Of a stretch of 64,000 bases of DNA, positions 1 through 64,000 are shown piece after piece. Position 1 is the stretch's first letter; each line of letters opens with the position of its first letter. The stretch spans positions 1 through 64,000 of the forward strand of contig CAMOPX010000008.1 of assembly GCA_946622415.1 (NCBI GenBank), written 5' to 3'. The stretch is from an uncultured bacterium. GTDB lineage: Bacteria > Cyanobacteriota > Vampirovibrionia > Gastranaerophilales > Gastranaerophilaceae. The notes under the pieces were generated by a model. It was not told where the DNA came from, made no database searches, and worked only from the letters and a program-made list of their open reading frames with translations. A program made the position numbers and the translations under genes.

Positions 1-125
1 TGCTCATCGCATTGTACTTATTCCACACACTGCTATCGCTTTGAAGACACCCCAAGGGTGCTTCCATTTTGTACGGCTCATTCTTCGTCTACAAAATTAG
101 GGCGTAGGTCGCTCTTTACTCCAAA
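1..125 (-). repeat. Edge copy of the modular hairpin repeat family seen at 46.4-46.9 kb (truncated by the window edge)
   Basis: Reverse complement reads GTACAATGCGATGAGCA; TGCGATGAGCA is identical to 46641..46651 and 46792..46802. It also contains GCCGTACAAAATG followed by a CACCC-TTG-GGGTG hairpin, and GTAGACGAAG resembling GCAGACGAAG of the array. Confidence 0.5.
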
Positions 126-128
126 TTT

Positions 129-162
129 AAAAAACCTCGGATATTTAATTCTGAGGTTTTTT
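129..162. terminator. Rho-independent terminator-like hairpin
   Basis: AAAAAACCTC ... GAGGTTTTTT inverted repeat. Confidence 0.6.
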
Positions 163-284
163 ATTATATTATATTGTTATTTTGTCGGGTTAAAACCCGA
201 CTTATAGTCTATTTTTAAACCTTTATGATAAGTATTATTGTTGGTTTTAAGATTCTGAAACAAGTTCAGAATGACAACATTCAA

Positions 285-704
285 TTATTTACACAAAATA
301 TTATAGAACAAATCTCCTCTTGAATCAGGTATAATGTTATTCCATGAAGAACGGTAAATCGGGAAATTGAATTTTTTTATAAAATTGCCTTCCGTATCAT
401 AAATTACAACTGCTTTTGGTGCAACTTTTCTTTGTTTACAATTGATTAAAGCTCGTGTCATTGTATAGGATATTTTTTTATTATATTCTTTTTCGTAATT
501 TGTAAAATAAGCGCCATTATCGTTTAATTCTTTTGTCCAGTAGCTTCTGATATCTGTTTGTTTGAAGCCGAGTTTATCAATATATGTAGTAATACTATCC
601 GTATCCATAAATAATCCGTTATCAATTTGTTTCCAGTTGCTCGCAAAAGTTATATCGGAATTTATAAATATTAATAATACAGCGATTAAAAAAAGTTTTT
701 TCAT
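285..704 (-). CDS. Small secreted protein, surface-adhesin E-like
   Basis: 139-aa ORF, N-terminal signal peptide, W-x-x-I-D...MDTDSI...K...N...Y pattern and a Cys pair. Confidence 0.55.
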   Translation of the reverse strand: MKKLFLIAVLLIFINSDITFASNWKQIDNGLFMDTDSITTYIDKLGFKQTDIRSYWTKELNDNGAYFTNYEKEYNKKISYTMTRALINCKQRKVAPKAVVIYDTEGNFIKKFNFPIYRSSWNNIIPDSRGDLFYNILCK

Positions 705-776
705 AAGATTCTCCTTTAGTTTCTATGTTATCAATATATTTATTTAAAGTAAAGATAAAAGCAAAACGAATGAATT

Positions 777-809
777 AAAAAAGCTTTAGAATAAATCTAA
801 AGCTTTTTT
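777..809. terminator. Rho-independent terminator-like hairpin
   Basis: AAAAAAGCTTTAGA / TCTAAAGCTTTTTT 14-bp stem. Confidence 0.75.
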
Positions 810-1032
810 AATTTTAATATCTTCTTAAATCTGATTTAACTCTGTTTAATTTTCTTTTTAAATAATAATTTTCGTTTTCCAATCTTCTTATTTTTGATTT
901 TTTCTCATTTTCGCTGAGATTTCTTGATGATTGAATTGAACTTATTTTTCTTTGATTTTGTTTTATTGTGTATTCAATTCCTGATAATTCACATTGTAAA
1001 ATAATTTATATAAAAACTGTATACTAATTACT

Positions 1033-1064
1033 TTTTATTTATTTATTTATTTATTTATTTATTT
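1033..1064. repeat. Tetranucleotide microsatellite (TTTA)n, about 7 copies
   Basis: A at 1037, 1041, 1045, 1049, 1053, 1057, 1061 with TTT between. Confidence 0.9.
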
Positions 1065-1138
1065 TGTTTTAATGGTATTATCTTCACTTTGAAAGTACTT
1101 AAATTATTTATGGTTTATGTTATGAAATAATAGAATCA

Positions 1139-3970
1139 CTAAATATTTAAATATTTTTTCAGGTATCTTCCTGTGTAGCTGTTCTTTTCTTTTATAATTT
1201 GCTCGGGCGTACCTTTAAAAATAACTTCTCCGCCGCCTTCGCCGCCATTTGGCCCGAGGTCGATTATCCAATCGGCACATTTTATTATATCCATATTATG
1301 TTCAATAATAAGCACCGTATTTCCATTATCTGCTAACTGTTGCAGCATTGTTATTAATTTATCGATATCATAAAAATGCAGTCCCGTAGAAGGTTCATCT
1401 AAGATATAAAGGGTTTTTCCCGTTGCACGCTTGTTTAATTCAAGCGCAAGTTTTACCCTTTGGGCTTCGCCGCCCGATAGCGTTGTTGCGCTTTGTCCGA
1501 GTTTTATATAATCAAGACCCACGTCGTACAAGGTTTGTAATCTGTTTGCGATTTTCGGAACATTTTTGAAAAATTCAAGAGCTTCTGCAACATCCATCTC
1601 AAGAACATCCGCTATTGATTTTCCTTTGTATTTAACTTCTAAAGTTTCTTGGTTGTATCTTTTTCCCTTACAAACGTCACATGTTACATAGACATCAGAT
1701 AAAAAGTTCATTTCAATTTTTAATAAACCGTCGCCTGAACATTTTTCACATCTTCCGCCTTTAACGTTGAACGAGAATCTGCCTTGTTTGTAGCCTCTCA
1801 TTTTTGCCTCCGGCGTTTGAGCAAACAGCTCTCTTATATGGGTAAACACTTCCGTATACGTTGCAGGATTAGAGCGAGGTGTTCTTCCTATCGGGGATTG
1901 ATCCACTACGACCAATTTATCAATATATTTAAAACCTTTAATTTCGTCTACACCTTGGGGTTTGGGTTTGTTTCTCAATAATTCATGACGGGCATATTGA
2001 GAAATTACATCAGAAACGAGAGTAGATTTTCCCGAGCCTGATACACCTGTTATAGCAACAATTTTTCCTAACGGAATATTTACATCTATATTTTTCAGAT
2101 TATTTTTGTGAGCATTTTTAATTTCAAGAAATTCTCCGTTACCCTCTCTTCTGCTTTTCGGGACAGGAATTTTCTTTTTTCCTGACAAATATTGACCGGT
2201 TAAGGATTCGGGAGTATTTTTAATATCTTCTATACTTCCTGTTGCAACAATATTTCCGCCTTTTATTCCCGCATAAGGACCGATATCAACAATATAATCA
2301 GCGGCACGCATTGTATCTTCATCATGCTCTACTACAATAAGTGTGTTGCCTAAGTTTCTTAATTTCATTAAAGTTGAAATTAACATGTCATTATCTTTTT
2401 GATGCAGACCTATAGAGGGTTCATCCAGAACATATAATACACCGGACAACCCGCTTCCGATTTGTGTTGCGAGCCTTATTCTCTGTGCTTCGCCGCCCGA
2501 GAGTGTACCTGAGCTTCTGGATAAAGTAAGATAGCCTAATCCTACATCCAATAAAAATTTTAATCTTGCTCTTATTTCATCGAGTAACTGATGGGCTATT
2601 TTCATTTTAAATTCACTCAATGAAAGATAAAGCTCTTGTATAAATTCATATTCTTTATCAATCGACATTGAACAAAATTCAAAAATATTTTTTTCGTTAA
2701 TTTTGACACTTAAAGCAAAAGGATTCAATCTTCCGCCGTTACAGGCTTTGCAGGGGTTTGAAATCATATATTTTTCAATTTCCGCTCTGATTAAATCCGA
2801 ATCGGATTCATATTTTCTTGTTAAATAAGGTATTACGCCCTGATAACTCATAACATGAGTGCGATAGTGTTTTGTGCCGAAATCGGCATATGTGATTTTT
2901 ATTTTTTCATCACCGTTTCCATAAAGAATAATACCTTTTTGAGCAGGTGTGAGTGATTTAAAAGGTGCTTCAAAATCAATTTTATAATGCTCGCACACGC
3001 TTTCTAAAACATCCGAGTAATATGGGTTTGCAGTTCTTGCCCAAGGATAAATTGCTCCTTCTTTTAAAGACTTATCTTTATCCGGAACAACGAGGTCGGG
3101 TGAAATTTCAAAATGAGCACCAATACCGTGACAAACGGGGCATGCGCCTTGCGGATTGTTAAAACTCATTAAACGTGGCGTGAGTTCTTCAAAACTTATT
3201 GAACAATCGGGACATGCTAATTTTTCTGAAAAAATTGTATCTGTGTTGTTGTCTAAATTATTAACAATTAAAAGTCCGTCAGATTTTAAAAGAGCTGTTT
3301 GTGCAGAATCGAAAACCCTTGATTTTGCTGATTCTTTTACGATAATTCTGTCTACAATAATTTCAATTGTATGTTTTTGTGTTCGATTTAATTCAATTTC
3401 GTCTTCTTCTAAATTATATATTTCTCCGTCTGCTCTGACACGAATAAAACCTTCTTGAGACAAGGCGGAGAGCATTTGCTTGTATTCGCCTTTTTTGCTT
3501 CTTACAATAGGAGATAGAATTTGTATTTTTGTACCTTCTTTTAAAGACATTATTTTATCAACAATTTCATCTATTGTTTGAGGTACGATTTCTTTTCCGC
3601 ATTTAGGGCAATGCGGCGTTCCGATTCTTGCGTAGAGCAATCTCAAATAGTCATATATTTCGGTTATTGTACCGACGGTTGAACGAGGGTTATTTGAGGT
3701 GGATTTTTGGTCAATGGAAACGGCGGGAGAGAGTCCATCTATTCTTTCCACATCGGGTTTATCCATTTGCCCCAAGAATTGTCTTGCGTATACGGATAAA
3801 CTTTCGACGTATCTTCTTTGTCCTTCGGCAAAAATTGTATCAAAGGCAAGAGAGCTTTTTCCTGAGCCTGATACACCGGTAAAAACCGTAAGTTCGTTTT
3901 TCGGTATTTTTAAAGATATATTGTTTAAATTGTGGGCATTTGCTCCGTAGATTTCAATTTCATTATTCAT
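1139..3970 (-). CDS. uvrA: Excinuclease ABC subunit A
   Basis: 943 aa; two ABC ATPase modules (GVSGSGKSSLAFDT, GVSGSGKSTLV), LSGGEAQR twice, CxxC zinc fingers. Confidence 0.98.
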   Translation of the reverse strand: MNNEIEIYGANAHNLNNISLKIPKNELTVFTGVSGSGKSSLAFDTIFAEGQRRYVESLSVYARQFLGQMDKPDVERIDGLSPAVSIDQKSTSNNPRSTVGTITEIYDYLRLLYARIGTPHCPKCGKEIVPQTIDEIVDKIMSLKEGTKIQILSPIVRSKKGEYKQMLSALSQEGFIRVRADGEIYNLEEDEIELNRTQKHTIEIIVDRIIVKESAKSRVFDSAQTALLKSDGLLIVNNLDNNTDTIFSEKLACPDCSISFEELTPRLMSFNNPQGACPVCHGIGAHFEISPDLVVPDKDKSLKEGAIYPWARTANPYYSDVLESVCEHYKIDFEAPFKSLTPAQKGIILYGNGDEKIKITYADFGTKHYRTHVMSYQGVIPYLTRKYESDSDLIRAEIEKYMISNPCKACNGGRLNPFALSVKINEKNIFEFCSMSIDKEYEFIQELYLSLSEFKMKIAHQLLDEIRARLKFLLDVGLGYLTLSRSSGTLSGGEAQRIRLATQIGSGLSGVLYVLDEPSIGLHQKDNDMLISTLMKLRNLGNTLIVVEHDEDTMRAADYIVDIGPYAGIKGGNIVATGSIEDIKNTPESLTGQYLSGKKKIPVPKSRREGNGEFLEIKNAHKNNLKNIDVNIPLGKIVAITGVSGSGKSTLVSDVISQYARHELLRNKPKPQGVDEIKGFKYIDKLVVVDQSPIGRTPRSNPATYTEVFTHIRELFAQTPEAKMRGYKQGRFSFNVKGGRCEKCSGDGLLKIEMNFLSDVYVTCDVCKGKRYNQETLEVKYKGKSIADVLEMDVAEALEFFKNVPKIANRLQTLYDVGLDYIKLGQSATTLSGGEAQRVKLALELNKRATGKTLYILDEPSTGLHFYDIDKLITMLQQLADNGNTVLIIEHNMDIIKCADWIIDLGPNGGEGGGEVIFKGTPEQIIKEKNSYTGRYLKKYLNI

Positions 3971-4051
3971 AATAAAATTTTAGCACACGGGATTTAATAA
4001 ATTTAGTAAATTAAAAAATTTATTTTATAAAATTGAAATCAATAAAAATAA

Positions 4052-4837
4052 TCATTCTGCGCCCATCTCTTTAATTACGGAAAAAATAGTTCTATTCACG
4101 TTTTCAAGAAGTTTTTGTTCTTCAAGTTCTATATTTTCCTTTGAATACTGTCCTTGTTGCACGGGCACATATTTTGCGTAGTAATTTGCATTATATTTCA
4201 AGTTTCCGAGAGTCTTTGCCATATAGTTTGTTGCAAGAATATCATTGTAACTTTCTTTTAAAGATTCTGACGTACTTTTGTATTTTTTTTCAAAATTTTG
4301 GCAATATAAATCAATCACATTAACATTTGCATTAAATCTTTGGATTGTGCCTTTTTCTTCAATACATTTTTGCAAATTATAAAGTGCTGTTTTTATTTTT
4401 AAAATATCATTTATATATTGACTGTTGGGTTCTTTTTTTATGATTTTATCAAGAAAAAGAGTATCATTTGTCGGAGCTTCTTTAAAACTTGTTTCATCGG
4501 TCTCATCTTCGGGAATAATTTGCATATCCATATTTGAAGACGTTTTTGTTTGTTGTTTTAAATAGTTAAAATCAGCCTCGATATCGGGGAGTTTCCCATA
4601 ATATCCGCGTGGTATTTCTTCTTCTTTGTTTGTTTGCGGGTTGAATCTTGTATTTTTTTCTTTTTTTGGTTTTTTTGAGGGTTTTTCTTTTACTTGAGGG
4701 GGCTGTTCCTTTATAACCGAAGGACTCTTAGGTTTTTCTATCGGAAAATAAGTATTCAACTGATAGCCTTCATCAGAGTAGGCATTTAAACTAAAAAATA
4801 TTAATAAAATAAATAAAATATTTAAAAATTTTTTCAT
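4052..4837 (-). CDS. Hypothetical exported protein
   Basis: 261 aa, N-terminal signal peptide, Pro/Lys-rich linker. Confidence 0.5.
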   Translation of the reverse strand: MKKFLNILFILLIFFSLNAYSDEGYQLNTYFPIEKPKSPSVIKEQPPQVKEKPSKKPKKEKNTRFNPQTNKEEEIPRGYYGKLPDIEADFNYLKQQTKTSSNMDMQIIPEDETDETSFKEAPTNDTLFLDKIIKKEPNSQYINDILKIKTALYNLQKCIEEKGTIQRFNANVNVIDLYCQNFEKKYKSTSESLKESYNDILATNYMAKTLGNLKYNANYYAKYVPVQQGQYSKENIELEEQKLLENVNRTIFSVIKEMGAE

Positions 4838-4840
4838 AAA

Positions 4841-5665
4841 TTATTTCAACAGGTTTTGTAACAAAGTTTCCAACAATTTGTCATAAGTTGAAAAGATTTT
4901 GCTTGAAATTTCAAGCTGGTTTTTTGCTTCTTTCCAGTATGTTGCGTTTGCTTTGAAATCTATATTGGATAATTCAATAAGTCCGCTTCTTATTTCACCC
5001 CTGCCCGCAACAGGTTTTCCTGAATATCTTGTTTCCAAAAATTGTCCGCTTTTAAATTCAAAGAGTTCTTGAGGATTGTGAAAATTTGCGAGTGCAATTT
5101 TAAACAAAGGTGTCATTTCTTTTCCGTTATTGGCTTTTCCGTAGAAGACGCCGTCTCCCTTTATTTCAAATTCATCATATTTGCCTAAATATTTGCCGTT
5201 ATCGGGATCAATCCACATTTTGATTTCCGATGTCGGAATATTCATAGCACCGCCCTCGGATAAAGAATCCATTCCGTTATTTTTGCCTGCGGTCATTATT
5301 TCGCCTTTATCATTCAAGATGTAACCCTGAACGGCAGAGCCGTCTGATGCTCTATATACACCTTCTCCATCCAGCTTAAATTCGCCAAGACGAGTGTAGG
5401 CAGTTCTTCCTTCATCATTTTTTAATATAAAATATCCGCTTCCTTCAAGAAAAACATTTTCATCCGAAGTTCCGGGGATTGCTTTACCTTGCCCTACATT
5501 TTTCAATAGTCTGTCAGGCATGGCATTATCCAGATAAGTTTTAAAGGTCATTTTATTTTCTTTAAATCCGGGAGTATATAGATTCATCATATTTTCAGAC
5601 AAATCATCCATCCAGATTCGGGTGTTTTTGCTGTAATTCATTGAATTTATGTACATGTTTGTCAT
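4841..5665 (-). CDS. Flagellar hook/rod protein of the FlgE/FlgF/FlgG family
   Basis: N-terminal ...YTPGFKEN, GSGYFILKNDEGRTAYTRLGEFKLDGEGVY, C-terminal GLIELSNIDF. Confidence 0.85.
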   Translation of the reverse strand: MTNMYINSMNYSKNTRIWMDDLSENMMNLYTPGFKENKMTFKTYLDNAMPDRLLKNVGQGKAIPGTSDENVFLEGSGYFILKNDEGRTAYTRLGEFKLDGEGVYRASDGSAVQGYILNDKGEIMTAGKNNGMDSLSEGGAMNIPTSEIKMWIDPDNGKYLGKYDEFEIKGDGVFYGKANNGKEMTPLFKIALANFHNPQELFEFKSGQFLETRYSGKPVAGRGEIRSGLIELSNIDFKANATYWKEAKNQLEISSKIFSTYDKLLETLLQNLLK

Positions 5666-5689
5666 AAAATTTTCCTTTATTTATCTTGA

Positions 5690-6523
5690 TTAATTGATGA
5701 AATCCATTACCGATTGCAAAAGATCTTTATAAGTGGACATTATTTTTCCCGAACAATCGTATTGTTTTTGTGCGAGTTTCCACTTGTTTACATTTGTTCT
5801 CAAATCCACATTAGATAGTTCTACATGGCCGCTTTTTACTTCTCCTGTTGCAATAGAGGGTTTGCCTGAATATGCGGTTTCTAAATATTGTCCTCTTTTA
5901 AATTCAAAGAGTTCATTCGGGTTATTAAAATTCATTAATGCGAGTTTATAAATAGGCACTTGAATTTTTCCGTCGTCTGCTTTTCCGTATAAAATGCCGT
6001 CGTCTTTTATTTCATATTCTTCATATTTGCCTAAATATTTGCCGTTATCAGGGTCAATCCAGAGTTTTATTTCTGTTGTCGGAACGGCATTGGCACCGCC
6101 TTCTTCTATTGTTTTTTTGAAGGCTTCGGAATCCAGTGATTTTGTTCCTGCCATTATTTCGCCGTTGTCATTCAAAATATAACCTTGAACTTTAGAACCG
6201 TCGGATGCTTTATATACACCTTCTTTATCGAATTTAAAATCACCATATCTTGTGTATGCAAGTTTTCCTTCTTCGTTTCTTATTACAAAATATCCTTTAC
6301 CCAATAAGAAAACGTTGGAATCCGAAGTTCCGGGGACAGCTTTTCCTTGCAGAGGATTTTTTTCCACTTTATCAATAACGGCTGAATCAAGATAAGTTTT
6401 GAAGCTTACCTGATTTTCCTGATATCCGGGGGTGTATGCGTTCATGAGGTTTTCAGATACCGCATTCATCCAGTAGATAACATTTTTTTGTATATTCATT
6501 GCATTGATATAGCTATCTCTCAT
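5690..6523 (-). CDS. Flagellar hook/rod protein of the FlgE/FlgF/FlgG family (tandem paralogue)
   Basis: Strong alignment with the 4841..5665 product: YTPGY, GKGYFVIRNEEGKLAYTRYGDF, SGHVELSNVDL. Confidence 0.85.
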   Translation of the reverse strand: MRDSYINAMNIQKNVIYWMNAVSENLMNAYTPGYQENQVSFKTYLDSAVIDKVEKNPLQGKAVPGTSDSNVFLLGKGYFVIRNEEGKLAYTRYGDFKFDKEGVYKASDGSKVQGYILNDNGEIMAGTKSLDSEAFKKTIEEGGANAVPTTEIKLWIDPDNGKYLGKYEEYEIKDDGILYGKADDGKIQVPIYKLALMNFNNPNELFEFKRGQYLETAYSGKPSIATGEVKSGHVELSNVDLRTNVNKWKLAQKQYDCSGKIMSTYKDLLQSVMDFIN

Positions 6524-7178
6524 TGTTTTCCTCTTGTTTCTTTTGTCTTTGGTTTTGTTGTTCGTTATTTTTGTATTTTGAATAAGATAATTCGCTGTAG
6601 TTTATTTCTTCGTCATCAAATCTCTGTTTAAGACATGAGATGTTATTCTTTAAATAGCTTTCGGCTTCTGAAGTTCCCGGGATAAAATGGGCTTGTATTT
6701 TGCCTTTAGAATCCAGTTTTAATATAACCGTTACATCGTTATCAAAATCCAAACGAATCGGCTTTTTGGATTCAAGTGAAGTTGCAAGCATATTTAAAAG
6801 GGGATTGGAGGCATCAATTTTTTTACCGTCAAATGTTTTTAAGGAAATATTCCCGTCATTAACGGAATAATTAATTAAATTTTCCTGATTTAATAAATTT
6901 ATAAAAAATATTGCGTCATTTATTCCGATTTTATCCGCATTAATTTCAAATTCAGACCCGAAATCCAATTCAAGAAATCTGGAATTTATTTCATCCTCTA
7001 AAGATGAAGCCTCGCTTGAGCTGAAATCTTTTATTATATTTTCAAGCTTGTCTTTAATATCGGAAAAAACGGTTGATGAAGGTTTTTGAACGTAATTGTT
7101 TTGTCCGAAAATGTCGTTTACTTTGTTTTGGATTCTGTCCGATGCGCATTCTTTTTCTGTAATTGTGTTAATTTCCAT
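6513..7178 (-). CDS. Hypothetical protein in flagellar operon (possible hook-length/FliK-like, positional only)
   Basis: 221-aa ORF between hook-family and FliJ-like genes, overlapping both; no diagnostic motif. Confidence 0.5.
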   Translation of the reverse strand: MEINTITEKECASDRIQNKVNDIFGQNNYVQKPSSTVFSDIKDKLENIIKDFSSSEASSLEDEINSRFLELDFGSEFEINADKIGINDAIFFINLLNQENLINYSVNDGNISLKTFDGKKIDASNPLLNMLATSLESKKPIRLDFDNDVTVILKLDSKGKIQAHFIPGTSEAESYLKNNISCLKQRFDDEEINYSELSYSKYKNNEQQNQRQKKQEENNER

Positions 7179-7665
7179 AATTTTCCGTATCTCTTTGTAA
7201 TTTCATTAGTTCTTCAAGTTCTTGCTCTTCTTTTTTCTCTCTGTTTTTTATAAAGAATTTTTGTGAGCCTATTTCATTAAGTTCTTTTAATTCTCTGGCT
7301 TTTTCTTCTTGTTTGTATACTTCTTTCTGGTTTTCTTTATGCTTTTCCAGTACATTTACTTCTTGTTCGCGTTGTATGAGGAGTTCTTTTTCTTTTTCCA
7401 GTTGTTTTATTGCTTCTTGTTTTTCTTGTTGGAGTTTTTCATCTTCTTCCCAAAGATGTTTAATAAATTTATCGTATTGTTCGTACATCATGGGGTCTGC
7501 TTTTCGCATTTGTTCGGATAGATTTTTTATCTGTTCTCGGTTTTGTATTATTAGAAATTCTATTCTGTTTACTTCTTCTTGTGCTTTTATTACTCTTTGG
7601 AGTTGTTCTTCTTTTTTTCTTATTCTTATTTCAAGTATTTTTTGCAGTCTGTAGCGAAAAGGCAT
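7168..7665 (-). CDS. fliJ: FliJ-like flagellar export coiled-coil protein
   Basis: MPFRYRLQKILEIRIRKKEEQLQRVIKAQEEVNR start and long coiled coil, typical of FliJ. Confidence 0.75.
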   Translation of the reverse strand: MPFRYRLQKILEIRIRKKEEQLQRVIKAQEEVNRIEFLIIQNREQIKNLSEQMRKADPMMYEQYDKFIKHLWEEDEKLQQEKQEAIKQLEKEKELLIQREQEVNVLEKHKENQKEVYKQEEKARELKELNEIGSQKFFIKNREKKEEQELEELMKLQRDTENYGN

Positions 7666-7769
7666 AATTACTCTCCGTACTAATTGACGGCTGAATATGT
7701 AATTTATTTAATAAAAAAATTGCCAAAGTCAAAAAAATCAATTAAACATATGATTTTCATTAAAAAAAT

Positions 7770-8729
7770 ATGAATGATAATTTTATTGTTATGATGAGGG
7801 GAATTATAAAAAAAATCTTATTTAGTTTGAGTATATTGTTTTTTAGCATTAACAATTCTTTTGCATTGGAAAAAATAGGAATCATAACAGATACATTATT
7901 GACCCCTGTTAATTATTACAATGCATATTACAGGACGCCGGAATTTTTTGCTCAGGATGTCAGATTACAGTTACACAAAAAAGGTGTTCAGGTTTTAACC
8001 ATGGACGAAACCAGAGAAGCTCTCAAAAAATCCGGTATGACACAAAGGGATATTGAGAGTCTGGTTACGCTTCAACAGGGATATGGTGTTGAATACAAAA
8101 CACTGAAAAAAATTGCAAAAAAGCTTGGTGTATCCAAAATGGTGCTATTAACAATGGGAATGGATACACAGAGGGATTTTTTGAAGAATACGATTTGGAA
8201 TATAATTAATTCTCCGGGGCAGGATGTTGTTAATCCTACTCATCGTGTGAGTGTATATGTAACTTTTGTTGATGTTAATAAAGAAAACGTACTCTGGGAA
8301 AGTATTTATGCAAAAAATATCAGAAACAATAAAATGAAAAATTTAGATACGACAATATCTTCAAATTATGAGGGTATGTTAAGATTAAAAGAATACTCTA
8401 AATATATAAGTCCTGATATTGCATATAATGTTAAAATGAAAATGCTTAACGTAAATTATGTTGAACCTCCGACGGCAATAACAAGAGCAAACGTTAAACA
8501 ATACGTTAAAGATAGACACAACATAGGCGTTAAAAAGGAATTATCCGAAATAGAAAGACAAAAATGGGATACGGATAAACTCATGATGGATACGGGACAA
8601 AATATCAAAAATACTGCACAAAGAGTAAAAAATGGTACCGTAACTACAGGAAACAAAGTAAAAGACGTATTTGTTAATATAAAATCAAAAATATTCAGAA
8701 AAGGCAAAGACGTAATTCAGGAATTGTAA
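7770..8729 (+). CDS. Exported protein of unknown function
   Basis: 319 aa, signal peptide, TolB/CsgG-like N-terminal alpha/beta pattern; no firm family. Confidence 0.5.
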   Translation: MNDNFIVMMRGIIKKILFSLSILFFSINNSFALEKIGIITDTLLTPVNYYNAYYRTPEFFAQDVRLQLHKKGVQVLTMDETREALKKSGMTQRDIESLVTLQQGYGVEYKTLKKIAKKLGVSKMVLLTMGMDTQRDFLKNTIWNIINSPGQDVVNPTHRVSVYVTFVDVNKENVLWESIYAKNIRNNKMKNLDTTISSNYEGMLRLKEYSKYISPDIAYNVKMKMLNVNYVEPPTAITRANVKQYVKDRHNIGVKKELSEIERQKWDTDKLMMDTGQNIKNTAQRVKNGTVTTGNKVKDVFVNIKSKIFRKGKDVIQEL

Positions 8730-8751
8730 ATAAAATTATAAAGGAGATAAT

Positions 8752-9381
8752 ATGGCAAAACCGGTTAACGAAAAAGAAGATAAGAATCCTAACAATAAAA
8801 AGGAAGTTAATACAAGTACAATGATGATAATTACAACGGGTATAATTTGTATCGTTGTTGTAATTTGTATGTTGATTATGTATTTGCTTATTGATTCATC
8901 GGTAAACAAAAAAATAGCAAAAATTGCACCCGATGAACAAGAACAAGTTGAAGAAGAAGAGGAAGAAGAAGAACCCAATTTGACAAAGCAAGAAGGAGTA
9001 TTACTTGATTTAGGAGATTTTGTTTTAAATTTGGCAGATACTGCTCAAAGAAGATATATCAAGGTTGCCGTTGCTTTAGAATTATCAAAAACAAAAGAAG
9101 AAATTGAACAAGAAAAAAACGCTCCTCAACCTAAAGGCGGACACGGAGGAGAAGCTGAAGCACCCGATAATAATGCTGCAATTATTGCAGAAATGGACAG
9201 ATATAAACCTGTAATCAGAGATTCAATCATTTCTACACTGTCAAATAAAACTTCTGATGAACTTTCTACTTCAATAGGAAAAGAAATGGCAAAAGATGAA
9301 ATAGTGGAAGCTGTTAACGGAATATTTGATAACAGAAGAAAAGTAATAAGAGTAAGCTTCGGGCAATTTATCATTCAATAG
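8752..9381 (+). CDS. fliL: Flagellar basal body-associated protein FliL
   Basis: Single TM, acidic linker, LGDFVLNLADTAQRRYIKVAVALEL, C-terminal DELSTSIGKEMAKDEIVEAVN...FGQFIIQ. Confidence 0.85.
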   Translation: MAKPVNEKEDKNPNNKKEVNTSTMMIITTGIICIVVVICMLIMYLLIDSSVNKKIAKIAPDEQEQVEEEEEEEEPNLTKQEGVLLDLGDFVLNLADTAQRRYIKVAVALELSKTKEEIEQEKNAPQPKGGHGGEAEAPDNNAAIIAEMDRYKPVIRDSIISTLSNKTSDELSTSIGKEMAKDEIVEAVNGIFDNRRKVIRVSFGQFIIQ

Positions 9382-9398
9382 AATTCAGCAGGTAAAAA

Positions 9399-10058
9399 GT
9401 GCAAGAAGATAACGCAGATAACAATTTAAATAATGAACAATTAAACAGCATGTTTTCTGATGCTGCACCTGAGGAAATTCCGCAGGATGCAATAAATAAC
9501 GAAGGCGCTTCGCTTTTTGGTGCGGCTGATTTTGATAATGATAAATTAAACAAAGAATCCTCTGAGATTAATGCGGAAGCTGAGGAAGTTGCCGACGATA
9601 AAAATATTAATAAAGATGTTAAAAATGAATCCTTGTTTGATGAAACGGAAGATAATATTAAATCTGAATCAAATGAAGCAGACCTGCCCAAGGAAAAAAT
9701 AAATCTCAAGTTTGGCGATGATGACGAAACTCAAACGGATGATTCTTTAATTACTGTTCGCCCTGTAAGATTTCAGGAATTTGATGAACCTAAACTGAAT
9801 TTATCAATGAAGAAAAATCTCGATATCATGCAAGATATCCCGATGCATATTACAGTTGAATTAGGCAGAACAAAATCCACAATAAAAGACATAATAAATA
9901 TGGATATAGGTTCTGTTGTCGAATTGGATAAAATTGCAGGTGAACAAGTTGAAATATATGCAAATGAAAAGCTCATAGCCAGAGGCGAAGTAATAGTTAT
10001 TGAAGATAAATTCGGTGTAAGGGTAGTAAATACAAATATACAAAAAGAAACAGTATAA
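9399..10058 (+). CDS. fliN: Flagellar motor switch protein FliN/FliY-type (SpoA domain), GTG start
   Basis: C-terminal [66 protein letters not shown]. Confidence 0.88.
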
Positions 10059-10110
10059 TTTTGCTTATTTTTTGTGATAAAATTAAAATCTAATGTTAAA
10101 AGGCTAAATT

Positions 10111-10647
10111 ATGAAAGCAAATATAATAAATTTCGTTTTTTTAATTCTGTTTCTTATATATTTATATTTTGTATATAAGAAGGGAAAAAAGTATAAAACA
10201 GATATAACAAAGGCGTTTGAAACACTGGATTACTATCTTTTAAAAAGATATAACCTCGTGGGAGAATTATTGGAAAATATAAAAAGTTCATTTCAGCATG
10301 AAGAAATGCTTATAATAAAAATTAAAGAATTAATAAAATATGATTATGAAATATTAACAAGACACGAAAAATTGGTTCTAAACGGCAGAATAACGACGGG
10401 TCTTGAAAAATTGTTTGCTGCAGTTGAAAGATTGGAATTAGGCGACGATTTTTTAAAAATTAAAAAAGAAATTGACGATTTGAATGATACCATCGAAAAA
10501 ACAAAAAAATCTTTCAATGCTTCTGTAAATACATATAATGCTTATTTGCAAAATCCACCTCATTGTATTTTTACAACATTATTTAAATTTAACAGCGAAG
10601 AAGTTTTTGAAAATGTTTCAAATAAGATAAAAAATTCCGAAAAATAA
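10111..10647 (+). CDS. LemA-family-like membrane protein
   Basis: N-terminal TM, RYNLVGELLENIK, C-terminal NTYNAYLQNPPHCIFTTLFKF. Confidence 0.65.
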   Translation: MKANIINFVFLILFLIYLYFVYKKGKKYKTDITKAFETLDYYLLKRYNLVGELLENIKSSFQHEEMLIIKIKELIKYDYEILTRHEKLVLNGRITTGLEKLFAAVERLELGDDFLKIKKEIDDLNDTIEKTKKSFNASVNTYNAYLQNPPHCIFTTLFKFNSEEVFENVSNKIKNSEK

Positions 10648-10759
10648 GAAAAAATTTGTAAAATTTTGTAAATTTTTTATAAATTGATGCCTAAAAACAA
10701 TAAAGATATTGCCCAAAAATCCGATATAAACGTATGGAAGATTTAGGATACAAGATTTT

Positions 10760-13700
10760 ATGGGTTTAGAGTTAAATAATTTCGATTATCATAAACAAGT
10801 AGGCATAAAAGGTCAAAGTGCTGATGCTTCCGTTCAAAATCTGGATGCGCAGGAAGATAGTATTCATGTGCAGGTAGCGGAAAATGAAGAAAAAATAACA
10901 ACAAATGAAGCAGAAAGAAATGACCTTGAAACCCAAAAAGAAGAGCAAGAAACAACCGTTGAAGAAAATATTCAAACCCTGTCATCAGAATTGGAAAATA
11001 TGACACAAAGCCTGACTGCAATGGACCAAGCAGTTCAACAGGCAGATCAAACCGCAACTACTCAGGAAAACGCTGCACAAGAATTATACAACACAGCTAA
11101 TTATATGCCTGATATGATACCCGATCCTAATGCAAATCCAAAAGAGGGAGAAAGCGTTCCCATGGTACCCAATCCCGAAAAAAAGGAAATGCTTCAGCAG
11201 GCGGATATAGCAAGAGGAGAAGCACAAGAAGCACGAAGAGTCGCTGATGAATTGGCACAACAAGAACAAGAACTTGTTAAATCTTGTGAAGAATTAACGG
11301 CTGAAATTGATTCAATAGAACAAGGTGAATCCTCAGAAGAAGGAGAATCCGTTGAAGAAACAGATGAAGAGCTTGATGCTAATAAAGAAGAATATGATGA
11401 CCTTCAAAATAAAAATGATGAACTTGAACAGTTATTAACAGATATACAAACAAGAAAACAACAAGAAGAAACAAGAGAAAAGCCAACCTATGATGAAGGT
11501 ATGGATAGAAGTGCATTTGAAGACGGCTATGAATCAACCGAACAAGGTGAAGTTGATAATGATGGAAACGTTACATATAATGGCGCAACTTATACAAAAA
11601 ATGCAGACGGTACATACAATTATCCTAATGGAAATTGCAGTGTTACAATTAATCCTGACGGTACAAAAACAATAACGGCAAACGGAAAAGTTATTACATA
11701 CGGAAACGGAACAACCACAATATCTGATGAAAATGCGATTTATAGTCCTGAAAACGGTATGGATTATGTATCAATAAATTACAATACAAATGAAGACGGA
11801 AGTATTTCTTCAGTTGCGGGGATTTCATCTAAAGAAAACGGAAAAACCACGGAAACCGCATTTAATGAAGACGGAACAAAGACAACAATCGTAAAAGATA
11901 AAAACGGAAATACAATATACGAACAAAATACCAATGAAAATAATCAAACGGCTGGTTTCAAGGTAACACAGGAAGATGGCAGTGTAGTTTCTTATGATGA
12001 TATAGAAGATTCCGAGTCATTGAAAAATTCAACACAATACGATAGAGAAGCAGGGGATAGAGATGCAATAAAATCCCATGACGGATTATCTAATGTTGAA
12101 AACGGGCTTGAAAATGAACAATATTACGGAACGCAGCTTGATTTAGATAAATATTATGACCAATATCACCAAGATTACGGTGAAATGTTTGGTGAAAATT
12201 ACGGTGAATATATTGATAAAGTCGGAAAAGAGATAGAAAAAGATATTGCGGCAAATTTTGGCATTGATTTAACAAGCGAAAATTCAACTGCTGATATGGC
12301 AAATATATATAGAGAAATATACAAAAATAATGAAGAAAGTTTCAAAGCTTATTTTCAAGATGAATATTTTACCCAAAACTATGGAGATACAATTGACCCG
12401 AATAATTTAGATGCTCTTGATGATGCTCAATATATTGATATGATGAATAATGCAATGGCATATTTTTCTTGGGATGCTGCGGGTCTGGATAACGATTATT
12501 TAAATTTAACAGGCATTGGTTATAATACGGAATCAAGCGATAATTATGCCCTTGGTAATCCTGACGAATATTTTGGTGTAAAAAATGAATCGGACGGAAC
12601 CTTTACAATTGCGGGTCAAGAAGGTTTGGTTGCAAATTATGATGTAAACTTGGATGATTTAAGAAGCGCAAAAGAAGGCGAATATACATTAATAAAAGAT
12701 GGTAAAGAAGTAACCTTATCCATAACCGGTGAAAATGAAGATGAAAAGGCATATACTCTTATAGAAAAAGATGAAAATAACTATCAAACAATAACAAAAT
12801 ATGATTCAAAAACAAACGAACAATCAATAAATGTTAGTTATAATGCACCCGGATATACCCCCGAAGAAGTATCAAGCTATAGTGTAAAATATAATGAAGC
12901 AGGTGAATATACGGAGTATGAAAACAAGGTCATAGATTCAGAAACAGGCATGTGGAATGTAGAATCATCAGACGGTAATTACGCATATAATAAAGATATA
13001 GAAACAGGCGAATACACATATTACCCGGTTGACGCAGAAGGAAACGTTATAACAAAATACGAAAAAAGTAATGATGATACAACAAAAGATTATAGCTATA
13101 CGGATAAAAATCTTGCAATTCAAGCAGGCAATATAATCAATAGCGGCAAACAACCGATGACTCAAGCAGAAATTGATGAAGCTGTTGATAAATTAGCATC
13201 AACAAACGATTTAACAAGTATTAATGAAATACTTAACGATATTGACGACGGAAATCTTGCAGGTGTTCTGTATAAGTACAATAATCAAAATCAATCAAAA
13301 ACATTCATTCAAAAGGTTGACGAAAAAATAATTGAATTGGATGGAGAGAGAGATGAGATTGTGGGACTTGTTGCAAATAAGTTATCTGAAGAAGTTAAAT
13401 CGGGAAACCATCTTGCAACAAAAGTGCTTGCACAAGAACTAAACAAAAATACAGCGGGAAAATTGGGTACTGCGGATGAATTTGTAAAACATTTTATTGA
13501 AGATAATTATAATGAAGAAAATTATGAAGTTTTATCCGATGTAACAAAAGAATACTATAGAGAATTCGGCGGTCGTTTAAGAGATGCAATATATAATGAT
13601 ATGGTATATTCAGGCGGTAACGAGCTTGTAGAAAAATTAGAAAACGCTTTTGAAGTAACAAACAGTATGACATACCAAGAATGGTTTAACAAAGAAACAA

Positions 13701-14332
13701 AAGGCTATTCAGATGAAGAAATTGCAGAAATAAGAAAACAAGCTCAAAATACAACATCATACGTAACAAATACCTTTAATGCGGAAGCGTACGAAAAAGA
13801 TAGTATAAATGCAAATAACGCAAAAAATACAACAAATGCAACAAATACAACAAATACAAAAAATACAAAAAATACAAAAAATACAAATAATACAACAAAT
13901 ACAACATCAGGTAAAAGCACAACGGTTGCTGATTTGGATAAAAATATGGATATGGAAGCGGGTCAAAAATTAGCTGATGTCGGAGTTGTCGGAAAAGACG
14001 GAAACGCTGGCGGTTGGTGTTTAAGAGAAGTAGATAATACTCTTGACAAAATATATGGCTCTCATCAACGATATAACCATGCGTATCAATCAGTTCAAGA
14101 ATTTAGAAACGAAAACGGTTTAGGTCAATATTTCGGCGAGCTTGAAAATGTATCAAGAGAAGATTTACCCAATTTGCCTGCGGGTTGTGTTGTGATATGG
14201 GATCAAGATAGTGTTAATACAAGCGGGCATATATCAATTTGTCTGGGTGACGGACGTGAAGTCAGCGACTTTATAGGAAATCAAATTATAAGAGATGTTG
14301 ATTTCCATGTATTCTATCCTCAAAAAGCTTAA
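10760..14332 (+). CDS. Large coiled-coil protein with C-terminal CHAP/amidase-like domain
   Basis: 1190 aa; N-terminal Glu/Gln coiled coil, DGT..YPNG segments, Asn/Thr/Lys low-complexity linker, C-terminal GGWCLREVDNTL...PAGCVVIWD...GHISICLGDGREVSD. Confidence 0.65.
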   Translation: MGLELNNFDYHKQVGIKGQSADASVQNLDAQEDSIHVQVAENEEKITTNEAERNDLETQKEEQETTVEENIQTLSSELENMTQSLTAMDQAVQQADQTATTQENAAQELYNTANYMPDMIPDPNANPKEGESVPMVPNPEKKEMLQQADIARGEAQEARRVADELAQQEQELVKSCEELTAEIDSIEQGESSEEGESVEETDEELDANKEEYDDLQNKNDELEQLLTDIQTRKQQEETREKPTYDEGMDRSAFEDGYESTEQGEVDNDGNVTYNGATYTKNADGTYNYPNGNCSVTINPDGTKTITANGKVITYGNGTTTISDENAIYSPENGMDYVSINYNTNEDGSISSVAGISSKENGKTTETAFNEDGTKTTIVKDKNGNTIYEQNTNENNQTAGFKVTQEDGSVVSYDDIEDSESLKNSTQYDREAGDRDAIKSHDGLSNVENGLENEQYYGTQLDLDKYYDQYHQDYGEMFGENYGEYIDKVGKEIEKDIAANFGIDLTSENSTADMANIYREIYKNNEESFKAYFQDEYFTQNYGDTIDPNNLDALDDAQYIDMMNNAMAYFSWDAAGLDNDYLNLTGIGYNTESSDNYALGNPDEYFGVKNESDGTFTIAGQEGLVANYDVNLDDLRSAKEGEYTLIKDGKEVTLSITGENEDEKAYTLIEKDENNYQTITKYDSKTNEQSINVSYNAPGYTPEEVSSYSVKYNEAGEYTEYENKVIDSETGMWNVESSDGNYAYNKDIETGEYTYYPVDAEGNVITKYEKSNDDTTKDYSYTDKNLAIQAGNIINSGKQPMTQAEIDEAVDKLASTNDLTSINEILNDIDDGNLAGVLYKYNNQNQSKTFIQKVDEKIIELDGERDEIVGLVANKLSEEVKSGNHLATKVLAQELNKNTAGKLGTADEFVKHFIEDNYNEENYEVLSDVTKEYYREFGGRLRDAIYNDMVYSGGNELVEKLENAFEVTNSMTYQEWFNKETKGYSDEEIAEIRKQAQNTTSYVTNTFNAEAYEKDSINANNAKNTTNATNTTNTKNTKNTKNTNNTTNTTSGKSTTVADLDKNMDMEAGQKLADVGVVGKDGNAGGWCLREVDNTLDKIYGSHQRYNHAYQSVQEFRNENGLGQYFGELENVSREDLPNLPAGCVVIWDQDSVNTSGHISICLGDGREVSDFIGNQIIRDVDFHVFYPQKA

Positions 14333-14344
14333 ATTCAGTAAAAA

Positions 14345-14953
14345 TTATGGCTTATATATCTTTGCCGTGGCGCATTTTGTTTCTTTAATCGTAGAATAAA
14401 CCACTCTTACTACATCATCCGATACAATATCCACTCTTGAATATGCAATTTCATTTTCTTTTTGTTTTGTATCTTCAAATTTTCTTAATTTTAATTTTCC
14501 GTATTCTTGGCTTCCTTGATAGAACACAAGCAAGGATTCATTGTTTATATTTTCTTCTTTAATTTTATAATTTCCTAAAGGAATTATGTTTCCGTCATAT
14601 CCTACAACGGAAACAAGGAGTTTAATATAATATACTCCGTTTTTCATATCTTCAATTGCTTTTTTTTCGCCGCCGATATCCGTTTTTAAATCTTGTTGTT
14701 TGACGGGTGGTGTTTCAACTCCGTATTTTCTTCCGAATAAAAATGCCTTTAATTTTCCGCCAAAGGTATCTTCGACAGGCTGCGGAGTCAATTTATTGAT
14801 TGTATCGTTAAATTGTTTATTGGTGACGGGTTGAATACCGTCAAATGCCGTATCAATAAAATTGAAATCAATACCGTCAAAACTGTCGTCATATGCATAA
14901 GAGCAATTTGAAAACATAATAAAAGTTGTTAATATGATTATCAGTTTTTTCAT
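14345..14953 (-). CDS. Hypothetical exported protein
   Basis: 202-aa ORF with signal peptide. Confidence 0.5.
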   Translation of the reverse strand: MKKLIIILTTFIMFSNCSYAYDDSFDGIDFNFIDTAFDGIQPVTNKQFNDTINKLTPQPVEDTFGGKLKAFLFGRKYGVETPPVKQQDLKTDIGGEKKAIEDMKNGVYYIKLLVSVVGYDGNIIPLGNYKIKEENINNESLLVFYQGSQEYGKLKLRKFEDTKQKENEIAYSRVDIVSDDVVRVVYSTIKETKCATAKIYKP

Positions 14954-15111
14954 AGTAATATATTAATGTTTTTATTTTAATTATCAAACCATCAAAAAAA
15001 TTATTTTTATTTAAAAAAGAACAAATTGTCAGATTCAGAAGTTTTAAATATATAAGAAAATTTTACCCGTACAACAAAATACTAAAACTTTTTCATTCGT
15101 TTCAAAAGTGT

Positions 15112-15420
15112 TTGGTTATGATGATACATCATCTCAAGAAAAACGAAATGGCATCAGAGAACACCTTGAAAAAAGGAAACGTTTTAATAGGTTGTGATTT
15201 AGGAATTAGCCGTACTAATTGTGCTCTTTGTCTCGATTTCTTTTTTAACCCGAAAGCAGAAATAATTCATCGCGGCTATGACCGTTATTTTGGTTACGAG
15301 ATGGTAAATATTTATAAAAATTTGTCAGATGAAGATAAAAAGGCAATGGGTTGGGATGAAGAATTTGACAAGAATTTTATAAAAAGCCTTAAAAGTTACG
15401 GTTATTGTATGGATATGTAA
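15112..15420 (+). CDS. Hypothetical protein
   Basis: 102-aa ORF; internal start MASENTLKKGNV is plausible. Confidence 0.4.
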   Translation: MVMMIHHLKKNEMASENTLKKGNVLIGCDLGISRTNCALCLDFFFNPKAEIIHRGYDRYFGYEMVNIYKNLSDEDKKAMGWDEEFDKNFIKSLKSYGYCMDM

Positions 15421-15505
15421 GAATACCGGCAAGAATCAAAACAGCATGTCTGATTAACAATCTATTGTAGAAAAACCATCAGTTAACAATAATTCTTTTA
15501 TATTA

Positions 15506-15546
15506 AAAAAGCGCATTAACCACCTTAGTGAGCTAATGCACTTTTT
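15506..15546. terminator. Bidirectional terminator-like hairpin between convergent genes
   Basis: AAAAAGCGCATTA / TAATGCACTTTTT with one mismatch. Confidence 0.75.
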
Positions 15547-15585
15547 AAATATATAAAAGACAATTAATTTTTTCTTTAATTTATC

Positions 15586-15906
15586 CTATTCGGCTGCTTT
15601 TTCAACAACTTCTTCAGCAGCATCTGCTACTTTTTCAGCTTTAGCTGGTAATTTTGCTTTAATAGCTGCCGGAACACCTTTTAAAGCTTCCAAAACTTGT
15701 GAAAAACCGTCTTTGAATTTTCCTGCGATTTTTGCAATACCTTTAGTACCTTCGGGAGCTTTGCCTTTAATTCCTGCTGCAACTGCAACACCAACTGCAC
15801 CTAATGCAGCAGCTGTTCCTACTGCCATAGCTGCTTTTTTTGCTTTTGAACCGTTTTTCCAAGCTGTAGTGTATGCTTGAACCGGATGAATTCCATTAAC
15901 TGTCAT
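15586..15906 (-). CDS. Small Ala/Lys-rich protein with Gly/Ala hydrophobic segment
   Basis: 106-aa ORF, KKAAMAVGTAAALGAVGVAVAAGIKGK, amphipathic Ala/Lys tail. Confidence 0.55.
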   Translation of the reverse strand: MTVNGIHPVQAYTTAWKNGSKAKKAAMAVGTAAALGAVGVAVAAGIKGKAPEGTKGIAKIAGKFKDGFSQVLEALKGVPAAIKAKLPAKAEKVADAAEEVVEKAAE

Positions 15907-16094
15907 TATGTCACCTTTACTTTCTATTTATTTGTACCTATACAACACACGTCAATATTTAAAATTGCTATTTTTATTATAAAACTTAACAATACTTAAT
16001 AAAATTATCTGTATTTATTATCCTATAAATAGCAATAAATTTCAAGGTTTTTATAAAAATTAAATTTTGTGTTAATCTATTAGCAGGAGGGAAT

Positions 16095-16583
16095 ATGAAA
16101 AAGTTTTTAATTGTATCTTTAATGTTGTTTTTTATGCAGAATTGTTATGCTGTAACAATTTTTACCTCATCAGGTTTATACGGCATGAAGGATGAAAATA
16201 ATAATATCGTATTAAAACCGCAATATTCGGAAATTACACAATTAAAATACACTCCCCCGAAATCTGTTCTTATTCCTATGCAGGCAACAAACGAAGTAAA
16301 AACCGTTGAAACAAAATTTTATAAAATTAAAAAAGACGGATTATATGGCGTTGCAAATGAAGACGGCAGAGTTGTCCATGATGCAAAATATGACAATATC
16401 AAAATGAATGAATACGGCGAAATTGTTTTTGTTAAAAATGGACAAGAAACCCTTGCAAATCCCGTTAAAAATTCTATGAAGGTAACCGGAAAAACAGTAG
16501 AAAGTATTATAGGTTTGCCTGTAACAATTGTTGCAGGGGTAATGATTCCGATTGAAATGCTTTCTAAAATCGGAAGAAAATAG
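16095..16583 (+). CDS. WG-repeat-like exported protein
   Basis: Signal peptide; GLYGMKDENNNIVLKPQYSEI and GLYGVANEDGRVVHDAKYDNI. Confidence 0.6.
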   Translation: MKKFLIVSLMLFFMQNCYAVTIFTSSGLYGMKDENNNIVLKPQYSEITQLKYTPPKSVLIPMQATNEVKTVETKFYKIKKDGLYGVANEDGRVVHDAKYDNIKMNEYGEIVFVKNGQETLANPVKNSMKVTGKTVESIIGLPVTIVAGVMIPIEMLSKIGRK

Positions 16584-16594
16584 GGACAAATATT

Positions 16595-17077
16595 TTGGAA
16601 TATAAAGAATTATTGGATAATGCCATAGAAAAAATATATTCTGCAAAGTTTGAAGAAGCAATTGAACTTTTGAATAAATCAATTGAATTAAAAAACGATT
16701 TTGAAGTGAGTTATTTTTATCGTGCAGTTGCATATCACAGTTTAGAAAAATACACGGATGCGATATTGGATTATACGAAAACGATAAAACTCAATCCTAA
16801 AATGACGGATGCGTACTACAACAGAGCAAAAATAATTATTGAAAACAAAAATTCAACAATATCCGAGCTTACCCGAGCAAAAGAAGATTTAAAAACGGCA
16901 TTAGAACAGGATGAAAAATTTGTCGATGCTTTATATGCTATGGCATGTACGGAAAAGAAGCTCGGAGAATATCATTCGGCACTTGAATATCTGGAAAGAT
17001 TACTGAATATTGTGCCTGATGCAATCCATGCCAAAGCTCTTAAAAAATTGATATTGACGAAATATATTGTAAAATAA
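16595..17077 (+). CDS. TPR-repeat protein
   Basis: A..LL..I.......YFYRA...L..Y.DAI.DY.K.I.LNP....AYYNRA TPR pattern. Confidence 0.75.
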   Translation: MEYKELLDNAIEKIYSAKFEEAIELLNKSIELKNDFEVSYFYRAVAYHSLEKYTDAILDYTKTIKLNPKMTDAYYNRAKIIIENKNSTISELTRAKEDLKTALEQDEKFVDALYAMACTEKKLGEYHSALEYLERLLNIVPDAIHAKALKKLILTKYIVK

Positions 17078-17081
17078 ATTT

Positions 17082-17720
17082 TTAATTAACTTTTTCCAAC
17101 AGATAGTCCAGTTTTTTCTTTCTCAAAAGCAGGTATGTTTTTTGGTTTATACTTGCACCTTTTTTAATGAGTTTAATTGATGTATCCGTCATGTCGTTTT
17201 TTAGAGCAATATATAAGGGAGTGTTTCCCGTAACGGAATCCCTGTAATTAATTCTTGCGCCGTTATCTATTAAAAAATCCGTTAATTCAACGTTTTTATT
17301 CTTTATTGCTTCATACAATTCGGAGCCAAAGCCTTTATCTAATTTGGCGCCATAAGAATATAAGAGCTTAACTATTTCCGTATCGTTGTTTTTTGCTGCG
17401 ATAAATATGGGATAATCCATATTAAAAGGTTCATTCGGATTGACTTTTGCTTCCAGTAGTATTTCTGTGTTTTCTTTATTTCCTTTTTTTATTTGTTCAA
17501 CTAAACAATTAACCGTGGGTTTTAGTTTTTTATATTCTAAAACATCTCTCTGTTCCTGTGTGGCTCTGTTTTCTCCGTTTAATGATTTCATTATCAAAGA
17601 ACGGTCTGAAAAATTGCCGAAAACGGAATAATCAAGAGAATTATCCGCACAAAATGCTGATGTATTAAAGATATACATCAGCATTAAGATAATAAAAATA
17701 AAATTTATTCTTTTCTTCAT
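17082..17720 (-). CDS. Ankyrin-repeat exported protein
   Basis: Signal peptide; NDTEIVKLLYSYGA, NVELTDFLIDNGARINYRDSVTGNTPLYIAL. Confidence 0.75.
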   Translation of the reverse strand: MKKRINFIFIILMLMYIFNTSAFCADNSLDYSVFGNFSDRSLIMKSLNGENRATQEQRDVLEYKKLKPTVNCLVEQIKKGNKENTEILLEAKVNPNEPFNMDYPIFIAAKNNDTEIVKLLYSYGAKLDKGFGSELYEAIKNKNVELTDFLIDNGARINYRDSVTGNTPLYIALKNDMTDTSIKLIKKGASINQKTYLLLRKKKLDYLLEKVN

Positions 17721-17727
17721 AACAAAA

Positions 17728-18456
17728 TTATATAATTAAACCGCCGTCAACTTCCAGTACTTGTCCTGTAACGTAAGTTGCATCAATTGCAAGGAATTTT
17801 ATTGCAGCTGCAATATCTTCCGGTGTTCCCAATCTTTTTAAGGGAATTAATTTTAACATTTCATCTGTATTGGGCAAATCTTTTGTCATATCCGTCGCAA
17901 TAAAACCCGGGGCAACAGCATTTACTCTGATTCCTCTTGCGCCTAATTCTTTTGCAAGTGATTTTGTAAAGCCGATTAAACCTGCCTTTGCTGCGGAATA
18001 ATTTGCTTGTCCTGCGTTTCCGTAGATGCCGACAACACTTGTTGTATTAATTATTGCACCGCTTCTTTGTTTCATCATGATTTTTGAAACGGGTTTTGTA
18101 ACGTAATATGCGGAATTGAGATTCGTGTTTATGACTGCTTGCCATTTGTCTTCAGTCATTCTGATAAACAAATCATCTCTTGTTATGCCTGCATTGTTAA
18201 CTAAAATATCTATCCTTCCGTATTTTTCAATTATTTTTGCAATACTTTCTTCAACTTCCGCTTGATTAGATACATCAAACTTATAGCTTTCGGCATTTAC
18301 ACCGAGTGCTTTTATATCGGATACGGTCTTTTCGGCTGCCGCTTCATTTCCCGCATAATTTATTACTACATCATAGCCTGCTTTAGCAAGTTCTATTGCC
18401 GTTGCTCTGCCAATACCTCTTGAACCGCCCGTAACAAGTGCTAATTTATCTGTCAT
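17728..18456 (-). CDS. fabG: 3-oxoacyl-ACP reductase
   Basis: TGGSRGIGRATA, NNAGITRD, YSAAKAG, C-terminal TGQVLEVDGGL. Confidence 0.95.
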   Translation of the reverse strand: MTDKLALVTGGSRGIGRATAIELAKAGYDVVINYAGNEAAAEKTVSDIKALGVNAESYKFDVSNQAEVEESIAKIIEKYGRIDILVNNAGITRDDLFIRMTEDKWQAVINTNLNSAYYVTKPVSKIMMKQRSGAIINTTSVVGIYGNAGQANYSAAKAGLIGFTKSLAKELGARGIRVNAVAPGFIATDMTKDLPNTDEMLKLIPLKRLGTPEDIAAAIKFLAIDATYVTGQVLEVDGGLII

Positions 18457-18457
18457 T

Positions 18458-19405
18458 TTATACTCCTACCATTAATTCTTCTGCTACTGATTTTAAAGTT
18501 GTGGTGTCTGATACATTATATGTTTTTATTTCCGATGAAATTTTTCTGTTCAATCCTGCAAGAACTCTTCCGTTTCCGAATTCAATAAATGTATCAACTC
18601 CGTTTGTGATTGCATTTTGAATTGATTGATACCACATAACGGATGAATTTATTTGATTTGGCATTTTAATTCTAAAATCCTCTGCCGATGTGGTTAATTG
18701 GGCATCCGTATTTGTTATAACGGGAATTAATGCATCATTTAATTCTAAAGTTTTTACGAAATCAACAAAAGAATCTCTTGCGCTATCCATTAATTTTGAA
18801 TGAAATCCGCCTGAAACTGCAAGAGGAACAACCTTTCTTGCACCTTTTTCTTTTATTAATTCGCCTGCACGATTAACGGCTTCAATTTCCCCTGTAATAA
18901 CAATTTGAGTCGGGTCATTATAGTTTGCAATTTGTACTAAACCAAGACCACTTGCCTCTTTAATCGATTCTTCTATATCTTCTATTTTTGCGCCCAATAT
19001 GGCAGCCATTGTGCCTTTTGTTGTTTTTGTCGCTTCATCCATTAATTCCGAACGTTTTTGAATGGCTTTTATTGTGACATCGAGCGTCATAACACCCGCT
19101 GTATATAACGCGCAATATTCACCCAGTGAATGTCCCAACGTAAGAGAGGGTTTAATATCGGGATATAATTCTTTAAAAGCGCTCATCGCAGCGATTGATG
19201 TTGTCACAATTGCACTTTGTGCATTAATTGTTTTTTTGAGTTCGTCATCAGGGCCGTTGAAACATATATCCGAAATTTTTTTATTTAAAATGCTATCTGC
19301 AATATTATAGATTGATTTTGCACTTTGGAAATTATTATACAGGTCTAAACCCATTCCGCAGGCCTGAGAGCCTTGTCCCGGAAAAATAAAAGCAATTTTA
19401 TTCAT
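18458..19405 (-). CDS. fabD: Malonyl-CoA:ACP transacylase
   Basis: FPGQGSQ, GHSLGEYCAL, SGGFHSKLM. Confidence 0.96.
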   Translation of the reverse strand: MNKIAFIFPGQGSQACGMGLDLYNNFQSAKSIYNIADSILNKKISDICFNGPDDELKKTINAQSAIVTTSIAAMSAFKELYPDIKPSLTLGHSLGEYCALYTAGVMTLDVTIKAIQKRSELMDEATKTTKGTMAAILGAKIEDIEESIKEASGLGLVQIANYNDPTQIVITGEIEAVNRAGELIKEKGARKVVPLAVSGGFHSKLMDSARDSFVDFVKTLELNDALIPVITNTDAQLTTSAEDFRIKMPNQINSSVMWYQSIQNAITNGVDTFIEFGNGRVLAGLNRKISSEIKTYNVSDTTTLKSVAEELMVGV

Positions 19406-19443
19406 ATACTCCTCACCAATAAAATTTTATTTGTTTGTTTTAA

Positions 19444-20493
19444 CTAACTGACTAATTCAGCGATTTTTTTATTAACGCCGGATTCAACAGCTTCTTTTGC
19501 TACACGAACAGCGTTTTTAATTGCATAAGAAGAACTTCTGCCGTGGGAAATAACCGTAATTCCTTTAACACCCAATAACAAGGCACCGCCAAATTCTTCG
19601 TAATTAATTCTTTTGTAAATTCTTTTCATAAACGGTTTTGCAAGAAGACCTACGATTTTAGATACTAAATCGGTTTTAAATTCTTGTTGAATTAATTTAA
19701 ACAACATCATAGAGCAGCCCTCGATTGTTTTTAGGGCAACATTTCCGACAAAGCCTTCGCAAACAACAACGTCAACATCGCCTTGGAAAAGTTCTTTCCC
19801 TTCGATATTTCCGACAAATGCAAAGCCTTCAGCGTTTTCTTTTAATAATTTATAGGTATCTTTAACCAGCTGATTTCCTTTTTCTTCTTCTTCGCCGATA
19901 TTTAAGACACCAACCTTTGGGGTTTCTCTGTTATATACATTTTTTGCAAACATTGCACCCATAAGGGCAAACTGTTTTAACATTTCGGGAGTTGAAGAAG
20001 AATTTGCACCTGCATCTATTAAAATTACGGGGTCTTTTTTTGTAGGTAAAGTTGCTGCAATCGCAGGTCTTTCAACACCCTTTATGCGTCCCAGTCCAAA
20101 TAAAGAGCTTGCCATAGCGGCACCTGTGGAGCCTGCCGCAACAACGGCATCTGAACTTCCTTTTGCAACAGCATCGACAGCCAAAACGATAGAAGATTTC
20201 TTTTTCTTTCTTATCGCAACACCCGGTGCTTCACCCATTTCTATAACTTCATCGGCTTGTGTAAGTTTGATATCAAGTTTTGATAAATCAACCTTGATAT
20301 TTTTAATAAAGTACCCGCCACGATTTGAAGTAATACCTTTTTTTGCAATTTCATCAAGCACTTCTTGTATTTTGTCTATTTGTCCTACAAGTTCAATCGG
20401 CACCTTGTAATCAGAAGCTGCCCAAACAGCACCCTTAACTATTTCCGATGGGGCAAAATCCCCGCCCATAGCATCTATTGCAATTCTCGTCAT
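19444..20493 (-). CDS. plsX: Phosphate acyltransferase
   Basis: RIAIDAMGGDFAP, GVLNIGEEEEKGN, FVGNIEGKELFQGDVDVVVCEGFVGN. Confidence 0.96.
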   Translation of the reverse strand: MTRIAIDAMGGDFAPSEIVKGAVWAASDYKVPIELVGQIDKIQEVLDEIAKKGITSNRGGYFIKNIKVDLSKLDIKLTQADEVIEMGEAPGVAIRKKKKSSIVLAVDAVAKGSSDAVVAAGSTGAAMASSLFGLGRIKGVERPAIAATLPTKKDPVILIDAGANSSSTPEMLKQFALMGAMFAKNVYNRETPKVGVLNIGEEEEKGNQLVKDTYKLLKENAEGFAFVGNIEGKELFQGDVDVVVCEGFVGNVALKTIEGCSMMLFKLIQQEFKTDLVSKIVGLLAKPFMKRIYKRINYEEFGGALLLGVKGITVISHGRSSSYAIKNAVRVAKEAVESGVNKKIAELVS

Positions 20494-20536
20494 GATAAAT
20501 TCCTCAAACCGTTTCCCTGTCTAGCCTGATATTTGT

Positions 20537-21019
20537 TTATTCAGCCTTTGTTTCTTCAGCTTTTTTTGCAGTTGCTGTTTTTGTAGTTCTGGTTCTTTTA
20601 GGTTTTTCTTCAGAATCAGCTTTTTTAGCAGTTGCTGTTTTTGTAGTTCTGGTTCTTTTAGGTTTTTCTTCAGAATCAGCTTTTTTAGCTCTTGTTGTTT
20701 TTGCTTTTGCAGGTTTTGTTTCTTCGGCTTTAACTTCTTCTGCTTTTGTTTCTTCAGTTTTAACTTCTTTTTTAGCTTCTTCAGCTTTAACTTCTTCAAC
20801 CTTCATTTCTTTTTTTGCTTCAGCTTTAAGAGCTTCTTTTTGAGCTTTTTTCACGGAAGCAATGCCGTCTTTATACCATCCGCATTCGGGGCAAACCGTG
20901 TGAGTTAAAACTATTGCTTTACAGTTAGGGCAAGTAGTTGTAGCCGGAATTGTTCCTTTCCAGTTAGCTCTTCTTGTTGCCTGACTTGCTTTTCCTGTTC
21001 TTTTCTTTGGTGTAGCCAT
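20537..21019 (-). CDS. rpmF: Ribosomal protein L32-like with long repetitive Lys/Ala/Glu/Thr C-terminal tail
   Basis: N-terminal MATPKKRTGKASQATRRANWK...CPNC...CPECGWYK; upstream of plsX as is common for rpmF. Confidence 0.8.
   Translation of the reverse strand: MATPKKRTGKASQATRRANWKGTIPATTTCPNCKAIVLTHTVCPECGWYKDGIASVKKAQKEALKAEAKKEMKVEEVKAEEAKKEVKTEETKAEEVKAEETKPAKAKTTRAKKADSEEKPKRTRTTKTATAKKADSEEKPKRTRTTKTATAKKAEETKAE
20571..20690. repeat. Two tandem 60-bp copies inside the L32-like gene
   Basis: 20571..20630 and 20631..20690 differ only at the last base. Confidence 0.95.
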
Positions 21020-21090
21020 TTTTATTTCCTTTTCTAGTATTATGTTTATTTAAAAATAATTTTCGACTTTAACACTATTCTCTAAAAAAA

Positions 21091-21123
21091 AGAAATGCTT
21101 GTCAATAATCTGCAAGCATTTCT
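21091..21123 (-). terminator. Rho-independent terminator for the 21147..21344 gene
   Basis: AGAAATGCTTG / CAAGCATTTCT followed on the minus strand by a T tract. Confidence 0.85.
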
Positions 21124-21146
21124 TTATATTTCTAAATTTTTTTAAA

Positions 21147-21344
21147 TTATCTCAAGCTGATTTTTGTGTAAGAACCTTTTCTTGAGAAGTTAACTTTGTC
21201 TTCACGAGCTAACCAACCTAAACCTAAGTTAGTGAAGTTATCAGAAAGACCAAGGTCTTTGTTCATTTTTTTAGTAGTAACTTCGCCATTTTCGTTTAGG
21301 TATTCCCAAATTCTTCCAGCTGTTTCAATAATTGTTTTTTGCAT
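21147..21344 (-). CDS. Small winged-helix protein (DUF2582-like)
   Basis: ETAGRIWEYLNENGEVTTKKMNKDLGLSDNFTNLGLGWLAREDKVNF. Confidence 0.75.
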   Translation of the reverse strand: MQKTIIETAGRIWEYLNENGEVTTKKMNKDLGLSDNFTNLGLGWLAREDKVNFSRKGSYTKISLR

Positions 21345-21469
21345 TGTCGCACTCCATTTCTTTTTTATGTATTACAAGTCTGATGTCATTCACATCGCAT
21401 TTGCATATTTATCTTAATTTATTATATAGTAGTTGTATATAGTTTAAATGGATGAAATGAGAGAAAAAA

Positions 21470-21952
21470 ATGAATTGGATTTATGGTGACAATGTTGACA
21501 CGGATGTAATAATTCCCGCAAGATACTTGAATACCAAGGACGAAAGAGAATTGGCAAGTCATTGTATGGAAGATATAGATAAAAATTTTTCTTCAGAAGT
21601 TAAAGAAAATGATTTTATTGTTGCGGGTTACAATTTTGGATGCGGTTCGAGCAGAGAACACGCGCCGCTTGCAATAAAAGCATCAGGAATAAAAGCTGTT
21701 ATTGCAAAGAGCTTTGCAAGAATATTCTACAGAAATGCTATTAATATTGGTCTTGTGATAATCGAAAATTCCGAAATTCAATCAGACGTTGAAAAAAATG
21801 ATGAAATAAAAATTGACTTGGATAACGGAAAAATTATTAATGTTACAAAAAATAAAGAATATTCTTTTTCTCCCTATAGCGAAGAAATACAAAACCTTAT
21901 TAATAAAGGCGGTTTAATCAATTACACCAAAGAAAAGTGTAAACAAAACTAA
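21470..21952 (+). CDS. leuD: 3-isopropylmalate dehydratase small subunit
   Basis: [56 protein letters not shown]. Confidence 0.93.
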
Positions 21953-22617
21953 AGTATATTTAAAAATTTGTGCACCTGAGGAATTAATCTCAGATTTTTG
22001 TAATGTTTATAAAATTCATCAAAAATTTCTTCAAACGCAAAATCTTTATTCATGGGCATTTTTGGTTGAAGTATTATTGTTGTGTTGTCTTTTTTTGCTA
22101 ATTTAATTACCGTTTTTATTTCTTCTTTTGTAATATTTTCATCAAAAACCGTTTTAATAAAGACTTCTTTTTTGTTTGCAACGGAAAGAAATTTTTCGTT
22201 TTCAATAAAGTTGTTTTTTTGTCCCGTTGCAGACGGTAGTTTTATATCCATTGAAACAACATTAACTTTATCAATTATTTTTTCAAGTTCTTTGTAGCAG
22301 GTTCCGTTTGTTTCAAGATAAATGTTTTTATTTAAGTTGTAATTACTCAATAAATCATTTAAAAAATCAACCTCTATTAAAGGCTCTCCGCCTGTAAAAC
22401 TTACCGTTGTAATAGGATTTTCTTTTAAAATATTGAATAAATCATTTGTTGAATATTCTTTTGCATTATCTTTTCTGAAATTTGTATCGCAATATTTGCA
22501 TTTTAAATTACATCTGCAAAATCTGACAAAAATTTGTTTTTCTCCAACGTAAAGCCCCTCTCCCTGAATTGAGGTAAAAATTTCTTTTATAAAGGTTTTA
22601 TTGGAATATTGGTGCAT
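21949..22617 (-). CDS. queE: 7-carboxy-7-deazaguanine synthase (radical SAM)
   Basis: [39 protein letters not shown]. Confidence 0.88.
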
Positions 22618-23533
22618 TTCTTTTTTTTAGATTTATTTCTTTTAATTTTTCGTAAAGATAAAATTCTTCATCTGTAATGCTTGTAGGGATTTGAATTAAG
22701 ATTTTTACTATTTCATCACCTTTTTTTTGGGTTTTTTCATTCATTATTCCTACATCAATCAGTTTAAAGCTCTGATTTGTTTTTGTCAAAGGAGGAATTT
22801 TAATTGTTGCATCACCCCATAATGTCGGTACTTTTACATTTCCGCCTAAAATTGCCGTATAGGGGCTAATGTATGCATCGTAATAAACAATGCCGTTTTC
22901 GATTTTAAAATCTTCGTGTTTTTGTTCAACATTAACAATAACGTAAAGATTCCCGTTTTTTCCGCCGAATTTTCCGATTTTGCCTTCTCCTTTTATTCTT
23001 AATTTGGATTTATTTTTGACGGATGAAGGGATTTTTACCGTGATTTTTTTATTTTTTGTGATTTCCCCTTTGCCTTCACAATATGTGCATTTTTGGTTGT
23101 TTGCAAATTTGTGTCCTTCACATTTCGGGCATAATATTGATGTTGCAATATTAACCGTTCTTGTTGTGCCTAAAATTGCTTCTTTAGAATCAATTGTGAC
23201 ACTAACGGTTATATCTTCGCCTTGTATGGCTTTTGGTTCTTCTTTTGTTTTTTTGTTTTTTTGAAATAAGTCGGAAAATGTATAATCTGAAGAATTATTG
23301 TACTTTTTTTGGTTTACTTTTTTATTTGCGCTCCTTAATAAATCGTATTTTTTTCTTTTTTCATCATCCAATAAAATTTCTGAAGCTCTTGTTATATTTT
23401 TAAAAATTTCTTCCGCTTCAGGTGATGAATTAACGTCAGGATGATACATTCTAACCAGTTTTTTGTACTGTTTTTTAATTTCTTCCTTTGATGACGTTGA
23501 TTCTACGTTTAATATTTCATAATAGCTCTGCAT
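22598..23533 (-). CDS. DnaJ-family co-chaperone
   Basis: J domain with HPD (MYHPDVNSSPEAEEIFKNI), reduced CxxC zinc region, C-terminal substrate domain. Confidence 0.88.
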   Translation of the reverse strand: MQSYYEILNVESTSSKEEIKKQYKKLVRMYHPDVNSSPEAEEIFKNITRASEILLDDEKRKKYDLLRSANKKVNQKKYNNSSDYTFSDLFQKNKKTKEEPKAIQGEDITVSVTIDSKEAILGTTRTVNIATSILCPKCEGHKFANNQKCTYCEGKGEITKNKKITVKIPSSVKNKSKLRIKGEGKIGKFGGKNGNLYVIVNVEQKHEDFKIENGIVYYDAYISPYTAILGGNVKVPTLWGDATIKIPPLTKTNQSFKLIDVGIMNEKTQKKGDEIVKILIQIPTSITDEEFYLYEKLKEINLKKRNAPIFQ

Positions 23534-23651
23534 AAATCATTCCCTTTTTAAATACTTTAATGATATTTTTTAAAAAATCCAATATCGACGAAGATAAATA
23601 AAAAAGGCAATTTTGATTTGTTATTTTATTTTTTATATAATAAAAATATGT

Positions 23652-23725
23652 GCGCCCGTAGCTTAACCGAATAAAGCATTGGTCTCCGAAGCCAAAGAGT
23701 GTGGGTTTGAATCCCATCGGGCGTA
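23652..23725 (+). tRNA. tRNA-Arg (anticodon CCG), CCA not encoded
   Basis: Cloverleaf: acceptor GCGCCCG/CGGGCGT, D stem GCTT/AAGC, anticodon arm TTGGT-CTCCGAA-GCCAA, variable AGAGT, T arm GTGGG-TTTGAAT-CCCAT. Confidence 0.85.
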
Positions 23726-23726
23726 G

Positions 23727-25040
23727 TTATATTAAACTATTAATTTTTTCTGCCAGCATTTTTGATTGATTTATAACGGCATCCATATTTAAATATTCAA
23801 AACTTCCAAATCTGCCGTTTGTTAAAATATTTTCTTTTTCAAAATATTCTCTGATTTTCTTTGTATTAATTTTATGTTTGATGTCATAAATTACATAAGC
23901 GTATTCAAACCTTTTTATATCGTAAAAATTTATATCTTCCTCGTTATCGATAAAACCTATTGTTTTTAAGCCTTCAGCTGCTTTTTTAATGATTTCATCA
24001 TTTGTCATTTTGTCATATAAATCGTTTTTTCTGTACGTTATTTCTGCCATATAAGTAACGGTATTTTTTATATGATAACTTTCTCCCATAAAATCGAGTT
24101 TTGAAATTCTATGAAAAATAACGTTTTTATCCGAAATCATAAAAGCATAGTTGTCTTTTGCATAGTCTTTTTTGACATTAAAAATACAAATTATAATTGA
24201 ATTATGCTTTAAATTACTGGAAGCATTTTTTATTTCCAAAGGGCAATTTTGGTAAATACCGCATAAATAGTTAAGCGGAATGGTAGAGATTATTTTTTCC
24301 GCTTCAAAATTGCCGGATGAAGTTTCTATATTAAAAACCTCATTTTGCTTTGTTATTTTATCGATTTTAGAATTTAAAATAAATTTTGTTTTATTACTCA
24401 ATTTTGAAATAAAGGCTTTTATTAAAGCCTCCATACCTTCTTGTTTCGGATATGTAAAATAAAGCTGGTGCAGGTAGCCATCAACAGTTTCACCTTTTGT
24501 GCTTTTTATAATATCTTCTTTTGGCGGTTTTGGGATTCTTTCGACCATTTGTGTATCCATATATGCGGGGTCAAATTTCCAGATTTTTTCATTGTATGGC
24601 CTTAAATATGTATTTGTTATGCCTTCTCCAAATGTCTTTAAAAAGAATTGGAGCATAGATTGAGGGTTATAATTTTCATAAGGATTATACAGAAACGAAT
24701 TTAAACAATAATCGAGTTTGTGTTTTGGTAATTTTGATAAATCGTTTTCAAAAGGATATTGAATAAATTTTTTGTCATAAATAATTCTATTGGAACGGCG
24801 GTGTTTTTCAACATTGTCTTTCAAAAGCTCATTCATAAAACCAAGAATCTCTTCGTTCTTTGAAAAAATAATATGCGGGCCGATATCATAATTTATTCCT
24901 TTTATATTAAAACTTCTGCATAAACCCCCTAATTTTTCTTCTTTTTCTATAATCAATATTTCTTCGGTTGTATTGTTTTGTTCTAAAAAATAAGCCAGTG
25001 ACAAGGCCGATAATCCTCCGCCCAAAATTGTGTATTTCAT
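23727..25040 (-). CDS. FAD-dependent amine oxidase / UDP-galactopyranose mutase-like oxidoreductase
   Basis: YTILGGGLSALSLAYFLEQ...IIEKEEKLGGLCRSF dinucleotide-binding motif. Confidence 0.75.
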   Translation of the reverse strand: MKYTILGGGLSALSLAYFLEQNNTTEEILIIEKEEKLGGLCRSFNIKGINYDIGPHIIFSKNEEILGFMNELLKDNVEKHRRSNRIIYDKKFIQYPFENDLSKLPKHKLDYCLNSFLYNPYENYNPQSMLQFFLKTFGEGITNTYLRPYNEKIWKFDPAYMDTQMVERIPKPPKEDIIKSTKGETVDGYLHQLYFTYPKQEGMEALIKAFISKLSNKTKFILNSKIDKITKQNEVFNIETSSGNFEAEKIISTIPLNYLCGIYQNCPLEIKNASSNLKHNSIIICIFNVKKDYAKDNYAFMISDKNVIFHRISKLDFMGESYHIKNTVTYMAEITYRKNDLYDKMTNDEIIKKAAEGLKTIGFIDNEEDINFYDIKRFEYAYVIYDIKHKINTKKIREYFEKENILTNGRFGSFEYLNMDAVINQSKMLAEKINSLI

Positions 25041-25057
25041 TTTTTCTCTCCCTTTTA

Positions 25058-27394
25058 TTAAATTTTCTTTTTAAATTTAATTCCTAAAATTGTTATTACC
25101 TTGTGTTTTGCATTTTCTCTTTTTATGTTTTCAATTGAAAAAACAAATTTTAATATTTTTTTGAAGCTTTGTGCCTTATTCAATTCTTGTTCAAGCGTAA
25201 AAATTTTATAGCTCAGGTTTTTGATTTTTGTATCAAAATAAGTTTCAAAATCCGCGGGTCTTTTTGCTGCGGAATCTTTTAAAGAACAGATAAGCCAATT
25301 TATTGCTTCTTTTGCTTTATTTTCAATAATTTTATTTGCAAAAGTAAAATCCAAATTTAAATCAATAATTTTTTCATTTTCTTTTAATTCATCAAAAGAA
25401 GATATGAATCTGTTTTTAATCTTCATTTCATTAAACATCTTGTATCTTATTTTGCCTCTTTTTTTGTTTATCATCGAAATAAACGGTTTGTTGAATTTTA
25501 CTGCAAAGCAGGTTCCATGGTATGAATCCGTAAATACAAAAGAAGAGTGTCCGTAAAGATACAAAAATTCTTCCGGTGTATAATTTTTAACAAATTCAAG
25601 TTCGTTTGATAGTGCATAATCAAAATCCAGATTTTGAATGTTTATAATTTTGAGATTTAGTTTTTTGCTTATGTATTTAACGGCTTGAATTTTTTCTTCA
25701 TTTAAATCTAAAATGTAAGTCAAAAGATAGTTTTTCGGAGTTTTTAAAACGACGTTTTCCGATAAATCTTCATAAACTTTTTTATCAAGCATCAGAGTCG
25801 GGTCAATTAATTCAATTGGTTTTATTTTAAATATATTTTTGCAAAGATTTTCGCTCGCTTCTCTTAAAGAAAGATGATTAAATCTTTTTAAAAGGTACTG
25901 TTTTTCAATAATATCTTCTTCGTCTGAAATAAATTTGTCGTGACCGAATGAGGTTGAGAATGCGATTTTATTTTTATTATTTTTAACCCACCCTAAAAAT
26001 GCAAAATCTAACTTTAAAGCGTAAGAAAACATTTGATCTGACCCTACAACAAAATTTTTGCATTTTTCATTTAATTCAATTAATTCGTTTTCATCATAAT
26101 AAGATTTTGAAATAAAATAGTGTTTTTTGGCAAATTCCATCGGGATTGTATTTTTAATCGAAAAATTTTTCCATTGAGTTTTTAATTTTTGAAGCATTAA
26201 ACATGTATAGCCGAGGTCTTTTATAATACGATTGACGGCATACGCAACGAGTATTGCCCCATAATTTTTTGAATAGAATGTAGTTAACAAACAAACGTCA
26301 AACTTTTCCTCATTTATTAGTGAAGCCGTTGAATTAAAGCTGTATTTTTTTGACAATTCAAAAAATTCTTTTCTCTTTTTATTAAATTTATCAAAGGGAA
26401 GCCCTTTTTTTATGAAGCCGTTATTGTAATCATTTTTTAATTTAACAGGAATCAATTTTCCTTTTGAAAAATCAAGTTCGTTTATTAATTCTTCACCTTT
26501 TTTGTTATTTAAAAATATTAAAGAAACGCCGTTTTTATAATCTAAATCAGGAAAATATTTTTCTACTCCCCAAAAATCCCCAAGAGAAATATCCGCTTCA
26601 CGAGGAAGTTTTGAAAAATCACAATCGTAACAAGATGAGCGCAGAATAATGGAATCGTGGAATAATTTTGTAAAATCATCGGTTACAATTTCTTCATTTT
26701 TTAAAGTTATTGTACATTTTGAACAACTCCAGCCTGTTTTTTCTTTATCCCTAAAATTTATATTTAAGATATCATTTTTATTGAAATTTTCTTTTAAATA
26801 CTTTTGCCATTTTGAGTTTGGTGTTATTCCGTGACAGAATAAATCAATTGTGTAGAGTTTTTTGTAGTCTTTTTTTAAATATGAATATAATCCCGCAACT
26901 TGGCACGGGCATCCGCAAAAAAGAACAAACCTATCTTCCTTCAGTATTTTTTCGATTTTTTTATAACAGTTATTTGTATTGCTTTGAACGTATTTTGAAC
27001 CTCTTAATTTTTCTAAATCTTTAAGATTGTTTATTATGATATGTTCAATATTCCATTCCTTATTAAATGCAGCACCTGAGATATAACCGCCTTTTGATAA
27101 AATATATTTTGCAATAACGGAAAAAATCCCGCCTGATGAACTTTTTAATCTTTCTTTTTCGTCAGCAAAGCCTGCATAAGTTTTTAAATCATTTTTTTTA
27201 TTTTTGTTGTTCTTATTTAATATAGGACAACTTTTTAAACACATTTTGCAATTTGAACATTTATTTTTGTTTATCAGAGGAAATAAAAAGCCATCTTTAT
27301 CAATTTTCATTGTTATTGCATCGTTCGGGCAAGCATTCAGGCATGCCTCGCAGCCTGTACAATTTTGTACAGGTAGAATGTTTTTTGTATTCAT
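25058..27394 (-). CDS. Fusion of ferredoxin/F420-hydrogenase-beta-like domain and polysaccharide pyruvyl transferase domain
   Basis: 4Fe-4S motifs CTGCEACLNACPNDAI and CSNCKMCLKSCP; central SSGGIFSVIA...CGCPCQVAGL...CHGITP; C-terminal TFYSKNYGAILVAYAV..., FVTDSYHGTCFA-type motif. Confidence 0.85.
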   Translation of the reverse strand: MNTKNILPVQNCTGCEACLNACPNDAITMKIDKDGFLFPLINKNKCSNCKMCLKSCPILNKNNKNKKNDLKTYAGFADEKERLKSSSGGIFSVIAKYILSKGGYISGAAFNKEWNIEHIIINNLKDLEKLRGSKYVQSNTNNCYKKIEKILKEDRFVLFCGCPCQVAGLYSYLKKDYKKLYTIDLFCHGITPNSKWQKYLKENFNKNDILNINFRDKEKTGWSCSKCTITLKNEEIVTDDFTKLFHDSIILRSSCYDCDFSKLPREADISLGDFWGVEKYFPDLDYKNGVSLIFLNNKKGEELINELDFSKGKLIPVKLKNDYNNGFIKKGLPFDKFNKKRKEFFELSKKYSFNSTASLINEEKFDVCLLTTFYSKNYGAILVAYAVNRIIKDLGYTCLMLQKLKTQWKNFSIKNTIPMEFAKKHYFISKSYYDENELIELNEKCKNFVVGSDQMFSYALKLDFAFLGWVKNNKNKIAFSTSFGHDKFISDEEDIIEKQYLLKRFNHLSLREASENLCKNIFKIKPIELIDPTLMLDKKVYEDLSENVVLKTPKNYLLTYILDLNEEKIQAVKYISKKLNLKIINIQNLDFDYALSNELEFVKNYTPEEFLYLYGHSSFVFTDSYHGTCFAVKFNKPFISMINKKRGKIRYKMFNEMKIKNRFISSFDELKENEKIIDLNLDFTFANKIIENKAKEAINWLICSLKDSAAKRPADFETYFDTKIKNLSYKIFTLEQELNKAQSFKKILKFVFSIENIKRENAKHKVITILGIKFKKKI

Positions 27395-27419
27395 TTTTCC
27401 CCTTTCATTTAGTTATAAA

Positions 27420-28601
27420 TCAGTATTGTAACTTCATAAACGGTATCGCCCCGAATAAATACAGTTTTTTAATGCTGTGTACCGATATTTTGTATTTAAA
27501 TAGCGGTATAATTCCAAATAATAACAGCCAGAATCTTCTGGAATCAATCTTTTTTATTTCAAACAGTTTTATTCCAAATAATAAAACCTTGTTGTTTGAT
27601 ACTTTTTTGTTTATAAATTTTTTTAATTTATTAGGATTCTTTTTTATAGCTAAACACAATCTTTTTGCCTGATTGTGTAACGGAGATTTTTTAATATCAT
27701 CAGTAGAATAGTTTTCAAGATTGCTTTTGATAATTTCAAAATCTTCATTTGTTATTGAATATCCGCATAAATATAATTTTGAATAGATGTTTGCGTATTC
27801 TTCCTTAATACAGTATGGTGCCAATATTTTCCATTTTTCGGGGATTTTTTCTCTTATGAATTTATGTACATCTTCCCATCTTTTAATAAAAACGGAAACA
27901 TTGTATAAAACAGTTGATGCGTTTTCGTTTGTTAATCTGTAATAATTAAAAGCTTCGTTATACCAAGCGATTTTATTTGTTTGGCATAATGTTTGCAATC
28001 TGAAATGGTTATCGACATATCCTGCGCCTTTAGCTTCTAAAAGTCTTATGTTTTTTTCTTTTAAATAAGATTTTTTATAAATTGCAGCCCAGATAGAAGG
28101 ATGAATGGAAGCTAAAATCGGATATTCTTCTATGGAAAACAATTTATTAACCGGCAAATCTTTAACTTCATCCATAAAAAAGCAAGGTAAAATCTCTTCA
28201 TTGGAATCCGAGGTTTTATCCGAATATTCAAAATAAGGCAATTTTACAACATCGGCATTTAAGTTTTTTGCATAAGAATATAATTTTTCATACATGTCGG
28301 ATTTAATAAAATCATCTGATTCTATGATAGAAATATATTCGCCCTTTGCTATATCAATACCTTTGTTAACTGAAGCGCCGTACCCGCCGTTTTTTTCGTG
28401 GATGGTTTTTATTCTTTTATCTTTTTTAATCCCTGTTTCGTACATATCAATAATTGCTCTGCATTCATCAATATCGCCCTCGTCTATTAAAATAACTTCA
28501 ATTTCATTAAGACTTTGATTCAAAATAGAATCAATGCACTGCATTAAATATTTTTCAACCTTATAAACAGGAACTATAACCGAGATTTTAAAAGTGTTCA
28601 T
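27420..28601 (-). CDS. Family 2 glycosyltransferase
   Basis: ISVIVPVYKVEKYLMQCIDSILNQSLNEIEVILIDEGD, IAKGEYISIIESDDF. Confidence 0.92.
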   Translation of the reverse strand: MNTFKISVIVPVYKVEKYLMQCIDSILNQSLNEIEVILIDEGDIDECRAIIDMYETGIKKDKRIKTIHEKNGGYGASVNKGIDIAKGEYISIIESDDFIKSDMYEKLYSYAKNLNADVVKLPYFEYSDKTSDSNEEILPCFFMDEVKDLPVNKLFSIEEYPILASIHPSIWAAIYKKSYLKEKNIRLLEAKGAGYVDNHFRLQTLCQTNKIAWYNEAFNYYRLTNENASTVLYNVSVFIKRWEDVHKFIREKIPEKWKILAPYCIKEEYANIYSKLYLCGYSITNEDFEIIKSNLENYSTDDIKKSPLHNQAKRLCLAIKKNPNKLKKFINKKVSNNKVLLFGIKLFEIKKIDSRRFWLLLFGIIPLFKYKISVHSIKKLYLFGAIPFMKLQY

Positions 28602-29188
28602 GCAAGACCCTTTGTCGCCTGTGCTTCCAAATTCAAGGTTTTTTCAATTACATAATATGCAAGATGACACATTATCATATGAATATCTTCCGATAATTGC
28701 ATATTATTAACATTTGCATTTATTGAATATTTTGTAATTTTTTTTAGTATTCCGCCGTCAAATCCTGTCAGGGCAACTGTTATTGCTTTATTTAAATTTG
28801 CATATTCTACTGCTTTTACTACATTTTTGCTGTTTCCGCTTCCCGATAATGCTATTACGACATCACCTTCGTTTAAAAGATTTTTCAGTTGTTCAACAAA
28901 AATATCTTCATAATTAACGTCATTTGCGTATGCAAGCATAGAAGGAATATTGTCGTTTAAACATATAAATTTGAATTTTTTTTCATATTGATAACTCAAA
29001 CCCTTGTTGTAGTCGCAATAAAAATGACTTGCAGTTGAAGCGGAGCCTCCGTTACCCATAATAAAAATTTGTTTTCCTTCGTCTCTTTTTCTTAATAAAA
29101 GATTAATGAAATTTTCTATTTCGCTTCTGTCGAGATTAGAAATTGTGTCTTGTAATCTTGTTAAATAATTATTTATATCGTTAAACAT
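28598..29188 (-). CDS. gmhA: Phosphoheptose isomerase (SIS domain)
   Basis: IFIMGNGGSASTASHFYCD, ALSGSGNSKNVVKAVEYA. Confidence 0.85.
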   Translation of the reverse strand: MFNDINNYLTRLQDTISNLDRSEIENFINLLLRKRDEGKQIFIMGNGGSASTASHFYCDYNKGLSYQYEKKFKFICLNDNIPSMLAYANDVNYEDIFVEQLKNLLNEGDVVIALSGSGNSKNVVKAVEYANLNKAITVALTGFDGGILKKITKYSINANVNNMQLSEDIHMIMCHLAYYVIEKTLNLEAQATKGLA

Positions 29189-30189
29189 TTTTGACTCCTA
29201 TATAAATCTACTTTATCGTAATGTATGATATTTGCCCCCTTGTTGTCAAATTTAAAATCAATTTCTTTTAATTTTGAAAGTGCACGTCGGACTTTGCTAT
29301 GGTATTGTTCTTCCACATAAAAAAGCAAAAATCCTCCCCCTCCTGCGCCCAGTAATTTTCCCCCCAGAGCACCATTTTCTATTGCTAAATTATAACAATA
29401 ATCAATATCGGGATTTGTTATTCCGTTTGCAAGTTCTTTTTTATACATCCAACCTCTGTGGAGAATTTCTCCCATTGCGTTTGTGTTGCCTTTTAATAAT
29501 TCGATTTTTAAATCCCTTGATAAACCTACCATTTTATGGAGATTTCTGATTTTCGATTCATCATACGAAGTGTTTTTCTTTTGTTCGGCCAAAATACTTC
29601 CTGCTTTGCGTGTTAATCCCGTATAAAACATTAAAAGGTTTTTTTCTAAAACGTGATATGCATCTGTTTGAAGGTATAATTTTTCAACATCTACAACGCC
29701 GTCTTTATAAAATTCAATAAAATTTAATCCCCCGCAGGCGCAGGCATATTGGTCCTGTTTTCCTATGGGCTCATTAAGATCATCAATTTCAACCTGACAG
29801 GCGAGTTCTGCAATGTCTGTTTTATTCATATATTTATCCGTATATGCGTTGCATAAGTTAATCAATCCGACAGTAAACGCGGAAGATGATGCCAAACCCG
29901 TTCCCGATGGGATATCTGCGCTTGAATTAAAATCTACTCCTGTTATATTGTATTTTTTAAATAAATCTTTTATAATCGGGTGCTGAATTTCATCCGATGA
30001 TTTTGCCTGTTCGGTTTTGGAATATTTTAAGAGGTAAGCGTTTTCGTCAAAATATGGGTGCATAGAAAGATAAATGTATTTATTTATAGAAGCACTCACA
30101 ACCGCACCGCCGAATTTTTCATAGTAATTTTTTAAATCGCTTCCGCCTCCTGCAAAGCTTATCCTAAAAGGAGTTCTTGTTATTATCAT
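29173..30189 (-). CDS. hddA: D-glycero-alpha-D-manno-heptose 7-phosphate kinase (GHMP)
   Basis: RTPFRISFAGGGSDL, PSGTGLASSSAFTVGL, GKLLGAGGGGFLLFY. Confidence 0.85.
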   Translation of the reverse strand: MIITRTPFRISFAGGGSDLKNYYEKFGGAVVSASINKYIYLSMHPYFDENAYLLKYSKTEQAKSSDEIQHPIIKDLFKKYNITGVDFNSSADIPSGTGLASSSAFTVGLINLCNAYTDKYMNKTDIAELACQVEIDDLNEPIGKQDQYACACGGLNFIEFYKDGVVDVEKLYLQTDAYHVLEKNLLMFYTGLTRKAGSILAEQKKNTSYDESKIRNLHKMVGLSRDLKIELLKGNTNAMGEILHRGWMYKKELANGITNPDIDYCYNLAIENGALGGKLLGAGGGGFLLFYVEEQYHSKVRRALSKLKEIDFKFDNKGANIIHYDKVDLYRSQKCLTI

Positions 30190-31463
30190 TTTATTTGCCC
30201 CTCGTTTAAAATTAAATTAATTGCTTCATTCAGATTTTTTGCCGAAAAATCAGCATCGTATTCATTTTTATCTGATATAAGAATCGTTTTTGCACCTATA
30301 TTTTTCCCTGCTTCAATATCGCATTTTGAATCTCCAATCATCCATGATGTATTGAAATCAATATTAAAATCCTCTTTTGCTTTCATAAATAAACCTGTCT
30401 TTGGCTTTCTGCAATTGCAATCAATTTTTAATTCTTTTATTTCGCCCTTGAAACCGTTTTTTGGATGGTGAGGACAAAAATAAATTTCATCAAGATATGC
30501 CTCTTTTTCACCGAGTAAAGTTTCCAATTTATTATGTATTTTTTCTGTTTCTTCAAACGTAATAAACCCTTTTGCAATCATGGGTTGATTTGTTATGACT
30601 ATTGCAAGAAAACCTGATTCGTTTATTTTTTTAATTGCATCTTCTACTTTTTCCAATAATTGAAAATTATCAAGAGAAGGTGATGTATCCATATTTTTAT
30701 TTATTACACCGTCTCTATCTAAAAATATTGCAGAGCGCTTATTTGTTTTATTAAATTTATTGATGTTTCCTTTTTTAAAATCTGTTTTAATTTTATTAAA
30801 TCTTTCTTTAGTGCCTAAATCTTTAATATATTCTGCGGTTTTATAGCCATAGATATTTTTATCAATAATTTTTGGTAAAATATCTCTGGCGATATCTTGG
30901 TATTCATTCTCTTTTATGAATTTAAAAATTTCCGGTGAAAATATATAAACCCCCGCATTAACAAGATTTTTGTAATAGTTATTGTCGTTGTGCGGTTTTT
31001 TGATTATTTTTGTAATTTTATTATTTTTATCTGTTTCAATCAGGTCGCTATCATAAGGATGATTGTTCGGGTGAATAATAATTGTTGCAATTGATTCTTT
31101 TTGGTTTTTATCAAATTCAATAAAAGAATGAATATCAAAATCCATAACAATATCACCGTAGAAAACCATAAATCTCTTATTTATAGTGTTTTCCAATTGT
31201 TTCAGGCATCCTGCCGTACCGAGAGGAAAAATTTCTGTTATATGATTAATTTTTATATTGAAATTTTTTCCGTCTTTAAAATAATCTTTTATTACATCAG
31301 ACATATATCCCGACATAATAAAGATTTCTTTTGAGCCATACTTTTTTGCAAGTTCAATCTGATATTCAAGTAACGGTTTATTTTGCAGTTTAACCATTGG
31401 TTTTGGTATATCAATTAAACCTAATCTCTCTCCTTTTCCGCCCGCTATAATTACTGTTTGCAT
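30186..31463 (-). CDS. Fusion: heptose-1-phosphate nucleotidyltransferase (HddC-like) + heptose bisphosphate phosphatase (GmhB-like)
   Basis: N-terminal TVIIAGGKGERLG...PKPMV; C-terminal IFLDRDGVINKN...VITNQP...CPHHPKNG...CNCRKPKTG...MIGDSKCDIEAG. Confidence 0.88.
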   Translation of the reverse strand: MQTVIIAGGKGERLGLIDIPKPMVKLQNKPLLEYQIELAKKYGSKEIFIMSGYMSDVIKDYFKDGKNFNIKINHITEIFPLGTAGCLKQLENTINKRFMVFYGDIVMDFDIHSFIEFDKNQKESIATIIIHPNNHPYDSDLIETDKNNKITKIIKKPHNDNNYYKNLVNAGVYIFSPEIFKFIKENEYQDIARDILPKIIDKNIYGYKTAEYIKDLGTKERFNKIKTDFKKGNINKFNKTNKRSAIFLDRDGVINKNMDTSPSLDNFQLLEKVEDAIKKINESGFLAIVITNQPMIAKGFITFEETEKIHNKLETLLGEKEAYLDEIYFCPHHPKNGFKGEIKELKIDCNCRKPKTGLFMKAKEDFNIDFNTSWMIGDSKCDIEAGKNIGAKTILISDKNEYDADFSAKNLNEAINLILNEGQIK

Positions 31464-32401
31464 TTATTGTTCTCCAAAATGTATTGTATGGATTTTTGTA
31501 TGGCATCATCAGAGGTCATTTTGGATTTCCAACCGAGGTTATTAATTTTTGATAAATCATAACTGAATTCTTTAACATCTCCTATCCAGCCTGTTTCTCC
31601 TCCTGTATAATTAATTTTTGCACTTAAATTCATGGTATTTATTACTGTTTTTGCTATATCTTTAACCTTTGTTCTTGAAGATGTGCCGATATTAAAATAG
31701 TTTATTTTTTCGTTTGAATTTTTAAATACGAATAAAATTGCATCAATTAATTCCCCGACATATAAGTAAGGTTTATTTTGCTCGCCGTTTCCGAGTACGG
31801 TCAATTCTTTAGGATTCTTTTTTAATTTATTTATAAAATCAAATATAACGCCATGGGTTGCTCTTTCGCCCGTTACATTCGGAAACCTTGTTATCCAGCA
31901 TTGTATTCCATAGTTTTCCGCAAAACTTGAAATAAAGGCTTCCGATGCCAGTTTTGCCGCACCATAGTGAGAAATCGGAAACAGTGGCGCATAATCTTCC
32001 GAGATTTTTTCGGTTGTTTTTCCATATATTGCGGAGCTCGATGCAAAAACGATTTTTTTAACATTAAATTCTCTCATCATATTTAAGATGTTATAGGTGG
32101 TTTTAAAAGTATTATTAAAATCAATATCAGGATTTTTAGAGCTTTTTTCTATGTCTGAATTTGCCGCAAAATGAAAAACCGCATCAAATCTGTTTTGTTT
32201 AAAAACAAAATACAATTTTTCTTTATCCAAGATATCTCCTTCAATAAAAATACAATTTGGGTCTTTTATGGCTCTTTCTATGTTTTCAATTTTTCCGAGT
32301 GATAAATTATCGTAGATTACAACTTGGTTATTTTCTTCAAGAAGTCTATCCACAAGATGACTTCCGATAAAACCGGCACCGCCCGTAATTAATATATTCA
32401 T
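31451..32401 (-). CDS. NAD-dependent epimerase/dehydratase
   Basis: ILITGGAGFIGSHLVDRL, SSSAIYG, YGAAKLASE. Confidence 0.92.
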   Translation of the reverse strand: MNILITGGAGFIGSHLVDRLLEENNQVVIYDNLSLGKIENIERAIKDPNCIFIEGDILDKEKLYFVFKQNRFDAVFHFAANSDIEKSSKNPDIDFNNTFKTTYNILNMMREFNVKKIVFASSSAIYGKTTEKISEDYAPLFPISHYGAAKLASEAFISSFAENYGIQCWITRFPNVTGERATHGVIFDFINKLKKNPKELTVLGNGEQNKPYLYVGELIDAILFVFKNSNEKINYFNIGTSSRTKVKDIAKTVINTMNLSAKINYTGGETGWIGDVKEFSYDLSKINNLGWKSKMTSDDAIQKSIQYILENNKCKQ

Positions 32402-32430
32402 AATCGCCCTTTCTGTTTGTTTTTAAAAAA

Positions 32431-33528
32431 TTAAAACTCTCTTTTTAAAATTTGTTTTCCGAATAAAATTACACTCATTCTTGAAGTGTTTATTCTTATC
32501 GAAAAATTTTTGTTTCTTTCTTTTCTTTTTTCTCTTTTTTTGATAATTTCTTCCGTTCTTTTTTCAAATTGCTCTTTATCGAAAAGAAGCAATCCGAAAT
32601 CTTTTTTATTTACTTTTTTATAAAAATCTTGCGTTATTTCTTTATTTTTGAAGTAGAAATAAAATTCTTTTGAAAATTGTTCTATAAATTCTTTTCTTGA
32701 AGCCTTATCAATTCTATTCAGATTCCAAATATAAGTATTGAATTGTTTAATAAGTTTTTGTGTATTAATAAGCGATTTTATTTTTGGATTTTTATTTAAA
32801 AAAGAATCTATTTCTTTATATTCACCGCATATTGCATAAACGTTGCTTTTTGAATTAACTGAAGATGATTCGTTATCGCACCTGTAATAAAGATATGCTT
32901 TTTTGGTAAAAACAATATCGGAAGCGCATGATAACGCTTTAAACGAAAAAGAAGTATCCTGATAACTTCCGCCTTTTGTATTTAAAAAGCGGATATTGTG
33001 TTTATTTAAAAATTCTTTTTTGTATATTGATGTCCAAATTGTCGGTTGAATTTTTATTATTTCGGGATTTGATTTGATGTTTATTATTTTATTTTCTAAA
33101 AAGCGAGAAATTATGCCCGCTTTTCTCGAAGTTGAATTTGTGTGGGTGTAGTAATCGGATTTTACAATATCTGCATTAAATTTATGTGCAATATTATATA
33201 AATCAAAAAACATATTTTTATCTGCCCAATCGTCAGCTTCAACTATCCCTATATATTCGCCTCTTGCTTTTTCTATGGCATCATTCATGGAAGCTCCGTA
33301 GCCCCCGTGGAATTTGTTTAAATAAACTATTCTTGAATCTTTTTGTTTGTATTTTTCAATTATTTTTCTTGTTTCATCAAAATCGCCCTCGTCGGTTATT
33401 ATTATTTCGATATCCGAAAGTGTCTGATTGATTACGCTGTCGAGGCATTCTTTTATATATTTTTCTGCTTTATATGCGGGAATAATAATTGAAATTTTCG
33501 GAATTGAAGTTTTGAGGTTATTTTTCAT
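32431..33528 (-). CDS. Family 2 glycosyltransferase
   Basis: ISIIIPAYKAEKYIKECLDSVINQTLSDIEIIITDEGD. Confidence 0.92.
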   Translation of the reverse strand: MKNNLKTSIPKISIIIPAYKAEKYIKECLDSVINQTLSDIEIIITDEGDFDETRKIIEKYKQKDSRIVYLNKFHGGYGASMNDAIEKARGEYIGIVEADDWADKNMFFDLYNIAHKFNADIVKSDYYTHTNSTSRKAGIISRFLENKIINIKSNPEIIKIQPTIWTSIYKKEFLNKHNIRFLNTKGGSYQDTSFSFKALSCASDIVFTKKAYLYYRCDNESSSVNSKSNVYAICGEYKEIDSFLNKNPKIKSLINTQKLIKQFNTYIWNLNRIDKASRKEFIEQFSKEFYFYFKNKEITQDFYKKVNKKDFGLLLFDKEQFEKRTEEIIKKREKRKERNKNFSIRINTSRMSVILFGKQILKREF

Positions 33529-34471
33529 TTATTTTCCTTTCAAAAACTTTGATAAAAGAAAAAAGACAGTATTTCTTTGTATTAATACTTTCTTTTACTT
33601 TTAAAATCGGAATGCCTAAAATTTTCAATTCAAAAGAATCTGCCCAAAACTCTTTATCTCTGATGTTTGCGTTTTTTTCTTTCAAAAATTTTAATACCAG
33701 CTTTTTGGCATTTTCTTTGTCTTGTTTTATTTTTTTAAGATGATTTTTTTCTTTTATTTTTACGGTTGAATAAGGGTTTCTGTAATAGTAGTAATTAACA
33801 TTCGGAACACTCACGATACCGTTTGCATAGTATATTGCTTTAATTGTAAAAAGTTTATCTTCGCAAAATACACCCTCTTGCCAATTTATTTTGTTATTTA
33901 TTAAAAATGATTTTTTATAAATTTTGTTTGTCGGGCATGGGTTTTTGGATTGATTTCCTATATCAATTTTATTTTGCAGCGAAGTTGCAAAATATTCGTT
34001 TTCTATGTTTAATCTTTTCTTTGTTTTGCCGTTGCCGATTCTTACGTTTGTTGCGAGTGCAATATCGGAATTGTATTTTTTTGCGGTATTGTATAATTTT
34101 TCAAAATAGTCTAAATCAACCCAATCATCCGAATCAACATAACCTATGTATTCGCCTTCGGCAATCTTCAAGCCCTCGTTTCTTGCAGCACCCTGTTTTT
34201 TGTTTTCTTGGTGTATGACTTTGATTCTGCAATCTGTTTTTGAAAATTCATCCAGAAGTTCTTTTGTTCTGTCGGTAGAACCGTCATTTATGACGATTAT
34301 TTCGATTTCTTTCAGGGTTTGTTTTATTAAAGAAATTAAACATCTGATAAGATACTTTTCGTTATTGTAGGTGGGTACAATAACGGAAACCTTAATGTTC
34401 TCAATCCCCGAAGGCATAAAAATTCCGTGCAACTCAGACACGATATTCTGATTGTTGAATATCTCTTTCAT
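33518..34471 (-). CDS. Family 2 glycosyltransferase
   Basis: VSVIVPTYNNEKYLIRCLISLIKQTLKEIEIIVINDGSTD, YIGYVDSDDWVD. Confidence 0.93.
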   Translation of the reverse strand: MKEIFNNQNIVSELHGIFMPSGIENIKVSVIVPTYNNEKYLIRCLISLIKQTLKEIEIIVINDGSTDRTKELLDEFSKTDCRIKVIHQENKKQGAARNEGLKIAEGEYIGYVDSDDWVDLDYFEKLYNTAKKYNSDIALATNVRIGNGKTKKRLNIENEYFATSLQNKIDIGNQSKNPCPTNKIYKKSFLINNKINWQEGVFCEDKLFTIKAIYYANGIVSVPNVNYYYYRNPYSTVKIKEKNHLKKIKQDKENAKKLVLKFLKEKNANIRDKEFWADSFELKILGIPILKVKESINTKKYCLFSFIKVFERKINEK

Positions 34472-34671
34472 TATCTATAAACTGTATTTCCTTAAAAATT
34501 TGCTGCCATAAAGGCAACTTTCGCCCAATGAATTCATACTAGCATAAACAGGAAAATTTTGCACATTCGTTAAAAAATGTAAACTTTATAAATATTATGT
34601 AAGCATTCTGCTTAAAATGAAAATAATTGGTGTATAATTAACACGATTAGAAAATAGGGGTACAAAAGATT

Positions 34672-36030
34672 ATGGAAAAATCAAACTATTTAAGAAGCGT
34701 GCTGGAAGAAGCAAGCGCAAAGAACGCAACAGAACCCGAGTTTTTACAAACTCTTAAAGAAGTATTAACATCTTTAGAAAAAGTTGTTGTTAAAAATGAA
34801 GATTACTATAAGTCGTTATCCTTGCTTGAAAGATTAGTTGAGCCGGAAAGAATTATATCTTTTAAAGTTCCCTGGGTTAACGCAAAGGGCGAAATAAAAG
34901 TAAACAGAGGATACAGAGTACAATTCAACGGCGCAATCGGACCATATAAAGGCGGACTTCGTTTTCACCCTTCCGTAAATCAAAGCATTATGAAATTTTT
35001 GGCTTTTGAACAAACCTTTAAAAATGCCTTAACAGGATTGCCAATCGGCGGCGGTAAAGGCGGAAGCGATTTTGACCCCAAAGGAAAAACTGATTTAGAA
35101 ATCATGAATTTCTGTCAAAGTTTTATGAACGAATTACAAAAATATATTGGTGCAGACGTTGATGTTCCCGCAGGTGATATCGGTGTTGGCGGCAGAGAAA
35201 TAGGATATTTATTCGGTCAATACAGAAAAATCAGAAGCTTATATGAAGCAGGCGTATTAACAGGAAAAGGACTTGAATACGGCGGTTCTCTAGCTCGTAA
35301 AGAAGCAACGGGATACGGTTTAATGTATTATATGCGTGAAATGTTGACCACTAACAATATCGAATTAAAAGGAAAAACAGCAGTTATTTCAGGTTCGGGT
35401 AACGTTGCAATTTATGCTGCGGAAAAAGCAAAACAAATGGGTATAAAAGTTCTTGCTATGTCTGATTCAAACGGTTGTGTATATGACGAAAACGGTATTA
35501 ATCTTGATATCGTAAAAGAAATAAAAGAAGTAAAAAGAGGCAGAATTAAAGAATACTTAAATTCTGTTCCGTCAGCTAAATACACTGAAAATTCAGGTAC
35601 AACTCCTGCTGTTTATACAATTAAGGCTGATATAATTTTACCTTGCGCTACACAAAACGATATTAATTTAGAAACGGCAAAAATATTGGTTGCGAACGGT
35701 GCGATTGCCGTTGGTGAAGGTGCAAATATGCCGACAACAAACGAAGCAATTGAATACTTACAAGCAAATAACGTTCTTGTTGCACCGGCAAAGGCAGCAA
35801 ATGCAGGCGGTGTTGCAACATCAGCTCTTGAAATGAGCCAAAACTCTATGAGATACAGCTGGACGTTTGAAGAAGTAGATAAAAAGCTTGAAAATATTAT
35901 GAAAAATATCTTCAAACAATGCAAAGACGCAGCACAAGAGTATGGACTCGGAGTTAATTATGTTGCAGGTGCGAATATTGCGGCATTTAATAAAGTATCA
36001 AAAGCAATGATTGCACAAGGTGTTATATAA
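34672..36030 (+). CDS. gdhA: Glutamate dehydrogenase
   Basis: GPYKGGLRFHPSVN, FKNALTGLPIGGGKGGSDFDPKGK, DVPAGDIGVGGREIGYLFGQY. Confidence 0.97.
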   Translation: MEKSNYLRSVLEEASAKNATEPEFLQTLKEVLTSLEKVVVKNEDYYKSLSLLERLVEPERIISFKVPWVNAKGEIKVNRGYRVQFNGAIGPYKGGLRFHPSVNQSIMKFLAFEQTFKNALTGLPIGGGKGGSDFDPKGKTDLEIMNFCQSFMNELQKYIGADVDVPAGDIGVGGREIGYLFGQYRKIRSLYEAGVLTGKGLEYGGSLARKEATGYGLMYYMREMLTTNNIELKGKTAVISGSGNVAIYAAEKAKQMGIKVLAMSDSNGCVYDENGINLDIVKEIKEVKRGRIKEYLNSVPSAKYTENSGTTPAVYTIKADIILPCATQNDINLETAKILVANGAIAVGEGANMPTTNEAIEYLQANNVLVAPAKAANAGGVATSALEMSQNSMRYSWTFEEVDKKLENIMKNIFKQCKDAAQEYGLGVNYVAGANIAAFNKVSKAMIAQGVI

Positions 36031-36050
36031 TAAAACAAACATAATTACTT

Positions 36051-36076
36051 AAAACCGGAGATTATTCTCCGGTTTT
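36051..36076. terminator. Bidirectional terminator between gdhA and pnuC
   Basis: AAAACCGGAG-attatt-CTCCGGTTTT followed by Ts. Confidence 0.85.
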
Positions 36077-36757
36077 TTTAATTTCTCTGTTCCATCTTCT
36101 TAAAAAATAAACGGATAAAATAAGGTAAATGCCCCACATTAAAACTGTTGCGGTGCAATCGGCACCGTTTAAAACCGCGTATATCCACATAACAAGCGAA
36201 GCTAAATTTACAAAAAACCAAATATACCATTGTTCAACGCACCTTTTTACTGTCAACAATTGACCGATTATTGAAAATACTGTTATAAAACTATCTAATA
36301 TGGGATTTTTTCCGTTTAATGATTTCAATATTAAAAACAATAACAGCGTAAACAATAAACCCAACAAAAGATACAAAAATCTCTCCTTTGAATTTAATTT
36401 TGTTTTTATTATTTCATTTTTATTTTTTTTCAGGTTTTTTTTCCATTGAAAAATCCCGATTACTTCCATTGGAAAATAATAAAGTCCATATAAACACAAA
36501 TTTCCCCAAAAACCGTTTTTGTATGCCAAATAGCAATAGCAAAAAGTTCCCAGCATTCCTATTAAATAACAGTAAACTTTTCCGTAACCTGCAAAAATTG
36601 TATAGCATATTCCGCAAATTGCGCTGATAAGAGCGACAAGAGAATCTTTTGAATATATTGAAATTGAAGTCACTAAAGAAATAATTGCAATAAAAGAAAT
36701 TATTTCCGATTTTTTAAAGTTGATTATTTCATTTTTTATAAATTCAACAGGTTTCAT
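36062..36757 (-). CDS. pnuC: Nicotinamide mononucleotide/riboside transporter
   Basis: GKVYCYLIGMLGTFCYCYLAYKNGFWGN, PMEVIGIFQWKKN, VEQWYIWFFVNLAS. Confidence 0.9.
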   Translation of the reverse strand: MKPVEFIKNEIINFKKSEIISFIAIISLVTSISIYSKDSLVALISAICGICYTIFAGYGKVYCYLIGMLGTFCYCYLAYKNGFWGNLCLYGLYYFPMEVIGIFQWKKNLKKNKNEIIKTKLNSKERFLYLLLGLLFTLLLFLILKSLNGKNPILDSFITVFSIIGQLLTVKRCVEQWYIWFFVNLASLVMWIYAVLNGADCTATVLMWGIYLILSVYFLRRWNREIKKTGE

Positions 36758-36783
36758 AATTTGTTTATTATAAAATAAATATA

Positions 36784-37818
36784 ATGAAAATAACTAATGC
36801 GGTAAAAAACAAACCTCATTTTTCGGGTGTTAATACAAACAAATTTGTATTGTCGGGACTTGAACATATTGCAAATCATGGCGCAAGCTTTGCAGTCGGA
36901 GCATCGTTTTTTGGCGCTGCCATATTAAGACCCCTTGTTATTTCAGCTGTTCCAAATACAGATAAAGAAAATAAAAAGTATTTTTCCGCAAATTCATTGT
37001 CATCGGGTATTATGAAACTTTTAATGGCAGAAGCAGTTGCTTTGCCTGTTGAAAATGCAATTAAAAACATAGATAAAAATCCGAATAATTTTTTAAACAA
37101 AAATACTCTTGAAAATTTTTTCAAGGATAAAAAAAGTTACAACTTTTTAACCCAAACAATCAAACAAACAACAAACCTCTTAACTTCTATTCCAAAATCA
37201 TATTTAACGGTGGCATTATTGCCTCTTTTAGTTGATAAATTTTTTAATGGAAAAGAAAAAAAAGAAAATATAAATCCGTTGGTATTTAAAGGTGCGGATA
37301 AATTTTCTTCTTACAATAAAATTTCTTTTAAAGGGAATGAAAATCGATTATTGAGCAAAGGGATTTCAAAACTTATCAATAATGAAGTCTTGCAAAATTT
37401 TGCAAAAAATCATGCCGCAAAAGATACAAATATAACAAAAACTATGTCTGTTGCGACGGATGTGCTGCTTTTGAGCGCATCTACTTTATATACAAATAAA
37501 TCAAAAAAAATCAAAGAAGAAAGAAAAAAACCTTTGATATTTAATAACATTTTATCAACACTATCAGGCATTACGCTCGGATGTCTTTTTGATAATGCGG
37601 CAAAAAAAGGATTTAAGGATTCAATGGATAGTTTCATCAAAGCAAATAAAACAAATCCGAAATTGCCAAAATATATTGACGGTATTAATGTTTTAAGACC
37701 AACAGTTATATTTATGCTTGTTTACTATGGAATTATACCTGTTTTTACGACATATTTTGCGGACAAAATTAACAAAAATCCAAAAAACAATTATGAAAAT
37801 AAAATGTCTGAAAGTTAA
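36784..37818 (+). CDS. Hypothetical membrane protein with F-x-G motifs
   Basis: 344 aa; HFSGV, VFKGA, SFKGN motifs; several hydrophobic segments. Confidence 0.55.
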   Translation: MKITNAVKNKPHFSGVNTNKFVLSGLEHIANHGASFAVGASFFGAAILRPLVISAVPNTDKENKKYFSANSLSSGIMKLLMAEAVALPVENAIKNIDKNPNNFLNKNTLENFFKDKKSYNFLTQTIKQTTNLLTSIPKSYLTVALLPLLVDKFFNGKEKKENINPLVFKGADKFSSYNKISFKGNENRLLSKGISKLINNEVLQNFAKNHAAKDTNITKTMSVATDVLLLSASTLYTNKSKKIKEERKKPLIFNNILSTLSGITLGCLFDNAAKKGFKDSMDSFIKANKTNPKLPKYIDGINVLRPTVIFMLVYYGIIPVFTTYFADKINKNPKNNYENKMSES

Positions 37819-37841
37819 AAAATTATTCTTTCAGACATTTT
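37801..37841 (+). terminator. Terminator-like hairpin overlapping the 3' end of the preceding CDS
   Basis: AAAATGTCTGAAAG / CTTTCAGACATTTT 14-bp stem. Confidence 0.7.
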
Positions 37842-37848
37842 TATATAA

Positions 37849-38313
37849 CTATTTTACAAGCGGAAGAACTTGTGCTGTTATATCCGTGCCGCCGTATAAA
37901 ACCGCATCTTCTCTTAATACTACATCATAACCCAATTCTTTTGCTTTTTGGTTTATTACGCTGCTTAATTGGTTATCAACTTCGCTAACTTTTTTTGCGT
38001 ATGCGTCTTTTATTGAATTTTTCTTTTGAGTTAACTGCGCTTCATATTTTTTGATTGCAGCTTCTTTTGATTGGGGTGTTGCTTGTTTTTGAATGTCGGC
38101 ACTTGCGGTATCATACCATTTTAGCATATCTTTTGTTTGATTTGCTCTTGTAGTTTCCGCAGTTTTTAATACCTTGGAAGCTGCGAGAAGCTTTCCTACG
38201 TTAATGTAGCCGATTTTTTGAGGAGTATTTTCACTTACCGCAATATTGTTAATACCAAAACCTAATCCGAATGCAAATGAGCATAATACTAAAGTTAAAA
38301 GATTTTTCTTCAT
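37849..38313 (-). CDS. OmpH/Skp-like periplasmic chaperone
   Basis: Signal peptide, IGYINVGKLLAASKVLK, coiled coil, GYDVVLREDAVLYGGTDITAQVL. Confidence 0.85.
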   Translation of the reverse strand: MKKNLLTLVLCSFAFGLGFGINNIAVSENTPQKIGYINVGKLLAASKVLKTAETTRANQTKDMLKWYDTASADIQKQATPQSKEAAIKKYEAQLTQKKNSIKDAYAKKVSEVDNQLSSVINQKAKELGYDVVLREDAVLYGGTDITAQVLPLVK

Positions 38314-38323
38314 ATTTTTCTCC

Positions 38324-40132
38324 TTACCTAAGATAATCTATATTCGATATAATCGGTTGTTTAAATTCTGTTTTATTAATGGAACGAGCATCAATAACGG
38401 GTGAAGGCGGAACTATATACCATTTGTAGAGCGCGGTATTTAACCTTTTGAAGAATTTATTGAGCCAATTCCTTTTTGTTTCGATATCCGTATTTTTCTT
38501 CTTTTCATACAAAAATTCTGCTTTCATCATATCATTTATTGATTGATTTAAATTTTCAATTCTCCATATGACCTCATCTAAAAATTCATAAGGCATGAGT
38601 GCATCTTCCGCTAAAAGGGTTTTTCCGGTATTTGAATCTATTGCGAGTTCTGCCGTAGGCGGTTTTAGGATAATACTTTCAGGAATTGCGTTTTTATTGC
38701 TTCTGTTTTTGTTCATCCAGCGTGCAAGTGCAAACAGTTTTGTTTTTACAACATCCGCAATCGGAGCATAACCGCCCGACATATCACCGTTTATTGTGGC
38801 ATAACCCATATAAAGTTCTGATTTATCAGAGGTTGCAATAGGTAAAGTCCCTGCAAATTCATTTGCAACAGACCACAATATCATACTTCTTGCTCTTGCC
38901 TGAATGTTATCAATTGTAAAACTGTTTTTGTATCTTTTATCCCAATGAGATTCAACATTTGAAAAAATATTTTCATATTTATTTTTAAGAAGCTCGACAG
39001 AATCTTTAATCGGTACTGTCATAAAATTTATGCCCAAATTTGAAGCCAATTGTTCGGCGTCCGACTTACTTTCTTTGCTTGTTAAACTTGATGGCATTGA
39101 AATGCCGAGTACATTTTTATTTCCTAAAGCATCAGCCAACAAAACCGCACAAACAGTGGAATCAAGTCCGCCCGACAATCCTAAAACCGCTCTTTTGAAG
39201 CCGTTTTTTGAAAAATAATCAGATATTGCAGTTTTTATTGCGGTATAGGTTCTTTCTAAATCAGGTTCATGGTCAAGCGAAAATTCTTTTTGAGAGTTTA
39301 ATGTTAATTCAAGTCCTTTTATCAATGGATTTATGACATTTTCGCCATTTAAATTTAATTCAAATAATTCTTCTTCAAAACTTTTTGCCATGGCGATGAG
39401 TTTGCCGTTTTCATCGTACATTCTGCTTGTGCCGTCATAAACAAGTTCGTCATTGGCGCCTGTTTGATTAACATAAATATATTTTGTTTTGTATTTTTTG
39501 GAAACAAAAGACATCATGTTGTGTTTAAGTTGTTCTTTTTTTGCTCTGGAGCAAGAGGCTGCGGGACACAATAAAACGTCAACTTCCGGTGCAACCGTTT
39601 CAACAGGGTCAATTTCATATAAATTCTTTTCAAAAAAATCTTTATCGTTCCAACCGTCCTCGCAAATTATTACGCCGTATTTTGTTCCCCCAAGTTCAAA
39701 AATTCTATTCTCTTTTGTTATTTTAGCAGGTTCAAAATAGCGATAATCGTTGTGTTCCGAGTAATTTGCAAGGAGAGCTTTTCTGAAAATTTTTTCTGTT
39801 TTTTGATTTTTAATTAACATGACAGAATTAAAAAACGGTTTTCCGATTTTGGATGTATTTTTTTCGGGATAACCTATTAATACGGCAATATTTTTAGAAA
39901 CTTCTTTAATTTCTTCAAGTGCTCTTTCGCATTGACCTGCAATGTATGGATATCTTGTTAAAATATCTCCGATTGGATAACCCAATAAAAATAATTCCGG
40001 AAAAATTATCATTTCGGCATTTTTTTCGATGGCCTTATTGATTGCACTTATTGCTTTGTTTTTATTGTATTCGACATTGCCCGAAATCGGATTAAGTTGT
40101 GCTAAAATTATTTTATTCAATTTGTTATCCAT
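38324..40132 (-). CDS. nadE: Glutamine-dependent NAD+ synthase
   Basis: N-terminal nitrilase domain, VLGLSGGLDSTVCAVLLADAL, TSDKSELYMGYATINGDMSGGYAPI. Confidence 0.96.
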   Translation of the reverse strand: MDNKLNKIILAQLNPISGNVEYNKNKAISAINKAIEKNAEMIIFPELFLLGYPIGDILTRYPYIAGQCERALEEIKEVSKNIAVLIGYPEKNTSKIGKPFFNSVMLIKNQKTEKIFRKALLANYSEHNDYRYFEPAKITKENRIFELGGTKYGVIICEDGWNDKDFFEKNLYEIDPVETVAPEVDVLLCPAASCSRAKKEQLKHNMMSFVSKKYKTKYIYVNQTGANDELVYDGTSRMYDENGKLIAMAKSFEEELFELNLNGENVINPLIKGLELTLNSQKEFSLDHEPDLERTYTAIKTAISDYFSKNGFKRAVLGLSGGLDSTVCAVLLADALGNKNVLGISMPSSLTSKESKSDAEQLASNLGINFMTVPIKDSVELLKNKYENIFSNVESHWDKRYKNSFTIDNIQARARSMILWSVANEFAGTLPIATSDKSELYMGYATINGDMSGGYAPIADVVKTKLFALARWMNKNRSNKNAIPESIILKPPTAELAIDSNTGKTLLAEDALMPYEFLDEVIWRIENLNQSINDMMKAEFLYEKKKNTDIETKRNWLNKFFKRLNTALYKWYIVPPSPVIDARSINKTEFKQPIISNIDYLR

Positions 40133-40168
40133 AGAAAAATTTTATCATAAATTAAAAAAGAGGGTTAA

Positions 40169-41767
40169 ATGAGAAAATATTGTTTAGATTTGGGGTTTGC
40201 AATTTTACTGTTTCTTTTTTCGATTTTTGCCCTCACAAATATAGGTTTTCTTTTGCATTTAAGTGTGAATTGTTCTTATATTTTAATTTCTTTTTTGATA
40301 TTAGAAATTTATATTTTTAAAAGCGGAAACTTTCTTCAAAAAAATATACTGCTTTTTTTGATTTTTGTTTTGTCTTTGGTTTTTTCAATGTGTTTTATTG
40401 ATGTGTCGTTTGATGGCAGATGCTACCATTTTACAATAGAAAACTTATACAGACTCGGCTATAATCCGATTTATAACAGCATAAAAGAATTTTCATCAAA
40501 TCATAATATCTTTTATAATCTTGTTTTTGCCGGAAGTTATCCGAATGCGCTGGAGACAATCAGAAGTAACTTTTATTATCTTTTTCATAATATGGAAAGC
40601 AGTAAAGTTGCTAATTTTTTGTTTGCGGCATGTGCTTTTTTATATAGCTTATATTTTTTAAAGAGAAAATTAAATATTTTAAAAACAATTGTTTTGGGTG
40701 TTTGTATTTTTTCTCTTACTGTTTTAATTACTCAAATAAATACTAAAATGGCGGATTTTAGTCTTTATTGTGTTTTTATTATGCAGATATTTTCTCTATT
40801 TTTGATTCATAAAAAAGAAGAAACCAAAAAAAATGCAATAGTTTTTATTCTGTCTTCAATTTTATCTATAGGGTTAAAATATACGGGGCTATACACAAGC
40901 GTTATAATTTTTATTGTTTATTTTTTATTTAAAAGAGAGAAAAATATATTAAAAATGGCGGGAATAGTATTTTTGTCTTCCTTGATACTCTGTTTCCAGC
41001 CTTATGTAACAAATACAATTAAATTCAAAAACCCTTTTTATCCTTCAATCGGTTATAATAAATTGGATTTTATGACGGGGCAAAACCCGAGGGAATTTAA
41101 TAATAAACCGTATTTGTATAAATTTGTCCGTTCAATGTTTTCATCAACCTCGGATGCCAGAATGAACAACCCCGAAACCCCCCCGATATTTTGGAAAGTA
41201 CCTTTTACAATGCATTTTGATATGCCTTTTATTCAGGAAGAACTAAGAATCTCAGGTTTCGGTCATTTATTTTCCGGTATATTTGTTGTGAGTGTTTTGT
41301 TATCCGTTTATTTGATGATTAAAAAAAGAAAAACGAGATTAACGTTTGCATTGATATATTTAACGGTTTTATTAAATCCTCTTTGCTGGTGGGCAAGATT
41401 TGTACCCCAGTTACATTTATTGCCTTGTGTTTGCTGCTATTATTTTAGGAAAAATAATTTTATATTTTTCTTTCTTATAGGATTAATAATGGCGAACGGA
41501 TTTTTAACACTCAGAGAAAATTATTTTGGAAATGCCTACAAAACATATGTTATGAGCGAATATTATAATCACTTATATCGAATTTCTCAAAAACAACCGA
41601 TTTTAATATACAAAAACAGAGTGAATGAAGATGAAGATGATGAAACAATACTTGAAAGATTGAATGAATATGGGGTGAAGTATTCGCTCTCTAACGAAAA
41701 AGATGAAAGTTTTGATTTAATAAAAACAAAAGCTACAATATCAAAGAATTATTATATAAAGTATTAG
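40169..41767 (+). CDS. Polytopic membrane protein, possibly glycosyltransferase-like
   Basis: 532 aa with many TM segments; SFDGRCYHF early loop. Confidence 0.55.
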   Translation: MRKYCLDLGFAILLFLFSIFALTNIGFLLHLSVNCSYILISFLILEIYIFKSGNFLQKNILLFLIFVLSLVFSMCFIDVSFDGRCYHFTIENLYRLGYNPIYNSIKEFSSNHNIFYNLVFAGSYPNALETIRSNFYYLFHNMESSKVANFLFAACAFLYSLYFLKRKLNILKTIVLGVCIFSLTVLITQINTKMADFSLYCVFIMQIFSLFLIHKKEETKKNAIVFILSSILSIGLKYTGLYTSVIIFIVYFLFKREKNILKMAGIVFLSSLILCFQPYVTNTIKFKNPFYPSIGYNKLDFMTGQNPREFNNKPYLYKFVRSMFSSTSDARMNNPETPPIFWKVPFTMHFDMPFIQEELRISGFGHLFSGIFVVSVLLSVYLMIKKRKTRLTFALIYLTVLLNPLCWWARFVPQLHLLPCVCCYYFRKNNFIFFFLIGLIMANGFLTLRENYFGNAYKTYVMSEYYNHLYRISQKQPILIYKNRVNEDEDDETILERLNEYGVKYSLSNEKDESFDLIKTKATISKNYYIKY

Positions 41768-41842
41768 ATATTCAAATCACAGATTGACTAAGAAATATGT
41801 GTTTATTAAAATTGAAAAAGAAAAAGTTATAAGGAAAAATAA

Positions 41843-42835
41843 ATGAAAAAGTGTGTTGCCGTTGTCGGCTGCGGTTTATGGGGAAGAAATATAGTTCGTA
41901 ATTTTTATAATCTGAATGCGCTTCACAGTGTTTGCGATTTGGATGAAGAAAATCTTAAAATGGTAAAAGAACTGTACGATGACGTTAATACGGTTAAAAA
42001 TTTTGAAGATGTTTTAAATAACCCTGAAATAGAAGCTGTGTGTATTGTTACTCCTTCTCATACCCATTTTAAACTTGTGAAAATGGCTCTTGAAAAAGGA
42101 AAGCATGTTTATGTTGAAAAACCCATTTCAACTTCTGCCGAGGAGACACTCATCTTAAAAGATATCGCGGAAAAGAAAAACGTAAAACTTCTTGTGGGAC
42201 ATTTGCTTTTATATCATCCTGCGGTTAACAGATTAAAAATGCTTATAGCGGAAGGTGTTTTGGGCAAAATTAAATATGTACAATCCGACAGATTAAACAT
42301 AAACTATTTTAAAAACGACAGAAGTGTAATGTGGGATTTAGCTCCGCATGATGTATCAATGATTGCACATGTTACAGGTAAAGCACCAATAAAAGTTCTT
42401 AATGCAACGGGAGCATGTTGTGAATTTGAAAATATTTGTGATATTACACATCTGACCATTCAATTTGAAGACGGAATAATCGGGCATGTGTCGGATTCTT
42501 GGATTCATCCTCAAAAAAGAGTTACTTTACTTGTCAGAGGTGAAAAGGCAACGGCAATATTGGATGATACAATTCAGGAAGGAAAATTAAAGGTTTTTGA
42601 TAACAATAAAAATTCTCAAAAAGATATAGAGGTGTTTGATTATTTAGAGATTGAGCCTTTAAAGTTGGAATGTCAACATTTTCTAAATTGTATTCAAAAC
42701 GATAAAACTCCGCGCTCAGATGGTGAAAACGGGTATATGATAGTAAAAATACTTGAAGAAGCCGAAAAAATCATGCTCGGAAGCAGAAAAGAATTATTGG
42801 ATAACCACGAATTTAAACTTTCACGTTCTAAATAA
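41843..42835 (+). CDS. Gfo/Idh/MocA family oxidoreductase
   Basis: VAVVGCGLWGRNIVRNF, AVCIVTPSHTHFKL, GKHVYVEKPIS. Confidence 0.93.
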   Translation: MKKCVAVVGCGLWGRNIVRNFYNLNALHSVCDLDEENLKMVKELYDDVNTVKNFEDVLNNPEIEAVCIVTPSHTHFKLVKMALEKGKHVYVEKPISTSAEETLILKDIAEKKNVKLLVGHLLLYHPAVNRLKMLIAEGVLGKIKYVQSDRLNINYFKNDRSVMWDLAPHDVSMIAHVTGKAPIKVLNATGACCEFENICDITHLTIQFEDGIIGHVSDSWIHPQKRVTLLVRGEKATAILDDTIQEGKLKVFDNNKNSQKDIEVFDYLEIEPLKLECQHFLNCIQNDKTPRSDGENGYMIVKILEEAEKIMLGSRKELLDNHEFKLSRSK

Positions 42836-42846
42836 ATTTTAGGTAA

Positions 42847-44577
42847 TTAATTGTTTTTTGAATCTGATGTTGAATCGATAAGCAAAGGATCTAATATGTC
42901 TGATGCAAAGTCTGAATTGTTGTCAGGCAGAATATAAGGAAATGCTATAGCGGTTTTGGAATCTCTATAGCTGCAGCCTAATATTTCCATTAAAATCTTG
43001 ATATCATCAAGATCTAAGTTGCTTTTTTTTGCTATTTCTTTTATTTCTTCAATTGTTTTATCTTTTTTGTTATAACAAAAGAATCCGTACAAATCTATCA
43101 TATCTGGAATTTCAACAAACGCAACACTTTTATCTTTTATGGATTGCCCCGCTGCAACTGTTGCATAGTATAAATTTTCATTTAATACAAGAATCGGATT
43201 TGTGGAGTCATATTCTCCGCTGTACAATTCCCATTCTAAATCATTAATACTCCCTTCCTGACTTTTGCCGCTTATTGTACTGTCATCGAATATGACTGTA
43301 TTTTTACCTTTAGTATCTTTATAAGAAACTCTGTGTTTAACTCTCTCGTAATCTGTTCCTGAATTTTTCATAAACATATAAGAAATGAGATTATAGCTTT
43401 TTTCGGTATTTGGGCAATAATAAAGGTTTTTTCTTCCCGTGTTTTGTTCTATTTCGTCCATTTTTGATTTCATTTTATCCATAATTTCGGATAGAGAATG
43501 AGCGGAAAAAGCGAATGCGAAGCCGTCTAAATATTTCATTAAAGAGGTTTCCATCTCCTTTGTTTTTTCATAATATTCGCCATAGCCTTTAAGTTTATGC
43601 CATGGGGTATGGTATTTAGCTTTTTCTCTGATTCTTTCTTTTACATAATCGCTATCAAGGGTATTTTCAAGCAGATTATTTAAAATATCGTTGCTTGTGA
43701 TATTAGCGGGCATCGGTTTTTTAATGACTTGGGCTCTAAAATTTTTATAGAGTTGAGGATTTTTACTGTTGGCAAAATCTGTTATTCTTTTTTCCAAACT
43801 CTCGTGCATAATATCTTCAATATCACGTCCTTCTTGAATTTGTTCGATAACATCAATTGCTAAAGCTTCTAAGTGTCCTGTTCCTGCTAAAAAATTTGCA
43901 CCTCTGTAAGTACCGTCTTTTGTTAAAACGTCAAAGCCATCTAGTATATGTATTTTGCTATCATAATACGGAACTACTTCTCCTGTTTCATATTGTTTTA
44001 TTGAATGGTCATCAACAAAAACAACAGGGATTCCTTTATTTTTTAAATTGAATTTGATTGCCAAATAACCAAAAACAGAGGACAAATTCGTTTCATCAAA
44101 AATCTTTGATGATAAAGAATGAGGTATATATTCGCATCTTTTTTTTAATTCATTTTCCAAAAATAATATGGATTTAAATGTAGAAAACTGGCTCAATCTG
44201 AAAACAACTTCTTTTATTAATTTTTCATCTGCGCCGGTTTTTAATTTGATATTAGACAATAACTTTTCAACATCTTCAAGACTCGGGTTTTGGATTTGAG
44301 AATTAATTTTATTTGCAAATTGTTCTGAAAATTCTTCAACATCATCATAAGTGCAACAGGGAGTGTAGATTGGTTTGGTTGATGAAATGCTTTTATGTTC
44401 AATATTACCGAATGAAAGCGGTTTTATATTAAAAAGCGCATTATAATATTCACAGTTCAAACGAGGTGATGTCACATAAGATTGAAAGCTTTCGGAAGTT
44501 TTCTTTGTGTGCTGATGTTTGACTGTTGAATGATTGCGGTTATTTATTTTAGCGTAAATAATAGGGGATATTTTCAT
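42847..44577 (-). CDS. Hypothetical protein with phosphoribosyltransferase-like motif
   Basis: Likely start MKISPIIYAKINN inside the 592-aa ORF; TVIFDDSTISGKSQE motif; LSFGN motif near the N-terminus. Confidence 0.5.
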   Translation of the reverse strand: MKISPIIYAKINNRNHSTVKHQHTKKTSESFQSYVTSPRLNCEYYNALFNIKPLSFGNIEHKSISSTKPIYTPCCTYDDVEEFSEQFANKINSQIQNPSLEDVEKLLSNIKLKTGADEKLIKEVVFRLSQFSTFKSILFLENELKKRCEYIPHSLSSKIFDETNLSSVFGYLAIKFNLKNKGIPVVFVDDHSIKQYETGEVVPYYDSKIHILDGFDVLTKDGTYRGANFLAGTGHLEALAIDVIEQIQEGRDIEDIMHESLEKRITDFANSKNPQLYKNFRAQVIKKPMPANITSNDILNNLLENTLDSDYVKERIREKAKYHTPWHKLKGYGEYYEKTKEMETSLMKYLDGFAFAFSAHSLSEIMDKMKSKMDEIEQNTGRKNLYYCPNTEKSYNLISYMFMKNSGTDYERVKHRVSYKDTKGKNTVIFDDSTISGKSQEGSINDLEWELYSGEYDSTNPILVLNENLYYATVAAGQSIKDKSVAFVEIPDMIDLYGFFCYNKKDKTIEEIKEIAKKSNLDLDDIKILMEILGCSYRDSKTAIAFPYILPDNNSDFASDILDPLLIDSTSDSKNN

Positions 44578-44743
44578 TATGTATTGATAAAACGTATGAA
44601 GGAAAAAAGTTGTCAAAAAGTGCAAAGGAAAAATTTTTGAACTCTTTTCCTCTATATGTATGATTTAATTCAAATTGTATTAAAGCATAATTTTATAGAA
44701 ACGATATCCTTAATAATATATTATTGTCAAGCAAGGATATCAA

Positions 44744-46411
44744 ATGTTAGAGAGTAAAACAGTTCCCCAAAAAAGAAAAGACGATACCAATATGACAAAC
44801 GCACAAGAAACAATGCAAAAAGCGACTTTCGCTCATCAAAGATATTTGCTGAAAGCAAATAATGACGATTTAGCATCGGCAATAAACGGCTATATTGAAA
44901 CAATAAGCCAGAATCCGTCAGAAACGAGTGCATACTACAGGCTTGCGACCTTATTACATAAAAACGGACAAATTGGAATCGACAGTGCGATTGACCAATG
45001 CAGAAAAGCTGTCAAATTAAGCCCTAAAGATGCTAACGCTCATATTTATTTGGGGTATTTTCTATCGTTAAATTCAAATTTTGATGAAGCTAAATCCGAG
45101 TTTGAAACAGCAATAAAACTCAAACCGGCTTCAGCAAGAACCCGCCTTGTGCTAGCTTTAACAATGCTTGAAAAAATTAAAAAACAAGCTAGCGGAAAAA
45201 CAATAAAAGATTACACAAATGCACTCTACTATGGTTTGAGTGGTGCTATAATGAGCTTTTTTGATAAAACCAGTATCAAAATGGTTTGTCAAAATTTAGC
45301 GGATGATTTCAATTTTGCAAAATATAAAACCGTGGGTGCGATTTTAGAAAAGGTAAATTCAGAAAAACAAGCATACAATTTATATTTGAGTGCAGTTGAT
45401 AATTCAAGAAAATCTATTGCTTTGTATGAAAGAATGGCAAGAATTGCAATAAAGAAAAATCGTCCCGATATTGCTTTTGATTGCTTAAATAACGTTGTAA
45501 TTTTGTCAAACAACGATCCCATGAAGGTTGCAAATGCAATTGAATTTGTGGAAGAATACCAAAACGATAAAGTTGATACATTAATTGATTATTATACGAT
45601 TCTTGTTAATAAATATCCGGAATTTTCAAAATGCTATTATGAATTGGGTCATTTATATATAAAGAAAGATGAAAAAATAAATGCATTATCTGCATTTAAG
45701 CTTGCTTTAAAATATGATGAAAATAACCCGTATTATCAAAATTCTTTAGCCTATGCGTATGTTCAATTAGAACAATATGATAATGCAATTGAATTATATA
45801 AAAAAGCATTGGAAGCTAACCCTAATGACGAATGGTCTGCAGTTGTTGCGCAGGCTTTGGCGGCAATTTATCATCAGGTAAAGGGAAATTCCGAAGCTGC
45901 AATATCAATGCTTGAAAATAGCTTGCTTTTAACAAAAAATAAATCTCAAATCCATGAAGCAATAGCAGACATATATTACGATATTGAAAATATAGATAGT
46001 GCTATCGAATACTACCAAATGGCACTCGATGAAGATAATGACAATCCGAAAATATATTCCCGTCTTGCAATGGCATTTTGGGAAAAGGATTGTATTGAAA
46101 AAGCAATAATATATTATTCAAAAGCAATAGAATTAGATTCAAGCTATGATATTGCATATAACAATTTAGGCGTTGTATTCCTTGATGGTCTGGGGGATGC
46201 ATCGAGAGCAATCGAATATTTCAGAACGGCAACTGAAATAAATCCAAATTATGTTTTGGCTCATTTCAATATGGCAAGAAGCCATGAAGCAATGGGAGAA
46301 AAGATTGCTGCTGCAAAACAGTACCAAAAAGCATTGAACATTAACAGGCAAACAAATGAATTAGATTTCAAATTGATTGAAGATAGACTCTACAAACTCT
46401 TTGAAACATAA
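44744..46411 (+). CDS. TPR-repeat protein
   Basis: Many TPRs, e.g. NALSAFKLALKYDENNPYYQNSLAYAYVQLEQYDNAIELYKKALEANPND. Confidence 0.93.
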   Translation: MLESKTVPQKRKDDTNMTNAQETMQKATFAHQRYLLKANNDDLASAINGYIETISQNPSETSAYYRLATLLHKNGQIGIDSAIDQCRKAVKLSPKDANAHIYLGYFLSLNSNFDEAKSEFETAIKLKPASARTRLVLALTMLEKIKKQASGKTIKDYTNALYYGLSGAIMSFFDKTSIKMVCQNLADDFNFAKYKTVGAILEKVNSEKQAYNLYLSAVDNSRKSIALYERMARIAIKKNRPDIAFDCLNNVVILSNNDPMKVANAIEFVEEYQNDKVDTLIDYYTILVNKYPEFSKCYYELGHLYIKKDEKINALSAFKLALKYDENNPYYQNSLAYAYVQLEQYDNAIELYKKALEANPNDEWSAVVAQALAAIYHQVKGNSEAAISMLENSLLLTKNKSQIHEAIADIYYDIENIDSAIEYYQMALDEDNDNPKIYSRLAMAFWEKDCIEKAIIYYSKAIELDSSYDIAYNNLGVVFLDGLGDASRAIEYFRTATEINPNYVLAHFNMARSHEAMGEKIAAAKQYQKALNINRQTNELDFKLIEDRLYKLFET

Positions 46412-46414
46412 CAA

Positions 46415-46921
46415 CCCGAATGCAGTGAGGCGTAGTCCGACGGACTAGCCGAACAAAATGAGGGCAGAAGTGTGCGAAGTGCGCAACGGGAAAGCGGTGA
46501 GCTTTGCCGCTAGCACGAAGCCGTACCAATGCGACGTGAGCCGCAGGCTCTCAGGAGCAAACCCGAATCTGCACTTGTTTAGTGCGCAAGCACTTAACAA
46601 GTGCAGATTCGGGCAGAAGAATGTGAAGCACGCACTCGGTTGCGATGAGCAAGCGAGAAGTGCGTAACTGGACTCAGGCGACGTGGAAATTTCTAATTTC
46701 CACAGGAGCAAACCCGAGTCAAACGAGTTTAGTGCGTAAGCACTTAACGAGTGCAGACGAAGGCATCGGGTGTGAGAAGCCCGAACGGATTTGCGATGAG
46801 CAAAGCCGACAGGGCGGAACCGTACCAATGCGACGTGGAAATTTCTAATTTCCACAGGAGCAAACCCGAGTCAAACGAGTTTAGTGCGTAAGCACTTAAC
46901 GAGTGCAGACGAAGGCAAACA
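46415..46921 (+). repeat. Modular hairpin-rich repeat array between two TPR genes
   Basis: Identical 88-bp direct repeats 46678..46765 and 46830..46917, a diverged third unit from 46521, and at least five inverted repeats; composition is visibly less AT-rich than flanks. Confidence 0.9.
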
Positions 46922-46945
46922 ACCAAAAACCAAAAACATCACCAT

Positions 46946-48010
46946 ATGAGCAGATTAAAAAGAATATTTGAATCAACATTAGCCAGAGCAATAAGTGCCA
47001 CTCTTATTGTTTCTTTTGCATTAAGCATTTTTTTGTTTTTTGATTTTTATGAAAGAAAAGTAAATGAAGTTATAGGATATTATCTTGTATATAAAGGTGA
47101 TAAAGCGTTTAAGAAGCACGATTTACAGGAAGCAATTTATTATTACGAAAAAGGTATTGTTTATCACCCCCGCCACTATAGAGCAATGTATAATCTTGCC
47201 AATATTTATGTGGTTTATGAGGATTATTATTCCGCATTAAAAAACTACGAAAAGGCATTAAAAGTAAAGCCTGATTATGAAATCGCAAGAATAGATTATG
47301 CAATAATACTATCGGAAACCTATAAAACAGATGAAGCAATTGAAGAATATAAAAAGGTAATAGAAAACATTCCGAAATTTTATAAAATTCCCTTTATTGT
47401 GGATAAAGAAAAATCTTATTACCATAATAAAGGTGTTGCATATTATAATATGGGTGTTGCCTACAGAACAAAATCGCTTCTTGCGGGGTTAGATGATACA
47501 ATCAGCAGAAATTATATGAAAGAAGCATCATCTTCTTATGAAAAAGCGGTTGATATTTTGAATAACTATAATGCCAATTACAATATGGCTTTGATAAATC
47601 AACTCTTAAAAAACAAAAATCAAGCCGGATACTATTATTGTAAAGCTATGGAAGTAGGCCCTTTAGAATATGAAGCTCATTTTAATTATGCAATATTATT
47701 AAACGATTTAAAACAGTATGACGGTGCTGCGGAAGAATTTAAAAAAGCGGGCATGCTGCTTGATACTGCCGGTGATTCAAATAAAAGCCGTTATATCTAT
47801 GGGATTTTAAGTGAAGTCAATGAAAGAATAGCAATAAACAGTGACAAAGAATACTACAAAAAATTGGCGGCGCAAGAAGAAAAAAATTTGAATTTAAGAT
47901 ATAAAGCGGGAAAAGTTGTTTTTGATGCCGAGGATAAAAAAACAGACAGCTTTTTGGAAGACTTTAAAACTTGTGCAAAAAAAGAGCTGTTCGCGGGGGG
48001 TAAAAAATAG
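46946..48010 (+). CDS. TPR protein with N-terminal membrane anchor
   Basis: N-terminal TM, ALKNYEKALKVKPDYEIARIDYAIIL and further TPRs. Confidence 0.88.
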   Translation: MSRLKRIFESTLARAISATLIVSFALSIFLFFDFYERKVNEVIGYYLVYKGDKAFKKHDLQEAIYYYEKGIVYHPRHYRAMYNLANIYVVYEDYYSALKNYEKALKVKPDYEIARIDYAIILSETYKTDEAIEEYKKVIENIPKFYKIPFIVDKEKSYYHNKGVAYYNMGVAYRTKSLLAGLDDTISRNYMKEASSSYEKAVDILNNYNANYNMALINQLLKNKNQAGYYYCKAMEVGPLEYEAHFNYAILLNDLKQYDGAAEEFKKAGMLLDTAGDSNKSRYIYGILSEVNERIAINSDKEYYKKLAAQEEKNLNLRYKAGKVVFDAEDKKTDSFLEDFKTCAKKELFAGGKK

Positions 48011-49398
48011 TGCAGGTTCAAACATTATACAATTTTATATATGAATTCATTAAAAATTTTGAACAAACAGTAACAAGAGAACAGCTTATTGAAAGCTTTC
48101 AAAAGGCAATGAATAATTTTTTTGCAACGGAAGAAATAAAAATATATTTAATGGATGAATATTCTTATCTTTTAAAAGACTTTATTAAACCATGGGAAAA
48201 CTTTTCTCTGAATAATAAAAATTCAGAAGTACAAAAGTATTTTGATAATTTTTTAACCCAAAAGAGTCAATATGAGTCGGATAAAAACATCCTTTATTTT
48301 CCTGTTGTACAAGCACACAAGACACTCGGGATTGTTAAATTAACAGCAAAAGATGAAATAGATAAAAACAGTGATTTTTTTGATGTTTTACCTCTTATAA
48401 CAGCTCAAATATCTTTGTTTTGTAAAACATTAAAAGATAGAGAACAAATAAAATTAAGTTCAAAATTTCATCAAATAATCAAAAACATAGCTCAAATTAC
48501 TCAAACCCAATATGAATTGGATTATATTCTTCCTATAATGGGAGAAATGATTGACGGATTTATTTCCGATCATCTGATCTATATATTTTTAAAAAATAAG
48601 AATAAAAAAGAATACAAATTAATTTGGCCGAATAATTGTTCCGATAACAGAATCTATGAATATCTTGAAAACATAAATTCAAAGTCAAAAACAATTATCG
48701 AGCAATCGGGAAAAATGGGCATTTTCCCGCTTATCATAGATAATCGTGCCTATGGTGCCATTGTTGCATACAATCACTTTGATAAAATTACAACAAAAGA
48801 AATAGGCTATCTTGAAGAAATAACATCTCAAGCGCAATTGACTATTACACGCGCAAAATCATATTTAGAAGTACTAGAGCATGCAACGCTTGATGCTCTT
48901 ACCGGATACAACAACAGACACCAATTTGAAAAAAGATTAAAAGAAACAACCGCAATAGCAAAACGTCAAAATCAGGAATTATGCTGTATTATGTCGGATA
49001 TAGATTTCTTTAAAAAGGTAAATGATACCTATGGACATTCCGTGGGCGATTGTGTATTAAAGACAGTCGCAAAAACAATAAAAAAAGAACTGAGAGAAGA
49101 GGATATAGCATCCCGCTATGGCGGAGAAGAATTTATATTTCTTTTGCCTCATACAAATATTGAAGAAGCGCAAATTGTCGCAGAACGTCTGAGAAAGGCG
49201 ATTGAAAAGAAAAAAATAAATATTGAAGATTATAATATTGAAAACACAAAAGAAATATCTGTCACAATATCAATAGGTGTTTCAAAATTTAACAAAGCTG
49301 ATAAAATTCCGGAAATTCTATATAAAAAAGCGGATGAAGCTCTTTATCAGGCAAAAGAAGGCGGCAGAAACAGAGTCGTTGTGTATAAAGAGGATTAA
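48010..49398 (+). CDS. GGDEF-domain protein (diguanylate cyclase) with GAF-like N-terminus
   Basis: DALTGYNNRHQFEKRL, DIDFFKKVNDTYGHSVGD, SRYGGEEFIFLLP; GTG start overlapping the upstream stop. Confidence 0.9.
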   Translation: MQVQTLYNFIYEFIKNFEQTVTREQLIESFQKAMNNFFATEEIKIYLMDEYSYLLKDFIKPWENFSLNNKNSEVQKYFDNFLTQKSQYESDKNILYFPVVQAHKTLGIVKLTAKDEIDKNSDFFDVLPLITAQISLFCKTLKDREQIKLSSKFHQIIKNIAQITQTQYELDYILPIMGEMIDGFISDHLIYIFLKNKNKKEYKLIWPNNCSDNRIYEYLENINSKSKTIIEQSGKMGIFPLIIDNRAYGAIVAYNHFDKITTKEIGYLEEITSQAQLTITRAKSYLEVLEHATLDALTGYNNRHQFEKRLKETTAIAKRQNQELCCIMSDIDFFKKVNDTYGHSVGDCVLKTVAKTIKKELREEDIASRYGGEEFIFLLPHTNIEEAQIVAERLRKAIEKKKINIEDYNIENTKEISVTISIGVSKFNKADKIPEILYKKADEALYQAKEGGRNRVVVYKED

Positions 49399-49414
49399 TT
49401 GTTATCCTGAAAAT

Positions 49415-50308
49415 CTAAATCATCATTTTTAAAAGCAAGATAACCGAAGCAATTACGAACAATATAAATAAAAGTGCTTTTATGGTGCCGTAGTCTTTAT
49501 CTTGATTTTTTTTAGAGCTTTTTCTTTCTTTTTTTGGTGTTGGTTTTTTATTTTTGTTTTGCTGTTTTTTGTTTTTTTCCTTTGAGGGCTTTGGTTTTTC
49601 TTCTTTATTAATGTTTTCTTTTATATTTTTTCTTGCTTCTTTGATTTTTTCTTTTATTTTCAGTTCTTTTGGGGTGAGTTCTTTTTTCTTTCTTTTTGTT
49701 TTTTTGTATTGAGAGGGGTCAGAGATTCGGTTTCTATCTTTAATGTTGTTTTCATCCGTAGTTTTATCAACCGAGGATAAAAATTCTCCCTGTTTTTCAT
49801 TTAAAAGATTTTCAATTAATGTTTCTTTTGATTCGTTTTCCAATTTTTCTAAATATTTATTTGTAAGGGTTTCTTTTTCTTCTGATTTTTGAGTAATTAA
49901 AAGAGTTTCATCAAAGATGAGCTTATCTATATTTTCGTCTTTATTTTTTGCATAAGCATAATTGATTCCCGCTTCAAATGCATGCCTTATGACTTCCAGT
50001 GTTTTTATTGCCGTTGCATCTTCTCCGTGGGCGCAGGCGTTTCCTTCTTTTTTTATAAAAAACAAATCGTCAATAAATTCTTTTTCTCTTTGTGTTTTGA
50101 TTTTGTCCTTCAGATTGTTTAATACGGTATCAAATGTCAGTTCTTTGTTATCGGAATTTAGAATTTTTTTTGCCATTTTTTCGGCATAAATCCTGAATTG
50201 AACTACAGCCTGATTAAAATATTCATCTCTGAATAATTTTTCTCCGTCCTCAACTATTAAAAATAATTCGTTATCAACTTTTTTCAAAAAATCAAAATTG
50301 CTTGCCAT
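49415..50308 (-). CDS. DUF4145-like protein with Lys-rich linker and C-terminal tail anchor
   Basis: ARQFRIYAEKMAKKIL-type helix (QFRIYAEKMAKKIL), NACAHGED, C-terminal IKALLFILFVIASVILLLKMMI. Confidence 0.65.
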   Translation of the reverse strand: MASNFDFLKKVDNELFLIVEDGEKLFRDEYFNQAVVQFRIYAEKMAKKILNSDNKELTFDTVLNNLKDKIKTQREKEFIDDLFFIKKEGNACAHGEDATAIKTLEVIRHAFEAGINYAYAKNKDENIDKLIFDETLLITQKSEEKETLTNKYLEKLENESKETLIENLLNEKQGEFLSSVDKTTDENNIKDRNRISDPSQYKKTKRKKKELTPKELKIKEKIKEARKNIKENINKEEKPKPSKEKNKKQQNKNKKPTPKKERKSSKKNQDKDYGTIKALLFILFVIASVILLLKMMI

Positions 50309-50390
50309 TTAATAATATTAACATAAAATATGCCCACAAGAAAAATCGGTACTATTATTTTAGATGTTTTTGTTATAAAATTTATTTGCT

Positions 50391-52448
50391 ATGAAAAAAG
50401 ATTTATTATTAGAAATATTGGTTCAGGAATTACCATACAAATTTATTCCGAGTGCAATTTCGCAGCTTGAAATTGCTTTTGAAAAATTATTTAAAGAAAA
50501 TGCATTGGCATATAAAAAAATCAATGTCTATGCGACCCCGAGGCGTTTGGCCGTTTTGGTTGACGAATTGGCGGTTTGCCAAGAAACTGTTTCAAAAAAT
50601 GTAAAAGGGCCAATTATATCGGTTGCAAAAAATGAAGCAGGAGAATATACCCCTGCGGCAATAGGTTTTGCAAAGAAAAACGGTGTAGATGTCTCTATGC
50701 TTTATGAAAAAGACAACTATATCTGGGTAAATATAGAAACAAAAGGAAAAACTGTTGCCGAAATATTAAAAGAAAACATTCAAAACCTGATATTAAAATT
50801 ACAAGGCTCGCATTTTATGCGTTGGCAATATAACACAGAAAAATTTTCAAGACCGATAGAAAATGTTGTTGCGCTTCTTGATGATGAAGTAGTTGAGCTT
50901 GAAATTTTAGGTAAAAAATCAACAAATAAAACTTTAGGACACAGATATTCAAAGAATCTTGAATTAACAATTAAAAATCCGAAATCTTATATTGAAACTT
51001 TGAGAACAGGCAATGTTATTGTTAATCAAGAAGAAAGACGTGATTTAATAATAAAATTAACAAAAGAATGCGCAGAAAAGAATAATCTCGTGATAAAATT
51101 TGATAACACGGGTGATTTATTGGAAGAAATTACATATATCACGGAATATCCCGTTCCTGTTATTTGCGAATTTAATGAAAAATATCTTCAAATTCCAGAT
51201 ATTGTTACAACGACGGTAATGATTAGCCACCAAAGATATTTCCCCTTGTGGAATAAAGACGGAAAATTATCAAATAAATTTATCACTATTGCAAATTACG
51301 TTGGTGATGAATTTGAAAACATAAAAGCCGGAAACCAAAGAGTAGTTGTAGCAAGATTGGATGACGGTATATTTTTCTTTGAAGAAGACACAAAAACGAA
51401 ACTAATCGATAAAATCGATAATCTGAAAGGAATGACTTTCCAAAAGGGATTGGGAACGTTATATGATAAAACGCAAAGAATAATAAAACTTTCGGATAAA
51501 ATAGCGGATAAATTAAATATTAAAGATAAAACCGATATTTTAAGATGTGCAGAGCTTTCAAAATGTGATTTATCAACAAAACTTGTTTTTGAATTTACAG
51601 AATTACAAGGCTTTATCGGAGAAGATTATGCTCTGTTTGATAAAGAAAAACCCGAAGTTGCAAAAGGGATTTGCGAACATTATTTCCCGTTGAATGCAAA
51701 TTCAGAGCTTCCTGAAAGCATTATAGGACAAGTGGTTTCTATTGCGGATAAAATAGATACGGTTTGTGCTCTGTTTATTTCAACGCAAGGCGACAAAAAG
51801 AAAAAACGTCCCACGGGTTCAAATGATCCATTGGGTGCAAGACGTGCCGTTATAGGAATAATTAGAATAATTCTCGAAAACAATTTGAATATCAATCTCG
51901 AAGAGATTATTAAAACCTCGCTTGATATGTTATCAAAGGAATTTAATACAAGCATGGAGGATTGTTTATTAGAAGATATTAAAGATTTCTTTAATTCAAG
52001 AATTACATTCATGTTTGAAAAAGAAATTTCATCAAACGTATTTAATTCAATAAAGAGCTTTAATTCTTTGGAAAATCTTTCAGGTTATATTACAAAAGCA
52101 AAAATTTTAAATAAATATCAAAACGATGAAAACTTTAGTATAATCAAAGAAAATGCTTCCCGTGTATTTAAGATTTTAAAAGATAATAAATTTGAAGATA
52201 TCACAGAAGCATTATTCTCTACGAATGAAGAAAAAGAATTATATAAAGCAATAACTATGCACAATGCAAGTCCTGATAATTTAGAAGAATACATTATCTC
52301 TCTTAATGCTTTAATTAAGCCAATAATAAACTTCTTTGATAATGTGCTTGTTATGGATAAAGACGAAAAAATTAAAAACAACAGAATCGCTCTTTTAAAT
52401 AAATTGAGAAATAAATTTAACGTTGTTTGCGAATTTGATAAGTTATGA
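50391..52448 (+). CDS. glyS: Glycyl-tRNA synthetase beta subunit
   Basis: LLLEILVQELPYKFIPSAI, YATPRRLAVLV, RWQYNTEKFSRPIENVVALL, SHQRYFPL. Confidence 0.96.
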   Translation: MKKDLLLEILVQELPYKFIPSAISQLEIAFEKLFKENALAYKKINVYATPRRLAVLVDELAVCQETVSKNVKGPIISVAKNEAGEYTPAAIGFAKKNGVDVSMLYEKDNYIWVNIETKGKTVAEILKENIQNLILKLQGSHFMRWQYNTEKFSRPIENVVALLDDEVVELEILGKKSTNKTLGHRYSKNLELTIKNPKSYIETLRTGNVIVNQEERRDLIIKLTKECAEKNNLVIKFDNTGDLLEEITYITEYPVPVICEFNEKYLQIPDIVTTTVMISHQRYFPLWNKDGKLSNKFITIANYVGDEFENIKAGNQRVVVARLDDGIFFFEEDTKTKLIDKIDNLKGMTFQKGLGTLYDKTQRIIKLSDKIADKLNIKDKTDILRCAELSKCDLSTKLVFEFTELQGFIGEDYALFDKEKPEVAKGICEHYFPLNANSELPESIIGQVVSIADKIDTVCALFISTQGDKKKKRPTGSNDPLGARRAVIGIIRIILENNLNINLEEIIKTSLDMLSKEFNTSMEDCLLEDIKDFFNSRITFMFEKEISSNVFNSIKSFNSLENLSGYITKAKILNKYQNDENFSIIKENASRVFKILKDNKFEDITEALFSTNEEKELYKAITMHNASPDNLEEYIISLNALIKPIINFFDNVLVMDKDEKIKNNRIALLNKLRNKFNVVCEFDKL

Positions 52449-52837
52449 TTTTTGAAAACGATAAAAAAAGAATTCATGAGAGTGCCTTATTTAAACGTAA
52501 GGCACTCTTTGAAATAGCAAAAGGAAAGAATCCAAAAGAAGTCATAATAAACAAAACAAATTCAAAAGACAAAAAATATTCAAGCAAAATGTATTATAAA
52601 TGGAAGAAAGAAGCATTTTTAAAAACCCCCGATATGCAACAATTTGGGTTTGGCAGTGATTTATCGGATATTGATATGGAGTATGAAATAAAAGCCTTTG
52701 AGCTTAAAGATTATTACTTGAATTTATTTAACAAGTACAAGTTAAATAAATCAAAAGCTTTGTTAAAAGAGAGCTATACGATTTCTTCGGATGAATATTT
52801 ACTGTATTTAAAAGAGGAAACGATTAATAGTTTATAA
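52445..52837 (+). CDS. Hypothetical protein
   Basis: 130-aa ORF overlapping glyS stop. Confidence 0.5.
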   Translation: MIFENDKKRIHESALFKRKALFEIAKGKNPKEVIINKTNSKDKKYSSKMYYKWKKEAFLKTPDMQQFGFGSDLSDIDMEYEIKAFELKDYYLNLFNKYKLNKSKALLKESYTISSDEYLLYLKEETINSL

Positions 52838-52881
52838 AACACTTAATATTAATTTATTTTAAGGATATGCTAAAAATACAT

Positions 52882-52910
52882 TTGACAAACATACATTTTT
52901 TTGGTTTTAT
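52882..52910 (+). promoter_or_regulatory. Sigma70-like promoter upstream of 52957..53550
   Basis: TTGACA at 52882..52887 followed at about 17-18 nt by TTTTATA. Confidence 0.5.
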
Positions 52911-52956
52911 ATATTTAGAGTCATTCTAAGATTGAATGTAGAAGGAGTTGCTTTAA

Positions 52957-53550
52957 ATGCAAAATAACGAACTGCCAAAAAATATGGGTAAAAAGATAGT
53001 TGACGCACTAAAGCAACAGGATTTTGAAGAAATGACAGAATCCTCTCTCGATGAGAACGTTGAAGATGTTACAGAAGATATTTCATTAGACGAAATGACT
53101 TCAGAAGAAAATGGCACTGCATTTGATTTTGGTGCAAGTGCAAAAAATTATCAGCCGGTATTTTCAGTTAATGAAGAAGGCGAAATTGCAGATTCAGATT
53201 TGAAATTGTCAATCGAAAATGATGAAGACGTTGAAGAATTTGAAATGCCCAATAACATCAATGTTCTTAAAAGATTAATTGCACAATTACCGACAGGTGT
53301 TCCAAGACAAACCGGTGCGCAAATAATCAGACAAACAATCGAAGCACTCGGCATTCCAATGAAGACAGTTCTCCAAGATGCTCAAAGAGTAAGAGATTGT
53401 TTGAACAGCTCAATAAAAGATTGCAATTATACAATTCAAGAATATAAAAGCAATATTCGTACATTAGAAAAACAAGCTGCAAGCTATCAAAAACAGTTAA
53501 ATAAATTAAACGACATCATAAGCTTGTTTGTATACGGCGAAAAGAAATAG
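52957..53550 (+). CDS. Hypothetical protein, acidic N-terminus, C-terminal coiled coil
   Basis: 197-aa ORF preceded by AGAAGGAG SD and a promoter-like sequence. Confidence 0.65.
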   Translation: MQNNELPKNMGKKIVDALKQQDFEEMTESSLDENVEDVTEDISLDEMTSEENGTAFDFGASAKNYQPVFSVNEEGEIADSDLKLSIENDEDVEEFEMPNNINVLKRLIAQLPTGVPRQTGAQIIRQTIEALGIPMKTVLQDAQRVRDCLNSSIKDCNYTIQEYKSNIRTLEKQAASYQKQLNKLNDIISLFVYGEKK

Positions 53551-53574
53551 TTTCAAAAAGAAATAATTTATTTT

Positions 53575-53650
53575 GCCCCCATCGTCTAGAGGCCTAGGAC
53601 AACACCCTTTCACGGTGTAGACAGCGATTCGAATTCGCTTGGGGGTACCA
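53575..53650 (+). tRNA. tRNA-Glu (anticodon TTC) with encoded CCA
   Basis: GCCCCCATCGTCTAGAGGCCTAGGACAACACCCTTTCACGGTGTAGACAGCGATTCGAATTCGCTTGGGGGTACCA. Confidence 0.96.
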
Positions 53651-53653
53651 TAT

Positions 53654-53681
53654 AAAAAAGACCACAAATGTGGTCTTTTTT
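53654..53681 (+). terminator. Terminator after tRNA-Glu
   Basis: AAAAAAGACCACA-aa-TGTGGTCTTTTTT. Confidence 0.9.
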
Positions 53682-53712
53682 AATATGTAAACACACAACG
53701 AAAATTCATTCG

Positions 53713-53848
53713 CTTGGCGGATTTTAACCAGGGCGCAACAGAGCTTTAGCTCGTCGTGAGCCCGTATGTTCGAGAAAGTTTATGAAATATAGCTTTGCTT
53801 TAGAAAAACGAAATGGAATACTAAACTTTCAAGTTGTTAAAATCCAAG
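53713..53848 (+). ncRNA. Putative structured RNA or palindromic element downstream of tRNA-Glu
   Basis: Closing helix GGATTTTAAC (53719..53728)/GTTAAAATCC (53836..53845); internal GAGCTTTAGCTC hairpin; GAAAGTTTA (53774..53782)/TAAACTTTC (53822..53830). Confidence 0.5.
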
Positions 53849-53863
53849 ACGGGGGTACCATTT

Positions 53864-53889
53864 ATAAAAAGAACCCATTTGAGTTCTTT
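53864..53889 (+). terminator. Second terminator, paralogous to the one after tRNA-Glu
   Basis: AAAAAGAAC...GTTCTTTTT preceded by GGGGGTACCAT as after the tRNA. Confidence 0.75.
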
Positions 53890-53929
53890 TTAATATTATG
53901 TAAAAATATTTTTTCAAAAAATAAACTGA

Positions 53930-54346
53930 TTAAATAGCGCCAATACCGCGAAGAATCCCTATCATTCCTTCTGCAGCTATATCGTTTGTGACTTTACCTT
54001 CTTTATTAAAATAATAAAAATTCATCACACAAACAGATATTTTTTTATTTGTCGGTTTTATTCCCATAAAATCGCCGTCGTGGGTTCCTGTCATGTCCCA
54101 TTTAACTGCGACTTTGTTTTCGTCTGCCACCATATCGGTAATATGCCATTGAACATCAGAAAAACCTTTTCTCATCCAATGAACAACAGACAAATAACCC
54201 TTCCCCCCATACAAAGGCTCAGGGTTTACAGGGGTATAAAAAGGTGCGTCATTTGCAATAAGCTCGTCTGCTAATTTTTCATCTGCCGTATTTATCATAG
54301 TTTCAAATTTTTTTATCAATTTTTTATTTCGTTCAATAAAATCCAT
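53930..54346 (-). CDS. SnoaL-like polyketide cyclase family protein
   Basis: NTADEKLADELIANDAPFYTPVNPEPLYGGKGYLSVVHWMRKGFSDVQWHITDMVADENKVAVKWDMTGTHDG. Confidence 0.85.
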   Translation of the reverse strand: MDFIERNKKLIKKFETMINTADEKLADELIANDAPFYTPVNPEPLYGGKGYLSVVHWMRKGFSDVQWHITDMVADENKVAVKWDMTGTHDGDFMGIKPTNKKISVCVMNFYYFNKEGKVTNDIAAEGMIGILRGIGAI

Positions 54347-54420
54347 TTCTCAACCCCAATTACCTTATTGATAATTAAATCTTATCATAAAATCATATTT
54401 AATTATAAAAACGTTATTTA

Positions 54421-54446
54421 AAAAACCGCCTTTTATGGCGGTTTGT
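54421..54446. terminator. Terminator-like hairpin
   Basis: AAACCGCC-ttttat-GGCGGTTT. Confidence 0.7.
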
Positions 54447-54595
54447 TGTCTTGAGTATATTCAAGTTACATTGTTATTGTACGAAACATTATTGGTAAAT
54501 AAAATGGATGATGTATGATAAAATACACTAATGTTGATAATAATACAAAGCTTCAACATATTTATAATATTAGATAAATGTGATGAATAAATATT

Positions 54596-54799
54596 TTATT
54601 CACACAAAGTAAATCTCAAAACCCCGTCTTTTACGGTTTCATTCCACATGGATTTTGGGCGCACCCAAATATCACCCTTTTCAACATTTTGATAAACAAT
54701 CATATCTTCATTGGTTTCTGAATGTTTTGCAAGAGCAATAATTTTATATAAATTGCCTTTGTAGTGTTTATATGTTTTTCCGATTTCAATTTTTTGCAT
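54596..54799 (-). CDS. DUF1653-like protein
   Basis: IEIGKTYKHYKGNLYKIIALAKHSETNEDMIVYQNVEKGDIWVRPKSMWNETV; start at internal Met. Confidence 0.8.
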   Translation of the reverse strand: MQKIEIGKTYKHYKGNLYKIIALAKHSETNEDMIVYQNVEKGDIWVRPKSMWNETVKDGVLRFTLCE

Positions 54800-55787
54800 A
54801 AATTTTGCCTGACAATTTCTTTTCCCATTCAAATGCGGAAGATATGCTGTCTGTAAGAGTTTTATTATTTTGCCAGCCTAAAACTTCTTTTGCTTTTTTA
54901 TTATCTGCAACCAAAATTTCAGGGTCGCCTTCCCGTCTTTCTTTTGTTGAAACGTTAATATTTTTGTTTAATACCTTTTGACAAGCATCAAAAACTTCTT
55001 TGACACTGTTTCCTTCGTTTGTTCCAAGGTTGAAAAAGTTTGTATTACCGCCATTGAATAAATATTCTAATGCCAAAATGTGTGCCGTGATTAAATCTTC
55101 TATGTTAATATAATCTCTTACACAGGTGCCGTCTTTTGTATTGTAATCGGTTCCAAAAATATTGAATGTTTTATTCTCATCAAAAACGGATTTTAAAATG
55201 TTCGGGATAAGGTGAGTTTCTATATTGTGCCATTCGCCGATTCTTGCTTTTTCATCTGCGCCTGCAACGTTGAAATATCTGAGTCTGACAGATTTTAAGC
55301 CATACGCTTTATCAAAATCATCCATCATTTTTTCTATCATTAATTTTGTGTTCCCGTATGGGTTAATCGGATTTTGGGGATGGAGTTCGTCTATGGGTGT
55401 GTATTTTGGTTCTCCATAAGTTGCGGCGGTTGATGAAAAAACAATCTTTTTAACGTTGTTTTCTATCATAACATTCAAAAGATTCAAAGTTCCCATAACG
55501 TTGTTATAATAGTATTTTAAAGGTTCTTTTACGGATTCGCCGACAAGTGAAAGCGCTGCAAAATGAATCACGGCATCGATATTGTTGTTAAAGACTTTTT
55601 TTATATCTTCAATATTTAATAAATCGCCTTTTATAAATTCAAGTTCCCCGTGCTTTTTGAGTTCATTTACGGTTTCGATATGGCCTGTCGATAAATTATC
55701 AAATATAATTACTTTTTTACCTGCTTCAAGCAATCTCATAACACAATGGCTCCCGATATATCCGGCACCGCCCGTAACCAAAATCAT
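54786..55787 (-). CDS. galE: UDP-glucose 4-epimerase
   Basis: ILVTGGAGYIGSHCVMRLLEAGKKVIIFDNLSTGH, SSTAATYGEP, YGNTKLMIEKM. Confidence 0.96.
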   Translation of the reverse strand: MILVTGGAGYIGSHCVMRLLEAGKKVIIFDNLSTGHIETVNELKKHGELEFIKGDLLNIEDIKKVFNNNIDAVIHFAALSLVGESVKEPLKYYYNNVMGTLNLLNVMIENNVKKIVFSSTAATYGEPKYTPIDELHPQNPINPYGNTKLMIEKMMDDFDKAYGLKSVRLRYFNVAGADEKARIGEWHNIETHLIPNILKSVFDENKTFNIFGTDYNTKDGTCVRDYINIEDLITAHILALEYLFNGGNTNFFNLGTNEGNSVKEVFDACQKVLNKNINVSTKERREGDPEILVADNKKAKEVLGWQNNKTLTDSISSAFEWEKKLSGKIYAKN

Positions 55788-55812
55788 AAATAACCTCCAA
55801 AATTATATTAAA

Positions 55813-56664
55813 TTATTGAGCAAGCTCAATTTTTTTCTTTTCAAGCATTAATTTATCATAAATCCATTCCGGCACAAAATTTTTGCCCATAAGAATCGTT
55901 CCATGGTTCATAGAAGGCGCATGGAAATCTGAACCGCCCGTCACGATTAAATCATATTTTTCCGCAAGTGTTGAAAAATGTTCTACTGCAGCAGGAGAAT
56001 GTTTTCTGTGGTAGGCTTCAATACCTCTTAATCCGCAGTTTACAAGTTCTTTTGTTAGTTCATCCGCAATATCAACGTCAATAGGATGGGCAAAAACAGG
56101 TATTCCTTTTGCTTCCGAAATAATTTCAACTGCATCATGCGGAGAAACGGTTTTTCTTTCAACATAAACCTCGGAATTGTTGTTGATGAATTTAGCGTAC
56201 GCTTCCATAACGTTGGCACTTCCGCCGCAAGAAGTTATTGCACGGGCAATATGCGGACGACCGATTGAACCTTTTGGTGCAACGAGTTTTTGTACGTCTT
56301 CAAATTTTATTTTTAAACCTGCTTTTTTGTTCAAAAGACTGATTATTTTGTGTGTTTGTTCAATTCTGGCTTTTTGTTGAACATTTATTAATTCGATAAA
56401 GTCTTTGTTTGAACTGTCCATAAAGTAGCCTAAAATATGAACTTCAAAACCCTTGTATATTGTATTAATTTCAACTCCGGGGATGATTTGCATTTTAATA
56501 TCGTTTTTCTTAACGTAATCATCTGCAATACCCCAAGATAAGATATTATCGTGGTCAGTCAGCGCAATACAATCCAATTCGCATTCTTGAGCGGTTTGAA
56601 CAATTTGTATAGGGTCAAGTACGCCATCAGAATAGGTTGTGTGAATATGTAAATCAATTTTCAT
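55813..56664 (-). CDS. PHP-domain phosphoesterase
   Basis: IDLHIHTTYSDGVLDP, ALTDHDN, PVFAHP, TGGSDFHAP; start assigned to MKIDLH. Confidence 0.92.
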   Translation of the reverse strand: MKIDLHIHTTYSDGVLDPIQIVQTAQECELDCIALTDHDNILSWGIADDYVKKNDIKMQIIPGVEINTIYKGFEVHILGYFMDSSNKDFIELINVQQKARIEQTHKIISLLNKKAGLKIKFEDVQKLVAPKGSIGRPHIARAITSCGGSANVMEAYAKFINNNSEVYVERKTVSPHDAVEIISEAKGIPVFAHPIDVDIADELTKELVNCGLRGIEAYHRKHSPAAVEHFSTLAEKYDLIVTGGSDFHAPSMNHGTILMGKNFVPEWIYDKLMLEKKKIELAQ

Positions 56665-57472
56665 TTTCACAGCCCCCTTCTTCCGGTGTATATTCAAAAT
56701 TTATTCTTTTAATGTCTGTCGGAATACTTCCTTTGAAGCTGATTTCGCAGGCATTGAGAACATATGGAGACGAAGTTTCGACTTCAAATCTTTCATTTAT
56801 GGAAGTTAAAAGCCTTTTAAACGAAGCCTCGTATTCCATTCCGATTACACTGTTTTTGCTTCCGCAAAAGCCGGCATCGGTAATATATGCAAGTTTGTTA
56901 TCTATTATTGTTTCGTCTGAAGTTTGAACGTGGGTATGTGTTCCGATTACGCAATTGACGCCGAGAGTGGATGAATATTTTGCGAAACATTGTTTTTCTG
57001 CTGTTGCTTCCGCATGAAAATCTACAAGGACAATCATTTCATCAATATTGTAATTTGATTTTAATTCATTCATTAAATATTCAATAGCGTCAAACGGGCA
57101 ATTAATCGGCGGCATAAAGGTTTTGCCCAATAGATTTATTACAATTAATCTGTTGTTAAAAACTCTATAACCTACACCCTGTGCGGATTTATGATAGTTA
57201 TAAGGGCGAATAAGAGCAGTGCTTTCATCAATATATTGTAATATATCTTTTTTATCCCAAATGTGATTTCCTGAAGTTAGGCAGTTTATGCCATATTCCA
57301 ACAGTTCGTCATGATTTTTCTTGGTTAAACCGAAACCATGACTTGCATTTTCGGCATTTGCAATAATAAAATCGTATTTATCTTTATTTTCGGACAAAAA
57401 TTTATCCGTAATACAACGACCGGCTCTGCCTACTATATCGCCTATAAATAAAATTTTATATTCTTCTTGCAT
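56654..57472 (-). CDS. ymdB: YmdB-family metallophosphoesterase
   Basis: ILFIGDIVGRAGR, NAENASHGFGLT, GNHIWDKKDI, VDFHAEATAEK, GTHTHVQTSDE. Confidence 0.92.
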   Translation of the reverse strand: MQEEYKILFIGDIVGRAGRCITDKFLSENKDKYDFIIANAENASHGFGLTKKNHDELLEYGINCLTSGNHIWDKKDILQYIDESTALIRPYNYHKSAQGVGYRVFNNRLIVINLLGKTFMPPINCPFDAIEYLMNELKSNYNIDEMIVLVDFHAEATAEKQCFAKYSSTLGVNCVIGTHTHVQTSDETIIDNKLAYITDAGFCGSKNSVIGMEYEASFKRLLTSINERFEVETSSPYVLNACEISFKGSIPTDIKRINFEYTPEEGGCENEN

Positions 57473-57486
57473 TGTAAAATTGCCTT

Positions 57487-59019
57487 TTATTTGGCAATTT
57501 CGGTAACTCTAGCTTCTCTGACTACCGTTACTCGAATTTGTCCGGGGTACTCCAATTCATCCTCAATGCGTTTTGCAATATCACGGGCAAGTTTTGCACT
57601 CGCAACATCATCAAACACAGTAGGTTGAACAACAACCCTAACCTCTCGACCAGCCGATACAGCGAAGGACTGCTTAATGCCCTCATAGCTGTTTGCGATT
57701 TCTTCCAGCTTTTTGAGGCGTTTAATATAGATTTCAAGCGTGTCACGTCTTGCTCCGGGACGGCCTGCGGAGATTGTGTCCGCAATTTTAACAAGCGCAT
57801 CAGTTAATGTATTCGCGGGTACATCATCGTGATGAGCTTCAATTGCATGAACAATCAATTCCTTTTCGCCATATCTGCGAGCAAGTTCGGCTCCGAGTTG
57901 AACGTGTGTGCCTTCTTGTTCTTGGTCTACTGCTTTTCCTATGTCATGCAACAGACCTGCACGTTTTGCGCTTTTTACATCCGAACCGAGTTCGGCTGCT
58001 AACATTCCGGCAATTTGTCCGACTTCGATTGAATGTTTTAAAACATTCTGACCGTAGCTTGTTCTATAATATAAGCGTCCAAGTGTTTTTGAAAGCTCTT
58101 TGTTAAGGTTCATAATTCCGAGGTCAACGGCTGCACGTTCACCTTCTTGTTTAATTTTGTTTTCGATTTCTTTAACCGATTTTTCGTAAACTTCTTCAAT
58201 ACGAACAGGGTGAATTCTGCCGTCTTGTATGAGTTTTTCTATGGTTAATTTTGCAATTTCACGTCTGACAGGGTCAAATGATGAAAGAACAACCGCTTCC
58301 GGTGTATCATCAATAATAAGGTCTACGCCGGTCAGAGTTTCAAGAGTTCTTATGTTGCGGCCTTCACGACCGATTATTCTTCCTTTCATCTCGTCAGATG
58401 GCAAAGATACAACAGATACGCTGGTTTCAATAACCTGTTCTATTGCACATTTTTGCATTGTTTGAGATAGAATTTCACGAGATTTTTCTTCTGCGGTTTC
58501 TTTGATTTTTATTTCATTTTCACGAATCAATTGCACCTGTTCTGCAGCAAGTTCGTCTTTTAATTGAGTGAGCAAAGTGGCTTTTGCTTCTTCTCTGGAC
58601 ATTTGCGCTACACGTTCAAGTTCGGTTATTTGGCGTGCAATCGTTTCTGCCAGATAGTCTTCTTTCTTTTCGAGTTCATCTTCTTTTTTTGAGATTTCAA
58701 CTTCTTTATCAACTACAGCTTGCGCTCTTGATTCTATTTCGTCTTTTTGTTTTGAAAGTTCGGATTTGATTTTTGAAAACTCTTGCTTTTGTTGACGCAC
58801 GTTTTCATCAAATTCCATTTTTTCTTGATGTAATTCTTCTTTAGCGGAAATAAGTGCTTCTTTTTTCAAAAAGCTTTCTTTTTCCTTGAAATCTTCAATG
58901 TATTTTTGTTCGTTTTTTTCTAAAACTTCAACTTTAGCTTTTTGTCTGACAAACAGCATAGTCATAATGCCGCAAACTACAAGTAAAAGAGTTAAAATTA
59001 TATATATTACGGTATTAAT
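57487..59019 (-). CDS. rny: Ribonuclease Y; start proposed at ATT (59019..59017) rather than the ATG at 58965
   Basis: KH domain [48 protein letters not shown] domain [11 protein letters not shown]. Upstream in-frame [18 protein letters not shown] is the expected TM anchor; AAGAGG lies 9 nt before ATT. Confidence 0.9.
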
Positions 59020-59225
59020 TGTCCTAGTCCTCTTATTATGTGTCTACTACAATGGACTGATAGCATTTATTGTTCGATTTATATATGAAAAATAATACAA
59101 GCCATTTTAATATCTTTATTGTACCATAAGAAAAAATTTTTATATAAAAATTAATAATAATTAATATTTATATTTAATAATACAAACAACGCATTTTAAA
59201 AACTGAAATTCCTGTTAAAATGTTA

Positions 59226-59255
59226 TTGACTTTAAAAAAATTATTATTATATATA
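59226..59255 (+). promoter_or_regulatory. Sigma70-like promoter
   Basis: TTGACT - 18 nt - TATATA upstream of the 59276 ORF. Confidence 0.55.
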
Positions 59256-59275
59256 TAAATATAAAAGAGGCAATT

Positions 59276-59527
59276 ATGTTTTCAAATTTAGTTAGTATAA
59301 TAAATAAATCTTTAAACACCGCTCAAGGTTTGACTTCTGTTTCTAAGACACCTGTTCAAACTCAAAACAACAATCCTTTCAAAGAAAATATTAATCCCTT
59401 TTTAAATAATACCTATGGTTCGGGGAATTATTACGGTAAAAACCAACCTGTTGCAGGCGGTTATTTTGCGGGCTATTACAACGGAAAACCGAATATTGTC
59501 GGAAGAAAATTATTTATTGAAGTTTAA
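59276..59527 (+). CDS. Small Asn/Gly/Tyr-rich hypothetical protein
   Basis: 83-aa ORF with AGAGG SD and promoter-like sequence upstream. Confidence 0.6.
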   Translation: MFSNLVSIINKSLNTAQGLTSVSKTPVQTQNNNPFKENINPFLNNTYGSGNYYGKNQPVAGGYFAGYYNGKPNIVGRKLFIEV

Positions 59528-61008
59528 GCTTGTTCCGGGTTTTTGTGCATTTCTTCTTCGAGTTTTTTGATTGCCGGGTTTCTGTGGTCGCCATCGTTTA
59601 ACATTTTTCTTAAAAGTATTGTTGCTTTAGGTTGTAATACTCCCATTGCAATGGTTGCTATTGCAACATTTGCCAATATTGAAAATACCTTGTAGCCTTT
59701 AATTGCTTTTATGTTTTGTATATTTTCCGCTAAATCTTCAATATTATTAAAGCTCTTTAATAAATCCTTTTCTTTAATTGCACTAATCATACTTATGGCT
59801 TTATTTCCGTCTTTTTCTACTGTTTTTAAGGCGCCATTCTTTTCTAATATATCAATAAGGGAGTGTTTCGGGTCTAATTTATATATTTCTTCGATTATAT
59901 TTTTTCCGCTGTTTTTTATTTCTTTAATTTTATCTTTTGATTCAAATATTTTTGTTTTTAAATCTTTATCAAACAAAACCTTTGGATCTAATCCGACAGG
60001 CATTTTGAAGTATTTACCCAATTTTTCAAAGCCGGCTTGTATCGGTTTTGCAAGACCATATATGAAGGCAATTTGGCAAATTTCTTTAAAGGCAACTTCT
60101 TTCTTTTCACCTTTTCTTGCTTCTGCCAGTCTTGTTGATGTAATAACACCGTCTAAAATCAGTGTATTTAAAATTGGATTTGTCATAAATGCACTTAAAC
60201 CGGTAAATGGAATATTATTTTTATTTGTATTTTTTAATTTGCTTGTGAAATTTTGGTGAAGGTTATCTGATGTGAGATTTTTATTGATTAAAATTTTAGA
60301 TGCGTTATTTTTCTTTTTAACGTCTTTTTTGATTCTTTCTTCGGTTGATTTTTGTTTGAATTTAATGATATTAACTAAAGCAACCGCACTGATACCTGTT
60401 GCGAGGACAAATTTTCCGATTTGAAAACCTTTATACATTTGAGCATTTGTCGGAATTAATTTTTCAGGTAATTTTAATTTTGTAATTATATTTTTTGCTG
60501 TTTCGTTTTTATCTTTTAAGGTTGATAAAATTTCTTTTTCTGCAAGAGATGCGGGATTTGTTGAATTATTTATAAAATTATCCTGAATATTTTTGTATGC
60601 ATTCTTGTTTATACCGTCATGGATCATATTGCCGAAAAATTTGGCTATGGGATTTGCTTTTTCAAGTTTAGCGTTTTTTGCTGTTTCTGCAGCAATATCT
60701 TTAGGATTTATAATTAAATTTGTATCAAAATTTGGATTTAATTTAAAAAACGGATATACCGTTTTATCTATAACCCATTTTAGTGCGGGAATCATTAAAA
60801 GCCAAACGGCACCCGTACCAAAGCCTTCTATAGCTTTTTCTCTTGCATCGTCTTTTCCGCCCTCTTTTGAATATGTGTAAACAACGGCACCGTTTGCCAT
60901 TGAATCTTTAACCAGCATTGGCACAATAGAATCATTGTTGTTACCTAACTGTGAAAGTAATTTTATTCCTTTATTTGTAAAATCTGTTGTTATGCTTTGA
61001 ATACTCAT
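59524..61008 (-). CDS. Hypothetical membrane protein with F-x-G motif
   Basis: 494 aa, several hydrophobic segments, NNIPFTGLSAF. Confidence 0.6.
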   Translation of the reverse strand: MSIQSITTDFTNKGIKLLSQLGNNNDSIVPMLVKDSMANGAVVYTYSKEGGKDDAREKAIEGFGTGAVWLLMIPALKWVIDKTVYPFFKLNPNFDTNLIINPKDIAAETAKNAKLEKANPIAKFFGNMIHDGINKNAYKNIQDNFINNSTNPASLAEKEILSTLKDKNETAKNIITKLKLPEKLIPTNAQMYKGFQIGKFVLATGISAVALVNIIKFKQKSTEERIKKDVKKKNNASKILINKNLTSDNLHQNFTSKLKNTNKNNIPFTGLSAFMTNPILNTLILDGVITSTRLAEARKGEKKEVAFKEICQIAFIYGLAKPIQAGFEKLGKYFKMPVGLDPKVLFDKDLKTKIFESKDKIKEIKNSGKNIIEEIYKLDPKHSLIDILEKNGALKTVEKDGNKAISMISAIKEKDLLKSFNNIEDLAENIQNIKAIKGYKVFSILANVAIATIAMGVLQPKATILLRKMLNDGDHRNPAIKKLEEEMHKNPEQA

Positions 61009-61200
61009 ATTAAACCTTTTTAATCAATTATAGTCCCCAAATTAAGTTCATTAATTTTTGAACTTGTCGATTGATTTGAGATTTTGTTTTTATGTTTTTT
61101 GAAAAAATTAAACTACACATATTCCTACCTTTTAATTAACGTTTTTGAAAAAAATTTATTGCTATTTTATGAAATCATTTATACAAATTTTAACAATAAA

Positions 61201-61230
61201 AAAGACCTTCCGAATCGAAGGCCTTTTTTC
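61201..61230 (-). terminator. Terminator downstream of the 28-aa ORF
   Basis: GACCTTC-cgaatc-GAAGGCC with A/T tracts on both sides. Confidence 0.75.
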
Positions 61231-61243
61231 TAAAATTATTTTT

Positions 61244-61330
61244 TTATTTCTTTTCAATCGGAATGAAAACAAGGCCTTGTTCTTTAAAAGGTCTCATACG
61301 TCGAATCAATTCAATTAAAAATTTAATCAT
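61244..61330 (-). CDS. Unannotated 28-aa small protein MIKFLIELIRRMRPFKEQGLVFIPIEKK
   Basis: ATG preceded by GAGGAAATAA (SD), followed by a rho-independent terminator; absent from the supplied ORF track because of its length. Confidence 0.6.
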   Translation of the reverse strand: MIKFLIELIRRMRPFKEQGLVFIPIEKK

Positions 61331-61541
61331 TTATTTCCTCAAATTTTCTACATTGGACATGTTACTACATATTTTTTGTTTTGTCTACATGTGAAAAGAA
61401 TTTTTATTTGGTTTTTTGGGATGTTTGTTTGATTTATTTATAGATTTAGAGAAAAACTATCTATAATAAATACAAAAACAGAACGGATTTTTATTCTTTG
61501 TTCCATTCTGTTTTGTATTTTATTAATCTTATAATTTAAAA

Positions 61542-62798
61542 TTAAACTTCCTCTTGTTCTTCTTGTTCCTGAGTTTCGGAATCATCAAGAGAATCTTCTT
61601 CATCTATACCTGTTTGAGAAGTTTCTTCCACAGCTTCTTCAGCTATTTCATCAATCGGTTCTTCTTCTTCGATTGCGTAATCTTCTTTTACTTCCTCATC
61701 TTCGTTGTAGTTATTTTCAACGGCTTGATTGTTTTCTATTTCTCTTGCTTGTGATTCTGATTTTATATCGATTTTCCAACCTGTTAATCTGTGAGCAAGT
61801 CTTACGTTTTGTCCTTCTCTGCCTATTGCAAGCGATAATTGGTCATCAGGAACAATAACAAATGCTTCATGTCTGTCTTCTTCGTCTGCGAGAATGTCAA
61901 CAGATATAATTCTTGCCGGAGAAAGTGCATTAACTATATATTCAACAGGGTCTTCCGAGTATCTTACGATATCAATTTTTTCGTTTTTCAATTCTGACAC
62001 AATTGTTTGTATTCTTGAACCTCTCGGACCGATACAAGCGCCGACTGAATCTACTGAAGGGTCGTTTGACCATACGGCTAATTTTGTTCTGAAGCCTGCT
62101 TCACGGGAAATTGATTTAATTTCTACGATTCCATCTTCAATTTCAGGAACTTCAAGTTCAAACAATTCTCTTACGATTTCCGCATGGGCTTGCGAAACGA
62201 TAACTTGAGGAAGTTTAGATGTTTCTTTTACATCAAGAACAAAAACTCTGATTCTGTTTCCGGGTTTATAGTATTCTCCTGGGATTTGTTCTTTGTATGG
62301 CATTATTGCATCTGTTTTTCCTATGTTAATGATTACGGCTCTGTCGGTTCTTCTTTGAATTATACCTGTAATCAGAGTACCTTTTTTAGATAAGAATTCA
62401 TCTAAAACCATTTTTCTTTCAGCTTCTCTGATTCTTTGTGTAATAACTTGTTTTGCGCTTTGTGCTGCTACTCTGCCAAAGTTTTCGGGTGTAACTTCTA
62501 TTTTTACTTCATCATCAAGTTCGACATCTTCATCAATTTCTTTTGCGTTTTCCAATGAGATTTCGGTATTTTCGTCTTCCACTTTATTAACAACAACTTT
62601 TGTTCTGAAAACGCCGATTTCTCCTGCTTGCTCGTCTAAAATCGCTTCAACATTGGTTGCTTCTTTATCTTTTATATGTTTTTTGTATGCTGCAACCAAT
62701 GCATCGCAAAGAGAAGATACAAGTATATCTTTTGAAATGCCTTTTTCGCGTTCAAACTGTTCTGCTGCTTCAAATAATGCAGTTCCGATTTTAATCAT
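61542..62798 (-). CDS. nusA: Transcription termination/antitermination protein NusA
   Basis: SREAGFRTKLAVWSNDPSVDSVGACIGPRGSRIQTIVSELKNEKIDIV, ALSPA, LAIGREGQNVRLAHRLTGWKIDI. Confidence 0.97.
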   Translation of the reverse strand: MIKIGTALFEAAEQFEREKGISKDILVSSLCDALVAAYKKHIKDKEATNVEAILDEQAGEIGVFRTKVVVNKVEDENTEISLENAKEIDEDVELDDEVKIEVTPENFGRVAAQSAKQVITQRIREAERKMVLDEFLSKKGTLITGIIQRRTDRAVIINIGKTDAIMPYKEQIPGEYYKPGNRIRVFVLDVKETSKLPQVIVSQAHAEIVRELFELEVPEIEDGIVEIKSISREAGFRTKLAVWSNDPSVDSVGACIGPRGSRIQTIVSELKNEKIDIVRYSEDPVEYIVNALSPARIISVDILADEEDRHEAFVIVPDDQLSLAIGREGQNVRLAHRLTGWKIDIKSESQAREIENNQAVENNYNEDEEVKEDYAIEEEEPIDEIAEEAVEETSQTGIDEEDSLDDSETQEQEEQEEV

Positions 62799-63303
62799 TA
62801 ATTTCTCCTTTATTTTTATTGATTTCTATTTTGTCGTTTAATTTTGTATAGTGAATTTTTTCCATAGGAATAGTATATATATTTTCTTTGTATTCCGCTT
62901 TGATTCCAAAGTTTTCATTGTAATCCAAAAGTTTTGCGCTCAGAGTTTTTTCTTCAATGCCCTCTATTGAATTTTTGAGTTTAATAATTACGTCATGCCC
63001 TTTGAATATCATGTATTCTTTTGGGGATTTGAATTTTCTGTCTAAACCCGGGGAAGAAACTTCAAGGTAGTATTTAAAAGGAATAAGTTCATCAAGCATA
63101 TCTCCTAAGCTTCTTGAAATGTTTTCGCAATCGAGATGCGAAACACTATGCTCAAAAGAATAAATAAAAATTCTTAAAAAATTATGCCCGTTTTCTTTTT
63201 CAAGAGAAATTTCAATAGGAATAAGTCCATAGCGCATTGCCGTATTTTCAATTACGGGTGTGATATTTTCTATAATTTCTCTTTTGCTTAAAAATTCCTT
63301 CAT
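62791..63303 (-). CDS. rimP: Ribosome maturation factor RimP
   Basis: LEKENGHNFLRIFIYS...CENISRSLGDMLDE...YYLEVSSPGLDR. Confidence 0.93.
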   Translation of the reverse strand: MKEFLSKREIIENITPVIENTAMRYGLIPIEISLEKENGHNFLRIFIYSFEHSVSHLDCENISRSLGDMLDELIPFKYYLEVSSPGLDRKFKSPKEYMIFKGHDVIIKLKNSIEGIEEKTLSAKLLDYNENFGIKAEYKENIYTIPMEKIHYTKLNDKIEINKNKGEIND

Positions 63304-63326
63304 TGTTTAACCCTTATAAAAACAAA

Positions 63327-63351
63327 GAACGCCAACGTTAACGCTGCGTTC
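63327..63351 (-). promoter_or_regulatory. Terminator/attenuator-like hairpin in the rimP-nusA leader
   Basis: Minus strand GAACGC...GCGTTC followed by TTTGTTTTTA, about 25 nt before the rimP ATG. Confidence 0.5.
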
Positions 63352-63375
63352 CAGTTTTTATTATTGTATAAACCG

Positions 63376-63425
63376 GTTTGTGGATAGCCACAAACAGATT
63401 ATAACATTAAAAAAATAAATTTAAA
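63376..63425 (-). promoter_or_regulatory. Promoter-like sequence and 5'-end hairpin of the rimP-nusA leader
   Basis: Minus strand TTTAAA (63420..63425) - 16 nt - TATAAT (63398..63403), then GTTTGTGG-ctat-CCACAAAC (63376..63395). Confidence 0.5.
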
Positions 63426-63432
63426 GTAAATG

Positions 63433-64000
63433 TTAATTATTCTTCATAAGTTCGTTTACGAGATATGCAACACCGGGTCTTTTATCGTATGCGGCTTCAT
63501 TATTAATATCGCCATTATTCTGCGATAAATCTTTGTATACAGATGTACCCGAATATACATATGAAGCGGCATAGTCTTTGTTTTTATTGTAACATTCTGC
63601 GAATTCAAGACAACTGGACATAGTTGAAAAATCATTTTCTAAGCCGTACGTTGCACAAATATCGTTTTTAAAATAGTCATAATGATCAAGAATTGCCGCT
63701 TCTGCTGATTCTTCAAAAGTATAATATAATAGTCCCTTGGGTTCATGTTCGGTAGGTTTTCCTAACGGATCGCCGTTTTGGAAATAGCAATTAAAATTAT
63801 TTTCAGATTCTCGATAATGTATTGCGCATATTAATTCTGTCGGCATTCTGACGCCGATTTTTTCATATACATCATCCGAAATTATTTCATATACTTCTTT
63901 ATTGTTTTTGTATGTTTCCGTAACTTTTTTTGTTATATTTTCAAAACTGTCTTCTAATTCGGGACTAACGTATTTTTCGATATCAATATCCTGTTTTATT
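63433..64000 (-). CDS. Peptidoglycan hydrolase-like protein, 5' end outside the window
   Basis: ORF is open to the window edge (…VYEKIGVRMPTELICAIHYRESENNFNCYFQNGDPLGKPTEHEPKG); IHYRES-NNF-NGDPLG resembles lysozyme-like domains. Confidence 0.65.
   Translation of the reverse strand, partial: IKQDIDIEKYVSPELEDSFENITKKVTETYKNNKEVYEIISDDVYEKIGVRMPTELICAIHYRESENNFNCYFQNGDPLGKPTEHEPKGLLYYTFEESAEAAILDHYDYFKNDICATYGLENDFSTMSSCLEFAECYNKNKDYAASYVYSGTSVYKDLSQNNGDINNEAAYDKRPGVAYLVNELMKNN

Follow-up and report, generated by a model that had tools for sequence, protein, structure and literature searches.

The hairpin array described here belongs to an interspersed repeat family confined, among the genomes sampled from the phylum, to a single bacterial lineage, the order Gastranaerophilales, whose members have been gained repeatedly and also lie within RNase P RNA and tRNA genes. 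We propose that this family is a lineage-specific, non-autonomous mobile repeat built of A, B and C hairpin modules and spread by hairpin-associated copying in transcribed regions, an explanation we consider as likely to prove wrong as right. The array was found in a 64,000-nucleotide stretch of DNA (the window), where it fills about 500 bases (46415-46917) of the intergenic space between two genes assigned by Pfam to TPR proteins. Its modules follow the order A1-B1-C1-A2-B2-C2-A3-B3-C3-A4, giving four A, three B and three C modules with a period of ~150 nt (Table 1). GC content was ~0.50-0.54 within the array compared to ~0.30-0.34 in its surroundings, and both strands folded far better than shuffled sequences (z -9.65 and -8.30). 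The minus strand of the array holds a 136-aa open frame (46445-46855), which is a by-product of the repeats and not a gene.

Table 1. Modules of the array and the two genes beside it, with positions in the window
Feature	Position	Strand	Description
Upstream TPR gene	44744..46411	+	ORF, Pfam TPR; TAA stop 3 nt before the array
Module A1	46415..46466	+	Helix with tandem GA.GA internal loops, inner stem AGTCC/GGACT; from sequence and the same module at other loci
Module B1	46468..46527	+	Outer helix, stem GTGC/GCAC, inner stem with GNYGA pentaloop, GTACC end; match to covariance model R1, E 1.0e-13
Module C1	46530..46559	+	Scaffold TGCGACGT...CAGGAGCA with hairpin GAGCC-GCA-GGCTC
Module A2	46562..46613	+	Near-perfect 24-bp palindrome; inverted repeat I1, 96% complementary
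Module B2	46617..46674	+	GCAC/GTGC, CTCG/CGAG, GATGA loop; R1 match at L001 1707-1764
Module C2	46678..46710	+	Scaffold with hairpin GTGGAAATTTCTAATTTCCAC
Module A3	46713..46765	+	Identical to A4 over 53 nt
Module B3	46767..46826	+	GCCC/GGGC, GATGA loop; R1 match at L001 1858-1916
Module C3	46829..46862	+	Scaffold with hairpin GTGGAAATTTCTAATTTCCAC
Module A4	46865..46917	+	Partial, final unit of the array
Downstream TPR gene	46946..48010	+	ORF, Pfam TPR; start codon 28 nt past the array

A sequence-only reading had described this block as a fixed scaffold holding exchangeable hairpins, less AT-rich than its surroundings and located between two TPR genes. Composition and location both held, as did the three hairpins, GAGCC-GCA-GGCTC at 46538-46550 and GTGGAAATTTCTAATTTCCAC at 46683-46703 and 46835-46855. 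The claim of a fixed scaffold held in part: the full CCGTACCAATGCGACGT is present at two sites only (46521 and 46820; chance mean 0.04) and is replaced by CTGGACTCAGGCGACGT in the middle copy, so that the strictly fixed scaffold is GCGACGT...CAGGAGCA. The conserved boxes that had been pointed out were confirmed, with TTTAGTGC-GYAA-GCACTTAA found three times (chance 0.01) and AGGAGCAAACCCGA in three exact copies. The description was nevertheless incomplete, the actual ten-module architecture being larger. Its further claim, that stems change while complementarity is kept, held across the genus, as shown by covariation in module B and by the interiors of module C.

Module A is a helix interrupted by two tandem GA.GA internal loops, followed by an inner stem and a short loop; partner positions read by eye at other loci covary (GT/AC, AT/AT, AC/GT). 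A kink-turn identity for the GA motifs was rejected by eye, as the 3-nt bulge beside the GA pairs is absent. Module B consists of an outer helix, a variable stem (GCCC/GGGC, GCAC/GTGC, GTGC/GCAC, GCATT/AATGC or GAGC/GCTC) and, capped by a GNYGA loop, an inner stem. Across 35 sequences its covariation score was 0.626 compared to 0.164 for shuffled alignments, with 141 cells carrying double changes, and neither value was reached in any of 500 shuffles; an alignment of 120 distinct rows, fitted to the model, gave 443 double-change cells (0/500 shuffles). The module C scaffold, GCGACG...CAGGAG, holds 53 distinct hairpin interiors, 96% of which are self-complementary beyond shuffles (z below -1). 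Terminal loops and tandem G.A internal loops are thus the parts that are conserved while the stems vary. The core stems contained only 5 G.U and 2 A.C among 1075 cells (G.U 0.5%), compared to 110 G.U among 1266 cells (8.7%) in tRNAs at the same loci. Such near-absence of G.U is unlike RNA stems drifting through G.U steps, and complementarity appears to be maintained at the level of DNA.

The genome carrying the window (1.88 Mb, 50 contigs, 92% complete) contains 29 BLAST places matching the array and 72 when a composite module query was used. Several copies sit at contig ends, which accounts for part of the fragmentation of this assembly. Relatives of the array were found in 21 of 28 genomes of the genus, some members having few or no copies, and the named public records that match it are Candidatus Gastranaerophilales bins. 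With the covariance model, module B was detected in 59 of 289 Gastranaerophilales genomes, spanning 24 of 50 genera, and in none of the genomes sampled outside the order (388 phylum genomes); counts per genome are at least those given by the model. Rfam 15 returned no family above its gathering cut-off for the modules, matching only their tRNA, tmRNA and RNase P hosts, and no account of such repeats in Gastranaerophilales was found in the literature searched. Dozens of copies, covariation, empty sites and the lack of an Rfam match together support the earlier suggestion of an undescribed repeat family whose structure is selected or maintained. That suggestion was to be given up if copies were few, if covariation was lacking or if the block was a chimera; all three were checked and none refuted it.

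Loci were compared as DNA stretches around the arrays and not as whole-genome sequence. The window site is occupied in 2 of 27 genomes and bare in at least 24 sisters, where the spacer is 20-60 nt, demonstrating that the array was inserted; at this stop codon, genome G002 carries another array, which differs from it and is shorter. The rpsH-rplF site is occupied in 11 of 27 genomes with differing module content at the same spot, and four gains at the rpsH stop were inferred on a two-protein tree. Arrays were also observed at lysS, flgC, groES/groEL, tuf and a LuxR-type gene (named by eye from translated ends), directly after the T runs of intrinsic terminators and, in four genomes, at the 3' end of tmRNA; tRNA-Pro, tRNA-Lys, tRNA-Thr and tRNA-Met genes carry them in their 5' part. 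A single A-B unit distinguishes the tRNA-Met sites of G012 and G015, indicating that units are gained or lost in place. Strict targeting of stop codons was weakened as a candidate: the empty rpsH spacer is only 7-20 nt, so adjacency to the stop codon is partly forced. Separately, the rpsH-rplF spacer (e.g. loci L267 and L256) holds a GGGTTAAATCG...CGATGCGTTCCCGC element conserved before rplF in the genus genomes inspected; it has no Rfam match and is perhaps a ribosomal-protein leader.

Arrays also occur inside rnpB, in P3 in about a dozen genomes of the genus and in P12 in seven, at positions where the remaining genomes have short native hairpins. Infernal retained full-length class A RNase P matches and placed the inserts in the P12 loop. 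All 13 module B matches within rnpB lie on its sense strand, many of them inherited and therefore not 13 independent events. One bin, G007 (L280, L304), has two rnpB genes, one of them nearly identical to that of G012, and is probably contaminated.

Inserts in RNA genes are flanked by exact direct repeats of 33 nt at tRNA-Pro, 31 and 37 nt at tRNA-Lys in two species, 35 nt at tRNA-Thr, 23 nt at tRNA-Met and 35 nt at rnpB P12, and the copy nearest the intact gene restores that gene. Repeats of 40 and 29 nt surround the rpsH inserts of two species (G005/G006); the repeated stretch there is itself module sequence, and apart from it no target-site duplication was seen at the rpsH flanks. No long flanking duplication is present at the window site. 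Since the first break of the inserts falls in or near a hairpin loop (the tRNA D arm or the module B loop), switching at hairpins is favoured, though tandem duplication of a larger unit remains possible as the source of the direct repeats.

Orientation was scored at 73 loci. The arrays are sense to the upstream gene at 49 and antisense at 21, while for the downstream gene the counts are 30 and 27, showing that orientation is set by the upstream transcript. At 9 or more of the 21 upstream-antisense loci, a sense tRNA, tmRNA or terminator lies directly upstream. A replication-strand bias is an unlikely source of the sense orientation, which tracks the upstream and not the downstream gene. The sense bias points to a process or selection acting on RNA and the G.U deficit to the level of DNA; this is the main conflict left unexplained.

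In the explanation we propose, the conserved part of the element would be its internal and terminal loops, with intervening stems freely replaced yet kept complementary. Gains would occur where transcription units end (stop codons, terminators, the tmRNA 3' end), at the P3 and P12 hairpins of RNase P RNA and in the 5' parts of tRNAs, the arrays running sense with the host transcript and growing by tandem duplication of units. Copying may proceed by a template switch at a hairpin, in which synthesis reaches the loop, a donor module is copied, and synthesis resumes upstream; such a switch would leave the 23-37 nt direct repeats seen at RNA-gene inserts and keep the stems perfectly Watson-Crick. 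Because each module folds by itself, a spacer or the loop of a functional RNA could accommodate it with function intact, and the default role would be that of a tolerated selfish element. The family, its covariation, the empty sites, repeated gains, sense bias, RNase P and tRNA locations and direct repeats are shown, while template switching and neutrality are inferred and the copying machinery is unidentified. Against this explanation, no copying enzyme was found, transposition was not observed, and template switching alone fails to account for an orientation that follows transcription. The same sites are retained in several species, leaving room for a possible function. A bolder reading, which we lean slightly against, is that the family represents a new class of mobile element whose conserved part is a set of non-Watson-Crick loop motifs. 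Its stems would be renewed by hairpin copying that uses a DNA or RNA template and is coupled to transcription, and as self-folding modules it would regularly insert into essential non-coding RNAs (RNase P P3/P12, tRNA loci).

Other explanations fared less well. Selection might keep the modules as a functional RNA array that works at the transcript level; they could, for instance, provide binding sites for RNase III or proteins, or shield mRNA 3' ends between cistrons. Conserved loops with varying helices are a functional-RNA pattern, and covariation, sense orientation and presence in ribosomal-protein, groES/groEL, tuf and flagellar operons agree with it. However, occupancy is patchy at the window and rpsH sites, many sites are empty, some genus members have few or no copies, arrays also lie past intrinsic terminators, G.U is nearly absent and no Rfam family matches, making this account unlikely. 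Less likely still is mobility at the RNA level, in which a transcript acquires module RNA, by joining or insertion, and the product is reverse-copied to DNA, so that copies are sense by construction. The bias linked to the upstream but not the downstream gene, the 13/13 sense matches in rnpB and insertion at RNA 3' ends and hairpin loops speak for it; the G.U deficit speaks against it. RVT_1 reverse transcriptase, the gene expected for a reverse-transcribed element such as a group II intron or retron, was absent from the window's own genome and from the array-rich G012, G015, G020 and G024, and its presence did not correlate with arrays in the genus.

Mobilization by a DNA transposase acting in trans, as for a typical MITE or REP-like element, is in our view similarly improbable. 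The repeats are short, non-coding, palindromic and interspersed, and sister sites are empty, but there are no fixed ends or terminal inverted repeat, and duplications are usually much shorter than the 23-37 nt seen here. Arrays mostly begin with CCCGA or CCTGA and their ends fall in different modules, without constant termini. Y1/RAYT (PF01797), the sole transposase family searched, was not found in the 92% complete genome, with positive controls. An assembly artefact or metagenome-bin chimera, to which copies at several contig ends might point, can be almost ruled out: sister species that lack the array have the two flanking genes side by side, and the family occurs in many independent bins and in named public records. 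Phage carriage was rejected, with zero viral contigs by the two patterns searched, as was a CRISPR array, all modules being repeats with no spacer content. The three identities named in the sequence-only reading do not have equal support. The best fit is a non-autonomous mobile element whose fold is RNA-like; a protein-binding palindromic array, named third, remains conceivable.

The closest likeness may be sought among known small palindromic mobile repeats. Rickettsia palindromic elements (RPEs) are reported to lie in the rnpB (M1 RNA) and tmRNA genes (PMC2229807, citing Ogata 2002), as the present modules lie in rnpB P3 and P12; however, RPEs are best known as in-frame protein inserts, and the literature consulted mentions for them neither A-B-C modules nor exchangeable stems nor long repeats at their flanks. 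REP/BIME elements are intergenic, mostly downstream of genes, and form hairpins in mosaics with a possible RNA role (PMC3733652). Their units of 20-40 bp are tagged GTAG or CGTC and usually form inverted pairs, the GTAG families being tied to RAYT, whereas the present units run head to tail in one orientation in a genome without RAYT. We found no conserved terminal GTAG, and CGTC only antisense of scaffold 1, within a paired region, and missing from scaffold 2. The argument for an RNA role of REP/BIME from frequent G.T does not apply here. Cyanobacterial small dispersed repeats and STRRs, reportedly 20-30 nt or heptamers and also present in rnpB (Elhai 2008; Vioque 1997), are likewise very small mobile repeats, in a sister lineage, but the present units are modular, ~150 nt long and have covarying stems. 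The hairpin elements of sponge mitochondrial DNA (RHE) are GC-rich mobile hairpins in AT-rich genomes with conserved stems and varying loops (PMC2800124); here the conservation is reversed. Neisseria NIME/dRS3 and pneumococcal BOX elements are mosaics of fixed and exchangeable modules, and to our knowledge show neither inserts in RNA genes nor stem exchange. What sets this family apart among small palindromic mobile repeats is its unusual modularity, its exchange of stems and the long repeats at its flanks, together with the presence of its modules within RNase P RNA and tRNA 5' parts, at stop codons, and after tmRNA and terminators.

By what means small palindromic repeats spread when they have no enzyme of their own is a long-standing question, and this family offers natural experiments, in which the same sites are empty or filled in close relatives, inserts are bounded by long direct repeats and some inserts lie in an essential ribozyme. 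That sense-only orientation should coexist with a near lack of G.U is a tension open to direct testing. The family is also relevant to the way RNase P RNA gains its peripheral helices and to the breaks at repeats in bins of this gut order.

Two further repeats were observed. A different repeat of ~300 bp, with several copies at contig ends, occurs in the window's own genome (L084, L086, L087, L089 and L094, on contigs C40, C30, C16, C14 and C4); in it, a long inverted repeat around TTCGGTTCACTTTTTTCTTTTG comes after a module D, which has an ATTTTGC...GCAAAAT junction and swapped inner stems. Lastly, a further scaffold, CTCTGCCGA[hairpin]GAGAGG, exchanges its hairpins at L003 (1150-1245), L027, L090 and downstream of tRNA-Lys in L133/L135/L151; it often lies beside tRNA 3' ends, and in L097 it is flanked by repeated TCACCGGACCCAATTTTTATTTTTTA.
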